Positions 1 to 64,000 of a stretch of DNA of 64,000 nucleotides are shown here, one piece after another. Position numbers and translations under genes: made by a program. Position 1 is the first letter of the stretch; every line of letters begins with the position of its first letter. The notes under the pieces are model-generated. The model worked only from the letters and a program-made list of their open reading frames with translations. It was not told the DNA's origin and did no database searches. The DNA comes from Deltaproteobacteria bacterium (lineage in GTDB: Bacteria > Desulfobacterota > Desulfobacteria > Desulfobacterales > SURF-15), in assembly GCA_019309565.1 (NCBI GenBank), contig JAFDFZ010000004.1, forward strand, positions 1-64,000. Reading direction: 5' to 3'.

Positions 1-63
1 AAAAGCGGGCGGGATGTCCTACCACCAAGTCCCGCCGATTGCGGAGCAATTCGGCGAAACTAA

Positions 64-95
64 GTGGTGCCACGGGCTTGCCCGTGGGGCTCCAC
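64..95. repeat. REP-like palindrome
   Basis: CCACGGGC-tt-GCCCGTGG (70-87), a perfect 8-bp stem, flanked by GTGG...CCAC. Confidence 0.6.
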
Positions 96-468
96 AAACC
101 AACAGATTGGAGATGCGTTTGGGTTGCGTTATTCAGCAGTAAATCGGCAGATAGGAATCATCCGTAAGAAAAAGGTTCAGGGAGGAACATTAGAAAAGGC
201 ACTGATCAAGGTCTGCCCCTTAGCACACGGGCAAGGCTTTAGCTTTGATCCGGCGGATATGAGCGGCACCTTCGGCAAGGCTATGCTGCGGGTTCCTAAG
301 GAGTTACGTGAGGCTTCCCGATCGGCGGCAATAGAGCTGCTGGGAGAGTCCGGCTATCGGCAACTCCTTGCCGACCTCGAGGCCAAAGATGAGTTTAAGG
401 TGGCTGAGCCGGGGGCATCTCACAATGCCTTTCCGGGCAAGATGATCCAGAGACGCCTTTTCGACTGA
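64..468 (+). CDS. hypothetical protein or remnant; N-terminal part (NQQIGDAFGLRYSAVNRQIGIIRKKK) resembles the DnaA-C/HTH-like tail of REP-associated Y1 transposases
   Basis: ORF track; motif resemblance only. The ORF start lies inside a palindrome, so the gene may be truncated. Confidence 0.25.
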   Translation: MVPRACPWGSTNQQIGDAFGLRYSAVNRQIGIIRKKKVQGGTLEKALIKVCPLAHGQGFSFDPADMSGTFGKAMLRVPKELREASRSAAIELLGESGYRQLLADLEAKDEFKVAEPGASHNAFPGKMIQRRLFD

Positions 469-708
469 AGTCTGAGCACGTTTCTGAAGTGCTGTTTACT
501 TGACATTTGGTGCTTTAATAGGGCAAAATATCCCCCATAAGTTCACGGAACGTCAAGTTATAGTAAGCATTAAATGGGGACACCGCATCTTGCAAGGCAA
601 TGGAATTGAGTTGCCTGCATATGTAAAACCAAGTCCGGCCCGGACGAGCGCTTGACGCTTTGTGGCGAACAAGGGAAAAAATTCCCCTGCAACTGCACGG
701 AGTATCAA

Positions 709-1506
709 GTGAAAACCGCTGAATTTTTTGCCACGCATCCCGTATTTTCTCTCGACGAGGCCGTTACAGCCCTTGCACCCAAAGGTGGACGAGCAGGGGC
801 TGTAGAGCGATTGAAGTACCATCTGGAAACCGGCACCTTGAAACTCGTGGCTCGGGGCGTTTATGCGGTCTGCCCGCAGGGGATACCGGTTGATCGGTTC
901 CAGCCCGATCCGCTTTTGGTGGCATCAGCGGTTCGGCCCGAGGGGATATTTTCCCATCACAGTGCGCTCGAGCTTCTGGGGGTGGCCCACTCGGTGTGGC
1001 ACGAGTGCACCCTTTATGTGAAACGTCGTCGTCGGCCTTTGCGTCTTGATGGCACAACCATCCGATTTCTTGATCCCCCCGGGCCCCTGCGAGCAAAAGA
1101 CAAGGAGCGATTAGGAACCCTCCGTGTGGAACGCCAGGGCCGTTTCGTGCATGCCACTGGCCCTGAACGCACCCTGGTGGAAGGTTTTCGCCGGCCACCC
1201 CTGGCCGGGGGGCTGGAGGAACTGGTGCGCTCGGCAAGCGGGTTTTCAACCCTTGACCTCCACTTGCTTGAAAAGGTTCTGAAAGGGTACGGCATGGCAA
1301 GCTTATGGGCGGCCGTGGGATGGTTTCTGGAGCGTTTTCGACAGGACTTCCACGTGCCGGAGAAAATGTTGGAAACCCTGGCCCAGCAGCGGCCCCGTTC
1401 GCCCCATTACCTGCATCGAAACAGCCGCGGCGGGGTCATGGTTAAACGCTGGAACCTGATCATCCCCAAGGCTCTGGCAAGGCTGGGAGAGCCGGATGAA
1501 GGTTAG
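709..1506 (+). CDS. AbiEi-type antitoxin / transcriptional regulator (type IV TA)
   Basis: N-terminal HTH-like region, SHHSALELLGVAHS and GPERTLVEGFR motifs typical of AbiEi_4. Overlaps the downstream nucleotidyltransferase by 11 nt. The ORF track starts at 652; GTG 709 is a likely start. Confidence 0.75.
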   Translation: MKTAEFFATHPVFSLDEAVTALAPKGGRAGAVERLKYHLETGTLKLVARGVYAVCPQGIPVDRFQPDPLLVASAVRPEGIFSHHSALELLGVAHSVWHECTLYVKRRRRPLRLDGTTIRFLDPPGPLRAKDKERLGTLRVERQGRFVHATGPERTLVEGFRRPPLAGGLEELVRSASGFSTLDLHLLEKVLKGYGMASLWAAVGWFLERFRQDFHVPEKMLETLAQQRPRSPHYLHRNSRGGVMVKRWNLIIPKALARLGEPDEG

Positions 1507-2494
1507 CCTGGCATACCTGGAGCGCTGCTCTGCGCAGACGGGCTACACTGTTTCTTCCTTGGAAAAGGTCGTCCGCCTCGGAGATTTTGCCGGGGACATC
1601 ACCCGCCATCCTTTTCTAAGCCATGTCCTGGCCCTCAAAGGGGGGACGGCGCTCAACCTATGCTTCGGTCAACCGAGGCGGCTGTCCATCGACCTGGATT
1701 TCAACTATACGGGTCATAGCGATCGGGAAGAAATGCTGCAAGAGCGCCCGCGGGTGGAGCAGGCAGTGTCTGAACTCGCCAAACGCAAGGGATACAGGGT
1801 TCAACAATCAGCAGACGCCTTTGCCGGCCGCAAAATCTACCTCATCTATCGCTCTGTGCTGGGCCTCGAAGATCGCATTGAGCTGGACCTTAACTACCTG
1901 TTTCGCGTGCCAATTGCCGGAGTAGCGCATAGTGAGCTGTGGCAACCCGGAGAGCTGGATCGTCCGCAAGCGCGAACCGTCAGTCTTCAGGAGATCGTCG
2001 TGGGCAAAATGCTGGCGATGCTTGATCGCGGGGCGGCCCGGGATGTCTGGGACCTTGCCAACCTGCCTTAACCAGCGAAAGATGTTATGCGTCTTCCCTC
2101 ATTCCGACCCTGGTTCATCGCTTTATCCGCGGTTCTCAATCATCCGTTGCCGACCTATACACAAGAACGACTGGAGGGTCTTTTGAGCGATCGTGCGGTG
2201 GCGGAGCAACTAGCCCCTTTGTTGGCTGTGGACGCGCCAGCCCGAGCAGAAGACCTGATCAGGGAGTCATGGGCAGTTATCAGCGACTTTACAACGCTGA
2301 GACCGAATGAGGCAGACTACATCGCTTCCATAGAACGCGGGGAACTGAGGGCGGAACTTTTGTTTGTAGACGATGAGGAAACAGCCCATCGTGTTGCCCG
2401 ACATCCCGCCATTTTGTGGAAGGTGAGCAACGTGCGCGCCCACCTGGTACGACACGGAAAAAAACACAACAATCTGGTAGGAGGTGAGCATTGA
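1496..2494 (+). pseudogene. AbiEii nucleotidyltransferase toxin, interrupted by an in-frame TAA at 2069-2071
   Basis: GGTALNLCFGQPRRLSIDLDFNYTG nucleotidyltransferase motif. The C-terminal part (2087-2494) is in the same reading frame after the TAA (offset 591 nt = 197 codons). Confidence 0.75.
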
Positions 2495-4086
2495 TTGATC
2501 ACCCCCTCCCAACAGAACGGCTCGTATCGGCCAGGTAAGCCGCTCTTCGATTAGCGAGTGAACGTCAGTTCAAGAGGTTTCTGCTTCTGTAAAAACGATT
2601 TAAGGAAGATTAATCCCCGCATTCTGAACCACTGGAGGTTCATCACGAAGCGAACCTCCTTGCGTTTGACTGACTGCCATTTGTTCATTTTCACCCATCT
2701 GCGCCGGACCTGATCATTCCTGTAGCCCGCACGGATCATCATCCTCTGGAATTTGCCGGGGTTTTTCCATTTCTTCAATTGCATGGAGCGCAGTCGGCTT
2801 CGAATCCATCCGTCCAGATCCGTAGAGGGCCTTTTGAATTCCTGGATTTTGAAGTATCCAACCCAACCCCGCAGATATTCATTGAGCTCCTGGATGATCT
2901 GATAGATGGAAAGAGGATTGTTCCTCCGGGTCAGCTCTCTGACCCTGGCTTTGAATTTGACCCGGGCCTTGTCGCTGACTCGGATCTTTCCCCGAAGGAT
3001 TTGAAAGCCGACAAACGACACGTCTTTTACAGGCGCCGCCTGGCTCTTTTCCCGGTTTACCACAAGCCTCAGATCCTCTTCCAGGTACCTAATGATCCCT
3101 TTAACAACCCGCTGGGCCGCCCTTTCCGATCGTACCAATACCAGAAAGTCATCAGCCCACCGGCAATACCGATGCCCTCGCCTCTCAAGCTCTTGATCCA
3201 GCTCGTTCAGCACGATGTTCGATAACATCGGTGACAGCGGAGATCCCTGGGGACATCCCTTGTTCGTTTTATGATACCTCCCATCGATGATCACTCCTGC
3301 TTTTAACGCCCTTGCTACCAGCGTTATAAGCCGCTCGTCGGCAATCTGCCGCCGAATTAGCCTCAGGATCAGATCATGGGCAATTTCATCAAAGAAACTC
3401 TCAAGGTCTATAGATGCACACCATTCATATCCTTCGATCACTATCTGCCGGACATGTCCGATCGCCTGATGTTGGCTGTGGCCTCTACGAAATCCAAAAT
3501 TCGATCTCGTAAAGCTCGGATCGAATATATCTGCAAATACCGAGTTTACACTCTGGGCTACGATTCGATCCATTACCACCGGTATCCCCAATTTGCGCGG
3601 CCTGGATGTGCCTTCTTTGGGAATCAGGGTCCTTCTTGCAGGTTTAAAGCGGTATGTGCCTCCCTTAAGCTTCTCATGGATTAGCGCTAACAGCTCTCCT
3701 TCTCGTTGCTCAAAGTCGGCTACCGTCATCTGGTCTATTCCCGCTGCACCGGCATTTGATCTTACCTGTTGCCACGCCGCTTGCAGTCGCCGCGGTTCAG
3801 AGACCCTCTCCATTACCTGTCTGTACTTCACATCTTCCTCCATGGCTCTTCTGACGTCAGAGATTGCCGGGTTGTGTGCAGCCCTTTGGGCTTAAAGCCG
3901 GATACCTTCTGACCGTGCAGAGCTTCAATCTGCCCGGTGTCTTTTCAGAACTTGGTCATACCCCTCCGGTTTTCTGGCTTCTTCTTGTACCTTCACAACT
4001 CTATGTCGACTCCCTCACTCTGCCAATCTCGCCTCTTGTCCACATCATCTGTGGCCTATACAGCCAGTGTGTCATGCCAGGCACAC
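2480..4086 (-). mobile_element. group II intron (probable boundaries)
   Basis: RT/maturase ORF; domain V-like hairpin GAGCGGCT...CG-AGCCGTTC at 2515-2545 (minus strand); domain VI-like stem near 2480-2509; candidate 5' end GTGTG at 4086. Boundaries are approximate. Confidence 0.5.
2551..3843 (-). CDS. ltrA: group II intron reverse transcriptase/maturase (LtrA-like)
   Basis: RT motifs (CASIDLESFFDEI, NKGCPQGSPLSPMLSNIVLNELD, YCRWADDFLVL) and GIIM maturase region (LNEYLRGWVGYFKI). No HNH domain seen. Confidence 0.93.
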   Translation of the reverse strand: MEEDVKYRQVMERVSEPRRLQAAWQQVRSNAGAAGIDQMTVADFEQREGELLALIHEKLKGGTYRFKPARRTLIPKEGTSRPRKLGIPVVMDRIVAQSVNSVFADIFDPSFTRSNFGFRRGHSQHQAIGHVRQIVIEGYEWCASIDLESFFDEIAHDLILRLIRRQIADERLITLVARALKAGVIIDGRYHKTNKGCPQGSPLSPMLSNIVLNELDQELERRGHRYCRWADDFLVLVRSERAAQRVVKGIIRYLEEDLRLVVNREKSQAAPVKDVSFVGFQILRGKIRVSDKARVKFKARVRELTRRNNPLSIYQIIQELNEYLRGWVGYFKIQEFKRPSTDLDGWIRSRLRSMQLKKWKNPGKFQRMMIRAGYRNDQVRRRWVKMNKWQSVKRKEVRFVMNLQWFRMRGLIFLKSFLQKQKPLELTFTR

Positions 4087-4095
4087 GTCTGCTCC

Positions 4096-4115
4096 CCTGC
4101 CTGCCGGCAGGCAGG
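4096..4115. repeat. perfect 20-bp palindrome CCTGCCTGCCGGCAGGCAGG
   Basis: Direct reading; self-reverse-complementary. Confidence 0.9.
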
Positions 4116-4221
4116 AATATCGGGGGAAAATGGTTTTTCAGGATGGTCGATCCTGACTGGAGAGCGCCGGGGAGACCAAGGAAAAGGCGGAAGGCTGAAG
4201 GGAGAAGGGGGAAGAAACAGA

Positions 4222-4311
4222 ATGAAGGCAAAGTGGATGGTGATGGTGTACATGGCAGGGGACAACAACCTGGACGCGGCGGCCCTTAGAAACATTGCTG
4301 AAATGGCCAGC
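4222..4311 (+). pseudogene. 5' fragment of a clostripain-family (C11) peptidase
   Basis: MKAKWMVMVYMAGDNNLDAAALRNIAEMASIGSS matches the canonical C11 N-terminus (KWTVMVYMAGDNNLD...), then homology stops. Confidence 0.6.
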
Positions 4312-4645
4312 ATTGGTTCCTCCAGAAAGCTTATCGAGGATTCATGCTATGAAAAGTGGTTTACAACCTACTCAAGAAGGATCCCCTGATGCAGGGTTGA
4401 ATTTACGGGGGAAGAGATGAAGAAAATGACAGAAGACAATCCCAGGAGATTTCTAGCGTTGAGTTGAAAGATAAAAGATATTGAAGTGATGCCGATGTGG
4501 GTTTAATATGCGAGATTCTATCCACTACCCCTGTGGTTTCGACCCAGGGTGCAGGATCACGCAAGTGGCCCCTGCTTTTTATTCATTGATACCAAGTTTA
4601 TCCATATGAGGCTAATTATTTTTGAAACAACTTCTTCAAAGATGC

Positions 4646-5089
4646 TCAAAGTGAATGGACCGTGATTTCAGGGAAGGTCCTAAAATCATCGACATTGTTT
4701 GTCAGAATATGGGATATGCCATTTGCCAGCATAAGCGACACGATAGCGGTGTCATGGACCCTTTTCCCCCTGATACCATGCCTTACAATAATGTCTGAGA
4801 GGATATCCAGGGCCTTGTCATCAGGAAAAAGTACGTTGAATTGCTCCTGCATCCTCTTTATGTCATTAACGGCGAGATCCGGTGAAATAGGTTTTTCCAA
4901 GATCCCGGCCCTGGTCATGATAACCAGATATTCCCGGAGTACTTGGTCGCTTATAAACAGGATATTGCCCTCTTTAATAAACTCATCGAGCCTTTCCCTG
5001 GCGGGCTTGCAATAAGAGGAATCCTTATTGTTGCAATAAACGAGGATATTAGTGTCAACAAACACAAATTTATCTTGCGTCGACACCAT
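4646..5089 (-). CDS. PIN-domain toxin (VapC-like)
   Basis: FVDTNILVY, VHDTAIVSLMLANGISHILTNNVDDF acidic PIN motifs. Confidence 0.85.
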   Translation of the reverse strand: MVSTQDKFVFVDTNILVYCNNKDSSYCKPARERLDEFIKEGNILFISDQVLREYLVIMTRAGILEKPISPDLAVNDIKRMQEQFNVLFPDDKALDILSDIIVRHGIRGKRVHDTAIVSLMLANGISHILTNNVDDFRTFPEITVHSL

Positions 5090-5288
5090 AGATATCCTCT
5101 CTCCTCAGCGAGTTAAGAATAATTTTGCCGCATGAGTGGTCTGAGTGGGAAAGCTGGATATCCCTCTCTTTTTTGTCCTTGAGAGGTGTAATTACAACTT
5201 GCACCTTTCCCTTTTCAAGCTTCAATTCCGGCGGAAGTCGAAGCTTTCCATCCTCTTCAACGGTTGAAATGATCTTGATCGAATCCAT
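5070..5288 (-). CDS. VapB-like antitoxin
   Basis: 72-aa ORF (MDSIKIISTVEEDGKLRLPPELKLEKGKVQVVI) immediately upstream of and overlapping the PIN toxin. Confidence 0.65.
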   Translation of the reverse strand: MDSIKIISTVEEDGKLRLPPELKLEKGKVQVVITPLKDKKERDIQLSHSDHSCGKIILNSLRREDIYGVDAR

Positions 5289-5792
5289 AATTGCACCTTT
5301 GCTTTCTGTTTAGTATATTAAGCAAAATCACATACTTAAAATATATTAACATATCTGCTTCTCAAAGAAAAGCTTAATTTCAGGGATGGTTCTTGCCAAA
5401 ACCTATTCATCGCATATGGTGGGACCGAAGACTCCAACTTGAGGGGCTCGTTCTGGGGGGCCTTGCCTTTATCAGGAACCATTACGACTACATTCCCACG
5501 GCCCCACCGTCGGCGAGAAGAACTCCTTTCCGATATTGCGTCTAGGACCTGGCCAAGGCCCTCTCTAAATTCACCGGAATCCCCTTTGTCCCTGCATTCG
5601 CACAGAAAACAGACAAAGCGTATCATGGCCGGTTCGCCAGCCCCGATAAATAAAGCAGGCTTTAATCGAATTATAACTTCCAAAATTTCTGGAATCATTT
5701 CTTAAAGCAAAAAATTATTTCAGAAAATATTTAACTGGGCCAGCCCTGGCCAGTCAAAGCCTCAACTCCTGGAATCCTGGAACACCTGTCTG

Positions 5793-5812
5793 CAGTGCTG
5801 TGCACAGCACTG
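5793..5812. repeat. perfect 20-bp palindrome CAGTGCTGTGCACAGCACTG
   Basis: Direct reading. Confidence 0.9.
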
Positions 5813-5822
5813 GCAGCTCTAA

Positions 5823-6332
5823 AACAACTCCATCCTCTTTGTGGACGATTGTATAACCTCGGGCAAAACAGCCAGGCTCTGTTACGAGGCCCTGGTGCAA
5901 TTGGGGAATCACGTGGACGGCCTGATCTGGGTGAGAGCAGGGGGTTGGAACGTTTTTAAAAGAGGAGGCCATCTTAGGCCAAGAAGCATAATGAAAACCT
6001 TATGCAAAAAGGCCGGGGTTAGATATTTCCGGTTTCACGCCCTCCGCCACTTCGAAGCCTAAACACTGGATAGCGGGAAAGCTCCCATTGGGACCATTCA
6101 GCGGATACTCGGTCATGAAAACAGGACCACAACTGAAATCTATTTACATTCTATAGGCGACTCCGAGCAAGAGGCAATGAAGATTTTGGACCGTGAAATC
6201 GGAGAAATTTCTCACACAAATTCACACACGGACTCCCAGGAAAAGAGAAAAGGACTTAAGAAAGACCACTTAAGTCCTTGTAATAACTGGTGCGCCTGGC
6301 AGGATTCGAACCTGCGACCTACGGATTCGTAG
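5823..6332 (+). pseudogene. in-frame fusion of a phosphoribosyltransferase fragment and a tyrosine recombinase C-terminus, with nonsense codon at 6060-6062
   Basis: ILFVDDCITSGKTARLCYEALVQLG (PRPP-loop-like), then FRFHALRHFEA*TLDSGKAPIGTIQRILGHENRTTTEIYLHSIG (integrase HxLRH and LGH boxes). The frame runs into the tRNA gene (WQDSNLRPTDS). Confidence 0.65.
6251..6278 (-). terminator. hairpin downstream of tRNA-Arg
   Basis: AGGACTTAAG-aaagacca-CTTAAGTCCT, perfect 10-bp stem. Confidence 0.55.
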
Positions 6333-6366
6333 TCCGGCGCTCTATCCGGGCTGAGCTACAGGCGCA
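6288..6366 (-). tRNA. tRNA-Arg (anticodon ACG)
   Basis: Minus strand TGCGCCTGTAGCTCAGCCCGGATAGAGCGCCGGACTACGAATCC...GCAGGTTCGAATCCTGCCAGGCGCACCA; anticodon loop CTACGAA; CCA encoded. Confidence 0.93.
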
Positions 6367-6525
6367 TCCGAGGAAGGTTTTAAATGGTTCATAGGAAAAA
6401 TCTTCAACCATGTCAATGATAACTTCAAGTCGATAAAAATTCAAGCATGCCACGAACATCCCAGTAAATACCCCTTGTGTGAAATATGTATTGATCAAAA
6501 GAAAAGTTCGGCGTATTGTTGATAT

Positions 6526-6981
6526 ATGGGTTTTAATCATTTGAAATTTATGAAAATTGCCATTGAAGAGGGCAAAAAAGCTGGACAAATCGATGAGGTT
6601 CCGATAGGAGCAGTACTCGTTGCTAAAACCTGTGAGGTCATCGCAACCGCACACAATCAAATGATTCGGCTGTCTGACCCTACAGCACACGCTGAAATCC
6701 TGGCTCTGAGAAGTGCCGGCAGGATCTCAGGCAATTATCGATTGGCGGGTACCACGCTCTATATTACCGTCGAACCGTGTGTGATGTGCATGGGGGCAAT
6801 AATAAATGCAAGAATCTATCGGGTCGTCTTTGGTGCTAAAGATCCCAAATGGGGGGCGGCCGGTTCGCTGTATGACTTTGCTTCGGATCGGCGTTTTAAT
6901 CATCACCCGGAAATAATTGGAGGTATATGCGAAGAAGAGTGCAAACGGCTGATGCAGGAATTCTTCAAACAGCGCAGGTAG
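6526..6981 (+). CDS. tadA: tRNA-specific adenosine deaminase
   Basis: DPTAHAEILALR and EPCVMCMGAIINARI zinc/deaminase motifs; 151 aa. Confidence 0.93.
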   Translation: MGFNHLKFMKIAIEEGKKAGQIDEVPIGAVLVAKTCEVIATAHNQMIRLSDPTAHAEILALRSAGRISGNYRLAGTTLYITVEPCVMCMGAIINARIYRVVFGAKDPKWGAAGSLYDFASDRRFNHHPEIIGGICEEECKRLMQEFFKQRR

Positions 6982-7097
6982 TTGTATGGCCCATCACAGA
7001 TGTTTTTACAAGATAAACCCAGGGTTGCGATCAAACTGCAAGTCGATCCGAGTTATTATTGACCCTAAAACTTTTATAAAATGCTAAAAACGAATAA

Positions 7098-8396
<1,299 letters not shown>

Positions 8397-8449
8397 TACA
8401 TTTTTATTTGACAATCACGAAAAGGTGACTTAAACATTTTACATAATGT

Positions 8450-8526
8450 CGGGACGTGGCTCAGCCTGGTAGAGCACAGCGTTCGGGACGCTGGGGTCGT
8501 GCGTTCAAATCGCACCGTCCCGACCA
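8450..8526 (+). tRNA. tRNA-Pro (anticodon CGG)
   Basis: CGGGACGTGGCTCAGCCTGGTAGAGCACAGCGTTCGGGACGCTGGGGTCGTGCGTTCAAATCGCACCGTCCCGACCA. Confidence 0.95.
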
Positions 8527-8543
8527 AATAGAGGTCATTTTTT

Positions 8544-8570
8544 AAGCCGGATTCATGTTCCGGCTTTTTT
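8544..8570 (+). terminator. rho-independent terminator after tRNA-Pro
   Basis: AAGCCGGA-ttcatgt-TCCGGCTT followed by T-run. Confidence 0.85.
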
Positions 8571-8605
8571 CATGGATTTTGTGTCACATGCACTGCGGTT
8601 GAAGC

Positions 8606-9874
8606 ATGGAGAAGATCTTAAACAAAGCTTATCAACGGAAAAAATACAGCTATACCCCGGGGGGCAGCGTATTTCTTCTGGCAGGCCTTACAGTGGCTCA
8701 CGGTATTTTCCATTTCATGGCGCAAAGCTTCTCTGTGATGCTTCCAGCCATTAAGGAGACCTTCGGTATCAGCGCAGTACAGATAGGCGCCATTATAACC
8801 GCACGGGAACTGGCAGCCGGAATGGCCTCTTTTCCCGGAGGAGTGGTATCGGACTATCTTCGACGTTACAGGGGTCTTCTGATGGCGAGCTGCATGGTCA
8901 TGTTTGCACTTGGATGGTGGGTGATTGGTATTTCGCCGGTATATCCCCTGCTGCTGGCCGGCATGGTTATGGTTGCGTCTGCGGGTTCCATCTGGCATCT
9001 TCCCTCGCTTGCAGAACTGAGCCTGCAATTCTCTCGCAGGCGTGGAGCCGCGCTTGCAGTGCATGGAGTTGGAGGTAGCCTTGGAGATATTTTTGGACCG
9101 ATGATCACAGGTCTGCTCCTGGGGGTTCTGTCCTGGAGGGGGATTATCTCGATGTATGCTGCACTGCCGCTTATCATGGCCTGCTGGGTGACATGGGCAT
9201 TTCGAGGGCTTGGAAATCAAAAAAGCCGAACAGTGAACACGAGACAGCTTGAGGAAGCTGACATAAGGCTGCAATTTAAGATAACAAAACACATTTTAAA
9301 ACAGACTCATATCTGGCGGGTCAATGTTGTGGCCGGGCTTCGTGGGATGTGTTTTGATATTTTTGTTACGTTTCTTCCTTTGTTTATGAAAGAAAAGCTC
9401 GGTTTCAGTTCACAATCCATAGGTTTCCATTTTGGACTGCTGTGGACGGTGGGCATCATCGCAAGCCCTGTGATGGGTCACCTTTCCGATCGGTTTGGAA
9501 GAAAACCGATTCTTATCCCGGCCCTCGCCTATTCCACTGTGCTTACACTGATGCTGGCCCTTTTCGGTAAAGGTTTTCTATTTACCCTTATTATTGTATT
9601 TCTGGGCATCTCCATCCGAAGCGACTACTCTATCCTATCGGCAACCATTCTCGATATTGCAGGAGACAAGGTGGCCACCACTATGCTTGGCATCCTGTCA
9701 TTCAGTCGCTTTATTATGGCCGCCATCTCTCCTCTAATCGCCGGAGCCCTATACCAGTATCTCGGAATGCAGGCAGCGCTTTTCTTTGTTGCGGCCCTGT
9801 TTGCAAGCTCGGCCATTATTTTCGCTCTCACGGATTTAAACAAAACCGCCACTGCTGCCATAAGCAAATCCTGA
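8606..9874 (+). CDS. MFS transporter
   Basis: 12-TM-like hydrophobic pattern; GHLSDRFGRKP motif. Confidence 0.88.
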   Translation: MEKILNKAYQRKKYSYTPGGSVFLLAGLTVAHGIFHFMAQSFSVMLPAIKETFGISAVQIGAIITARELAAGMASFPGGVVSDYLRRYRGLLMASCMVMFALGWWVIGISPVYPLLLAGMVMVASAGSIWHLPSLAELSLQFSRRRGAALAVHGVGGSLGDIFGPMITGLLLGVLSWRGIISMYAALPLIMACWVTWAFRGLGNQKSRTVNTRQLEEADIRLQFKITKHILKQTHIWRVNVVAGLRGMCFDIFVTFLPLFMKEKLGFSSQSIGFHFGLLWTVGIIASPVMGHLSDRFGRKPILIPALAYSTVLTLMLALFGKGFLFTLIIVFLGISIRSDYSILSATILDIAGDKVATTMLGILSFSRFIMAAISPLIAGALYQYLGMQAALFFVAALFASSAIIFALTDLNKTATAAISKS

Positions 9875-10136
9875 TATGTAAACTCCGCACACACTCCTTT
9901 TAAGATCCAAATAGAGGGGATGATTTAGCTCAATCTTAAATGGTGCAAGATACGCCTAGAGGTTATAGACGACAGTTTTACATCCTATATCTTCGAAATC
10001 TTCCAAAGAAAGTCAAGGATACCCTATTTAACCCTCGAATGATACCAGAAGACTCGGGGCCCCAATAGTTTTTGTGACATAAGCCGCTTCTTCACTGCTG
10101 GGAACAGATGGGCTGTATGGCATATATACATCAATG

Positions 10137-11495
10137 TTAAATAGAATAGACTTCCATTGGGAAAAGGGCGAGCGGGTCATCAACCTCCATCAGGTGATAG
10201 ATGTTGAATCGATAGGTATCTCCTACTAAAATCTCCGGAGGAGTAAAGGGAAAGGCCAAATTGCCGCTGGTGGCAAGCCGGCCCGGATATGCAAAATGAA
10301 GAAGATTTTGCCGTGTAACTCCACAAATGGCCCTTGCTGTCTCGGCATTTTTTGCCACTACATCAACCATAATAAATGCCTCACGGGGGTCGAATTCATC
10401 CTGAGATCTCAAGGGTCCTGTAACACCATTTTTCCCGTAAATGCGGAAGTTGATATGATAGGTCTCAGGGGGTATTTCCTCACTGAGCAGGTCTTTGATG
10501 AAATCAGCCATCTGATTGGTTACCTCTTCTATTTGAGAAAGCATGATCGGATCTGCAACACCCCCCATTGAAATGCATCTAACCCCCAGCCATGCAGCAC
10601 CCTCCAGCTTTACCGTGTATTTTTCTGCGGGCACCCATTTTGCCCCGCAGATTTTCGTTCGCCGGTCGTCAATTTCCTTAAACTGTGCATTGGTTAAGTC
10701 AAGCATACCACCAGGCTCGAAAAACCTGTAGGGATTTGCCTGCTCATACAAACTATGCGCTGCCACCGATACAGCTGTACACTTTCGGCCAGGATGCTGA
10801 GATTCCAGGATAAAAGCATCCTCATATAAATATCCCATCATCGGATCTCTTCCTCCTGGCTCGGCACAAATCGAAGCACATTCAATAATTTTCGCCATAT
10901 GCATAACAAGGCCGTGATCGTATCCTCTCATCAAAGGTATGGCTGCAAATATACTTGTGTCACAGGCCCTTCCTGCCACGATCACTTCTGCTCCACGATC
11001 GACAGCAGCCAGAATCGGCTCGACCCCCATTTGTGCAACAATTCTCACACTCTGATCCACATCCTCTTCCGTTAGGTCAGGCACCATGCCGCAAGGCGCT
11101 ATTTTCCCGGCCCTCAGCGCTTTTTTGACCAAATCCTTCTCGATCTCTGCATGTATCACGGCGAGCTGGAAATGAAGTCCATGAATCGCAGCTACTTCAT
11201 GGACCAATTTTAGCGTTTTCTGAAGATGCGGTTCCCCGCCGGCAGTACCGGCAGAGCCAATAATCAGTGGAACCCCAAGTTTTCTGCTTGCCAGCAACAA
11301 AAGCTCAATGTCTCTTTTTGCTGAGAGGGTGCCAGGTCCCATGTTGCCAGATCCCAGATAAAATGGGCCGACATCGGTCGATCCCATATCGGCTCCGATA
11401 AAATGTGGTTTCTTTTCGATTCCCCTGTAAAAATTTTCTTTGGGAACCCCATAGCCCAATTGTCCTGATGCAGCATAACATCGCAATTCTTCCAT
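10137..11495 (-). CDS. acyclic terpene utilization AtuA / DUF1446-like protein
   Basis: IGADMGSTDVGPFYLGSG, LIIGSAGTAGGEPHL, VDRGAEVIVAGRACDTSIFAA. Confidence 0.8.
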   Translation of the reverse strand: MEELRCYAASGQLGYGVPKENFYRGIEKKPHFIGADMGSTDVGPFYLGSGNMGPGTLSAKRDIELLLLASRKLGVPLIIGSAGTAGGEPHLQKTLKLVHEVAAIHGLHFQLAVIHAEIEKDLVKKALRAGKIAPCGMVPDLTEEDVDQSVRIVAQMGVEPILAAVDRGAEVIVAGRACDTSIFAAIPLMRGYDHGLVMHMAKIIECASICAEPGGRDPMMGYLYEDAFILESQHPGRKCTAVSVAAHSLYEQANPYRFFEPGGMLDLTNAQFKEIDDRRTKICGAKWVPAEKYTVKLEGAAWLGVRCISMGGVADPIMLSQIEEVTNQMADFIKDLLSEEIPPETYHINFRIYGKNGVTGPLRSQDEFDPREAFIMVDVVAKNAETARAICGVTRQNLLHFAYPGRLATSGNLAFPFTPPEILVGDTYRFNIYHLMEVDDPLALFPMEVYSI

Positions 11496-11585
11496 TTTTT
11501 CCTCGCTATTGAATGTTTCTGCACAGAGTACTTCAGAATTGCATTAACGCCGGTTCACTCCAGATATTAAGCACTTTTATCCATT

Positions 11586-11918
11586 TTAGGTAGTTTGGCT
11601 TTGTTTGACAATTTCAGGCACTTCTAAATTTAGCATTGGTGTATGCTGCTGAGCTCCGTATACGTCTGTGTCTTGTATGTCTCCCGATCCAACCCGGCGC
11701 GGCATGACGATCTTTACAGCAAGCCCCGGAGGATAAAAAATGATTTGAACCTTCTCTTTCGGAATATCATAAAGTGTAGAAATTTTTTCCGCATTAATAA
11801 CTTCTGAAAATTTCACGGTTTCATAGGCTTCTTGAGATGGAAAAAGCAGGTCTATGGTCAGTGTAAATGGCCCCGCATTTTTGCTACGCACCACCTTTGC
11901 AATGTCCTTCAATTTCAT
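11586..11918 (-). CDS. DUF4387 family protein
   Basis: MKLKDIAKVVRSKNAGPFTLTIDLLF...MPRRVGSGDIQDTDVYGAQQHTPML; typical AtuA neighbour. Confidence 0.75.
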   Translation of the reverse strand: MKLKDIAKVVRSKNAGPFTLTIDLLFPSQEAYETVKFSEVINAEKISTLYDIPKEKVQIIFYPPGLAVKIVMPRRVGSGDIQDTDVYGAQQHTPMLNLEVPEIVKQSQTT

Positions 11919-12001
11919 AAGTTCCCACCATAGAAAATATTTTTAGATCCAATTACCTTGAGAAAATCCCTGGATCAATGCCACTGCAGAGAAAAGTAGA
12001 T

Positions 12002-13561
12002 TTAATCTTTCATCAATGCCCGTCCGTTCAAGATACCGGTATGCTGCCCCCTGTCCACCGTGATCGCTCCGTTTACCAGAACATAATCGACGCCAACAGG
12101 ATTTGCTCTTGGCTCGTCAAAAGTGGCCGTATCCTTTATGGTTTCAGGATCGAATACCACAAGATCAGCAGCCAACCCGACTTTGATCAAGCCCCGGTCC
12201 GTCAACCCCAGACGTTGTGCAGGGGCTGCGGACATATGCCGAATAATTTCTTCAAGACTGAAAAGCCCCAGATCCCTGCAATAAACGGAAAGGAACCGCG
12301 GGAAAGTTCCCCAGCCCCGCGGATTGGGTTTCTCGCCTACCAAAAGACCGTCGCTGCATGATACATGGCAAGGATGCCCGATGATGGTTCGCATGTCTTC
12401 TTCATTGCCAACAAAATTCACATATCCAGCGTTTAGTTCTTCCTCAAGCAGGATATCGCATAAAACCTCGGCCATGTCCTTGCCGGCTGCCTCTGCCACT
12501 TGTAACAGTGATTTTCCAATATACGATCGATTTCGGGAGGTGGACTCCAAATTTATAAAAATCTTATCCCAGCCCAACTGGTGATCCTGCAGATCCTGGC
12601 ATATTTTTTTTCTTTCCTCCGGGTCTGCCAATCGTTTCAGTATCTCATCCGGCCCCCCTTCGTGCACCCATCGGGGAAGAAGAATAAGCAGGGTGGTGCT
12701 GGATGCAATATATGGATATGCATCGAAGCTGACATCAAGGCCTTTTTCGCGAGCACGATCGATGATTTCAAGTATCTGCTTTGACATTCCTTTGTTTTCA
12801 GGGCCACTTGCGGCATAGTGCGAAAAGTGCATTTTAACCCGGGTTGCCTCACCTACCTGCATTACCTCGTTGATGGCATCGATCAGGCCAAGATCCCGCA
12901 TACGAACATGCCATACGGAAATACCGTTATGCTCCGCCACGGTCTTGCAAATGGCGATGAGTTCTTCGATATTGGAATACCGGCACGGAAAATAATCGAG
13001 CCCGGTTGAAAATCCGACGGCTCCTTCTTTCATTGCCCTGGCACAAATCTCCTGCATCCTTTTCAAGTCATCGGCAGCAGCTTCACGATCAACGAAACCG
13101 ATGGTCTCCAGTCGCAGTGCATTATGCGGAACCAGGTAAACGACATTAGTTGCGACCTGTCGGTCAAATCGGGAAAGATACTCACTCACCGAGTTCCAGT
13201 TCCACTCAATATCCGGATTTCCGTTTAATCCGCACAGATACCTTCGCATCATCTCAATGTTTTCCGAAGAAAGCGGAGCATATGAAAGACCGTCAACACC
13301 GATCACCTCGGTGGTAACGCCTTGCATTATTTTAGGCTCATGTGTTGGATTCGCCAGGAGCATAACATCCGAATGCGTGTGCATATCGATAAATCCAGGA
13401 CATACGACCCGCCCGTACGCATCGATTACCCTGCGCGCACACACCCCGTCTGCTTTTCCAATAAAAGCAATTCGATCCCCCTTAATACCTATATCGCCAT
13501 AAAACCAGGGTGTGGCTGAGCCATCAATTATCCGACCGTTACAAATGAGTATATCGTACAA
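12002..13561 (-). CDS. N-acyl-D-amino-acid deacylase-like amidohydrolase
   Basis: VVCPGFIDMHTHSDVML, GVTTEVIGVDGLSYAP, CSDGLLVGEKPNPRGWGTFPRFL. Confidence 0.85.
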   Translation of the reverse strand: MYDILICNGRIIDGSATPWFYGDIGIKGDRIAFIGKADGVCARRVIDAYGRVVCPGFIDMHTHSDVMLLANPTHEPKIMQGVTTEVIGVDGLSYAPLSSENIEMMRRYLCGLNGNPDIEWNWNSVSEYLSRFDRQVATNVVYLVPHNALRLETIGFVDREAAADDLKRMQEICARAMKEGAVGFSTGLDYFPCRYSNIEELIAICKTVAEHNGISVWHVRMRDLGLIDAINEVMQVGEATRVKMHFSHYAASGPENKGMSKQILEIIDRAREKGLDVSFDAYPYIASSTTLLILLPRWVHEGGPDEILKRLADPEERKKICQDLQDHQLGWDKIFINLESTSRNRSYIGKSLLQVAEAAGKDMAEVLCDILLEEELNAGYVNFVGNEEDMRTIIGHPCHVSCSDGLLVGEKPNPRGWGTFPRFLSVYCRDLGLFSLEEIIRHMSAAPAQRLGLTDRGLIKVGLAADLVVFDPETIKDTATFDEPRANPVGVDYVLVNGAITVDRGQHTGILNGRALMKD

Positions 13562-13590
13562 GGTTCACCTCCAGATAATCGTTATTCAGT

Positions 13591-14703
13591 TTATCGTTCA
13601 GATCGCTGCTGCTCTTTCAAAAGTCCCTGTTGGATTTTCTTTTTGACCAGCTCCAGTATTTCATTTGCCGGCAAACCCGCAGCTTTAGCCTCCTTCACCC
13701 ACTGTTGAGGCAATTCTTTTACAGCCGGCAGTTCCGCCCACGTTTTTAGCTCCGTTTCGGGCATCTCCGTAAATACGGCGTTGCTGCGCTTTTTCATATC
13801 GCTCATATACAGATCCCCGAAGTCCCTGCTTAACTTGTTCTGCAACTTCAGCGCTTTTTTGCCAATGTCAACAATGATCTTTCTGTCCGCTTCAAGCAGG
13901 GCATTCCATACATCCCGGTTGACGGTAACCAGAACGGGCTGAGGCTGCCACTGGTTTTTGCTGAACAAATAATTCTTCACAACCTCATCTAAGGAATATC
14001 TGTAGTAATGATCAAGGCTGCTCAAATAACCATCGATGGAGCCGCGTTCCAGTGCGGCATAGGAGCCTGGTCCAGGTATGGAAACGCCACGCGCGCCGAT
14101 GGCTTCAAGCATTGCCAGCAACCAGATGCTGGAAGCCCCTATTCGCCGGCCTTTTATGTGATTGATGCTTGTAATCGGTCTGGTAAGAGAAATTACAGAG
14201 GGAAGGTAATTAAAAAACGTGATCAACCGCTGGTTCCATCGTTCAAGTTCGGCGTTAAAAGCGGGAATTTGTTTAATACAAACCTGCTTTATTTCACTGA
14301 CAATAAAAGGATCCGATGGTCCGATCATAAACGCATTAAAAATTCCCCATGTGAAAAGCTGTCTCGGATAATCGGCCACATCGATGGTACCCATGTGGTA
14401 ATTGCCGGTCATCGTAGCTCCTAAAATTTCTCGCTCTTTCGTCAAATCAGCATTCCATTTCATCTGGATTTTGATACGCCCCTCGGTATGTTTCTCGATT
14501 TCCCTTCCCATCCACAGGATGATCTTTGAATGGACGCCCGTCTGCGGCCCCTGTTGCGCCCATCGTAAAGTAACCGGCTCAACCGCTTTTTCGGAGGGTC
14601 TCTCTTCGGCGGATATATGTTTTGGGAAGAATGATAGGGTTAGACTTAGCAATGTGGAAAGGAAAACAACGAACACCCTGTCTCTGATTCTTTTTGCTCT
14701 CAT
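13591..14703 (-). CDS. TRAP transporter solute-binding protein (DctP-like)
   Basis: Signal peptide MRAKRIRDRVFVVFLSTLLSLTLSFFP and a DctP-like body; ORF track start 14745, internal Met at 14703 more plausible. Confidence 0.75.
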   Translation of the reverse strand: MRAKRIRDRVFVVFLSTLLSLTLSFFPKHISAEERPSEKAVEPVTLRWAQQGPQTGVHSKIILWMGREIEKHTEGRIKIQMKWNADLTKEREILGATMTGNYHMGTIDVADYPRQLFTWGIFNAFMIGPSDPFIVSEIKQVCIKQIPAFNAELERWNQRLITFFNYLPSVISLTRPITSINHIKGRRIGASSIWLLAMLEAIGARGVSIPGPGSYAALERGSIDGYLSSLDHYYRYSLDEVVKNYLFSKNQWQPQPVLVTVNRDVWNALLEADRKIIVDIGKKALKLQNKLSRDFGDLYMSDMKKRSNAVFTEMPETELKTWAELPAVKELPQQWVKEAKAAGLPANEILELVKKKIQQGLLKEQQRSER

Positions 14704-14720
14704 ATTATTTTGGTTATCGT

Positions 14721-15446
14721 CTAATCCAGGATCTCTTTTTGCCACTTCAGCGTCTCTTCAAGTTTTCCACTGTGGTAATCCCGAAGCACCTTAATGAGGG
14801 CATCCACAATGAAGGTAAATAAGCTTTCGCCTTTTGCCCGGCTGCCGAAAGACGGATCTCCCCTTGCCCCTGAAACCCACCTTGCCGCAGTTTCATCCAC
14901 CAGTTCCGGCTGCAGGTAAAGCTGAAAAGAGGTTTCGATCTCACCGGAGTGACCGATTCCACCCTTATCCGATTCACTGATTCTTCTCATCTCCTCGGGC
15001 ACAGAAGGCAGGTTCCAGTAATCATAACTGAACACGGTTATCTGCTGTTCAGCAGCCAATTTTCTTTGCATGCTCTGAACAATGGGAGAATTTCCTCCAT
15101 GACCATTGAGAAACAGAATCTTTTTGAACCCATGGGCATGCACACTTATGGCGATTTGAGTCAACACCTCCACAAAGGTATGAAACTTAAGCGTAATGCT
15201 GCCGGGATATGACATGTGATGCGGGGAATAACCCGTCCATATGGGAGGTAGAACTACCACCGGAACATCCTCGATTCTCTGAGCTGCTTCTATCGCAATA
15301 CGATAACATATGTTGGTATCGGTGTTTATCGGAAGATGCTCTGCATGCTGTTCGACCGACGCCACCGGAACGATGACCACGGCATCGGTTTCTATCATCG
15401 GGTCGAACTGGGTGCGTCGGAATTTTTCCCATGACACCTTCTTCAT
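14721..15446 (-). CDS. creatininase family protein
   Basis: SVEQHAEHLPINTDT, LFLNGHGGNSPI, GIGHSGEIETSFQL. Confidence 0.88.
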   Translation of the reverse strand: MKKVSWEKFRRTQFDPMIETDAVVIVPVASVEQHAEHLPINTDTNICYRIAIEAAQRIEDVPVVVLPPIWTGYSPHHMSYPGSITLKFHTFVEVLTQIAISVHAHGFKKILFLNGHGGNSPIVQSMQRKLAAEQQITVFSYDYWNLPSVPEEMRRISESDKGGIGHSGEIETSFQLYLQPELVDETAARWVSGARGDPSFGSRAKGESLFTFIVDALIKVLRDYHSGKLEETLKWQKEILD

Positions 15447-15776
15447 TTCATCTGTCTCCTTCCTTAGGTATACCTACTTTTTAACCGCACCTCCCAATTA
15501 AAAAATTCTTCTCTCACTTACTCTGCACTATATAAGTAACCACACCATCTCCTTTCAAGCATAATTTTATCCTCCGGCAACATGTACCGATTCTAAAATA
15601 TTTACCTTTATGAAATTTACAGGAAGGTCTAATCGTTCAGGTTGATTGGATAATACCTAATTTTTTTACATATAACCCAATCTGCGAAGCCATGTCAACC
15701 CCAACCCTCACATTGCTTCGATTAGACTGTAACCCAAAGGCAGGCAAAAGGATTTCGTTATTACAAAAAGTGCCTA

Positions 15777-16634
15777 TTAAAAACGATTCTGCTGGCGCCA
15801 TGTATCTTTCAGAAACCGGATCCAGTTGCGCGAGAGAATATTCCGAACATCCTGCTCAGAATAACCTCTGTTCCGGAAGATTCCCTGTGGAAAAATCTTG
15901 GACTGTACTGCCTGTGCCTGTTTCAGATCCCCGTCCTGTACGGCTTTATATAAGGCGATGATCATCTCTGGAATAAACGAAGCAAAACCCACCAGCGCTC
16001 CATCCACACCCTGCACCATTGAGGCCAGCAGGTATTCGTCATGACAGGTTAAAATGGTGCAGTTTTCATCCGCCTCCCTTATGGCCAGAATATCCCGATC
16101 GTACTTGGACATTTCACGAGTACCGACCTTAAAGGTAACCCACGGCAGTCTTGCCAGCTCCGCCAGTAGCCGCGATGAATATCTGGCTTTTGTCCACGCC
16201 GGGTATACATGAACGACAAGATTAATATTAACAGCCCTGCCAATGGCGCTGAAATACTCGACAACATGTTCCTCGCGCATGCCGAATCGAAGCCATGTAT
16301 GGGGCGGCATAATCAATAAGCCAGACACGCCAGCATCTTTTGCCATCTTGGCATGTTCAACCGCCTCATTAATTCCTTCACAGCAAATACCTGAAATTAC
16401 AGGCAATCTGCCTGACACCTCATCGGCAACAATACGGGTTATCTCCGCCCGCCCTTTAGCCGACAGGGCGAATACCTCGCCGGTGTGTCCGTTGGTAACC
16501 AGGCCTCCAATCCCCTCATGGCCAGCCAGCCAGCTGGTAAACCGCCGCAGCTCCGGTTCATCAACGCTGAAGTCAGGGTCAAAGGGCACCTGCATGGCCG
16601 GAAGAATCCCCCGAAATGGGTCGGAAATTGCCAT
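15777..16634 (-). CDS. dihydrodipicolinate synthase / N-acetylneuraminate lyase family protein
   Basis: GHTGEVFALS, VVHVYPAW (Tyr), WVTFKVGT (Schiff-base Lys). Confidence 0.85.
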   Translation of the reverse strand: MAISDPFRGILPAMQVPFDPDFSVDEPELRRFTSWLAGHEGIGGLVTNGHTGEVFALSAKGRAEITRIVADEVSGRLPVISGICCEGINEAVEHAKMAKDAGVSGLLIMPPHTWLRFGMREEHVVEYFSAIGRAVNINLVVHVYPAWTKARYSSRLLAELARLPWVTFKVGTREMSKYDRDILAIREADENCTILTCHDEYLLASMVQGVDGALVGFASFIPEMIIALYKAVQDGDLKQAQAVQSKIFPQGIFRNRGYSEQDVRNILSRNWIRFLKDTWRQQNRF

Positions 16635-16802
16635 CTTTATTCGTCCTCCTTTACCAGGTTGGATGCTTTGTTATATCCTCTTGGCTTTACGTCGTTGTTT
16701 TCTTTTTAAAAAAACCGCAGGACTGTGTCAAACAAAAAGGGGGGCAGTGAGAGCCGCTGTTGGTGCGGGAGAGGATCCACTGCAAATTTATGAGGATGAA
16801 GA

Positions 16803-19800
16803 TTATCCTGAGGTCGCCCTGAGTCGTTTAATACGACCCTTGGCAAAATCATATTCATGCCAGGTATCCATAAATGATTCCATGGCCGCTCGATAATACT
16901 CTATTGCCTTTTTCTTATCTTTTAAGCCCTCGGCCCAAAACCCCAGTGCCGCATAAAGCGTAACGATATTTTCCGGTATGTTGCCTGCTTCTTTTTTAAG
17001 AGATTCAACGGTTCTTTTCCCCATGAGATTCTCGGCGATGGAACGGTACCAGGGATCTCGGGTTCGATGAAAAAAGTTTTTTAAGCTGGAATCCGCCTCT
17101 TCCTTTTTTCCCATACGGTGAAGGATCTCGGCCTCAAGAAGGCCCACACTCAATTGCCTTGCATTTTGGCGGCCACTTTTTTTAAGAAAAGCTCTTACGT
17201 ACCCAAGGGCCTTATTCCAATCTTCCTCTATGCTGCTATAAAAAGCCAAACCCACAAACGCCTCTCCATTGTCAGGAAAATATTCCAGCATTTTTTCGAA
17301 AACTTTTCGTTTCTGTTCTGTGCGAACGTTCGTTCCTAACAGTTGATCTTTTAACTGAGATAGTTTCGAGTGCTGATCTTTTTTTTTCGGTAGGGCATCG
17401 ATGATGGATTGCTGAAATGCTTCGATCTCGCTTTGATATGCTTCCCATCGTTCTTTCATCTGTAAGGAAGAAAGCTTTTCGCGTTGTACTTGTTCAAGCT
17501 GGGCTCTTGCAAGAAAAAATTCCCAGGACGATGAACTTGCGGCGATAAGGGCCTCTTTAAGCACCGCTTCGGCTTCATCCAGTTCACCCTTCTTTACATG
17601 GGTCAATCCTACAACATAGTTTATCCAGCTCTTTTCAAAGGCCGTATCCCAGGCTTTCAGAGCCGATTCTGCATCAACCGCCCCCTCCAGCACGCGAGCC
17701 AGATAACCCTGAAATTCTGCAGGAGATCTCCAGTCCAATGCCACCAGACCGTTCCGGTAAGGGCTTTGCGAGGCTGGGCCGTTAAGCCAATCGAGGATAA
17801 ACAACATCAAACGGGCAATGCTGTTTTCAGAGTCCATGGAAAGAGATTGCTCAAAAAACTTCTTGCCACCCGGCTGATCGCCTGCACAAAAGTGCATTAT
17901 GCCTGCAGCCATAACCAGGTGCGGATCGGAACTCGTCTTAAGTTCCTTATCGGCAGCCGCCATCGCTTCGGCCCAGCGAGCATCGGTTGCGGGTTTAAAA
18001 ATCCTCTCAAGTTTTTCTTCAACGGAAAGATCAAGCACACCGTTCCATTTAAGGTTGCCTGCCTTAAGGTCTTTTAAAAAATCAATGGGTGTATTGATGG
18101 GAAGCACCATTCCCATATCCCACAGCGGGGTTACCATCGGCAGGAATCCCGGTGCCCGATCCGTTGCAACCCCTGAAACGATGCCGATCACTTTACCGCT
18201 GAGATCAATCATCGGTCCTCCGCTGTTCCCGCCGTAAATGGAAGCATCAATCTGAATCATATTACCAAAAGTGCGGCGAACATGCCCTCTTGCGACACTC
18301 ACGTTAACCCGGGCTTCCTGGGCTCGACTGCCAAGCGGGAAACCCAGAGCGATAATGGGAGAGAGCTTCGGCACTTTAAGCACATCAAGTTTGTCTTCCA
18401 GCGGAAGCGGCTTTAAGCCTTTGGGTATTTTATCGATCTTAAGCACCGCAAAATCATCTTTTAGAGGAGAAGAAACAAGCTGTCGGGTTTGCACGGGCGG
18501 TTTGGCCACACCGGCAATCGAAAGCTTTGGCTCACCATCGGTTCGAAAAGCCGATTCCAGGAAATACATATCTGCCAGGTCCGGGCTGTCCATGAATCCT
18601 GCTGAACGGTTGAATGCCCTGGCACCGTCAAACCATAGAAACAAGCGGTAACCGAATCGAAGCGAGCGGCCGGTGGATTTAGACTGCATTACAATTGCCT
18701 GCAGGTTACGGTCTTCCAGCCACGGGCATGCCACGTGGCGATTTGTCATCAAATATCCCTGTTCGTCCACCAGAAACGCGGTTCCTTCCGAACGATTCCG
18801 GTATACGTATGCATCGCCTTGTTTGAGCCAGTAATCAACCAGCAGGAAAGCGACGGAAGGTGCAAATTCGTTGGCATATTCCTCAAGGATAACGGCGTTG
18901 TCTTTTTTTCGAGTGGTTTGATTATATACGGCAACACCCACGCTTATTATTAAAACAACAACCACTGCCAGCAGCACCTTCTGCCGTCTTCCAAGCCTTC
19001 TGAGGGCTCTTTCAGACGCCTCGGCCATCTCCACCTGGACCTTCGGTGGTGTTTCAAGTTCAACCTTTGCAATCTTTAAAAGGGAATCTTCCACCTCCTT
19101 CATGGACTTGGGTCTAAGTAGCGGATCATTGGCCAGCATGGTCTTAAATAAAACCTTTGCATCATCTGTTAGGGGCAGTTCATCTACTTTCACAAGATAA
19201 TCGGTTATATTATAATCTGCGGTCAGCAGTTCGATGAACACCTTGCCGAGCGACCAGATATCACTTCGCAAATCCAGTGGCCGGTTATGGATGATATCCG
19301 GATGGGTATCCAGCAGGTGTTTGAGCAACGGGCCGGGACGATCCAGCTTTGGGTCGAAAAACCGAGAAAACTTGTAGTCAATCTTAACATCAAGTTTCCC
19401 GTTTTCGCCTTCAATCAGAATGATGTCGTCCAGTATGAGATGGGGGATGATGTGTCCGAAATCATGCAGCGTATGAAGGATGGATGCTATCTTTGCAAAT
19501 AGGGAAAAGGCGAACTGGTGGTCCTTCAACCGTCCGGATCGAATCAGCTCACCCCAGTTCAACACATCGATCCATTCACTTATTCTGTACCACAGGCCGT
19601 CCTGTGAGCGCCGGATGGCATAGTGCTGAACAAATCCTTTTGCAGGCAGTTTCTTAAGCTCTTCAAGCTCTCGCCTAAGCCGTGCCGCCACCTGATCATC
19701 CACCCCTGAGCGGGGTGTAAAAAGCCGTATCATTACCTTTTCGTTTGTGCGCTGTCGAATTGCCTTGCAAAGAAAGCTGGCATAGCCTTCGTGAATGACC

Positions 19801-19916
19801 GTGTCAATCTTGTAATCATCGATACGTTTTCTGCCCTCACCCACTTCGTTACCGCAGGCAGGACATACCGTAATCACCTCGGCCAAGGATTGGCCGCATT
19901 TTTGACAAAGCTTCAT
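16803..19916 (-). CDS. zinc-ribbon / protein-kinase-like (pseudokinase) / TM / trypsin-like protease / TPR multidomain protein
   Basis: CQKCGQ..CPACG; kinase fold with degraded catalytic motifs; TM KVLLAVVVVLIISVGVAVY; protease triad TNRHV, DDFAVLKID, GGNSGGP; C-terminal helical repeats. Confidence 0.85.
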   Translation of the reverse strand: MKLCQKCGQSLAEVITVCPACGNEVGEGRKRIDDYKIDTVIHEGYASFLCKAIRQRTNEKVMIRLFTPRSGVDDQVAARLRRELEELKKLPAKGFVQHYAIRRSQDGLWYRISEWIDVLNWGELIRSGRLKDHQFAFSLFAKIASILHTLHDFGHIIPHLILDDIILIEGENGKLDVKIDYKFSRFFDPKLDRPGPLLKHLLDTHPDIIHNRPLDLRSDIWSLGKVFIELLTADYNITDYLVKVDELPLTDDAKVLFKTMLANDPLLRPKSMKEVEDSLLKIAKVELETPPKVQVEMAEASERALRRLGRRQKVLLAVVVVLIISVGVAVYNQTTRKKDNAVILEEYANEFAPSVAFLLVDYWLKQGDAYVYRNRSEGTAFLVDEQGYLMTNRHVACPWLEDRNLQAIVMQSKSTGRSLRFGYRLFLWFDGARAFNRSAGFMDSPDLADMYFLESAFRTDGEPKLSIAGVAKPPVQTRQLVSSPLKDDFAVLKIDKIPKGLKPLPLEDKLDVLKVPKLSPIIALGFPLGSRAQEARVNVSVARGHVRRTFGNMIQIDASIYGGNSGGPMIDLSGKVIGIVSGVATDRAPGFLPMVTPLWDMGMVLPINTPIDFLKDLKAGNLKWNGVLDLSVEEKLERIFKPATDARWAEAMAAADKELKTSSDPHLVMAAGIMHFCAGDQPGGKKFFEQSLSMDSENSIARLMLFILDWLNGPASQSPYRNGLVALDWRSPAEFQGYLARVLEGAVDAESALKAWDTAFEKSWINYVVGLTHVKKGELDEAEAVLKEALIAASSSSWEFFLARAQLEQVQREKLSSLQMKERWEAYQSEIEAFQQSIIDALPKKKDQHSKLSQLKDQLLGTNVRTEQKRKVFEKMLEYFPDNGEAFVGLAFYSSIEEDWNKALGYVRAFLKKSGRQNARQLSVGLLEAEILHRMGKKEEADSSLKNFFHRTRDPWYRSIAENLMGKRTVESLKKEAGNIPENIVTLYAALGFWAEGLKDKKKAIEYYRAAMESFMDTWHEYDFAKGRIKRLRATSG

Positions 19917-20082
19917 ATTGGATTACTTTCGTTCCGGCTCTCTTATCATTTTCACGTATCGGAATGTCTACGACTATATGTAACAAGAGAATTGAATCAA
20001 AAATCAACCATCTCTATGCTAAAATTATGCCAACGATATGGGAAGTGGTCAATGTTGGCGGGTGAAAAAAATTGGACATGCA

Positions 20083-20605
20083 CTATGAATATAAATGACA
20101 GGCTATGTGATGATCCCCATCTAGAATTTGCAGCCTCGGCTCTCTCTGATCACACATTTTCAAACGGCTGGGGCATCTGGGATGAAACCGACATCCGGAC
20201 GGCGGATCAATGGGACTGGGCACATCTCCCCTCAGTATTGTACGCTTTTTGGTGACATCCATATCGGTTGTGGGGATTGCAGACAAGAGGGCTTGTGTGT
20301 AAGGATGTCGCTGATTGGAGTACAGATCGCGGTAGGAAGCCATCTCTACGATCAGCCCCAGGTACATAACGGCAATGCGGTCGCAAAGATATTCCACAAC
20401 CGCCAGATCATGTGAAATGATGATGTAAGAAAGATGAAATTCCTCCTGAAGGTCAATCAACAAATTTATGATCTGTGCCTGGATGGAGACATCCAGCGCG
20501 GATACCGGTTCATCCCCGATTATTACTTTCGGGTTTAAAGACAGGGCCCTTGCGATTCCTATCCTCTGGCGCTGACCACCACTGAACTGGTGGGGATACC
20601 GTTCC
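20083..20605 (-). pseudogene. truncated oligopeptide ABC transporter ATP-binding subunit (OppF/DppF-like)
   Basis: [44 protein letters not shown]...[12 protein letters not shown]...CRFHPRCP. No Walker A; in-frame stop just before the homology begins (~20605). Confidence 0.8.
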
Positions 20606-20636
20606 CCCTGTAACTAAACAGCAAAAAGGAGGCATT

Positions 20637-22241
20637 ATGAAAAAACTCGGCTATGTTTTTCTGGCAGTGGTTCTTTTATCAACAACGGCGGGTATTACTA
20701 TGGCGGCGCGCTCCGGGGGAACCCTTAATTTCATGGCGCCTTACGGCGGTGACTTGTTTGGTCTTGATCCCCATAAATCAACCCGTGTCCAGGACTTTCT
20801 GGTTTCCATGAACATTCACCGAAGCCTTTATAAGTGGAACCCAACCAGGAATGAGCCTGTCTTGGATCTGGCGGAAAGCGCCAAGGTATCCGATGACGGC
20901 CTGGTTTACACTTACAGGCTAAGACCGAGTATCAAGTTTCACAACGGGCGTAAAATGACGGTCGATGATATCATCTGGTCTTACAACCGGATTGCTTCGA
21001 TGAAACCTGCCTCCCCCAATGTCCAATACATCAGGCCGATCGAGGGCGTTGAGGCCGTGGAGAAAGGCAGGGCAAAAACCATCGCTGGTTTGAAAAAAAT
21101 TGACGATTTAACCCTCGAGGTAACCCTGGAAAACCCCGTTGACATCAAGCATTTCCTACGCTATCCGGGAACGGCTATCCTGCCTAAAGAAGAAATTGAA
21201 AGGCTGGGAGACAAATTCACAACCAATCCCGTTGGCTGTGGACCCTTCAGGTTCGTCAAATGGGTGAGAGGTTCTGAGGTAGTCATTGATAAGTTTAAAG
21301 ATTTTTACCTTGATGGGCGCCCCTATTTAGACAAGGTTGTCTACAAAATCATGGGCGAGGCGGCGCCTAGAGATCTTGCTTTTAAGGCAAAAGAACTAGA
21401 CGCTACGATCGTTGGTGCGGTAAACTATCCTGAGTACAAAGCCAACCCGATCATTTCCAAGAACATGATCGAAGTAGTGGAGTTGTTCACGCGTCACATC
21501 GGAATGAATCCCCAGTTCAAGCCTTTCAGCGATAAACGGGTGCGCCAAGCCGTAAACTATGCTATTCCGGCAGACTTGATCATTGAAAAGGTCTTAAAGG
21601 GCAAAGCTTACCCCTGCCAGGGCTGGCTGCCGCCTCCGTTATGGGGTGAAGGGCCCAAGCCGAAAAAATACGAATATAACCCTGAAAAGGCAAAACAACT
21701 GATGAAGGAAGCCGGCTATGAAAAAGGGTTCGTCGTTGAACAGGCCATTGGAACTGCTAACAAGTCCTGGGGGTCAGGTATCTATGAAGCAGCCATGCCC
21801 TATCTGAAAAAAATCGGCATAACTTTGAAAATCCAGCAAATGGAAGGCGCCGCCATGGCCGAGCGTATCCGCAGAGGAGAATATCAGATGTATATTTGGT
21901 CAATCGGGTCAGGTTCCGATCCGCAAGTGGCGCTTGATCGCTGGAAATCGAACAATCCCCAGGCAGCAGGAAACTATTTTCTGTACAACAATCCTGAATT
22001 TGACAGATTATTGGATCTGGCAGCCAAAACCCGCGATAAGAAAAAGAAGATGGAATACATCATGAAGGCAAACACCATCTTCACAGAAGATGCGCCAGTC
22101 TGGTTCTTCAATTACAACAAGGCGGTCATGGCACATCATCCCTGGGTTCACGGCCTGGCACCAGTGGCCATCGAGATGATGTACCAGGACCTGACCAATG
22201 TCTGGATTGATGAAACATCGCCCAGGGCCAATGTGAAGTAA
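20637..22241 (+). CDS. peptide ABC transporter substrate-binding protein (family 5)
   Basis: Signal peptide; SGGTLNFMAPYGGDLFGLDPHKS, FHNGRKMTVDDIIWSYNR; AAGGAGG RBS. Confidence 0.9.
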   Translation: MKKLGYVFLAVVLLSTTAGITMAARSGGTLNFMAPYGGDLFGLDPHKSTRVQDFLVSMNIHRSLYKWNPTRNEPVLDLAESAKVSDDGLVYTYRLRPSIKFHNGRKMTVDDIIWSYNRIASMKPASPNVQYIRPIEGVEAVEKGRAKTIAGLKKIDDLTLEVTLENPVDIKHFLRYPGTAILPKEEIERLGDKFTTNPVGCGPFRFVKWVRGSEVVIDKFKDFYLDGRPYLDKVVYKIMGEAAPRDLAFKAKELDATIVGAVNYPEYKANPIISKNMIEVVELFTRHIGMNPQFKPFSDKRVRQAVNYAIPADLIIEKVLKGKAYPCQGWLPPPLWGEGPKPKKYEYNPEKAKQLMKEAGYEKGFVVEQAIGTANKSWGSGIYEAAMPYLKKIGITLKIQQMEGAAMAERIRRGEYQMYIWSIGSGSDPQVALDRWKSNNPQAAGNYFLYNNPEFDRLLDLAAKTRDKKKKMEYIMKANTIFTEDAPVWFFNYNKAVMAHHPWVHGLAPVAIEMMYQDLTNVWIDETSPRANVK

Positions 22242-22261
22242 TGAGGCCTATGTTTTGGACA

Positions 22262-22306
22262 AGGTGCTCGGTCATCCATATTGTGCCTTAATATGACCGA
22301 GCACCT
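22262..22306 (+). terminator. intra-operon hairpin after substrate-binding protein gene
   Basis: AGGTGCTCGGTCAT ... ATGACCGAGCACCT, perfect 14-bp stem. Confidence 0.6.
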
Positions 22307-22454
22307 GATATCTGTTGTAATTATTGGCGACAATAGATAAAGGCTTTGAAACGGGAGCAAATTTGCCTTAAAAAACCGAGTATGTTTGTATGGCATAAAG
22401 ATCCATTTTTTTATACTCAAATAACAATTTGTGCTCGCGAATCATACCTTTTAG

Positions 22455-23399
22455 GTGTCTTCGATGCTTGCTTACGCCCTTCGCAGGTTGCTTCAATTTA
22501 TTCCGACCATCCTGGTCATCACTCTGATTATTTTCTTGCTGCTTAACGTTTTGCCCGGAAATGCCGCATTGATGGCAGCTGGCCAGCAAGACCGTAACAT
22601 CGACTACCATTACATTGAGATGATGAAAAAGGACTGGGGGCTGGACAAGCCGGTCTGGATGCGTTACATCATCTACATCAAGGATCTGTCAACAGGGAAT
22701 TTAGGGCTGTCTTTCTTGAGGCGAGAACCGGTCAGCCAATTGATTCTGGCCCGAATGTGGCCCACCTTGAAGCTTGCTATCGTGGCGATGATTATCGCTG
22801 TTGGCTTTGGTATTCCCCTGGGTTTCTATTCTGCTTTGCGCCAGGGCCGCTGGCTTGACACTCTTACCATGATGGGAGCGATCTCGGGTGTATCAATGCC
22901 CCAGTTCTGGCTAGGACTGTTATTGATGTTCTTTCTTTCGGTTAAGCTCCATCTCCTGCCGCCCCAGGGTTACGGGGATGGACGTCTTGCAAATATCATC
23001 ATGCCGGGCTTTACCCTGGGGGTGGGGTACATGGCGCTTTTGGCTCGAACCACCCGTGCAGCGGTGGTCGAAATACTAACCACTGACTATATTCGAACAG
23101 CCAGGGCTAAAGGGTTGTCTGACTTTCTGGTCAACTCCAAACACGTCTGGCGCAACACTCTGGTTTTAATCCTGACAACGGCGGGGCTTCAGTTCGGGGC
23201 GTTGATGGGCCAGACCGTTATTGTAGAAAAGCTTTTTTCATGGCCAGGCCTTGGTTCGCTTCTTGTTGATTCGATTTTTCAACGGGATATTCCGGTCACC
23301 CAGGGTTGTATCTTAGCTATTATCATGGTTTTTTTGCTTGTAAACCTGATTGTAGATTTATTATACGGTTTCATCGACCCGAGAATTTCATATAAATAA
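22455..23399 (+). CDS. peptide ABC transporter permease (DppB-like)
   Basis: N-terminal LRRLLQFIPTILVITLIIFLLLNVLPG; EAA-like loop TARAKGLSD; VEKLFSWPGLGSLLVDSI. Confidence 0.92.
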   Translation: MSSMLAYALRRLLQFIPTILVITLIIFLLLNVLPGNAALMAAGQQDRNIDYHYIEMMKKDWGLDKPVWMRYIIYIKDLSTGNLGLSFLRREPVSQLILARMWPTLKLAIVAMIIAVGFGIPLGFYSALRQGRWLDTLTMMGAISGVSMPQFWLGLLLMFFLSVKLHLLPPQGYGDGRLANIIMPGFTLGVGYMALLARTTRAAVVEILTTDYIRTARAKGLSDFLVNSKHVWRNTLVLILTTAGLQFGALMGQTVIVEKLFSWPGLGSLLVDSIFQRDIPVTQGCILAIIMVFLLVNLIVDLLYGFIDPRISYK

Positions 23400-24239
23400 A
23401 TGACCACCACGGTTAAAAAACTAATGACCAGGACCAACCTGCTTGTAGGCGGGCTGATTACTGGAATTATAGTTGCCATAGCAATCCTTGCACCACTACT
23501 TGCACCCTATCATCCCATAGATGACGCCGACTTGATGGTCTCTGACGAGCCGCCGAGCGAAAAATTCTGGTTCGGAACCGATAATCAAGGACGTGACATT
23601 CTATCCAGAGTTATCTTCGGAGCACGGATCTCCCTTTCTGTAGGACTGATCAGCCAGGGGTTCAATACGTTGATAGGAATCATTTTAGGGATGACCGCAG
23701 GTTTTTTCGGCAAATGGTGGGACGATATCGTGATGGGTTTAACCAACATCATGCTCTCCATCCCTTCTCTTATTTTTGCGCTTGCCATCATGGCCCTTCT
23801 GGGGCCCGGCTTGCTGAATGTTTTTTTGGCTCTGGGTTTCACCAACTGGTCTTATACGTGTCGTATAACTCGCTCCCAAGTGTTGTCCGCACGCTCCTTG
23901 GACTATGTCACAGCGGCTCGAGCTTTGGGATACGGCCGAATCAGGATCATGTTTACACAGATTCTGCCCAATATTGTCGGCCCGATTCTGGTTATTGCCA
24001 CTTTGGGTGTGGCTTATGCTATCTTGCTTGAGGCCTCTTTATCCTTCTTGGGCTTGGGCGTTCAGCCACCGACGCCATCCTGGGGGGGCATGCTATCCAC
24101 CGCTCGGGAGCAGCTTTTCACCGCCCCGTGGATTTCGATCTTTCCCGGTCTGGCTATTTTCATCACAGTGCTTGGATTGAATCTGTTGGGTGATGGACTG
24201 CGAGACATATTGGACCCCCACATTACCAAGGAACGATAG
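23400..24239 (+). CDS. peptide ABC transporter permease (DppC-like)
   Basis: FWFGTDNQGRDILSRVIFGARISL, TAARALGYG, LEASLSFLGLGVQPPTPSWG. Confidence 0.93.
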   Translation: MTTTVKKLMTRTNLLVGGLITGIIVAIAILAPLLAPYHPIDDADLMVSDEPPSEKFWFGTDNQGRDILSRVIFGARISLSVGLISQGFNTLIGIILGMTAGFFGKWWDDIVMGLTNIMLSIPSLIFALAIMALLGPGLLNVFLALGFTNWSYTCRITRSQVLSARSLDYVTAARALGYGRIRIMFTQILPNIVGPILVIATLGVAYAILLEASLSFLGLGVQPPTPSWGGMLSTAREQLFTAPWISIFPGLAIFITVLGLNLLGDGLRDILDPHITKER

Positions 24240-24257
24240 GACTTATAGGAGAAATCA

Positions 24258-25838
24258 ATGGATCTGGCGATCTTCTCAGCCCGTGTTTTCACCGGAAACC
24301 CCAAACGACCCTGGGCTGAAGCCATTGGAATAAAAAAACATCGAATTGCTGCAGTTGGCAGCAACGAAACCATAAAGCCCCTCTGCAACACCAAGACCAT
24401 GACCCTTGAACTACCGGGCAGACTGATAACTCCAGGGATAGTAGATGCCCATCTGCATTTTATAAGCCTTGGCATGGCGCTTAAATGGGTGGATTTACGA
24501 AACCTTAAATCTTTGTCGGCCTGCAGGGAGAAAATAAAGGCATCTGTTGCTTCTCATCGACCAGGACAATGGATTATCGGCCGTGGCTGGAATCACCACA
24601 AATGGGATGACACAACGGAACCCAGCATGAAAGATCTTGATGATATCACGCCAAACAACCCGGCAATGATGATTCGTGCATGTGGTCATTCGGTGTGGGT
24701 CAACTCTGAAGCTTTGAGACGCGCAGGCATCACCAGCACTACACCCGATCCGCCCGGAGGAAAAATAGAACGAGATCCAGTTTCGGGTAAACCTACCGGC
24801 TTGCTCCGAGAGGCCCGTAAGCTTATCGAAAACCATATACCGGCACCAACCCTTGAAGAACGAATGGAATTTGCACTCATCGCTCAAAAAGAGGCTCTTC
24901 GATATGGGATTACTGGCGTTCATTCCTGTGAAACCTTACAACAATGGGATGCTTTAAGTGATCTGGACTCTGAGGGGAAATTGAAAATCAGGATACATCA
25001 CCTTACGCCGCCTGAAGACCTTAACGAGGCAGCATCGCAGGGGCTACTGTCAAATTCAGAAAGCAAGCGACTATGGCTGGGACATGTAAAACTGTTTGCA
25101 GATGGATCTTTAGGCGCCGGCACCGCCCTGCTGCACGAACCATACACGGACGCACCGACCGAACGCGGAATCGCCTGCATGAGCAAAGAAGAAATGATAG
25201 AAAAAATCAAACAGGCATATCAACATGACAGAGACGTGGCGATTCACGCCATTGGAGATCTGGGAGTAACAAATGCAATAGAGGCCATCTGCACGGCTCG
25301 AAATCATAGCACAACCGCCCGAAGAGACCGCATAGAACATGTGCAGCTTTTTCGCCCACAGGATCTTGAAAAGTTTCGAAAGCTAGATGTCGTCGCTTCC
25401 GTGCAGCCTGTGTTTCTTTCAACAGATTGGCAGCCAGCACTAAAGCGATGGGGAGCTGAAAGGTGCCGATATGGGTATGCCTGGAAATCAATCTTAAAGG
25501 CGGGTGTGCGCCAACAATTCGGTTCCGATGCGCCGGTTGAACCAATTAATCCATTACTGGGCCTTCAGGCTGCCGTAACCCGCAAAACACCGGACGGGCA
25601 ACCAGAAGATGGCTGGTATCCTGAAGAGAAACTCAACCTGCATCAGGCCATCGAGGGATTTACGGTAATACCGGCATGGACAGCCAGAAAAGAAACTCTT
25701 TCAGGCACGATTGAACGCGGAAAATGGGCGGATCTTACCGTTTTTGATCGGGATCTCTTCAAGACCCCAGCGCAGGCATGGCATACGGTTGATATCGAAA
25801 TGACGATCGTTGATGGAGAAGTGGTGTACCAGAAGTAA
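24258..25838 (+). CDS. amidohydrolase family protein (YtcJ-like)
   Basis: PGIVDAHLHF, VAIHAIGDLGV, RIEHVQLFRPQDL, FGSDAPVEPINPLLGLQAAVTR. Confidence 0.9.
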   Translation: MDLAIFSARVFTGNPKRPWAEAIGIKKHRIAAVGSNETIKPLCNTKTMTLELPGRLITPGIVDAHLHFISLGMALKWVDLRNLKSLSACREKIKASVASHRPGQWIIGRGWNHHKWDDTTEPSMKDLDDITPNNPAMMIRACGHSVWVNSEALRRAGITSTTPDPPGGKIERDPVSGKPTGLLREARKLIENHIPAPTLEERMEFALIAQKEALRYGITGVHSCETLQQWDALSDLDSEGKLKIRIHHLTPPEDLNEAASQGLLSNSESKRLWLGHVKLFADGSLGAGTALLHEPYTDAPTERGIACMSKEEMIEKIKQAYQHDRDVAIHAIGDLGVTNAIEAICTARNHSTTARRDRIEHVQLFRPQDLEKFRKLDVVASVQPVFLSTDWQPALKRWGAERCRYGYAWKSILKAGVRQQFGSDAPVEPINPLLGLQAAVTRKTPDGQPEDGWYPEEKLNLHQAIEGFTVIPAWTARKETLSGTIERGKWADLTVFDRDLFKTPAQAWHTVDIEMTIVDGEVVYQK

Positions 25839-25955
25839 TCAATTTGCTTCATTGAAGATTATCGTTTAAACGGGCATCGGTTTTATATTACTTCCGTTAT
25901 AACCCGGCATGCGGAACGATGAGCCTTTTTATCCGGATAAAAAGGCCCTGTCCTT

Positions 25956-26492
25956 TCAAGCAGTGGTTCCCTTTGCTGCAAATATATCCAACAACCCTTG
26001 GTCCATTATAAGCTCAACGGCCATTCTGACTGCCTTGCCGACCACATCCGGGCATTTTTCGTCGTGAGCGCCTGCATCATGAAATTTCTTGAACTCATCG
26101 GGATCTCTCAGATAATACGGCCTTCCGAATATCCGGCACTGTATGTCACGACATACAATGGTACCAAATTCAGCAACGAATTTGTCCAAAAGCTTTTTCG
26201 ATACATCAAAGCACTTAAACCGAATTCGTTCAGGGTCGCTGAAATTGGACCGTTCGCGGCCAACGAGATGACTCAATACCATCACCCCTCCTGAAAATGC
26301 TCCACAGGGTCCGATTCCACTGAGTCCGATGCCCCCAGCAAACCCTGTGGCGGATTTAAATACGCTGTCCTCTTTAATTCCGATTGTATCTTGAATGGCA
26401 GCAATGACACACTGAGAGCACCCTCTGAAAGTTCTCTCATACTCAAACCCAAGCCTGTAAGCCTCTTGTAATAGTTTATCTCGATCCTCCAT
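25956..26492 (-). CDS. C_GCAxxG_C_C family putative redox protein
   Basis: CSQCVIAAIQD, GIGPCGAFSGGVMVLS. Start at 26492 preferred because the ORF extension to 26534 lies in a repeat element. Confidence 0.75.
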   Translation of the reverse strand: MEDRDKLLQEAYRLGFEYERTFRGCSQCVIAAIQDTIGIKEDSVFKSATGFAGGIGLSGIGPCGAFSGGVMVLSHLVGRERSNFSDPERIRFKCFDVSKKLLDKFVAEFGTIVCRDIQCRIFGRPYYLRDPDEFKKFHDAGAHDEKCPDVVGKAVRMAVELIMDQGLLDIFAAKGTTA

Positions 26493-26510
26493 GATCTCTC
26501 CCTGTTTGAG

Positions 26511-26607
26511 CCCCGTTGTTGTAAAACCACTCAAAGGAGGCAGTTGTTAGATACTTATAAATAATGCATGCTGGCCATTTTGCTATATGATTTATACAAC
26601 TACGGGA
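26511..26607 (+). repeat. MITE-like repeat copy A
   Basis: CCCCGTTGTTGTAAAACCACTCAAAGG...GTTAGATACTTATAAATA...TGATTTATACAACTACGGG; aligns along its whole length with 53293-53389. Confidence 0.8.
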
Positions 26608-26618
26608 TGAGTTCAAAA

Positions 26619-27368
26619 CTAGTCCATCAGCAATCCTCCGTTAATGTCCAGAATTTCCCCGGTTATATGCTTTGCTGCATCTGAAACAAGGAAAAGAGCA
26701 GCCTCTGCGATGTCGTCCACATCCGCAATGCGTCTTAAGGGAGCCTGTTCAACAAGAATTTTCATTGACTCCTCTGAAAAGCCCTTCACCATATCGGTGT
26801 TCACAGGACCCGGAGCAATGGCATTTACTCTAACCCCAAAGGGCGCCATTGCTCTGGCAAATACCTTGGTAAGGCAGATGACCCCTGCCTTTGAAGCCGA
26901 GTAATGCGCTCCTGCCGCGATACCTCCTATCTTTCCGGCAATGGAAGCCAAATTCAATATATTCCCGCTGCCTTGCTTCTTCATAACAGACATGACCGCC
27001 TGACAGCAAAAAAAGACCCCCGTCAGGTTCACCGATAACACCCTGTTCCATTCTTCCAGGGTGATATCCTCAATTTTGTTAAGCGGGCATATCCCTGCAT
27101 TGTTAACAAGAATATCAATTCGCTCAAACTGCCGAACCGTGGTATTGACAAGGTTATGAATATGATCAATTTGGGAAATATCAGCAGGTATACAGGCTGT
27201 TTTACCACCGAAATCCGTTTCTATTTCACGGGCCGTGGCTTGCGCCTGGCTCTCGTCTGCATCGCTTATAACAACAGCAGCCCCGCCGGAGGCCAGCAGT
27301 TGAGCGATTCTTTTTCCTATGCCTCGAGCACTTCCAGTGATGATACTGACTCTACCGTTCAATGTCAT
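26619..27368 (-). CDS. SDR family oxidoreductase (FabG-like)
   Basis: TGSARGIGKRIA, NNAGI, YSASKAG. Confidence 0.92.
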   Translation of the reverse strand: MTLNGRVSIITGSARGIGKRIAQLLASGGAAVVISDADESQAQATAREIETDFGGKTACIPADISQIDHIHNLVNTTVRQFERIDILVNNAGICPLNKIEDITLEEWNRVLSVNLTGVFFCCQAVMSVMKKQGSGNILNLASIAGKIGGIAAGAHYSASKAGVICLTKVFARAMAPFGVRVNAIAPGPVNTDMVKGFSEESMKILVEQAPLRRIADVDDIAEAALFLVSDAAKHITGEILDINGGLLMD

Positions 27369-27401
27369 GATACTGCTTCCTTTTGTTGATGTAATAGAGC
27401 T

Positions 27402-29078
27402 TTATTCAAATTTATGCCTTATGATCGCTCCCTTGTCCGCAGATTCGGCCAGCCTCGCGTAGAGTGCCAGATATCCCTTTTTAAACTTTGGTTCTGGTCT
27501 GTTCCATTTCGAAAGCCTATCTTTGATCTCTTGTTCTGAAACCTCAAGGTGTAACCTGCGCTTGGGGATATCTATGGTAATAACATCCCCATCGTTTACA
27601 ACGGCCAGCGGCCCGCCTTCTGCTGCTTCGGGAGAAATATGCCCTACAAAGCAACCGTTGTTGGTTCCGGAAAACCGGCCATCTGTAATCAATGCGGTTT
27701 TAAGAGCCAGTCCCCTGCCGTAAATCATTTTCATGGCCCTGAACATCTCCCGCATACCCGGTCCTCCCTTCGGACCTTCATATCTTATGACAACCACCTG
27801 ACCCTCGCGAACCCTGCCGTTTGAAACCGCTTCATTGGCCGACTCCTCGGAATCAAAGCAAATTGCGTTGCCGGTAAAGGTTTGCATATCCGGTGAAATG
27901 GCAGCAGGCTTAGTGATGGCCGTATTTGGAGCTAAATTTCCCCTAAGAACGGCAAGCCCGCCTTCTTTGCTCCAGGGTTCTTCCATGGTTCTAATGATCC
28001 GGGAGTTTACGTTTTGAGCGCGCGATACATTTTCTGCAACTGTTTTGCCCGATACAGTTAGGGCATCCCCATTTAAAAGGGGTAATATCTCTTTCATAAC
28101 TGCCGGGATGCCGCCTGCAAAATGGAAATCAGGAACATTAGGGGCAGCAGCAGGGTTCATTTTGGCTATATAAGGTGTGGATCTGCAAAGCTCCTCGAAC
28201 AGATCCATGGAAATCTCACAATCCGCTTCGTACGCAATGGCGGGTAAATGCAGCGCCACATTGGTTGAACCACCGATTGCCGTACTCACCCGGATGGCAT
28301 TTTCTATGGATTTTCTGTTAAGGATCTTCTTGGAAGTAATACCTTCATGGAGCATTTCAACTATCCTGCGACCGGAAACCTGGGCGATTCGCAAACGCTC
28401 AGCGTGTGTTGCCGGAATGGTGGCGCTGCCGGGAAACATCAGTCCCAGTGCTTCGGCAACGCAGCACATGGTATTTGCCGTGCCCAAAAAAGAGCATGAA
28501 CCACAAGTGGGACCCGCGCAATCCTCCAGCTTTCGATGTGTTTGTTCGTCAATGCTTCCTGCCTTCAGCATGCCGAGTCCCTCGGCCAGGGAGGTGACAT
28601 CAGAAGAGCGGTTGTCGAATTCACATCCCCCTTCCATGGGTCCCCCCACAATCATTATGGACGCAAGATCCAGTCGGGCCGCAGCCATTAACATGCCAGG
28701 CACAATCTTATCACAGGACCCCAACAGAACGACCGCATCCAGGCGATGTGCATGAATCATCAGCTCTATATCATTGGCGATAAGATCGCGTGTGGGGAGA
28801 ATGTAGTGCATTCCGTCATGACCCTCTGCAATGCCGTCGCAGGCAGCAATAACCCCGAATTCCACTGGAGTCCCCCCTGCCTGATAAATCCCCTGTTTCA
28901 CATATTCTGAAACCAGCTGTAGATTATAATGCCCTGGAACGATTCGATTCCAGGAATTTGCAATACCGATCAAGGGTCTGTCAAGGTCATAATCACTGTA
29001 TCCCATGGACTTGTACAGGGAGCGGACCATGCCCCAATCCGGACGTTTCAAAATGTCTCGACTTCGCCATTTCATCAC
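27402..29078 (-). CDS. ilvD: dihydroxy-acid dehydratase (IlvD/Edd family)
   Basis: LLGSCDKIVPGMLMAA, CAGPTCGSCSFLGTANTM, DGRFSGTNNGCFVGHISPEAAEGG. Confidence 0.88.
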   Translation of the reverse strand: MMKWRSRDILKRPDWGMVRSLYKSMGYSDYDLDRPLIGIANSWNRIVPGHYNLQLVSEYVKQGIYQAGGTPVEFGVIAACDGIAEGHDGMHYILPTRDLIANDIELMIHAHRLDAVVLLGSCDKIVPGMLMAAARLDLASIMIVGGPMEGGCEFDNRSSDVTSLAEGLGMLKAGSIDEQTHRKLEDCAGPTCGSCSFLGTANTMCCVAEALGLMFPGSATIPATHAERLRIAQVSGRRIVEMLHEGITSKKILNRKSIENAIRVSTAIGGSTNVALHLPAIAYEADCEISMDLFEELCRSTPYIAKMNPAAAPNVPDFHFAGGIPAVMKEILPLLNGDALTVSGKTVAENVSRAQNVNSRIIRTMEEPWSKEGGLAVLRGNLAPNTAITKPAAISPDMQTFTGNAICFDSEESANEAVSNGRVREGQVVVIRYEGPKGGPGMREMFRAMKMIYGRGLALKTALITDGRFSGTNNGCFVGHISPEAAEGGPLAVVNDGDVITIDIPKRRLHLEVSEQEIKDRLSKWNRPEPKFKKGYLALYARLAESADKGAIIRHKFE

Positions 29079-29346
29079 AGATTCTCCTTTACCCCTTCAA
29101 ACACTTCCCCCGGTAAATCGAAAGCGGAGTTTAAGGTTGATACATACATAACAGCTGCCTTTAATGTCAATATTATATAACGCAATGATCCCGGCAATTC
29201 TCCAGCTATCCTATCATGGCCGTTGACCCGAAAGCAGCCCCTGATTATCATTAAACTAGGCGCTGAGAAACACCACATCGACAATTTGCTGTCGTTATTG
29301 AATTACATGTTTACTGAATTGTTATTTCAACTGCCCTTAAAGGGGC

Positions 29347-29378
29347 CACTTTTTCCGAGTAAACTCTCGGAAAAAGTG
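29347..29378. terminator. hairpin (terminator or 5' regulatory) upstream of the cytidylate kinase-like gene
   Basis: CACTTTTTCCGAG-taaact-CTCGGAAAAAGTG, perfect 13-bp stem. Confidence 0.55.
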
Positions 29379-29443
29379 TTGTTCATAACAATGCCAGCTT
29401 ATGATAAAACGTTCAGGAAAATGAAAAGACAGGAGGAAGAATC

Positions 29444-30259
29444 ATGCCATTAATTACAATATCAAGCAGCGCAGGAAGTGGCGGAAAGATCATTGGGCAG
29501 CGTGTGGCTGAATTTTTGAATATTGATCTATACGATGACGACAGGCTCCAGCAGGCAGCCATCGCTATGGGGATTCCAGAACATGATTTAAAGAGCCTCG
29601 ATGAAAAGGCACCGGGGTTTTTTGATCGAATACTTACCAGAAAACCCGAATTGTACCTGGACCTGATGGAAGCAGTCATCTATGATGTGGCTCGCAAAGG
29701 CTCAGGCGTCATCCTGGGCCACGGCAGCCAAATTCTATTAAGGGATTTTGGATGTGCTCTTCATGTTTTCATACATGCTACAGAAACCTCTCGGGTTAAA
29801 CGCATAATGGAACAAAAAGGCTTGAGCAAGGAAGCCGCCGAAAAACTCATCCGCAAAAGCGATCATCAACAAAAGGGATTTTTTCGGTTTGCGTTCCAAA
29901 TGCAGTGGAACGACCCCTCCCTGTACGATTTGATAATAAATACGGAAAAAATAAGCACCGATTCGGCGGTAAAACTGATTGTCGATACCGCATCTTCAGA
30001 GGCTATTGAAACCTGCAGCCTTTCTGCGGCGGACACAATGGAAAGATTATCACAGAAGAAAAAGATTGAAGCCGCTCTGGTGGAAAACGACATCAACCTT
30101 TTCCTGCTTCATGTGGAAGTGCCCGAAAAGGGAGTGGCCGAGATAACCGGAGCGGTTTACTCGGAGGAGGAAAAACAGCGGATTGCCGAAATCGTCAAAA
30201 AGGCCGCCAATGTTTCAGAGGTTCGAAGTGAAGTGGTTGTTTCGCCGGTTTCGTATTAG
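29444..30259 (+). CDS. cytidylate kinase-like protein with C-terminal BON-like domain
   Basis: ISSSAGSGGKIIGQRVAEFL P-loop region; C-terminal AALVENDINLFLLHVEVPEKGVAEITGAVYSEEEKQRIAEIVKKAANVSEVRSEV. Confidence 0.75.
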   Translation: MPLITISSSAGSGGKIIGQRVAEFLNIDLYDDDRLQQAAIAMGIPEHDLKSLDEKAPGFFDRILTRKPELYLDLMEAVIYDVARKGSGVILGHGSQILLRDFGCALHVFIHATETSRVKRIMEQKGLSKEAAEKLIRKSDHQQKGFFRFAFQMQWNDPSLYDLIINTEKISTDSAVKLIVDTASSEAIETCSLSAADTMERLSQKKKIEAALVENDINLFLLHVEVPEKGVAEITGAVYSEEEKQRIAEIVKKAANVSEVRSEVVVSPVSY

Positions 30260-30539
30260 TTCGAGCCCTGGATAACAGAGCAATTCTTGATGGAATCCAG
30301 CCTGTAAGCCCCTATGGTCGTATTCACAACATGCTTTAAAATGCGGTTATTCATCAAATTACAAACCGTTTTGCATTCATCGAGGATTGCTGATTGGAGC
30401 GTTGTGCTGTTTTTTCTTGACAGAAAACGTGCTATTCGTTACGGAACCTTCGATACAATCCTGGCGATACAATCCCGGTCGCGGGAGATTTTTGAAATGG
30501 ATCTGTGTTAAATTTGCAGCAAGTCATAAGAGAGGAGGA

Positions 30540-32426
30540 ATGATCATGCCTTACGGTTATAATGGCAAAATCCTGCATGTAAATCTAAACGACCTGAGTT
30601 ATGAGATCGAGGAGCCATCGGAAAACTTTTATCGAACGTATTTCGGCGGAGGCGGGCTGGCCGCTCATTATCTCCTGAAGGACCTTAAGCCTGGAACAGA
30701 TCCTTTAAGCCCGGAAAACATCCTTGTTTTCGCACTGTCGGTTCTAACCGGTGCGCCATTGTCCGGGTTCAGCCGGTATACCGTATCCGCCAGATCGCCG
30801 CTTACCGGCGGATTTGCGGAAACAGAAGCCGGTGGCTTTTTCGGCCCGGAATTGAAGTTTTCCGGTTACGATGCGATTGTTATCAAGGGAAAGGCTCCCA
30901 GGCCGGTGTATCTTTGGATTAACAATGGAAATGTAGAGATCAGAGACGCATCCGCTATCTGGGGCCTTGAAAACGCAGAGACACTCGATAAGATCCGTGA
31001 GCAGGTCGGTGAGCCCAGAGCTCGCGTAGCCTCCATCGGCCCGGCAGGCGAGCGACTGGTTCTTGTTTCAACCGTTTCCAATGAGTTAAGCCATGCCAAT
31101 GGAAGAACAGGCATGGGAGCTGTAATGGGATCGAAAAACCTCAAAGCCATTGCCTGCCGTGGAGATGCCAAAAATATCAGCTTTGCGGATCCTGAAAAGG
31201 TCAAAGAGCTTGTTTCATGGCACAACAAACGAATCAGAGAGCATCAGCCGAATATAAATTTCAGCAAATTCGGTACTCCGATGTTTGTGGTGGCACTGAA
31301 TAATGCGGGAATTTTACCGACACGCAACTTCAGGGAAGGCACTTTCGAAGGTGCAGAAAAAATCGGTGTGCCGGGTCTGGAAAAGATACTGAAACGCGCA
31401 GGCTCCTGCTACCGATGCGCTGTGGCCTGCAAGCGGGTGGTGGAACTGGACACACCTTACAGGGTTCATCCACGCTACGGCGGTCCTGAATACGAAGCTC
31501 TTGCGTCATTGGGTTCATTCTGTGGAATCGATGATCTGGCCGCAGTGGCCAAGGCTAACGAAATGTGCAATCGCTACGGCCTGGATGTTATTGGAACCGG
31601 TGCCATAATCGCCTTTGCGATGGAGTGTTTCGAACAGGGTATTTTAAAAGAATCAGATGCGGATGGGCGTAAAGTGCTGTTTGGAGATGCCGAAGGGATG
31701 CTCTGGCTGGTAGATAAGATAAACAAAAGAGAGGGAATCGGCGACATCCTGGCCCAGGGTGTTCAACGGGCAGCGGAAAAAATCGGCAACGGGGCAGACC
31801 AATTCGCTTTCACCATCAAGGGGCAGGAGATTCCCATGCACGATCCTCGCGGCAAAACGGGCGTGGGGCTTAGCTATGCACTATCGCCGACCGGTGCCGA
31901 TCACATAGAGACCCCCCACGATGTTGCCTTCACAGGTGACGGGGTAAACTACATCAAGCCGCTGGGGCTTCTGGAACCCATTGATCCGGTTGCTTTAGAC
32001 GCAGCAAAAGTGCGCTTCTTCAGGCTGGGACAGCTATCATGGAGCATGAATAACACCCTTGGAATTTGTAATTTTGTTGCAGCCCCCCTGCTGGCATTGA
32101 AATATGAGAAAATCATTGAAGCAGTGCGAGCCATTACCGGATGGGAGACAAACCTCTGGGAAATTATGCGGGCAACGGACCGATCCCAGGTAATGATGCG
32201 GGTGTTTAACAATCGCGAAGGATTTGGACCTCAGGACGACAGGCTGTTCAGGCGACTGCATGAACCGCTGCCTTCAGGCCCATCAAAGGGTAACCGGATT
32301 GATGAAGAGGAATTAAGAAACGCGATCAGGCTCTATTACCAAATGTCCGGATGGGACGAAAACGGAATTCCCACCAAGGCCAAGCTATTAGATCTTAACC
32401 TGGAGTGGCTGCCTGAAGCAAAATAA
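30540..32426 (+). CDS. aldehyde:ferredoxin oxidoreductase family tungsten/molybdenum enzyme
   Basis: GKILHVNLNDLSYEIEEPSENFYRTYFGGGGLAAHYLL, SPLTGGFAETEAGGFFGPELK, GSCYRCAVACKR. RBS gaggagga before 30540; the ORF extends artificially to 30387. Confidence 0.93.
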   Translation: MIMPYGYNGKILHVNLNDLSYEIEEPSENFYRTYFGGGGLAAHYLLKDLKPGTDPLSPENILVFALSVLTGAPLSGFSRYTVSARSPLTGGFAETEAGGFFGPELKFSGYDAIVIKGKAPRPVYLWINNGNVEIRDASAIWGLENAETLDKIREQVGEPRARVASIGPAGERLVLVSTVSNELSHANGRTGMGAVMGSKNLKAIACRGDAKNISFADPEKVKELVSWHNKRIREHQPNINFSKFGTPMFVVALNNAGILPTRNFREGTFEGAEKIGVPGLEKILKRAGSCYRCAVACKRVVELDTPYRVHPRYGGPEYEALASLGSFCGIDDLAAVAKANEMCNRYGLDVIGTGAIIAFAMECFEQGILKESDADGRKVLFGDAEGMLWLVDKINKREGIGDILAQGVQRAAEKIGNGADQFAFTIKGQEIPMHDPRGKTGVGLSYALSPTGADHIETPHDVAFTGDGVNYIKPLGLLEPIDPVALDAAKVRFFRLGQLSWSMNNTLGICNFVAAPLLALKYEKIIEAVRAITGWETNLWEIMRATDRSQVMMRVFNNREGFGPQDDRLFRRLHEPLPSGPSKGNRIDEEELRNAIRLYYQMSGWDENGIPTKAKLLDLNLEWLPEAK

Positions 32427-32427
32427 A

Positions 32428-32456
32428 CTGCGTACCGGCTTTAAGCCGGTACGCAG
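32428..32456. terminator. perfect hairpin between AOR and MoaD-like genes
   Basis: CTGCGTACCGGCTT-T-AAGCCGGTACGCAG. Confidence 0.7.
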
Positions 32457-32471
32457 TCCAATTTTACCAGT

Positions 32472-32705
32472 ATGGAAACACACATTAAACTCGAACTGCT
32501 GGCTACATTGAAAAGATACAGCCCTGACTCTCCAGAGCAATTCCGAATAAAACGGGGCATCAAGGTTCGCGATCTGCTGGCAGAACTAAATATTCCGGAA
32601 TATGAAGTTAATCTTGTTTTTATCAACGGCCAAAAAGGTAATCTGGATTCCATCCTTAACGGCGGGGAGCGGGTCGGGCTGTTTCCTCCACTGGGCGGCG
32701 GCTGA
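32472..32705 (+). CDS. MoaD/ThiS-family sulfur carrier protein
   Basis: 77 aa; ends VGLFPPLGGG (C-terminal GG). Confidence 0.88.
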   Translation: METHIKLELLATLKRYSPDSPEQFRIKRGIKVRDLLAELNIPEYEVNLVFINGQKGNLDSILNGGERVGLFPPLGGG

Positions 32706-32770
32706 TAATACCGTTGCCCGGCAGGCGGCGGTATCGAGGGCTGGCTGCTGAAGCTTTATCTACGGTATGC

Positions 32771-32812
32771 ATTTTTAAGACCCTGTATTACAAGCTGCAG
32801 GGTCTTAAAAAT
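32771..32812. terminator. bidirectional terminator
   Basis: ATTTTTAAGACCCTG-tattacaagctg-CAGGGTCTTAAAAAT, perfect 15-bp stem between convergent genes. Confidence 0.9.
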
Positions 32813-32854
32813 CGATAATCGACAACAAATTGTGGATATGATGTTTTTAAGCTT

Positions 32855-33874
32855 CTACTTGGTATACAAGTTCTTCATCTGATTCGCCCAGTGGTAGTAG
32901 ATGCTGACAAGGCGGTCTTCAAGAATATCCTTTTCAGGATCCACCGCTGAAGCTTCTTTTTCCCACCACTCAACGATCATCTCCATACCTTCACTTAAGG
33001 ATATCTCAACCCGAAAAGATGGAACGTCTTTTTTTATTTTTGAGTTGTCGAACAGACCGGCGAAGGTTTTTTCAAACAGCAGATGGTTGCACAGGTTAGG
33101 TGCGGCACTGTACAGAAGCTCGGAAGGTATATACACAAGCTGAGGTGTCTTTCCGATAATTTTTCCAATTTCAAGATATAGATCCTTCCAGATACGTCTT
33201 TCTTCACTGGTGGCATGATATACCTTACCAAGCGTATTTTTGTTGGCTAGAACGCCAACAAATGCCTTTGCCAGATCCGGAGCAAAAGTCCAGCTCCAGG
33301 ATGTGCAACCGTCACCAAACATGACCAGGGGTTTTCCCTTTCGAATGCGGTCCACGATACCGTAATTTTGCCTCAGCACACCGATATTTGCAGCCCCGAT
33401 GCCATAGGTGAGAGAAGGGCGTATAATCGTTATGGGAAGTCTTTCTTCTTCCATAATGGGGCGCAGGTACCGTTCCATTTCTGCTTTATGAAAAGCATAA
33501 CCGAACTTTGGATCGTCATGAAGCGCTTCCTCATCTTCTATAGTCGGCACGGTTCTATAAGGTCTCTTGTATGCCGCAATGGTAGAGCATATTACGATCT
33601 GATCGGTTCGATCCCTGAAAGTTTCAACGGTTGATATTGCATCTTCTTTGTTGAAACAAATCATGTCGATGACAGCATCGAAGGATTCTTTTTGAAACCT
33701 CTTTTTGAACACCTCACGATTCAGCCTGTCCCCTGTAATGTGTTGTACATCTTTCACAAACCGAAGCGGATTGTTGCCGCGGTTAAACAGAATGACTTCG
33801 TGATTTTGGGTCAATAATCGATCCACAATGGCCCTGCTGATCACACCGGTCCCCCCCAGTATTAAGACTTTCAT
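32855..33874 (-). CDS. NAD-dependent epimerase/dehydratase
   Basis: VLILGGTGVISRAIVDRLL Rossmann motif; SDR-extended body. Confidence 0.85.
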   Translation of the reverse strand: MKVLILGGTGVISRAIVDRLLTQNHEVILFNRGNNPLRFVKDVQHITGDRLNREVFKKRFQKESFDAVIDMICFNKEDAISTVETFRDRTDQIVICSTIAAYKRPYRTVPTIEDEEALHDDPKFGYAFHKAEMERYLRPIMEEERLPITIIRPSLTYGIGAANIGVLRQNYGIVDRIRKGKPLVMFGDGCTSWSWTFAPDLAKAFVGVLANKNTLGKVYHATSEERRIWKDLYLEIGKIIGKTPQLVYIPSELLYSAAPNLCNHLLFEKTFAGLFDNSKIKKDVPSFRVEISLSEGMEMIVEWWEKEASAVDPEKDILEDRLVSIYYHWANQMKNLYTK

Positions 33875-34022
33875 GGTTTACCTCTCGATGACATGTGCAT
33901 TTCTAAAAAAACAGATGTTTGTAATTCTCCAATTAAATTTTGATACGGCCAAAAAATTTTTCTATACGACAAACAGCCACGGTGTCAATGCCAAAAGCCG
34001 GCATTCCAGCAACAATAGGTTT

Positions 34023-35291
34023 TCAGGTTGTCTGCCGGATCTTATATGCGCGGCTGGGGGCTGCCAGCACGAATGTAACTCCGGACAGTGCAAAGCAAAC
34101 CATGCTTAATATGATCGCGTAATCGTAGCTCCCCCGGATGTCGTAAATATAACCGCCGATCCACGGGCCGATGGCTCCCCCGATACCCATACCCATTAAA
34201 ATCATCCCGTTTATCGAACCAAACCGTTCACCGTGAAAAATATCCGCCGCTCCTGCAAAAATGGTTGGAGAATATAAACCAGAACCATAGCCAAAACAAA
34301 TGGCGTAAACATAAAGCAGCCAAGGTGCTGAAGTATCTTTCACCGAGATTAATGCGAACAGGGCGGTTATGGTTAACAGGGTTGCGAATATGATGGTTAG
34401 TTCTCGGCCGATCCAATCTGAAATGCCGGAAGAAAACTGACCAACAACCATCATTATACCGTAGAGCGCAAAGATAGAAGCGGCGAACATCCCGCTATAC
34501 CCCGCGTCTTGAGCAAATCTTACCTGATGTGCCAGAATCAAATAACATCCGATTCCCCACCAAAAAAATTGAGACAATATCAGAAACCATAATTGATGGG
34601 TTCGCATTGCTCTAAAGACAGTCCAATCAGGTATGTTATGATGCATAGACTGTAGGTCAACCGTATCCTGAGTGTCAAAGATTCTGGCTCCATAAGGTTT
34701 AAGGCCTTTATGCCTTGGATGATAGTAATAAAAAAGGATGAGCACCGGAACCAGTACTACCACCAGCAGGGCCCCCACAGTGACGAACGTGAGTCGCCAA
34801 CCCATCAGATTTATGATATACTCCACAAATAATCCGAAAACAAAGCTAAACCCTCCTCCCACCTGTCCAATTCCCAATGCAACGCCTCGGTGTTTAAAAA
34901 ACCAGTTAGCCAATGTCGGCGATATCAGTGGCCACCCGCAAAGAGCAAGGCCAAGTGGAGTGATGACACCGAACAGGAGATAAAAATGCCACAGTTTCTG
35001 CGCGAAGTAACAGCTTGCGGCGGCAGTTCCAATGATGAAGGCTCCTGTCGGCATGATACGCCGGGGACGCCAGCGATCTGCAAGAATGCCGGCAATGGGG
35101 GCGATCAGGCCGTATGTGAGAATATGGATAGACAGCATGATTGCAGTGGATCCCCGCTGCCAGCCGAACTCATTGAGGATGGAGGGAAAAAAAATGGAAA
35201 AAGAATGCCTCACTCCGTAGACAAGTGTCATGGTAATTGCAGAAACGGCAACGATAATCCAGCCGTAATAAACCGGCATTCGAAAACGCAT
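34023..35291 (-). CDS. MFS transporter (OxlT/monocarboxylate-type)
   Basis: YYGWIIVAVSAITMTLVYGVRHSFSIFFPSI; multiple TM segments. Confidence 0.88.
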   Translation of the reverse strand: MRFRMPVYYGWIIVAVSAITMTLVYGVRHSFSIFFPSILNEFGWQRGSTAIMLSIHILTYGLIAPIAGILADRWRPRRIMPTGAFIIGTAAASCYFAQKLWHFYLLFGVITPLGLALCGWPLISPTLANWFFKHRGVALGIGQVGGGFSFVFGLFVEYIINLMGWRLTFVTVGALLVVVLVPVLILFYYYHPRHKGLKPYGARIFDTQDTVDLQSMHHNIPDWTVFRAMRTHQLWFLILSQFFWWGIGCYLILAHQVRFAQDAGYSGMFAASIFALYGIMMVVGQFSSGISDWIGRELTIIFATLLTITALFALISVKDTSAPWLLYVYAICFGYGSGLYSPTIFAGAADIFHGERFGSINGMILMGMGIGGAIGPWIGGYIYDIRGSYDYAIILSMVCFALSGVTFVLAAPSRAYKIRQTT

Positions 35292-35710
35292 AAAAATCCT
35301 TTCTGACTGAACGTCTCTGAATTTCTACAACGCTGTGCAGGATGGAAATGCACTCGCTCTGTTAAATCCCGAATGGGTGCGCAAAGCGCAATTTAATAGT
35401 GCTCCCTGTTTCGCTTAAATGTGTAAGGCTTGTCGTGGTTACTTCATTCTTTTGAAAAGATCAAGCCTGCCGATAGGTTGAAACGATTTTTTATCTTAAT
35501 CCTGTTATTAACAGTTATTGACAAATTTTTTTTTCTTTGAGAAAAAGTCAATCTTGCATTGAAGTCACGGGATTGGTGTTTATCAGATAATCATTGAAAG
35601 TTTTATAAAAGCATACTATAGCAATCTCGGCCTTGATTTGAAATGTTGTTTGGAAAACGGATATGGATTTCAAGTTGGTGGCATAAAAGACCGTACACAG
35701 GGGGATGAGG

Positions 35711-36193
35711 ATGAAAACGCTACGTATTGCTGGACTGATTGGATTTATTATCATTTTCGGTTTGACGTTAATGGTTTCAGGACAGGAGACGGTTGAAGAA
35801 ATCTGCATACCTATGGGATCTTTTTATATAGAACCACCAGAGGATGTAACAGCTAAAAGAGCATCGGTCGATTTTCCGCATTCCAGACATTTTGATTACA
35901 GTTGCAAGACTTGTCATCATAAATGGGACTATGAAGGACCGATCCTGGGATGTACAACTTCTGGTTGTCATGACGGATTGGAACCGCCGAAAAAAGTGGG
36001 AACAACGGCCGAATATAATGAGCTTTCCATGCGTTACTATAAAAACGCCTATCATGACATGTGTCTTGGATGCCATAAGAGTATAAAAAAGCAAAACATT
36101 CTCGCTGAAAGAAAACTTAGGTTTACTGATAAGGATACGAAATTGAAAAAAGCCGGACCGCTTACCTGTAAAAACTGCCATCCAGAAGAGTAA
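35711..36193 (+). CDS. cytochrome c3 (class III tetraheme)
   Basis: Signal peptide; CKTCHH, CTTSGCH (CX4CH), CLGCH, CKNCH. Confidence 0.88.
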   Translation: MKTLRIAGLIGFIIIFGLTLMVSGQETVEEICIPMGSFYIEPPEDVTAKRASVDFPHSRHFDYSCKTCHHKWDYEGPILGCTTSGCHDGLEPPKKVGTTAEYNELSMRYYKNAYHDMCLGCHKSIKKQNILAERKLRFTDKDTKLKKAGPLTCKNCHPEE

Positions 36194-36585
36194 ACCTGCG
36201 ATAACAACCTCGCTGATTTCACCTGGAAAGTACAGCATGGTGGTGTTTATGGTTTGAACCGAAACAGCGAATCCTGTTGAATTGCGCTTTCCGTACCCAT
36301 TTTGATGGGTTTTAAGAATCGAGATTCTACAAGAATTGACCCAGGACAACTTGTCTGAAAAGGCTGTGATATACGACCATCCGGGCGGAATTCCATGAAA
36401 AACTTCAAATATATTTGACAGCTTGGACATTAAGACTTATCAAATATCCAAAGATAGATGCTCAAAAGCATACCGCTGATCAGCTACAGGATCACACCGG
36501 AAAGGGGTAACGGCTATGATGGCAGTCAACATGGAACGCTTGAAGACACGGGCGGTGCCCTTTGGTTTGAAATCGTTGATGTTGA

Positions 36586-36683
36586 CCCCGTAGTTGCATA
36601 AATCACATGGTAAAATGGCCTTTACGCATGATTTATCAGCAGCTGTCGAAGCGTGCCTTTTGGTACGTTTTCAAACAACGGGG
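36586..36683 (-). repeat. MITE-like repeat copy C (reverse orientation)
   Basis: CCCCGTAGTTGCATAAATCACATGGTAAAATGGCC...CGTTTTCAAACAACGGGG. Confidence 0.75.
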
Positions 36684-36710
36684 GTTTGCATAATAGAAGA
36701 GGAGGAGAAA

Positions 36711-37244
36711 ATGATTGGAGATAGACTGATGAAGGCAATGAATGATCAGATAAGAAATGAACTGGAATCGTTTTACATTTACCATTCCATGGCCGCTTAT
36801 TTTCATTCCATCAGCCTTGATGGAATGGCCCACTGGATGCGCTGTCAGGCACATGAAGAAATGATACACGCCATGAAGTTTTTTGATCATGTCATCGATC
36901 GGGGTGGTAAGGTAATATTGCAGGACTTAAAACAGCTCAAGACAGAATGGTCTTCCCCGGCAGAAGCCTTCAGAGATGCTTATAAACATGAACAATTCAT
37001 TACAGGGAAGATTAATGAATTGTCCTCCATTGCTCGTGAAGAAAAGGATTATACATCTGAACCTCTTCTTGCGTGGTTTTTGGAGGAACAAATTGAAGAA
37101 GAGGCCAGTGCCGGCAAAATAGCAGATGAACTGGAGATGGTCGGAAGCGACAAATCGGCTTTATTGCTGCTGGATCGTGAACTTGCAACACGCACGTTTC
37201 CTCCGGGCTCCCCGTTTGATCCAGTTGCATACAAAGCTGCATAA
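36711..37244 (+). CDS. ftn: ferritin
   Basis: MIGDRLMKAMNDQIRNELESFYIYHSMAAYF, HEEMIHAMKFFDHV ferroxidase residues; GAGGAGG RBS. Confidence 0.93.
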   Translation: MIGDRLMKAMNDQIRNELESFYIYHSMAAYFHSISLDGMAHWMRCQAHEEMIHAMKFFDHVIDRGGKVILQDLKQLKTEWSSPAEAFRDAYKHEQFITGKINELSSIAREEKDYTSEPLLAWFLEEQIEEEASAGKIADELEMVGSDKSALLLLDRELATRTFPPGSPFDPVAYKAA

Positions 37245-37361
37245 GATAGATCCGAACAAGCAAAATTCCGATCCGAAAAAAACCAGAACGATTCAACTGG
37301 GTGTATTAACGCAAATCGCTCCGGTTTTTTGCGGCATGTTATTCAGATCCGCCCGCTACCA

Positions 37362-37631
37362 CTATCTGTCACATTTATACGGATAAAAATGATAAAAACA
37401 ATACCCGCCTGGATCCCCCCATTGCAGCTCGGTGTCGGCCAAACATTGCCCGATCATGTTCCGTGAGATCTCTTCATAATCCGGTCGTTTTTCTTCCTTT
37501 TTCTTGCAATCAAGGCAAATTGCATTGTGATCGTACACGGATAATATTCGCTTGTCCTTTGCCCCTAGTCTTTTATTACACCTGGAGCATTGGAGCGCAC
37601 AGGAAATCCGCTCCTCCCATTCATCTTTCAT
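37362..37631 (-). CDS. hypothetical small zinc-ribbon-like protein
   Basis: CSRC...CLDC pairs in an 89-aa ORF. Confidence 0.5.
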   Translation of the reverse strand: MKDEWEERISCALQCSRCNKRLGAKDKRILSVYDHNAICLDCKKKEEKRPDYEEISRNMIGQCLADTELQWGDPGGYCFYHFYPYKCDR

Positions 37632-37846
37632 CTTCCTCCGACTCCTTGCAAAAAATGGATTTATATGTATTTATCATCCAGGGTTTAAATGAAATCCACA
37701 GAACACAAGAACTTTGCTCCAGTTGGGATCTTCAAGATCCCTCAAACAAAAAATATGCAAAGCTGTTGGCAGGCTCCGCCCGGATCGATTGTTTCCCTGG
37801 GCTCTTAATGTATAATGAAAACTTCGGTTGATCAAGAGATGGTTTA

Positions 37847-37900
37847 CCCCGCAGTTGCATTCATCACATTAGTAGAATTGGCATTTTGTCCTTTCATAAT
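37847..37900 (-). repeat. MITE-like repeat copy D (partial)
   Basis: CCCCGCAGTTGCATTCATCACATTAGTAGAATTGGCATTTTGTCCTTTC; second half diverged or absent. Confidence 0.55.
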
Positions 37901-37974
37901 CGGCATTCCTCTTGGCGCCGATGGATTTTCCGGAATAAATAATTAAAAAAACATAGAGAAAAAGAGATGCACCC

Positions 37975-39300
37975 ATGGCACTAAACAAGCTAATCCAGAG
38001 AGAAATCGAGGAAAATCCCATACGGGTGGCCATTGTCGGCACCGGCCACATGGGGGGAGGTACCGCTCATCAGATTTCGAGAATGAAAGGCATTGAGGTG
38101 AGTATCCTGGCGGAACTGGATGTGGAGAAAGCAATCAAGGTATATACGATAAACGGAATCGCAAAAGAGAAAATTCTTGTCACAACCAATCCGGATGCCG
38201 CTCAAGACGCCGTGCAAAGGGGACTGCCGGTTGTCACAGAAGATAGCGAACTTGCCGCCAAGGTGGCTGCAGTGGATGCGGTGGTGGAAGCTACAGGGTT
38301 TCCGGAGGTCGGGGCCCGTGTTGCCTATGAATCGATTATGGGAGGGAAACATGTTGTCATGCTCAATGTGGAAGCGGACGTGGTTATCGGTTCGATCCTC
38401 GGCAGGTTAGCCAAATCCGCCGGTGTCGTATATTCCATTGCCGCCGGTGATCAACCGGGAGCCATCTGCGAGATGTATGAATGGGCCACCACTCTGGGGT
38501 TTGAAGTCATCGTAGCGGGCAGGGGAACCTGGTCCCGGCCGGGGTGCCATTATTTGACGCCGGACACTTTCAAGGATCTCGAAGAACAAATGGGCGGCAG
38601 CGCTAAAATGTATTGTTCCTTCCATGACGGCACCAAGCCCAACATCGAAATGGCTGTGACTGCAAATATATTGGGACTTGTTCCGGATATCAGGGGAATG
38701 CACGAACCGTTCGTTTATGTTCGAGATTTGCATGCGGTATTCGATCTGAAGGAAAACGGCGGCATATTATCCCGGCGGGGGGTCGTGGAGCTGGCAAACC
38801 AGTACACCCCACAGGGCGATCGGATAATCGAGGGCACCGTTGGAAAGGGTGTGTTCTTGGTGGTCACATCCGATCATCCTATCGTTCAGAAAAACATGAA
38901 GCACCTGTTCAGCCACATCAAGGGGACAGGCCCCAATTACGCATTATACAGACCCTATCACCTGACGTGCGTTGAAACGCCAAATTCCATTATTCGTGCC
39001 TGTCTGTACGGCGAGTCCACGGGAACACCGAGGGAAAAACCTGTAGCGGAAGTGATTGCGGTTGCCAAAAAGGATTTGAAAGCAGGAGAAATCCTGGACG
39101 GAGGAGGGGGCTATACCGTCTATGGTCAGATTGAAAGCGCTGAAATTGCCCGCAAAGAAGACCTGCTGCCTCTGGGCTTCGCTTACAATATACCGGTTGC
39201 TCGTAATATACCCAAGGACAATCCCGTAAAATATTCGGACGTAACAGTGGATACAGGCTCGTTTATATATAAACTGCGACAACTTCAGGATACACGATGA
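37975..39300 (+). CDS. NAD(P)-dependent oxidoreductase with SAF-like domain (homoserine dehydrogenase-like)
   Basis: IRVAIVGTGHMGGGTAHQI Rossmann; C-terminal AKKDLKAGEILDGGGGYTVYG (SAF-like). Confidence 0.75.
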   Translation: MALNKLIQREIEENPIRVAIVGTGHMGGGTAHQISRMKGIEVSILAELDVEKAIKVYTINGIAKEKILVTTNPDAAQDAVQRGLPVVTEDSELAAKVAAVDAVVEATGFPEVGARVAYESIMGGKHVVMLNVEADVVIGSILGRLAKSAGVVYSIAAGDQPGAICEMYEWATTLGFEVIVAGRGTWSRPGCHYLTPDTFKDLEEQMGGSAKMYCSFHDGTKPNIEMAVTANILGLVPDIRGMHEPFVYVRDLHAVFDLKENGGILSRRGVVELANQYTPQGDRIIEGTVGKGVFLVVTSDHPIVQKNMKHLFSHIKGTGPNYALYRPYHLTCVETPNSIIRACLYGESTGTPREKPVAEVIAVAKKDLKAGEILDGGGGYTVYGQIESAEIARKEDLLPLGFAYNIPVARNIPKDNPVKYSDVTVDTGSFIYKLRQLQDTR

Positions 39301-39541
39301 GAATCAGGGTGTTTTACAAATCGAAAATTTTATTAGATCCGGAGACATTCGCCTGTTAACAGCAAAATAAAAAACAAAGGCGCGAAACTCGATTTAACTG
39401 TTCACAGACAGCTGCCAGCAGCTCAATGAGTGCGGCTTTGCCGTATTGACAAGTTAAGGCAGTGTTATTATTGGTTGATGTTGAGCGGCTGTGGTAAAAT
39501 ACCAGGCGATTGCATAGCATAATGTTAAAAAGGAAGCATCA

Positions 39542-39769
39542 ATGGTTTTAAGCGAATTAAAAGAAGGTCAGACAGCAACGATCGTTCGTGTCGGAGGCAA
39601 TGGAATTCTGAGAAGAAGAATTCTTGAAATGGGCATCTTAAAGGGAACAGATGTATATGTCGAAAAATATGCACCCCTTAAAGATCCCATGGAATTGATC
39701 GTTAAAGGATATCACATTTCCCTTCGGGTTGAAGAAGCCGCCCAGATAACTGTGAATAATGTAAGGTAG
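39542..39769 (+). CDS. feoA: ferrous iron transport protein A
   Basis: 75-aa FeoA/SH3-like, MVLSELKEGQTATIVRVGGNGILRRRILEMGILKGTDVYVEKYAPLKDPMEL. Confidence 0.93.
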   Translation: MVLSELKEGQTATIVRVGGNGILRRRILEMGILKGTDVYVEKYAPLKDPMELIVKGYHISLRVEEAAQITVNNVR

Positions 39770-39779
39770 GCTCTCAATT

Positions 39780-41963
39780 ATGCCCTCCAGACGGCTTACA
39801 ATTGCGCTTGCAGGCAATCCGAACTCTGGAAAAACAACCATTTTCAATGCGATCACCGGCACCCGCCAAAAAGTCGGCAACTGGCCAGGGGTGACCGTAG
39901 AAAAAAAAGAGGGAATCGTCCATAAGCATGGATATGAACTTAAGATTATCGACCTTCCCGGAACATACAGCCTGACACCTTTTTCCATAGAAGAGATCAT
40001 TGCCAGAAACTACATTCTTGATGAATCCCCGGATGTTGTCATTGATATTATCGATGCATCAAGCCTGGAGCGAAGCCTGTATCTGGCGACTCAATTACGG
40101 GAGCTGGACTGCAAAGTCATTTTTGCATTGAACATGGCCGATATCGCCAGAGCAAGGGGAATGAAAATCGATTCAAAGAAGCTATCTGAGCTTCTGGACG
40201 TACCTGTGGTCTTTACCGTAGGAAACAAGAACGAGGGTATCGATAAGCTTTTAACCCAGGCAATAGAACTGGCAGAATCCAACAGGCAGCCGCAAAGGGG
40301 CCGCAAGGTTAAATACAGCAAAGACATTGAGGATTCTATTCTGGAACTGAAGAGGTTTATCGAGCTGAAGACCGATAAGCGTCTTCCTTATGACGTTCGC
40401 TGGACGGCCATCAAGCTTTTAGAAGACGACCGGATTGTCAAGCAGCGGCTCCAGGAGGCCGCAGGGTTGGCGGGTGTGGATATTATCCAACTTGCCGAGA
40501 AGCTGCGGGCGCATCTGGCAGATCGGTTTGACGATGATCCTCAAATTATTATGACCGATGAACGCTATGGGTTTATCTCAGGGATTATCAAAGAAGTTTT
40601 AACCTCAACAACTCAGCAGCGGATAGATATTTCCCGGAGCATCGATCTGGTGTTGACCAACCGGTTCATCGGATTTCCCATATTTATCTTTTTCATATGG
40701 GCGATGTTTCAATTAACCTTTACCCTTGGGGATTATCCCACTCAGTTGATCGAAGCCGGTGTCAACCTGCTTTCTGAGTTTGTAAAAAACCTGATGCCGG
40801 AAACTTTTTTAAAAGACTTGCTGGTAAACGGCGTTATTGCAGGGGTGGGAAGTGTCGTCGTATTCTTACCCAATATCCTTATCCTGTTTTTCTGTATCGC
40901 TATTTTTGAAGATACCGGCTATATGGCACGGGCAGCTTTTCTGATGGATAAAATCATGCATCTTATAGGCCTTCACGGCAAATCCTTCATTCCCATGCTT
41001 ATGGGATTCGGCTGTAATGTCCCGGCAATCATGGCGGCTCGCACTCTGGAAAGTGAAAAGGATCGCATCCTTACGATCCTGATCACTCCCTTCATGTCAT
41101 GCTCGGCAAAATTACCCGTATACATTATACTTGCAGGGGCCTTTTTCGGAACCAGGGCAGGAACCGTCATCTCTTCCATTTACCTGGTTGGCATCATGCT
41201 TTCAATCCTTACCGGCCGGCTGTTCAGAGCCACCCTGTTAAAAGGCGCCGATGCGCCCTTTGTCATGGAATTGCCTCCTTATCGGGCGCCGACAATAAAA
41301 AGCCTTCTTATTCATATGTGGGACCGCAGCAGGGTTTTTCTTCGGAAGATGGGCGGCATTATTCTAATCGGATCTATTGTTGTATGGGTGCTTTCCTCCT
41401 TTCCAAGAAATATTCAATATTCCATCGACTACAAAAAAGAGATAAATAAAATTAAATCTTCTTATTCCAAACTGAAATCAAAGGCCGATCCTTCTGCAAT
41501 TCGACTTCTTGAAAGCATGGAGGCCGATGAACTCAGCAAACTTCGCATGGCTCAAAGAGCAGAGAGGGCGGAAAAATCCTATATGGGCCATCTTGGCAGG
41601 GCAATTGCCCCTGTGTTCTCTCCCCTTGGTATCGATTGGCGTGGCGGGGTGGCGCTGCTGACAGGATTTGTGGCAAAAGAGATTGTCGTAAGCACAATCG
41701 GTATATTGCATGCAGTAAAAGGGGAAGCCGAACCGGAGGCGCTCAAAAATGCACTTTCAGCCGCTGGGATGACATCGTTGTCAGCACTGGCCATGATGAT
41801 CTTTGTTCTGTTGTATCTTCCCTGTCTTGCAACCACAACAGCCATTCGCAGGGAAACCGGTTCTTACAAATGGATGTTTTTAAGTATCGGATACAGCACC
41901 GGAATCGCCTGGCTTGCAGCGTTCATGGTTTATCAGGGAGGCAAGCTTCTGGGTTTTACTTAA
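39780..41963 (+). CDS. feoB: ferrous iron transport protein B
   Basis: G domain GNPNSGKTTIFNAITG; gate motifs GFGCNVPAIMAARTLES; 727 aa. Confidence 0.97.
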   Translation: MPSRRLTIALAGNPNSGKTTIFNAITGTRQKVGNWPGVTVEKKEGIVHKHGYELKIIDLPGTYSLTPFSIEEIIARNYILDESPDVVIDIIDASSLERSLYLATQLRELDCKVIFALNMADIARARGMKIDSKKLSELLDVPVVFTVGNKNEGIDKLLTQAIELAESNRQPQRGRKVKYSKDIEDSILELKRFIELKTDKRLPYDVRWTAIKLLEDDRIVKQRLQEAAGLAGVDIIQLAEKLRAHLADRFDDDPQIIMTDERYGFISGIIKEVLTSTTQQRIDISRSIDLVLTNRFIGFPIFIFFIWAMFQLTFTLGDYPTQLIEAGVNLLSEFVKNLMPETFLKDLLVNGVIAGVGSVVVFLPNILILFFCIAIFEDTGYMARAAFLMDKIMHLIGLHGKSFIPMLMGFGCNVPAIMAARTLESEKDRILTILITPFMSCSAKLPVYIILAGAFFGTRAGTVISSIYLVGIMLSILTGRLFRATLLKGADAPFVMELPPYRAPTIKSLLIHMWDRSRVFLRKMGGIILIGSIVVWVLSSFPRNIQYSIDYKKEINKIKSSYSKLKSKADPSAIRLLESMEADELSKLRMAQRAERAEKSYMGHLGRAIAPVFSPLGIDWRGGVALLTGFVAKEIVVSTIGILHAVKGEAEPEALKNALSAAGMTSLSALAMMIFVLLYLPCLATTTAIRRETGSYKWMFLSIGYSTGIAWLAAFMVYQGGKLLGFT

Positions 41964-41970
41964 AGCGAAG

Positions 41971-43158
41971 ATGGAAAATCTTGAATTTAATCAACCGGCT
42001 TCTAAAAGACCGACCACGGCGGATAACGAACTTAAACGAGCTCGTAAAAGGGCTGCTGTATCCATCCTTCTCAACCTTCTGCTGTCAGTGGCAAAGGGGA
42101 TCTTTGGCGTGATCGGCTCCTCTACCGCTATGATCGGAGATGCCATCCATTCCGCCACGGATATGATCGGTTCGGCGGCAGCGTTTTTCGGCTTGTGGCT
42201 GGCAGAGAAAAAACATCCTTCCTTTCCCTATGGCCTTTACAAGGCGGAAACTCTTGCCACATTGATAACTTCCGTTGCCATCATCTTAGCTGGATATGAG
42301 ATCGGGCGCCGGGCAGTTTTAGGCCCGCACCCACTGCCTGATGTTTCCCTCACACTTCCGGTTGCATGTATCTCTCTGGTCATTACTTTAATCTTCGGTT
42401 TTTTTCAGCTTCGCGCAGGCAGGAAACTTCACTCCCGGGCACTTGAAGCAGACGCCAGGGATTATCTGGCAGATGGTCTATCCACCACCGTGGTTGTGCT
42501 CGGTCTTGTGGGAACCTACTTCGGTCTTCATCTTGACCGATGGGCGGCCGGCGCAGTGGCACTGTTTGTTTTTTTCTCAGGAGGCAAGCTGTTGTGGAGG
42601 GCGGGCTGTGATCTTCTCGATGAGGCCATCGACCGGGAAACCGAGCGGGAAATCATCGCCCTGGTTGAAGCGCATCCGCGGGTTGAACGAGTGGAACGTT
42701 GTTTGAGCAGAACCGCAGGAGGCCGCTTTATTGTCGATCTTGATGTGGTGTTTCGAACCCATTCGCTGGAGGTTGCACATCGGGTAGGCCATTTGCTGGA
42801 AGAGGCTATTATCTCAAAATTTCCTCGTGTTGCCATGGTTGGTATCAGAACACACAGTCACGCCCCCGAACAGATCCATCGAATGGTACCGGTTAAAGCC
42901 CCGGAAGGGGAATTAGAACCCCATATGCCCAGTGCTCCATGGTTTATTTTGGAAACTGTCGATCGAAAGAGCGGTAAAATCCTGGATCGTGAATATATCC
43001 AAAATCCCCACTGTAAAGCAAAAATAAAAAAAGGGTTTCTTGTGGGACAATGGCTGCTTGGATTTAAACCGGACCAGGTTATTGTTGGCCAGGAAAAAGA
43101 AAGCACCGCAACAGCGCTGCTTCGAGAAGCAGGGGTTGAGCTGCTTCCCGCTCCTTAA
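41971..43158 (+). CDS. cation diffusion facilitator transporter (CDF)
   Basis: GSSTAMIGDAIHSATDMIGS; SRALEADARDYLADGLST; C-terminal CDF domain. Confidence 0.93.
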   Translation: MENLEFNQPASKRPTTADNELKRARKRAAVSILLNLLLSVAKGIFGVIGSSTAMIGDAIHSATDMIGSAAAFFGLWLAEKKHPSFPYGLYKAETLATLITSVAIILAGYEIGRRAVLGPHPLPDVSLTLPVACISLVITLIFGFFQLRAGRKLHSRALEADARDYLADGLSTTVVVLGLVGTYFGLHLDRWAAGAVALFVFFSGGKLLWRAGCDLLDEAIDRETEREIIALVEAHPRVERVERCLSRTAGGRFIVDLDVVFRTHSLEVAHRVGHLLEEAIISKFPRVAMVGIRTHSHAPEQIHRMVPVKAPEGELEPHMPSAPWFILETVDRKSGKILDREYIQNPHCKAKIKKGFLVGQWLLGFKPDQVIVGQEKESTATALLREAGVELLPAP

Positions 43159-43192
43159 GCCCCCACGTGCCGGAGAAGTGTGAAAGGCCACC

Positions 43193-45214
43193 CTAGGAAA
43201 GCTCTATACCTCTTCTTACCTTAGATGCCCATTTCTTATCGCCAAGCTTATTTGCCAGGCTGTTTGCCAATTCATAATATTCGCAGGGCGTGGCCGATTG
43301 TTGTGCCCTGGCATAGATCGACCGGGCCCAGCCCTGATCTGATGTGTAATTAAGAATTCTCTCGGCCAGATAAATCAAATCCCTGGTACCGGTCAGTTTC
43401 TTTTCGGCGGCACTGAGAATTTCTTTAAGATAATTGGGTTCATGGCCCTGTTTGCTTACAAAGGAAATAAGCCGTTCATAATCATCTCGATCTTTGCATG
43501 CACCTTCGGCCTTGTCGAAAACTGCTTTTGCATGTTGCCTGTCATGCAGAATGTCCAGAACCGCCCCTCCGACTGCCATGTATCCCGATAAATCATGGCT
43601 TTTTTCACCTGCTTTTCTTAGCAATTCTTGAACCCATTTATGGTCGCCCAGTTTTGTTTGAACTATCCTGGCCAGCCGGATGAAATCGGTTTCTTTCTCA
43701 CATGCAGCTTCAAGAGTACGAAAGATATTTCGAACCCATTGATCATCTTTCAGGGTCCTGAGAATACCGTCCACCAGTTCATTATATTTATGGTAGTTGT
43801 CACACGATCGCTGCTGTTTCTCATAGATGTCTTGAATCCAGCCGGTATCCTTGAGGTCGGAGTGAATTCTTCGAGCAAGTTCCATGTATTCCCCGAAATT
43901 GTTGCAAAGCTCCATGGCTTTGCGGTAAAGATTGCGAGTATACGGAATATCCTCTGTTTTCGTAAATACATCATGAGCCAAGTTGGCCATGGAGGTGCTT
44001 GTAGCGCATTCCTGTTCCTTTTTTACAAATTCGGCGTAAAGGTCCTTGTAGACTTCTCGTTTTTTAAGTTGAGATTGAATCGCATCGATCCATTCGTTGT
44101 CTTCCGCGTATTTGGTGACCGCATCCGCAAATCTTTTGAACTCTTCAAGGGTTTCGATGGCCTTTTCGGCCTGTTTTAATATGTCGATGGCTGATGATTT
44201 ATCCTGGACATCTTCGGCCAAAGACACCGCCACACTCACCAATTGGCTGGCATTAGGGTTCGTACCGGCCGCTTTCTTATATAATCGGCCCGCAAACTCC
44301 GCATCTCCGGTATCTTTATGAACCGCCTGGGCCAACTTTACGTATTCATCGAAAGAATCGAATTGAGCTTCCGCCTCCCTGTAAATACCGAGTGCCAACT
44401 GTTTATCCCCCAGTTTGCTCATAACGGATCCGGCCAGTTTCAGCAGACCATCGCCATCCTGAATCTTTTCCTTGGCATCGTCGTAAATCCGGCGGGCATA
44501 TTCCTTGTCATCCATGTCGGCAGCAACAAACTCGGCCAGTTTGATCAGTTCTAGACCGGAGTCGAGTGATCCCTCGGCCTTTTTCAAAATAGATTGTGCC
44601 AAGTCTCTGTCGGATAGCACTTCCATCGCCCCCTTCGCCAAGCCGCCGAAATCTTCAGCCGTTTTGCTTTCTGCCACAGCCCTTTCAAATACCTGCTCAG
44701 CCCAGTTCCTGTCATTAAAAACCTCCAGAACACTCTTGGCGAATTCATTGTAGTCTTCGGCTTTGTGACATTTACTCAGGGCTCTGTCTGCTGTTTCCCT
44801 GGCAAGTTCCGGATCGGACAGCACTTCGGTGACGGTTTTGCTAAGATCAAGGAAATCTTTGATTTTGGTGCATTTTCCTTGCGCCGTCACAACAGCTTGT
44901 TTTGCGGCCTCCATTTCACCAAGATCAGAGGCGGTTTTTGCCAGGTTGACAAAATCTTGAACGCTGGTACAAAAATCTTTTCCCTGATTCAAAAATTCAT
45001 TTGCCTTTTGTTTGTCTTTGAGGATATCCAATGCACCCTTTGCAAGCTCAATGAAATCCTCCGCTGTGGCCGCCCAGTACGCACCATCCTCAAAAAGCCT
45101 ATCCACCCATTCTCTGTCCGAGAGCCCATCCATCACCTCTTTGGCAAGCTCAATAAAATCCGGAGTAGTTTCACATTGCTCTTCCTTTTCTTCCAGATCT
45201 TCTTTAAGTCCCAT
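43193..45214 (-). CDS. alpha-solenoid protein of ~19-20 tandem ~34-aa repeats (TPR-like, divergent)
   Basis: Repeat unit approx CxxxxDFxxLAxxVxxxLxDxxWAxxIxxxAExx recurring with 33-34-aa periodicity along 673 aa. Confidence 0.85.
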   Translation of the reverse strand: MGLKEDLEEKEEQCETTPDFIELAKEVMDGLSDREWVDRLFEDGAYWAATAEDFIELAKGALDILKDKQKANEFLNQGKDFCTSVQDFVNLAKTASDLGEMEAAKQAVVTAQGKCTKIKDFLDLSKTVTEVLSDPELARETADRALSKCHKAEDYNEFAKSVLEVFNDRNWAEQVFERAVAESKTAEDFGGLAKGAMEVLSDRDLAQSILKKAEGSLDSGLELIKLAEFVAADMDDKEYARRIYDDAKEKIQDGDGLLKLAGSVMSKLGDKQLALGIYREAEAQFDSFDEYVKLAQAVHKDTGDAEFAGRLYKKAAGTNPNASQLVSVAVSLAEDVQDKSSAIDILKQAEKAIETLEEFKRFADAVTKYAEDNEWIDAIQSQLKKREVYKDLYAEFVKKEQECATSTSMANLAHDVFTKTEDIPYTRNLYRKAMELCNNFGEYMELARRIHSDLKDTGWIQDIYEKQQRSCDNYHKYNELVDGILRTLKDDQWVRNIFRTLEAACEKETDFIRLARIVQTKLGDHKWVQELLRKAGEKSHDLSGYMAVGGAVLDILHDRQHAKAVFDKAEGACKDRDDYERLISFVSKQGHEPNYLKEILSAAEKKLTGTRDLIYLAERILNYTSDQGWARSIYARAQQSATPCEYYELANSLANKLGDKKWASKVRRGIELS

Positions 45215-45513
45215 TTTTGCCGCTCCTTTTGCTTAAATGAGATAAACCGTTGTGAACAAACGGTAAGTATCGAAAAATTATTTAAATTTCAGAATGTTAA
45301 GAAAAAAACGTTCAATACATACGGTACCGGCGAGCATTTGTCAAGAACTAATAATCCGCCCCAGTAATTCTCGGTGAACAATAAAACTCCTTTAATTTCG
45401 CCGAGAATTGCTGAATCCGCCCAGCACTTCGCATAGAAATTCGATTCATGAGCCGCAACGCAAGCACAAGAACCTGGCATTCACCGTGAAGTGATCTTCG
45501 GGCTTGAAATCTC

Positions 45514-47172
45514 TCAGCCAACCTCTACAATACTTGGGGTGTAATCTTCTGGCCTCTCGAAACCTAGTAGTTTTAAACATGTAGCCGCCAGAGAGCTTAT
45601 TCCCAGATCTTTGTGCCCTGAGAGCCGAACATCGGCTGTTCCGCTGGGGTCATAGACACAGGCAGGCACTGGATTCAGTGAATGGGATGTTTTCGGCTTC
45701 GGCTTCCCTGTTTCCGGATCGATGTTTATCTCTCTGGTTTTCTTGTTGCGTTCATACATATCATCAGAGTTTCCGTGGTCAGCGCTTACAACCAGTATGC
45801 CATCGGTTTCTTTAACAGCCTCAAGCAGTCGGGCGATGCACAGATCGACCGCTTCGACGGCTATTTCAACAGCATCAAAAACCCCGGTATGTCCAACCAT
45901 GTCTCCATTTGCGTAATTCAATCGAATAAACCGATAGCGCCCATTTTTTACGGCTTCTACTACTTTGTCGGTTATTTCTGCTGCCTTCATCCAGGGGCGC
46001 TGTTCAAAGGGAACCATGTCCGAAGGCACTTCTATATAATCTTCCAGGTTCTCATCGAACTTTCCTGTTCGGTTGCCATTAAAAAAGTAGGTCACGTGGC
46101 CAAACTTCTGAGTTTCACTTATGGCAAGCTGTTTAATGCCGGCTTTGACGAGATATTCGCCCAGCGTGCGGTCGATTCCGGGCGGACTGACCAAATATTT
46201 GCTCGGCACCAAGGCATCACCATCATATTGCATCATACCCGCGTATTTAACTTTGGGTTTCGGTCCTCGAGGAAATTTATCGAAGGTTTCCGATTCAAAA
46301 GCCTGGCTGATTTCGATGGCCCTGTCCCCTCGGAAATTGAAAAAAATAACGCTGTCACCATCAACAATCGGCCCGATGGCCGAATGGTTTCTTGCAATCA
46401 CAAAGGGGGGCAGGTCCTGATCGATCACCCCCGGGTTTTCCCTGCGCAGCGTTTCAATGGCTTCACGGGCCGATTTAAACTTTCGCCCCTCGCCTTTAAC
46501 ATGGGTTTTCCATCCCAGCTCAACCATGCCCCAATCGGCCTGATATCGATCCATGGTGATTTTCATTCGCCCCCCGCCCGAGGCAATTTCAAAGTCAATA
46601 TTGCTTTCTTTTCTCAAGGCGGAAAGGAAATTCTCGAGCCGATCCACATATTCTAAGGCCGATGTAGGTCGAACGTCTCTTCCGTCCAGCAAGATATGAA
46701 TGCGGGCTGTTTTCACCCCTTCTGCTTTGGCCTCGGTTAAAAGTGCTTCCAGATGCTCTATATGGCTGTGAACGTTGCCATCCGACAACAGCCCGATAAA
46801 GTGAAGCTTCGAATTGTGGTGAATTACATTTTCGATTAATTCCTTCCAGACCGCCCCATTGAAAATATCGCGAGATTCTATAGCCTTGTTGATAAGGCTG
46901 GCGCCCTGTTCGAAAACCCGGCCGCAACCGATGGCATTATGTCCAATTTCGCTGTTTCCCATATCTGAATCCGAAGGCATCCCAACCGCTGTTCCATGGG
47001 CTATTAACCGGGTGGAAACCGCATGAGTCAAAAGCCAGTCTAAGGCCGGGGTATTGGCCCTGCGGACCATATCGCCTTCTTCATATTTCCCGATACCGAC
47101 TCCGTCCATGATGGTCAGCACAACGGGGCCCCGGGGACCACTGAATTTTTTGGAACTTATCAACTTTTCCAT
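45514..47172 (-). CDS. gpmI: 2,3-bisphosphoglycerate-independent phosphoglycerate mutase
   Basis: VLTIMDGVGIG, MGNSEIGHNAIGCGRV, VSADHGNSDDM. Confidence 0.93.
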   Translation of the reverse strand: MEKLISSKKFSGPRGPVVLTIMDGVGIGKYEEGDMVRRANTPALDWLLTHAVSTRLIAHGTAVGMPSDSDMGNSEIGHNAIGCGRVFEQGASLINKAIESRDIFNGAVWKELIENVIHHNSKLHFIGLLSDGNVHSHIEHLEALLTEAKAEGVKTARIHILLDGRDVRPTSALEYVDRLENFLSALRKESNIDFEIASGGGRMKITMDRYQADWGMVELGWKTHVKGEGRKFKSAREAIETLRRENPGVIDQDLPPFVIARNHSAIGPIVDGDSVIFFNFRGDRAIEISQAFESETFDKFPRGPKPKVKYAGMMQYDGDALVPSKYLVSPPGIDRTLGEYLVKAGIKQLAISETQKFGHVTYFFNGNRTGKFDENLEDYIEVPSDMVPFEQRPWMKAAEITDKVVEAVKNGRYRFIRLNYANGDMVGHTGVFDAVEIAVEAVDLCIARLLEAVKETDGILVVSADHGNSDDMYERNKKTREINIDPETGKPKPKTSHSLNPVPACVYDPSGTADVRLSGHKDLGISSLAATCLKLLGFERPEDYTPSIVEVG

Positions 47173-47553
47173 AGTATCCGCTCCCTTGACTCCGAAAATC
47201 GGTTAGCGGCGGATTTTCGAAATCTTTGCTCCCTCTAATGCCAGTTTAACCATAAAAGTTTTTGCCTTTTTACCAGCCAGATCGTTGAGACTAATAGAAA
47301 AATGGATCCGTGTAAAGCCCAATCAGATAAAGACGGCTATTCTCGGTGAACGTGAAACGTGTTTCAATACACCGAATGGTGGCCCCTTTCTTGCCCTCCT
47401 CAAAATACGATGATCCGGTGAACCATGAACGACGATGAGTCTCAGATTAACCAAAAACGGCTGCATAATCTGCTTGTCAATTGAAATGATTGGTATTAGT
47501 ATTCTTTAAAAAAAGCGGTGCGATGATACCAACCAATTTTAAGGAGGTTATTG

Positions 47554-47835
47554 ATGTCTTTAAGAAGAGTACTTGTTCTCGTTGTCATTGCCGGCTTAAT
47601 CATTGGATGTGCGGGTTCTGCGAAAAATCTCAATAAGGTCAGGCTCGGTATGACCAAAGTGGAGGTTATCAAAGCCATGGGCAAACCCGCTTATGTCAGC
47701 GCAAGAGAAAACGTTGAATTCTTAAATTACAAACTTAGATCGAAAAGCATATTCACGGATGAATATTTTGTAAGATTAAAGGATGGAAGAGTCGACTTGT
47801 TCGGCCGCAAGGGAGATTTCGGTTTCGTTTACTAG
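47554..47835 (+). CDS. small lipoprotein with SmpA/BamE-like domain
   Basis: Lipobox IIGCAGS; LNKVRLGMTKVEVIKAMGKP. Confidence 0.65.
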   Translation: MSLRRVLVLVVIAGLIIGCAGSAKNLNKVRLGMTKVEVIKAMGKPAYVSARENVEFLNYKLRSKSIFTDEYFVRLKDGRVDLFGRKGDFGFVY

Positions 47836-47910
47836 AGAAATGTATGCCCGGGCAATGATCAGCCCAATGCCCTGCATTTTCCGTTGGATCATTCTCTTTC
47901 TATGAAAATA

Positions 47911-48477
47911 CTACCGATCCGGCCTGAGCAGCAGCGCACTTCGATCACCAAATTTGCCGGACAGGTTCTGTTTTCTAAAACCGATCTTATCAGCCCAGGC
48001 CAGCGAGCGGGCGAAATTCTTTCGGGAAACATGATGTTTCGGCTCTATGACTAGAAGCATGCCGCCGGGTTTAAGGCTATTCCATATCTCTTTAAGAAAG
48101 CAGGCCTGCTCGGAGACTTCATGCACCACATGAAGAGCTGCTGCAAAATCCACTTTTTCTCTAAGGTCATCAACCCCAAGACTCTGTTCGTTTGCCAATC
48201 GAAGTTCGATTCGATCGAGAACACCGGCCTTTTTAGCCCTGCGACGTAAAACCTCTAGCATCTTGTCTTGAATTTCAACCGCTATCACCCGCCCGTTAGA
48301 ACCGACCATCTTTGCCAAAGGCAGAGTAAAGAAACCCATTGCACATCCCGGCTCCAGAACTGTCATTCCGGGGCTGACAAACCGCCCTAACATCTTATAC
48401 GGATTTTCCAGCAATTTTCTGAACGGACTCAGCAGCAGATAACCTATCCATGTGGGACAGAGATGATTACCCATCAC
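47911..48477 (-). CDS. class I SAM-dependent methyltransferase
   Basis: VLEPGCAMGFFTLPLAKMVGSNGRVIAVEIQDKML. Confidence 0.88.
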   Translation of the reverse strand: MMGNHLCPTWIGYLLLSPFRKLLENPYKMLGRFVSPGMTVLEPGCAMGFFTLPLAKMVGSNGRVIAVEIQDKMLEVLRRRAKKAGVLDRIELRLANEQSLGVDDLREKVDFAAALHVVHEVSEQACFLKEIWNSLKPGGMLLVIEPKHHVSRKNFARSLAWADKIGFRKQNLSGKFGDRSALLLRPDR

Positions 48478-48620
48478 GCAGCTCCTTGTGCATAGAAAGC
48501 TCCTTTTTGCATGAAATAGAAATTGATGTTAAAAATAATAAGATCCATCGGGGGCTCTGACAAGAAGAAAATGGATTAAATGCTGGATGTGGAAACCGAC
48601 GTGACGATTGACAGTGTATC

Positions 48621-49211
48621 ATGTTAGGTTTTCTGAATATATTAAATCCGAAGTGGTGGCTTTTTGAATGGCGGTATTGGCGTATGCTGACCCCCTGGGA
48701 TACCAACATAACCCCTCCGGAGGTCATGGAATTTATCGCCAATACACCCCCTGGCCGTGCACTTGATCTGGGTTGTGGAACAGGAACCAATGCAATTACC
48801 CTAGCCAGGCATGGATGGCAGGTAACCGGCGTTGATTTTTCATATAAAGCCATTTATGCTGCACGCAGGAAGGCGGCAAAAGCAGGATTGAGCATAGACT
48901 TTCGCTTAACCGATGTAACCGCTCTAAAAGAGCTCATCGCAGTGTACGACTTTGCATTAGACATCGGGTGCCTGTTCGCACTTAATGATGTGGAGAGAAA
49001 AAGATATGCCGCAGGATTATTTCGCCTGGTTAGGCCCGGCGGCTGTTACATGGTATATGCCTGGCTGCCAAGACTCTGGCGGGGAAAGATTCGGGGAATC
49101 ACCCCGGAAGAAATGGCCGCTCTGTTTGTTCCGGTGTTTGAACAAACACAAATCGTTGTGGGACAGGAAAGGGGACATAAAACCGCATGGTATTGGTTCA
49201 AAAAAAGATGA
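48621..49211 (+). CDS. class I SAM-dependent methyltransferase
   Basis: RALDLGCGTGTNAITLARHGWQVTGVDFSYKAI; overlaps the next gene by ATGA. Confidence 0.9.
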   Translation: MLGFLNILNPKWWLFEWRYWRMLTPWDTNITPPEVMEFIANTPPGRALDLGCGTGTNAITLARHGWQVTGVDFSYKAIYAARRKAAKAGLSIDFRLTDVTALKELIAVYDFALDIGCLFALNDVERKRYAAGLFRLVRPGGCYMVYAWLPRLWRGKIRGITPEEMAALFVPVFEQTQIVVGQERGHKTAWYWFKKR

Positions 49212-50095
49212 AACGAATTCTTGTGATTCTGACAGTGGGGTTGGCAACGCTTTCTTTCATTTGCCCGGACAGGGTGGGTTCAGCCGAAAGGGCGTATGTT
49301 TTCGTGAGCATTCTGCCTCAAAAGTACTTTGTTGAACGCGTGGGTGGGGATGCGGTTGATGTATCGGTGATGGTGAAGCCGGGTTCGGACATTCACACCT
49401 ATGAGCCAAAGCCTCAACAGATGATTGCGCTTAGCAAAACAAGGGCTTATTTTACCATCGGAATCAGTTTCGAGAAAGTTTGGCTTCCCAAAATAAAGGC
49501 GGCAAATCCCGCAATGCAGATCATTCATACGGAGAAAGGCATACGGAAAATTCCCATGGAACCTGCCCGTATCAAAACCGAATCAACCGATGCCGGCATG
49601 CTTGATCCTCACATCTGGACCGCACCAAGGCTGGTAAAAATTCAGGTGAAGAATATTTTCGATGGATTGATTAAAGTTGATAGGAGCCATCGAAGTGTGT
49701 TTGAAGCCAATTACGTAAAATTCTTAAAAGAACTGGATAAAATCGATACCGAAATGAAAAACATGTTTGCAGGAAAAAAAGGCCTTGAGTTTATGGTCTT
49801 TCATCCGGCCTGGGGTTATTTTGCAAAAGATTATGGATTGAAGCAGATATCCATAGAAATTGAAGGCAAGAAACCAAAACCCGCTCAACTGATGAAGTTG
49901 ATCAAGCATGCAAGACAGAAGGGCATCAAGGTAATTATCATGCAGCCGGGTCTGTCAACCCGTGCTGCTGAAACCATTGCCAAAGCCATTGGCGGAAGCC
50001 TTGTTTTTATTGATCCTCTGGCATATGATTGGTTTAATAACATACGCAGCCTGGCCGCAACAATAATCTCAGCCTCGGTAAATCAGACTAAATGA
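49208..50095 (+). CDS. znuA: metal (zinc) ABC transporter substrate-binding protein
   Basis: Signal peptide; VSILPQKYFVERVGGDAVDVSVMVKPGSDIHTYEPKPQQM; MLDPHIWTAPRLVKIQVKNI. Confidence 0.9.
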   Translation: MKRILVILTVGLATLSFICPDRVGSAERAYVFVSILPQKYFVERVGGDAVDVSVMVKPGSDIHTYEPKPQQMIALSKTRAYFTIGISFEKVWLPKIKAANPAMQIIHTEKGIRKIPMEPARIKTESTDAGMLDPHIWTAPRLVKIQVKNIFDGLIKVDRSHRSVFEANYVKFLKELDKIDTEMKNMFAGKKGLEFMVFHPAWGYFAKDYGLKQISIEIEGKKPKPAQLMKLIKHARQKGIKVIIMQPGLSTRAAETIAKAIGGSLVFIDPLAYDWFNNIRSLAATIISASVNQTK

Positions 50096-50841
50096 CTTCA
50101 GCAATCATTGAAATAACAAACCTTTCCTTTTCCTATAACAGACATGAGGTCTTAAAACACGTTAATCTCAGGGTTAAAAGGGGAGAGTTCCTTGCCCTGA
50201 TCGGCCCCAACGGAGGGGGTAAAACGACTTTGCTTAAACTAATACTCGGCCTGTTGATACCGGATAAGGGAATGGTCCGGGTGTTTGGCCAGCCCCCTCT
50301 AAAGGTATCTTATAGAATGGGTTACGTTCCACAGGATACATATTTAAACAGGTATTTCCCTGTAACGGCTTTAGAGGTAGTGCTGATGGGCAGATTGAAG
50401 TCCGGAAAGGGCTGGCGACGGCCCTCTCGAATCGATCGCATAGCGGCCCAAAAGGCGCTGGAGAAGATGGCGATGGCAGAATATGGCAACAGGCACATTG
50501 CTGAGCTTTCCGGCGGCCAGCGCCAACGTATACTGATTGCAAGGGCGCTGGTATCCGAACCCGAACTGCTTTTGCTGGATGAGCCTACGGCAAGCATTGA
50601 CACGACAGGGCAAACGGAATTCTATTCAATTATAGAAAATATTCACAAAACGGCAACCATCTTGATGGTTACCCATGATTTGATGATGTTGTCCAGCCAT
50701 GTTGACTCTGTGGCATGTGTAAACCGACTTGTGCATTACCATGATGAAGCTCAAATTACCGAAGAGATGCTTGCAATGTATGAGTGTCCGGTTGAACTGA
50801 TTGCTCATGGATTGCCGCATCGGGTATTGAAGGAACATTGA
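50092..50841 (+). CDS. znuC: metal ABC transporter ATP-binding protein
   Basis: [38 protein letters not shown]. Confidence 0.95.
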   Translation: MTSAIIEITNLSFSYNRHEVLKHVNLRVKRGEFLALIGPNGGGKTTLLKLILGLLIPDKGMVRVFGQPPLKVSYRMGYVPQDTYLNRYFPVTALEVVLMGRLKSGKGWRRPSRIDRIAAQKALEKMAMAEYGNRHIAELSGGQRQRILIARALVSEPELLLLDEPTASIDTTGQTEFYSIIENIHKTATILMVTHDLMMLSSHVDSVACVNRLVHYHDEAQITEEMLAMYECPVELIAHGLPHRVLKEH

Positions 50842-51671
50842 TGTTAGAGATACTGCAGTACGAGTTTATGCGTAATGCATTGCTGGCGGGTCTTGTTGCC
50901 AGCCTTACATGTGGCATTATTGGTACATTGATTGTGGTGAACCGACTTGTTTTTCTCTCCGGCGGAATCGCCCATACGGCCTATGGAGGTATAGGCATTG
51001 CGTTTTATTTTGGGCTTCCCTATCTTGTCGGCACCATAGGTTTCAGCCTGCTGGCAGCGGTCATCATGGCAGCAGTCAGCCTGAAGGCAAGACATCGATC
51101 AGACACCATCATCGGAGTGATGTGGGCATTCGGCATGGCGGTGGGTGTTATTTTTCTTGATCTTACGCCCGGATACCGCGCTGACTTGATGAGCTATCTG
51201 TTCGGGAGCATCCTGAGCGTGCCGAATTCCGAACTGCTGCAAATGATGGCCGTGGGTATCGGGGTTTTTTGCCTTATCATCTATTTTTATAATGATTTTC
51301 TTGCAATGTCCTATGATGAAGAATTTGCATTATTAAGGGGGGTGCCTGTCCGGGGACTTTTTTTTCTTCTGATCATTATGACAACGCTTTCAATTATAAT
51401 GGTAATTCGAGTTGTCGGGCTTATTCTGGCGATCGCGCTTCTTACCATTCCCCCATTTATTGCAGAAAAATTCTCAACCTCTCTGGCAAAGATGATGTTT
51501 TTTTCAAGTGCGCTATGTGCTGTATTTTGTGTGGTGGGACTTTGGCTGTCTTACCTCTTTAACCTCACATCCGGAGCCACCATCATCATGGTGGCCGGTG
51601 CCGGCTTTTTTGTTGCTTTAATTGTGGAATGGCTTCAATCGAGATATGAAACAGCTTTATCGAGCAAATAG
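50841..51671 (+). CDS. znuB: metal ABC transporter permease
   Basis: VASLTCGIIGTLIVVNRLVFLSGGIAHTAYGGIGIAFY; TM-rich. Confidence 0.93.
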   Translation: MLEILQYEFMRNALLAGLVASLTCGIIGTLIVVNRLVFLSGGIAHTAYGGIGIAFYFGLPYLVGTIGFSLLAAVIMAAVSLKARHRSDTIIGVMWAFGMAVGVIFLDLTPGYRADLMSYLFGSILSVPNSELLQMMAVGIGVFCLIIYFYNDFLAMSYDEEFALLRGVPVRGLFFLLIIMTTLSIIMVIRVVGLILAIALLTIPPFIAEKFSTSLAKMMFFSSALCAVFCVVGLWLSYLFNLTSGATIIMVAGAGFFVALIVEWLQSRYETALSSK

Positions 51672-52059
51672 ATCCAATATAATTTGCCGCATTGTCCTGT
51701 TCGCTGTGCTGGGCTCGGGCCTATTGGTGGCCTGTTATACCCCAAACAGCGTAAAGACAGGTGCTAAAGAAACATTTAATCCGTTTTCCGCTGCGGTTCT
51801 ATTTTACCGTGGCCCTTTAAACCATCTCTCTGCGGTTCGAATCGGTGAATGCCCCATGTATCCGTCGGATTCCGAGTACAGCATTCAGAGTTTTGAAAAA
51901 CACGGTATGCTCATCGGCTGGATTATGACAATGGACAGGCTTATGCGATGCGGGCGCGATGAAACCAAATTGTCACCACGCATTCTTGTAAATGGAAGAT
52001 GGAAGACTTTCGATCCGCTGGACAATAACGATTTCTGGTGGAGTAAAACCACTGAGTGA
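51646..52059 (+). CDS. lipoprotein with YidD-like domain
   Basis: Lipobox LLVACYT; FYRGPLNHLSAVRIGECPMYPSDSEYSIQSFEKHGMLIGWIMTMDRLMRCGRDE resembles the YidD core. Confidence 0.7.
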   Translation: MKQLYRANRSNIICRIVLFAVLGSGLLVACYTPNSVKTGAKETFNPFSAAVLFYRGPLNHLSAVRIGECPMYPSDSEYSIQSFEKHGMLIGWIMTMDRLMRCGRDETKLSPRILVNGRWKTFDPLDNNDFWWSKTTE

Positions 52060-52137
52060 TGCCAGCTGCTCATCCAATCACGCCCCGGTTGCAATACGTC
52101 GAGCACAGCGCAACGGATGTTTCTATGCCGGAATAAA

Positions 52138-52330
52138 CCCCGTTGTTGAATCACGAGTCCAGTCTAAACCCTGTAAGCTGGATTTAATCGTGTGTTAAGG
52201 GTATTTTGCCATGTGATTTTTGGATTTTGCCACCTGTGAATTCCACAATGATAGAAATAACACAGAGAGAAATGACAATAGTTCACGGCAAAATGGCAGA
52301 TTTGAATCATTGTTTTTTACAACTACGGGG
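52138..52330 (+). repeat. MITE-like repeat copy E (long variant, same ends)
   Basis: Begins CCCCGTTGTTGAATCACG; ends GGCAAAATGGCAGATTTGAATCATTGTTTTTTACAACTACGGGG. Confidence 0.45.
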
Positions 52331-52337
52331 TAAACCT

Positions 52338-52859
52338 TCAAAACTCAATTCCCTTCTGAGCTTTGATTCCGGCTTTAAACGGGTGTTTGACAGCCTGCAT
52401 TTCCGTAACCAGATCCGCTGCGTCAACCAACAACTCAGAAGCATCTCTGCCTGTGATTATCACATGCAGATCTTTTGGTTTTGCACATAAAGCAGCAACG
52501 ATTTCTTTTTCATCGATCATTTTCAATTTGATAATATGGGTGAGTTCATCCAAGATGATAATTTGATATTTTTCAGAAGCAATCATCTGTTTTGCAAACT
52601 GCCAGGCGGTCTGCGCCGCCTGTTTGTCCTTGTTAAAATCATCGGATTTCCAGGTGAACCCCCGGCCCATGACGTGTATCTCCATTAGATCTTCAAACCG
52701 CTTTAAAGCCTCCAGCTCCCCACATTGCCAAGAGCCCTTAATGAACTGGATCATACAAATTTTAAAGTGATGTCCCATGGCTCTTAAAGCCAGCCCCAGG
52801 GCAGCGGTCGTTTTCCCCTTTCCATTCCCTGTAAAGAGCAATATCAGGCCTTTTTTCAT
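52338..52859 (-). CDS. cobO: cob(I)alamin adenosyltransferase (CobO/BtuR)
   Basis: LLFTGNGKGKTTAALGLALRA; IIILDELTHIIKLKMI; VIITGRDASELLVDAADLVTEMQAVKHPF. Confidence 0.93.
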   Translation of the reverse strand: MKKGLILLFTGNGKGKTTAALGLALRAMGHHFKICMIQFIKGSWQCGELEALKRFEDLMEIHVMGRGFTWKSDDFNKDKQAAQTAWQFAKQMIASEKYQIIILDELTHIIKLKMIDEKEIVAALCAKPKDLHVIITGRDASELLVDAADLVTEMQAVKHPFKAGIKAQKGIEF

Positions 52860-53292
52860 GCTAACCCCCGATTTTCGGCCAAGTGTATACTGGCAGCAAT
52901 TCTCTTCGAAGTTCGAAACATGAGCCGTAAAGAATTGAAGACCCTGCAGCCCCGCTTAAGCGGGATCTTCGCCTTTGCTGGGTCGTAGCCAATGGCCAAG
53001 CCTAATCTCTTCCACAAGCTTAAGGGGAGGGCGCTCCCTGTTTCGGTTCAAGTTTCGCACCACAAATCCTTTAAAAAACCTTATATGACGACGTCGAATG
53101 GAATTTTTAAAAGGCAAAATACACTTTACCATCCTTCGATAACGGCACAATGGAAGTCAACAAAGCGCTTAAACTAAGGGGATCAAGATTCCGGCCACTT
53201 ACAACCCTTTCCCCTGTGCCTTAAACTCAGTGTTTTGCACTGGCTGCCGCTTGAAGAGCTTCGATGTAATTATTTTGCCTTTAAAAATTTTA

Positions 53293-53389
53293 CCCCGTTG
53301 TTTTAAAACCGCTTAAAGGGTGCAGCCGTTAGATACTTATAGATAGGCCAAAATGGCAATTTTACTATGTGATTTATGCAACTACGGGG
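53293..53389 (+). repeat. MITE-like repeat copy B
   Basis: CCCCGTTGTTTTAAAACCGCTTAAAGGGTGCAGCCGTTAGATACTTATAGATAGGCCAAAATGGCAATTTTACTATGTGATTTATGCAACTACGGGG. Confidence 0.8.
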
Positions 53390-53437
53390 TTTATTCGACT
53401 TAAGAACCATTGACTATCTTACGGTAAAATAAGGTGC

Positions 53438-54835
53438 TCAGTAGCAATCATACCTCCATTGGACCAGCCGTCTGTATGCATGTTGTGCATATCGTCCTTC
53501 TCTTACCTGCCGCAGGTACCTGCAATAAGTCCCGGCTGCTTCCCTGTAACGTTTCATTCCCTCTAGCGATAAACCCATGAAAAACAATGTATTTGGATTA
53601 CCGGGAAGCAGTTTTTCGTATCGACTGAAATCCTCGTAAGCAGCTTCATATTGCTTTTTCTTGATCTTGATAAAGCCGCCGAGATGGTGTGCCTGCGCTT
53701 CGTTCGGATAGACCTGTTTGGCTTCTTCGGCATATCTCAATGCGCTGTCGTATCGCTTCTTCGCGATCATCGTTTTAGACATGAGCACCAAGGCGGTATA
53801 ATCATTCGGCGCCTTTTTCAAGGCGACTTGAAAATGGTCCTGGGCTTTATCATAATTCTGCTTTCGCATCTGCTTTTCGCCCTTTTGCATCTCTTCGATG
53901 GCCTCTCTGATGGCTCGAAGATTTGCTGTATTGTCCATATAGCGTTCCTTATACAACGGCTGGTTCTTTGCATACCGATATTTCGTTCTCACAGCAGCCA
54001 CAGCGGTCTGATAACGTTCATCGCTCATCGGGTGAGTGGCAAATAAGAGCTCCGCTGCACTAAACTTTCTTTTGAACAAGCTGCTGAGCATGTCCATGAG
54101 CCCGACAAATCCCTGGGAACTATACCCCGCCTGAACCATATATACCATTGCCAGAGAATCTGCCTCCCGTTCGTTCTCACGGCTATAAGAGGCAAGCAGG
54201 GCACCGGCGCCAATCATTCCAAGCTGTGAGATCAACCGATCATATCCGGGGGCGTAGGTTCCTGCCGCAATGGAAGCCCCGCTTATCAGAACCAGAGCAA
54301 GCATACCTTTTGACATCTGCCGGGCAGTGTGCCGCGCATTAACATGTCCCAGTTCATGACCGAGCAGCCCCGCCAGCTCTGCTTCGTTGCGGAGTTTAAG
54401 AAGGATTCCGCGCGTGACAGCGATGCTGCCGCCTGGAAAAGCATATGCATTTACATAAGTCGCGTTTACCACCTGAAACGAATAGGGCATATACGGCCTG
54501 TGAGAGATGGCCGCAAGCCTTTTACCGGTACGGTTGATATAATCGTTCAATGCCCTGTCTTGAGTGATGCCATAATCTGAAGAAAACTGGTGAGGAGAAT
54601 TTTTTCTATCGATGTTGATTTCCTGGCTTTCAGAAATGAGCATCAGTTCGGATTTTCCGGTAACCGGATTTGCCGCACATCCCGCCAGAACACCTGCAGC
54701 CGAAAGCGAAATGAACCTCAAAAAATCTCTCCGGCCTACCAGGCCCCTTCGATGGATGTTATCGAAAAAATCCTGCATTCTCTTTTCCCCCTTGCTGCGA
54801 ATTGTACTGAAAAAGCTTTTGTTGCTCCTTTTCAA
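53438..54835 (-). CDS. M48 family metalloprotease with C-terminal TPR (BepA-like)
   Basis: LLGHELGHVNARHTARQ (HExxH), NEREADSLAMVYMVQAGY, TPR-like C-terminus; start may be the internal MQDFFDNIHRR. Confidence 0.9.
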   Translation of the reverse strand: MKRSNKSFFSTIRSKGEKRMQDFFDNIHRRGLVGRRDFLRFISLSAAGVLAGCAANPVTGKSELMLISESQEINIDRKNSPHQFSSDYGITQDRALNDYINRTGKRLAAISHRPYMPYSFQVVNATYVNAYAFPGGSIAVTRGILLKLRNEAELAGLLGHELGHVNARHTARQMSKGMLALVLISGASIAAGTYAPGYDRLISQLGMIGAGALLASYSRENEREADSLAMVYMVQAGYSSQGFVGLMDMLSSLFKRKFSAAELLFATHPMSDERYQTAVAAVRTKYRYAKNQPLYKERYMDNTANLRAIREAIEEMQKGEKQMRKQNYDKAQDHFQVALKKAPNDYTALVLMSKTMIAKKRYDSALRYAEEAKQVYPNEAQAHHLGGFIKIKKKQYEAAYEDFSRYEKLLPGNPNTLFFMGLSLEGMKRYREAAGTYCRYLRQVREGRYAQHAYRRLVQWRYDCY

Positions 54836-54973
54836 TCACGTTTCCATCCGTAATATATACGAAATTGATATGCATAACATACCGAAATATGGCTCGGTTG
54901 TCATCCTTCCATGGTGCAGTCAAATAATCATTGATGCATATAGGTAAATCATTTAAAATATCAAGCAAAACTC

Positions 54974-55480
54974 TTGGTTTTTCCCGATACTTCCCTCGGG
55001 AAAAGAGGAAAGGGTTACCAATTGAAGCCACCAGAAGATCGTTTCTGGCAAACAAAATCTCTTGCGGAAATGACCCGCGATCAGTGGGAATCGCTTTGTG
55101 ACGGTTGCGGGATCTGCTGTCTTCACAAGCTTGAAGATAGGAAAACAGGTAAGGTCTATTATACCAGTGTAGCCTGCCGGTTTTTGGACCTGACTAGCTG
55201 CCGTTGTTCAATATACTGTGACCCTTACACGATACCTTCGGATTGCATGAAAATCACCCCGCAAAACATAAAACGGTTGAAATGGCTGCCCGCCACATGC
55301 GCATACCGGCGTATAGCTGAGGGAAAAGAACTGTATTGGTGGCACCCTCTGCTTTCTGGCAACCAGCATACCGTCCACAAGGCAGGCATATCGGTCAAAG
55401 ACAAGGTGGTTTCAGAACTACAGGTTCACCCGGAAGATATTAAGAATTTTATCATTCGAAATAAATGGTTCGACCATTAG
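54974..55480 (+). CDS. YcgN/UPF0260-like cysteine cluster protein
   Basis: MTRDQWESLCDGCGICCLHKLED...CRFLDLTSCRCSIY; true start possibly at 55022 (TTG). Confidence 0.85.
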   Translation: MVFPDTSLGKRGKGYQLKPPEDRFWQTKSLAEMTRDQWESLCDGCGICCLHKLEDRKTGKVYYTSVACRFLDLTSCRCSIYCDPYTIPSDCMKITPQNIKRLKWLPATCAYRRIAEGKELYWWHPLLSGNQHTVHKAGISVKDKVVSELQVHPEDIKNFIIRNKWFDH

Positions 55481-55679
55481 GATTGTTTTGAACGTTCCCT
55501 CTGTAGGTAAAAACAAAAGCTCCCACGCCATTGCAGGCCGGGCAATCGATAGTACCAAGTCCATCACATGAATGGCATTCCATATCCTCTCCGTCAAAGG
55601 CCTGTACCTGGCCACGTCCACCGCAGCCTTCACATATCAACTCTCCGCTTCCATCACACTGGGCGCATCTTCTGTCCAT
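55452..55679 (-). CDS. stand-alone DnaJ-type zinc-finger (CxxCxGxG x4) protein
   Basis: CAQCDGSG, CEGCGGRG, CHSCDGLG, CPACNGVG. Confidence 0.7.
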   Translation of the reverse strand: MDRRCAQCDGSGELICEGCGGRGQVQAFDGEDMECHSCDGLGTIDCPACNGVGAFVFTYRGNVQNNPNGRTIYFE

Positions 55680-55853
55680 CAGATTACTCCTTGAAAAGGG
55701 ATAATAATTTAAGATTACTTTTTGTATATCGGAAAGACATGGGAAATGTTGAGGTAAAAACGAATTGCCGTATCCGCTCTCGGGTTTACAAACCGCTAAA
55801 GAATCTTATTATATTCTAAAGTCCAAACATGAAAATAATTCAAGGAGTTAGCC

Positions 55854-56237
55854 ATGAAAGAATTGGAAAAGTTTCTAAAAACCCTGGCAGAAGGTATGAA
55901 AGCTCTGGCACAGGGGGTTGAAGCCATCGCAGAAAAAGTGGACGCACTTGCAGAAAGCCCATCCCTTGAGTCGTTAAAGGGAAAATCCTCTGCAAGAGCA
56001 TATACAAAAAAAACTGAAAAGGACGTTCCCAAGGACACTTCCTCAACCATGGCAGCGGCGACCTCAGCTAGCGAGGCGGTGTTTAAAATCATTGCCCGTT
56101 CAAATACGGGAGTAGACACGGCAACGATTATGAAAGAAACCGGATTCAGCCAAAAAAAGATTTATAATATCATTTACAGATTGAAGAAAACGGGCAAGAT
56201 TAAGAGTGTGGGCAAAGGGGTTTACACAAAAACCTAA
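55854..56237 (+). CDS. hypothetical protein: N-terminal amphipathic helices and C-terminal winged-helix-like domain
   Basis: SEAVFKIIARSNTGVDTATIMKETGFSQKKIYNIIYRLKKTGKIKSVGKGVY; AAGGAG RBS. Confidence 0.65.
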   Translation: MKELEKFLKTLAEGMKALAQGVEAIAEKVDALAESPSLESLKGKSSARAYTKKTEKDVPKDTSSTMAAATSASEAVFKIIARSNTGVDTATIMKETGFSQKKIYNIIYRLKKTGKIKSVGKGVYTKT

Positions 56238-56449
56238 ACGCCCTGCTTTGTTTTGAGTCACATTGGAAAACGACATCAAATCCCACCATTAGGGGATGAA
56301 GCTGCACTCGGTTTGTCCCAAAGGGGAGTATTTAATAAATTTGTAATATTAATAGAGAGTTACAAATTCTTTAAACCGCTTAAAAAAGAATTATATTAAC
56401 TCAGAAATAGACGGAGATCCTAAGGATTGAAGAAACGTTAACTTTATAA

Positions 56450-56839
56450 ATGATAAATACCCAAAAAAAGAAAAGGTTTCTTGAAAGGCGAAAAGAAAAA
56501 CGTCTCGCCGTTCAGGAGGGTGCCCTTGCTGTTCTCCATAACCAGAAATACAAAATCGGCCCAATCATCGATATCAGCCATGGAGGTCTTTCTTTTCGAT
56601 ATGTTGATGGTGAAAAACAACCCATCCATTCATTTGCATTGAGCATTTTCTTTACCGGTGAAGCATTTCGAATACGAAAGTTGCCGTTTAAGACCATATA
56701 TGATATCCAGGAAAATCCAAAGAAGGGTCCTTCATATGTTCTCATCCGTCGAATAGGCGGCCAATTTGGAAAACTGACAACAGATCAGAGATCTGTTCTT
56801 GGTTATTTTATTGAAAACTATAAGATAACCGAATATTAG
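56450..56839 (+). CDS. PilZ domain protein
   Basis: ERRKEKRLAVQEGALAVL...KIGPIIDISHGGLSFRYVDG (RxxxR and D/NxSxxG-like). Confidence 0.8.
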   Translation: MINTQKKKRFLERRKEKRLAVQEGALAVLHNQKYKIGPIIDISHGGLSFRYVDGEKQPIHSFALSIFFTGEAFRIRKLPFKTIYDIQENPKKGPSYVLIRRIGGQFGKLTTDQRSVLGYFIENYKITEY

Positions 56840-57136
56840 TCCGGGTATACTTTGGCTGTCCTTCGATGGGCTTCCGGGGCCATAAATCTCATATACCGTC
56901 GATGCTGACTGCAGGTTAACGGTTTGGTTTCAGCCGGATGCCGCTTGAGGTTTTCCTGCCACCGGGCCTAATCTTAAATCGATTTCCATGTGGAAATGAC
57001 CAAATACAAGCGTTCCTTGATCTGCATATCCGGCTTGATTCATTAAAAATTTGAAATTATGCTTGTTTATGAGGTTTTAAATCGTTCTTTTTCAGATAAG
57101 CTTTATGAAAACACCTAAATCCGCCGGTATAATCAC

Positions 57137-57170
57137 AAACCTGAGGAGGTTTATCAGAATCCTCAGGTTT
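57137..57170 (+). promoter_or_regulatory. 5'-leader hairpin 13 nt upstream of the CBS-domain gene
   Basis: AAACCTGAGGA-ggtttatcagaa-TCCTCAGGTTT, perfect 11-bp stem. Confidence 0.5.
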
Positions 57171-57183
57171 CGGGAGAATGATA

Positions 57184-57756
57184 ATGAGATCGAAAATCGT
57201 GAAAGATATAATGACTCCCCTTTCCGAATACGAAACCATATCCGCCGAAGCGACCCTGTTTGAAGCGGCATGGGCGCTTAAGCAAGCTCAACAGGCATAT
57301 GAGCAAAGAGAAAAGCGACACCGGATGCTTCTCATAACTGACCGGCGTGGAGAAGTTGTTGGGAAACTCAGCCAACTGGATGTACTGAGAGTTTTGGAGC
57401 CTAAAAAAAAGCATATTGAAGAATCAAAATCCCTGTCTCGTTTTGGTTTCAGCCCCAACTACCTGAAACCTATGCTTGACTTGTGCGGATTCTGGGAAAA
57501 GCCCTTGATCGATCTTTGCAGAGAGTCCGGCCGGCTGCAAGTAAAGAGACTGATTCACGGTCCTGCGAAAGTTGATTGTATCGATGAAAATGCAACTTTA
57601 CCAGAGGCCATCCATCAAATGGCCGGTGAACATCATCAGTCGCTGCTGGTAACCGGAAAAGACAGGATCGTGGGAGTATTAAGACAGACAGACCTGTTTA
57701 TGGAAGTGGCGGAGACACTGAGCGAATGCGAGATGTCGGAATTCATCGAGAGCTGA
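57184..57756 (+). CDS. tandem CBS domain protein
   Basis: VKDIMTPLSEYETISAEATLFEAA...MLLITDRRGEVVGKLSQLDVL; second CBS VDCIDENATLPEAIHQM...VTGKDRIVGVLRQTDLF. Confidence 0.88.
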   Translation: MRSKIVKDIMTPLSEYETISAEATLFEAAWALKQAQQAYEQREKRHRMLLITDRRGEVVGKLSQLDVLRVLEPKKKHIEESKSLSRFGFSPNYLKPMLDLCGFWEKPLIDLCRESGRLQVKRLIHGPAKVDCIDENATLPEAIHQMAGEHHQSLLVTGKDRIVGVLRQTDLFMEVAETLSECEMSEFIES

Positions 57757-57817
57757 AACGATCTCTGAACTCCCCATTGATTTTTGTTCCAAGAGCCGGA
57801 TGCGCCGGACAATGACG

Positions 57818-59287
57818 GAAAACCTCGAATATAGGATCAACAGGCCCTCTTTAGAATTTAAACGATTGCTTTTCCTTTTTTTGGGGGTATTGCTTTTTGT
57901 GGTGATTTATTTTTCACCCCCATGGTCAAATGCCATTGATCCTGCGGGCAAGCATTTTGTTTTGAACAACCAGGCCAAGGGTGCGTTGGCGGTAGCTGCA
58001 CTGGGGGCAACCTGGTGGGTATTTGAAGTGGTGCCCATTGGAATCACCAGCCTGGCCATAGGGGTGCTCCAGGTGCTTTTCTTCATTCGACCGGCCAGGT
58101 CTGCTTTCACGGATTTCATGGATCCTTCGGTTATGTTTATTTTCGCATCCATTGTAATCGGCATGGTTTTCACAAAAACAGGGCTCACAAAGCGCCTTGC
58201 ATATAAAATGCTTCTGCTTGTCGGGGAAAAAACAAGTAGAATATACCTCGGTTGCTTTGTGCTAACCGCTGCCTTAACTCATATTATGGCGCATACCGCT
58301 GTTGCGGCTACCATCTTTCCGCTTCTTCTTTCAATCTACGGGCTTTATGGTGAAGGCGATAAATCGACTCGATTCGGCAAAGGTCTTTTTATAGGGATGG
58401 CGTACATTGCGGGTGCGGGTAGTATTATCACACTGCTTGGAGCTGCGCGCGGTGCGGTTGCCATAGGGTTCTTTAATAATATTTCCGGCAAAACGGTCAG
58501 TTTTTTTGAACTGAGCTATTACATGTTCCCTATTGGATGGATGATGGTATTTATTCTTTGGGTATTTGTTCTGATTTTTTTTAGGCCTGAAAAGAATACA
58601 ATCCCGGGCCTGAAAGAACAGGCCAGACAGCTTAACACCCAGCTGGGACCCATCAGCAGAAACGAAGTGGTTGCCCTGGTAATCGTATCGGCATGTATCC
58701 TTGCCCTGTGCCTGCGCTCTGTGGTGCCAGTGCTTCAACCGCTTGATAAGACGGCCGTTATTTTAACCTCGACGATACTGTTTTTTATTACCGGGATTCT
58801 TGATATCGATGATCTTGAAGAAATACCATGGAACATAATCCTGCTCTTTGCAGGAGCCATGAGTATCGGATTCTGTCTTTGGGAAACCGGGGCTGCAAAA
58901 TGGCTCGCCATTAAATGGTTGATGATATTTCATAGAAACAACTGGTTTATTTTTATAATGGGAATGGCTTTTTTCGTTATGATCATGACGAACTTCATCA
59001 TGAATGTGGCGGCCATTGCAATTTCGCTTCCTGTTGCCCTTGTGATTGCCCCCTATTTAGGTGTGCGCCCCGAGGTGATCCTGTTTGTATCTCTTGCTAC
59101 TGCTGGAATGCCGTTTGTGCTGCTGGTAGGAGCAGCACCGAATGCCATTGCCTATGAATCAAAGCAATTTACCACTGCAGAATTCTTTCTATATGGAATA
59201 CCTGCCAGTGCCATAATGTTGATTGTCGTCGGTCTGGCCGTCTTATTCATCTGGCCTTTCATGGGAATGCCGGTCAACGGATCTTGA
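57818..59287 (+). CDS. SLC13/DASS family anion transporter
   Basis: ATWWVFEVVPIGITSLAIGVLQVL; AAGMPFVLLVGAAPNAIAYES; 12-TM-like. Start uncertain (57800-57818). Confidence 0.88.
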   Translation, partial: ENLEYRINRPSLEFKRLLFLFLGVLLFVVIYFSPPWSNAIDPAGKHFVLNNQAKGALAVAALGATWWVFEVVPIGITSLAIGVLQVLFFIRPARSAFTDFMDPSVMFIFASIVIGMVFTKTGLTKRLAYKMLLLVGEKTSRIYLGCFVLTAALTHIMAHTAVAATIFPLLLSIYGLYGEGDKSTRFGKGLFIGMAYIAGAGSIITLLGAARGAVAIGFFNNISGKTVSFFELSYYMFPIGWMMVFILWVFVLIFFRPEKNTIPGLKEQARQLNTQLGPISRNEVVALVIVSACILALCLRSVVPVLQPLDKTAVILTSTILFFITGILDIDDLEEIPWNIILLFAGAMSIGFCLWETGAAKWLAIKWLMIFHRNNWFIFIMGMAFFVMIMTNFIMNVAAIAISLPVALVIAPYLGVRPEVILFVSLATAGMPFVLLVGAAPNAIAYESKQFTTAEFFLYGIPASAIMLIVVGLAVLFIWPFMGMPVNGS

Positions 59288-59460
59288 GGGTAAAATTCGG
59301 TATCAAGTTCAGCTGCAAACAAGTCCCTGTTTTTCCCCTGGATAATCTTCGGCTTCCATCTTTTAAGCTTGACAGAATTTAGAGTTTTTCTTATTTTTAT
59401 CAAATCTACTTCTGCCAATGGCCATACAATAAAGAAAAATCGGCTGCGGCTTTTCTTACT

Positions 59461-60363
59461 ATGGAAAACTGCTTGGAGTGCATCCGGAGGTACCTGGAAA
59501 AACGCGCCAGGCTTGGCTCTTACTGCTCTGAGTTTCAGTGCGCTGCAGACTGCACCCGGCCGGGATGCAAAGATAAAGATCTTCACATTCCGGTATCGAT
59601 AATGGACCTTATCGGTGCGGCTGCCCATTTGGATGAACCAATATTTTCCATATATAGGCGATACTATTCATTGAGCCTGCTGTCCCAGGATCACACGGAT
59701 TGGATCTGGATGGTTTCTTTGATGTTGAACAAACCCTGCCCTTTTCTTAAAAACGATCTTTGTTGCATCTACCCGGTGCGCCCGCTCCCATGCATGCTCT
59801 TTCCCGAAAGCCTTGCACTGGAAAATGAAGTGGCCGAAAAAGGAAAAAAGCCTCAGTACCGTCATTATCGTTGCCTGCAAGGTCCGATTCGACTCACACC
59901 GAAACGCACAGAGGCTTTAAAAAGCTTGAGACGGATGTGGTATCGGGAATGGAGGACATCAATTTTCTATCTTTTTGGCTTTACCCCTTTTCTGATCGAT
60001 TTGGGAAACCTAAGAACAGAACTTCTGCAAGCGGCAAGGCAGCCCATAGGGGCTGACGGCACCGGTAATACTGAAGAGCCTTTGCACAGGATACCATTTA
60101 AGGCCATTGACCGGTTTTTCAAGACCCGGATCACAGCATGCGAGCCACTGGCGGGTGCGGACGAAAAAATCAAGAAGATGCGGGAGCCGAAAAACCAAAG
60201 ACAACTATATGGGCTTCTAACAGATGATCTGCTAAGCCAGGTGCTTGCAGGAGGAAATGGAAGTGAAAAGTTTGTATTTCGGTTTATAGACGGCAGGCTC
60301 AAACCTGTAGCCGCGCGCTCAGGTTTTTCGAAAATCTCAGATCAATTCAACCCTTACCTTTAA
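59461..60363 (+). CDS. YkgJ-type cysteine cluster protein
   Basis: N-terminal Cys-rich CLECIRRY...YCSEFQCAADCTRPGC; CPFLKNDLCCIYPVRPLPCMLFP. Confidence 0.8.
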   Translation: MENCLECIRRYLEKRARLGSYCSEFQCAADCTRPGCKDKDLHIPVSIMDLIGAAAHLDEPIFSIYRRYYSLSLLSQDHTDWIWMVSLMLNKPCPFLKNDLCCIYPVRPLPCMLFPESLALENEVAEKGKKPQYRHYRCLQGPIRLTPKRTEALKSLRRMWYREWRTSIFYLFGFTPFLIDLGNLRTELLQAARQPIGADGTGNTEEPLHRIPFKAIDRFFKTRITACEPLAGADEKIKKMREPKNQRQLYGLLTDDLLSQVLAGGNGSEKFVFRFIDGRLKPVAARSGFSKISDQFNPYL

Positions 60364-60380
60364 GGCTGGAGTCAGATAAG

Positions 60381-63300
60381 ATGTCCGATAAGGAAAAAGG
60401 TTTTCATAATCGAGCAAATCAATATTTCGTGGGCATTGACGCTGGATCTATAAGTATAAACTGTATAGTCCTCAATGAGGAAAAGCAGATCGTCTGCGAA
60501 TATCCGTACAGACGACATCTGGGCAAAATCGAAGAACACATAGAGTCAATCATTGAAAGCCTTTATCGTGATTACGGAAAAGAAAATATCCGCTCCATCT
60601 CCTTTACGGGAAGCCATGGGAAGAAAATAAGTGAAACGTTGGGAACCTGTTATGAGTTTGAAACAATCAGTCAAGTCGCTGGAGCGGTTTTTATCAAACC
60701 TGATGTGAAAACCGTTATCAGCATGGGAGGACAGGACACCTTTCTGTTCCAAATCGATCATTTCCCCGGCGGCTGGGAGCTCGAATATTTCAACACTAAC
60801 GGCCCGTGTGCGGCGGGCACGGGATCTTTCATCGATCAGCAGGCACAGCGATTGGCAACCTCTATTTATGGGCGTGAAGCGGATGTTTCCCAGGAACGCA
60901 CAGATGAAATTTTAACCGACTTTATTTCACTGGGCCTGCAAAGCAAAAAACCCGCCAGTGTGGCATGCAGGTGCACGGTTTTCACCAAATCGGATATGAT
61001 ACACCTTCAAAACAAAGGAGAGCGTCTTGAGGATATTATTTACGGTTTGCATGTGGGAAACGCAAGAAACTATATGAGCACGATCGTATCAAACCGTGCT
61101 CTCAAGGAACCGATTATTTTCATCGGTGGTCTGTCCATGAACAGACTTCAGGTAATGGCCTTTAAAGAATATTTTCCGCGACTGATTGTACCGCGTTATA
61201 GCACCTCTGTTGGAGCGATTGGCGTCGCCCTGCAGGCCCTGGCCGAAAAGCGGAAGAATACAATTGATGTAAATCGACTGAACAGAAAAGTGAGAGAACA
61301 AATCACCTCTGTTCCCCTTGCCCCAAAACTGGAACTCAAAGAGACGATCTTTCCGGAAAGGAACGATCTTCAAATCAGATCGATTCCTGAAGGCTGCCGG
61401 GTGTATTTAGGTCTGGACATCGGATCTACAACAACAAAGTATGCGGTTATTAATGAAAAGCGTGAAATAATCCATAAACAATATGTTCCAACCCAGGGCA
61501 AACCCATAGAGGTCACCCAGAAACTGCTTGCTTCTCTTAAGGCGGAATTAGGAGGCCGTATCGAAATCGCCGGCGTGTCCACCACAGGATCCGGAAGAAA
61601 TGTGGTTGGAGACTTTCTCTCAGCCGACCTTATTATCGATGAAATAACCGCCCATGCAAGGGGGGCGGTGGAAATCGACCCGACAGTAGACACGATTTTC
61701 GAAATCGGGGGCCAGGATTCCAAATACATCTCCATTGCCAACACCTATCCACTTGACTTCGACATGAACAAAGTCTGCGCTGCAGGTACGGGAAGCTTTC
61801 TGCATGAATTGGCCAATAAATACGGGATCAACATCGTGGAGGAATTTCAACAAATCGCGCTCTCCTCTGATCGTCCCGTAAAGCTTGCCGAAAGGTGTAC
61901 GGTTTTTATGGAATCCGATCTCGTGACCTATCATCAGAAAGGAATTGCAACAAACGACCTTATCGCCGGGCTTTGTTATGCCATTGTATATAATTATCTG
62001 AACCGGGTGGTGGGAAAACGAAAGATAGGTCAGCGGATAATGTTTCTGGGGGGGCCTTCGCTGAACAAGGGTGTTGTGGCGGCGTTTGAAAATGTATTGG
62101 GACGGGGGCTTATCGTCCCGCTTAACAGGGAGGTGCTGGGCGCATATGGTGCCGCCGTCAGTGTGTTGGAGAAAATGCGGATCGACAATAAATCGTACAG
62201 CAGCTTTAGAGGTCTCGACAGTGTCATTGGCGACAGAATGAAATATGAGGAGAGAATCTGCAAAGCTGACAAACAATGTCATAATCAGTGCAAATTGAAG
62301 ATATACAGCTTCGATGGCCGCAGAAGCATATGGGGAGGCGAGTGTGGTCGCTATGACACCATAAGAGCCTTCGGTGAAAAACAGCAAAACTACTTTGAGC
62401 TCAGACAGAAAATATGGGAAACCCATTTGATTGGAGTCTATGAAGAGCTAAGAGACAAGCCACTTATGCATTCGGACGGTCGTCCCACGGTGGGAATGCA
62501 ACGAAGTCTTTATGGTCTTCATGCAACTGTTCTGTGGGCGCATTTCTTTGATCGACTGGGATTTCGACTCGTACTCACCCCTGCCACCAATCAGCAAATT
62601 GCCAAGACCGGTATTGAAACCATGGTGGCGGAAACCTGTTTTCCGGTAAAGGTATCTCACGGACATGTCAGCTTCCTGGTCGGTAAAACGAGCTATATCT
62701 TCCTTCCCACCATTATCGACATGGCAACCCCGCAGCCCTCTGAAAGAGGGTTTTTCTGTCCGCTGGTGCAGAGCAATTCCTATATGGTTCGAGCCGCTCT
62801 AGGACTGGATTCATCACAGATATTAGCCCCGGTTATACATCTTAAGCATGATGTCGATATCCTGGCCAATCAACTATCAAACCAAATTCAATCGAAACTC
62901 GGTGTAAGCAAGCGGGCGATCAAAAGGGCGTTCAGTTATGCACTGGAGAAACAAAACCGTTTCGTCGAAGATCTTCACAGGAAAGGGCGTGAAATCCTCA
63001 AACGCCAAAACCCCAACAAACCCATCGTGGTGGTTACCGGCCGGCCATACAACCTGTATGACGAGAGGTTGAATCTAAGGCTGGGGCAGAATCTGGCCAA
63101 GATCGGAGTTGCTGCGCTTCCAATGGATTTTATTGATGTCACATCAGTTGATCTTAAAGATTTTCCCAACATGTATTGGGGGCTTGGTGCGCAGATTCTC
63201 AGAACGGCTAAGTTAATACAGGAAGTACCAAATCATTTCGGTATCCATTTAACCAATTTTGGATGCGGCGCGGATTCCTTCATCGAGCATTTCTATAAAT

Positions 63301-63464
63301 TCATTATGGGATCTAAGCCATACCTCATCCTGGAACTGGACGAACACAGTGCGGTGGCGGGTGTGATGACCCGCCTGGAGGCATTTCGAAATGTTATCGA
63401 AAACTCCATGCAAAAATTGGCTCCGATGCTCAAAGAAGGTGTTCAAATTGCCATGGAATCTTAA
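60381..63464 (+). CDS. acyl-CoA dehydratase activase (BadF/BadG/BcrA/BcrD ATPase, two ASKHA domains and DUF2229-like)
   Basis: FVGIDAGSISINCIVL and VYLGLDIGSTTTKYAVI; GGQDT/GGQDSK; CAAGTGSF twice. Confidence 0.93.
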   Translation: MSDKEKGFHNRANQYFVGIDAGSISINCIVLNEEKQIVCEYPYRRHLGKIEEHIESIIESLYRDYGKENIRSISFTGSHGKKISETLGTCYEFETISQVAGAVFIKPDVKTVISMGGQDTFLFQIDHFPGGWELEYFNTNGPCAAGTGSFIDQQAQRLATSIYGREADVSQERTDEILTDFISLGLQSKKPASVACRCTVFTKSDMIHLQNKGERLEDIIYGLHVGNARNYMSTIVSNRALKEPIIFIGGLSMNRLQVMAFKEYFPRLIVPRYSTSVGAIGVALQALAEKRKNTIDVNRLNRKVREQITSVPLAPKLELKETIFPERNDLQIRSIPEGCRVYLGLDIGSTTTKYAVINEKREIIHKQYVPTQGKPIEVTQKLLASLKAELGGRIEIAGVSTTGSGRNVVGDFLSADLIIDEITAHARGAVEIDPTVDTIFEIGGQDSKYISIANTYPLDFDMNKVCAAGTGSFLHELANKYGINIVEEFQQIALSSDRPVKLAERCTVFMESDLVTYHQKGIATNDLIAGLCYAIVYNYLNRVVGKRKIGQRIMFLGGPSLNKGVVAAFENVLGRGLIVPLNREVLGAYGAAVSVLEKMRIDNKSYSSFRGLDSVIGDRMKYEERICKADKQCHNQCKLKIYSFDGRRSIWGGECGRYDTIRAFGEKQQNYFELRQKIWETHLIGVYEELRDKPLMHSDGRPTVGMQRSLYGLHATVLWAHFFDRLGFRLVLTPATNQQIAKTGIETMVAETCFPVKVSHGHVSFLVGKTSYIFLPTIIDMATPQPSERGFFCPLVQSNSYMVRAALGLDSSQILAPVIHLKHDVDILANQLSNQIQSKLGVSKRAIKRAFSYALEKQNRFVEDLHRKGREILKRQNPNKPIVVVTGRPYNLYDERLNLRLGQNLAKIGVAALPMDFIDVTSVDLKDFPNMYWGLGAQILRTAKLIQEVPNHFGIHLTNFGCGADSFIEHFYKFIMGSKPYLILELDEHSAVAGVMTRLEAFRNVIENSMQKLAPMLKEGVQIAMES

Positions 63465-63476
63465 CAGGGAGTTGAC

Positions 63477-64000
63477 ATGACAGAGAAGAATGCCAAAAAG
63501 GTCATTAATTTTCAATCGCTCACCGAAAAGGTGGGTCGATTTGATATAAGCGGAAGCCAGGCAATGTTTCTTATTCCTGAAATGAACCGCATCGGAGGCC
63601 ATCTGCTGGCAGCCACTTTTAGAGGTTTCGGCATCCGCAGCCGGGTGATTGGGACCTATAAAGGACTTGACCTTGGAAAAGAGCATACCTCTGGAAAAGA
63701 GTGTTATCCATGCCAAATTACCACCGGCGATATTTTATATTTCCTGAAGAAAGAAAAAGAAAGGCTGGGGAAAGATTTCCTTCCGCAAAATTACATCTAT
63801 TTCATGCCGGAAGCCGGAGGACCATGCCGGTTTGGGATGTACAACAAATACCAGCGAATCGTTCTGGATTCTTTTCCAGAGTTTAGACATGTTAAAATCG
63901 GCTCACTTACCACTTCGGATGGATATTCACTGGACGGCCTCATCAATCCGGAGCGGGTCAGCGGCCTCAGAAAAGCAGGCTACCTGTCAATCGTGGTCAC
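63477..64000 (+). CDS. acyl-CoA dehydratase/activase-associated protein (DUF2229/HgdB-like), truncated by window end
   Basis: MTEKNAKKVINFQSLTEKVGRFDISGSQAMFLIPEMNRIGGHLLAATFRGFG...GKECYPCQITTGDILYFLK; open to the end of the window. Confidence 0.75.
   Translation, partial: MTEKNAKKVINFQSLTEKVGRFDISGSQAMFLIPEMNRIGGHLLAATFRGFGIRSRVIGTYKGLDLGKEHTSGKECYPCQITTGDILYFLKKEKERLGKDFLPQNYIYFMPEAGGPCRFGMYNKYQRIVLDSFPEFRHVKIGSLTTSDGYSLDGLINPERVSGLRKAGYLSIVV

Follow-up and report, generated by a model that had tools for sequence, protein, structure and literature searches.

The window, by which we mean the whole 64,000-nucleotide stretch of DNA that was analysed, encodes a 1037-residue protein in which a zinc ribbon and a kinase-like domain devoid of key catalytic residues are joined, through a single predicted transmembrane helix, to a trypsin-like serine protease with an intact catalytic triad and to a C-terminal region of TPR-like repeats. 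The residue counts given below refer to 52 full-length members of this family, which are 28-57% identical to the window protein and include two most divergent ones (28-31%) from the genomes G326 and G229. An earlier sequence-only reading had placed the open reading frame at 16803-19916, which proved exact, and had proposed the same order of domains, which was borne out by Pfam and profile matches. Its central claim, of a dead kinase and a live protease connected through the membrane, is supported by the 52-member alignment and by the charge bias around the helix. The gene and its features are:

16803..19916, minus strand: whole gene, 1037 aa plus stop; start and end agree with homologues
19842..19916, minus strand: zinc ribbon, residues 1-25 (C4, C7, C18, C21); Pfam Zn_Ribbon_1, E 0.003 (residues 4-24)
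19062..19829, minus strand: pseudokinase domain, residues 30-285; matches to Pfam Pkinase and, by profile, to solved kinases
19725..19727, minus strand: Arg64 replacing the VAIK (beta3) Lys; Arg in 52/52
19425..19448, minus strand: degenerate catalytic loop IPHLILDD (residues 157-164) versus HRDxKxxN; placed by PknB/ULK3 profile alignment
19371..19379, minus strand: DYK (residues 180-182) replacing DFG; Asp position D in 43/52 and N in 9/52, K182 in 52/52
18921..18977, minus strand: single predicted transmembrane helix, residues 314-332, N-in/C-out; hydropathy 2.7, positive-inside bias in 48/52
18042..18881, minus strand: S1/HtrA-like serine protease, residues 346-625; Pfam Trypsin_2 at residues 378-579 (E 2.5e-18), HtrA/Deg protease profile matches (1.4e-17)
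18735..18737, minus strand: catalytic His394; 52/52
18453..18455, minus strand: catalytic Asp488; 52/52
18222..18224, minus strand: catalytic Ser565 in GNSGGP; 52/52
16806..17999, minus strand: C-terminal degenerate-TPR helical repeats, residues 640-1037; TPR matches in the window protein and homologues

The annotated ATG is the true start, as the Met and Cys4 are in register across the 52 aligned homologues, and all four zinc-ribbon cysteines are invariant. The TPR region of the window protein was matched by Pfam at residues 770-806 and 987-1013, and profile searches returned weak matches to designed TPRs. When Pfam was run on a 12-member set, Pkinase and Trypsin_2 were each found in 12/12 proteins, and TPR_2 and Zn_ribbon_3 each in 10/12. 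Around the helix, the Lys and Arg content was 4.6 before versus 2.25 after it, a bias present in 48 of the 52 proteins, and from it a cytosolic kinase-like domain and a periplasmic protease are predicted. The source genome was found to contain no paralogue, its other matches being ordinary HtrA-type proteases that align to residues 479-608 only.

The kinase-like domain and its catalytic residues

In the window protein, the Pfam Pkinase model matched residues 36-237 with an E-value of 2.6e-7, slightly below the gathering score. A profile built from 18 zinc ribbon-kinase domains matched the solved kinases ULK3 (2.3e-16), SIK3 (1.8e-12) and PknB (1.4e-11), and by these matches the domain can be assigned to the protein kinase fold. 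A single-sequence AlphaFold model of residues 1-303 reached a pLDDT of 37 and was discarded. Measured against active Ser/Thr kinases (PF00069), the fold is present, whereas the VAIK Lys, the HRD Asp and the catalytic-loop Asn are all missing. Within the loop I157-P-H159-L-I161-L-D-D164, His159 occupies the position of the HRD Asp, Ile161 that of the Lys and Asp164 that of the Asn. Throughout the family, the first of these positions holds His, Tyr, Gly or Arg and in no case Asp (0/52), the second is Ile in most members and the third is Asp in all, giving the consensus I/M-P-H/Y-L-I-L-D/N-D. The Gly of DFG is invariably replaced by Lys, the motif reading NYK in nine members, and the alpha-C Glu (E83) is kept in 52/52. 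R64, E83, P158, D164 and K182 are thus invariant residues of the active cleft. Judged from these residues, phosphotransfer of the canonical kind by this family is very unlikely. The domain may nevertheless be able to bind a nucleotide, since the alpha-C Glu is present in every member and the DFG Asp in most.

Much of this had been noticed in the sequence-only reading. The exchange of the VAIK Lys for Arg and the retention of DIWSLG were both correct, as was the intact protease triad read in TNRHV, DDFAVL and GNSGGP. The loss of HRDxKxxN likewise stood, but the replacement PHLILDDI was one residue out of register. DYK was rightly seen in place of DFG, although its Asp is retained, and the description of the kinase motifs as uniformly lost was too strong, as it applies to the Lys, the HRD Asp and the Asn and not to the DFG Asp or the alpha-C Glu. 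An alignment of homologues had been named as the test that could overturn this reading; it contained no protein with an intact Lys or HRD Asp in register (0/52), and the triad was complete in 52/52.

Mean pairwise identity is 60% in the pseudokinase, 58% in the protease, 39% in the TPR region and 26% in the linker and transmembrane segment, making the pseudokinase the most conserved large domain and the TPR region the least conserved folded part. In the close pairs listed, the Ka/Ks of the pseudokinase was 0.03-0.20, similar to that of the protease. We therefore dropped the idea of a decaying kinase and conclude that the domain has been maintained under purifying selection as a non-kinase. No active-kinase ancestor of like layout was detected among 96 relatives, where the kinase profile retrieved nothing but family members at E<=1e-12, and the frames of the six nearest other kinases in the order lacked a GxSGG protease motif.

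Distribution, inheritance and genomic context

In the order to which the window belongs, 78 of 390 genomes gave a profile match to the family at E<=1e-30, and a set of 96 genomes of that order contained 11 full-length co-linear homologues with 48-55% identity. With this spread and the 52 full-length members aligned, the alternative that the window gene is a single divergent copy fails. When 395 genomes were drawn from across the phylum, some of them from the order, only three genomes outside the order proved to have the family. The dsrA cut-off was passed by 26/30 genomes of the order, which is thus very probably an order of sulfate reducers such as Desulfobacterales. According to the tree, the gene has mostly been passed on vertically within taxonomic families, with a few transfers, and no homologue was found in the plasmids, phages and viral contigs searched. 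A search of genome contigs with the single protein returned solely an unrelated cyanobacterial kinase.

The complete genome G245 carries a lone zinc ribbon-pseudokinase of 291 aa (L076:3197-4069) that ends just before the transmembrane helix, and a protease/TPR half was not found in this genome. This lone half reflects either a natural separation of domains or a recent gene truncation, and it means that pseudokinase and protease need not be coupled in every case. In G025, the gene survives as a decayed copy interrupted by stops and gaps (L048:11391-12440), which indicates that one lineage has lost it. The split gene in G065 adjoins runs of N and was treated as an assembly artefact.

In the window, the gene is surrounded by DHDPS-like, creatininase, TRAP and oligopeptide-ABC genes. 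At 20083-20605 on the minus strand lies the surviving C-terminal end of an oligopeptide ABC ATPase (oligo_HPY, E 1.1e-18), whose ABC signature is legible by eye upstream of the listed open reading frame and which breaks off about 30 bases before a divergent SBP_bac_5 gene at 20637; this looks like a rearrangement or truncation. Upon comparison of 32 loci, recurring neighbours were mostly limited to close relatives, mainly of one taxonomic family, and were convergent to the gene; one such neighbour in G245 resembles the GTPase Der on inspection of its sequence. Among the main-branch loci examined, no conserved neighbour pointed to a pathway. Genes for TIR, STAND or SLOG proteins were absent around the window gene, and no such neighbour was shared at the other main-branch loci. 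Matches to the defence-family HMMs PD-T4-6, MAD6 and RT-Protease were set aside as weak, local and due to generic kinase or trypsin domains.

The two divergent homologues in G326 and G229 have a different context. Each lies a few genes away from a RelA/SpoT-SLOG-RyR protein (63% identity between the two) and near TIR-TPR, TIR-WD40 or Ank-TIR genes, and in G326 only it adjoins a DUF4062-nSTAND1-WD40 gene, the DUF4062 part being recognised by eye. The RelA-SLOG-RyR protein has relatives at E<=1e-60 in 7/390 genomes of the order; G326 and G229 carry the closest two, and at least some of the others adjoin apparent NUDIX and DUF4062/STAND genes, judged by eye from N-termini. The RelA/SpoT-TPR-SLOG(LSDAT)-RyR proteins themselves, 861-950 aa long and encoded near TIR genes at L129:1993-4575 and L128:13630-16479, possibly represent an alarmone- or nucleotide-based defence module. 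As this immune-like context is confined to two loci, it is too rare to be extended to the window gene.

Relation to known systems and proposed mechanism

HtrA/Deg proteases are built on a trimer-based oligomer and carry one or more C-terminal PDZ domains, and their membrane-tethered forms, such as DegS, are regulated. Like these, the present protein has one N-terminal membrane anchor, a predicted S1 protease fold, the His/Asp/Ser triad and GNSGGP. It differs in that a large cytosolic zinc ribbon-pseudokinase precedes the anchor and in that the PDZ domain, for which there was no Pfam match, is replaced by the TPR-like region. The spacing within the triad is nearly constant, with 77 residues between Asp and Ser in 50/52 members and 94 between His and Asp in 47/52, in contrast to about 30 for the latter pair in DegP. 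With its triad intact in all aligned members, the protease is seemingly active.

A 2025 review of bacterial pseudokinases distinguishes seven families, namely ActPs1-3, GLW, CP1, DYD and DLHK (PMC12599244). As in these families, canonical kinase motifs are lost here, yet the combination of a beta3 Arg, an alpha-C Glu, IPHxIxDD and DYK is described for none of them (PMC12599244). GLW proteins have GLW at HRD and Leu or Trp at the beta3 Lys, where our family has IPH/MPY variants and Arg. ActPs2 shares the beta3 Arg (R64, 52/52) but combines it with an Asn at the HRD Asp, a DFG deletion and a large activation-loop insertion, in contrast to His/Tyr, DYK/NYK and no insertion here. DYD also shares the Arg, but lacks the alpha-C Glu that is kept in our family and has DYD instead of DYK/NYK. 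On its motifs, the protein thus fits none of the reviewed families whose motifs allow comparison, namely GLW, ActPs2 and DYD. Bacterial pseudokinases with a transmembrane segment, MviN (ActPs3) and EssB/YukC, serve as scaffolds (PMC12599244); they resemble our protein in attaching a cytosolic pseudokinase to the membrane, but have no attached protease and bear other motifs (VALT/Lsidhpsr in MviN, LDMR/Ytfvlapd in EssB). Kaur et al. (2020) reported that kinase domains are mostly disrupted in MoxR-vWA conflict systems and counted trypsin-like peptidases among the common effectors (PMC7159879). Dead kinase domains and trypsin-like peptidases are features that our family shares with these NTP-dependent conflict systems. 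The divergent branch, unlike the main one, lies near TIR and SLOG genes, with an nSTAND gene at one of its two loci; a pseudokinase-TM-trypsin-TPR polypeptide is not described in the available part of that account. No published account of a pseudokinase-protease fusion was found in the part of the literature covered.

We lean, by a narrow measure, towards a model in which the non-catalytic cytosolic pseudokinase regulates the tethered periplasmic protease. Since the kinase is inactivated and the protease preserved in dozens of relatives, the dead kinase is probably a switch or a docking site. The protein would be a type-II (N-in/C-out), periplasm-facing S1/HtrA-like protease of the inner membrane, its cytosolic module being the zinc ribbon-pseudokinase and its TPR-like region taking the place of the PDZ domains of HtrA. 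As a binding module that does not phosphorylate proteins, the pseudokinase may engage a partner in the cytosol, an active kinase or phosphatase, or a ligand resembling a nucleotide. Such binding would lead to an oligomeric or conformational change across the single helix and turn periplasmic proteolysis on or off, and the TPR region would recruit substrate or hold the assembly together. It is the activity of the protease, its coupling across the membrane and the direction thereof, the ligand and the substrate that we infer, and the cytosolic sensing and signal direction put forward in the sequence-only reading are of the same kind. A fuller version seems unlikely to hold as a whole, namely a so far undescribed family of one-polypeptide receptors in which a cytosolic signal, via the dead kinase, allosterically switches on the periplasmic protease, its divergent branch being linked to immune islands of the TIR/STAND/RelA-SLOG-RyR kind.

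Conceivably, the protein could instead be a constitutive, DegS/DegP-like quality-control protease of the envelope, its zinc ribbon-pseudokinase serving anchorage, stability or localisation and no signalling. The HtrA-like protease and, in the main branch, the mostly vertical inheritance of a gene that stands alone, with no regulatory genes next to it, would suit this explanation, but we consider it unlikely: the pseudokinase is as conserved and constrained as the protease, its invariant cleft residues exceed the needs of a passive anchor, and the true linker and anchor region is the part that has diverged. Less probable again is a conflict or immune effector against phage or stress, in which a TIR/STAND or alarmone-nucleotide signal would reach envelope proteolysis via the pseudokinase. 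The neighbourhoods in G326 and G229 argue for it, as do the rarity of the RelA-SLOG-RyR relatives found there and the inactive kinases and trypsin-like effectors described, separately, for NTP-dependent conflict systems (PMC7159879); such a context is, however, restricted to the two divergent genomes, and the main branch lacks it, is mostly vertical and has no plasmid or phage homologue. Very improbable, finally, is a kinase fold that has taken on a different ATP-dependent reaction, such as the AMPylation by SelO or the glutamylation by SidJ. A metal or nucleotide could be bound by the frequent DFG Asp, the alpha-C Glu and the Asp that stands in for the catalytic-loop Asn, but the beta3 Arg, the Ile found mostly at the catalytic-loop Lys and the Lys at the DFG Gly speak against catalysis of this kind, the more so as the beta3 Lys is still present in both SelO and SidJ (VAIK column, Table 1, PMC12599244).

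A function has so far been assigned to few bacterial pseudokinases. The review cited above (PMC12599244) makes no mention of trypsin or peptidase domains, or of a peptidase-linked pseudokinase family. In the present family, which is old and has dozens of members, the pseudokinase forms one protein with an enzyme whose output can be measured, and the role of a dead bacterial kinase thereby becomes directly testable.
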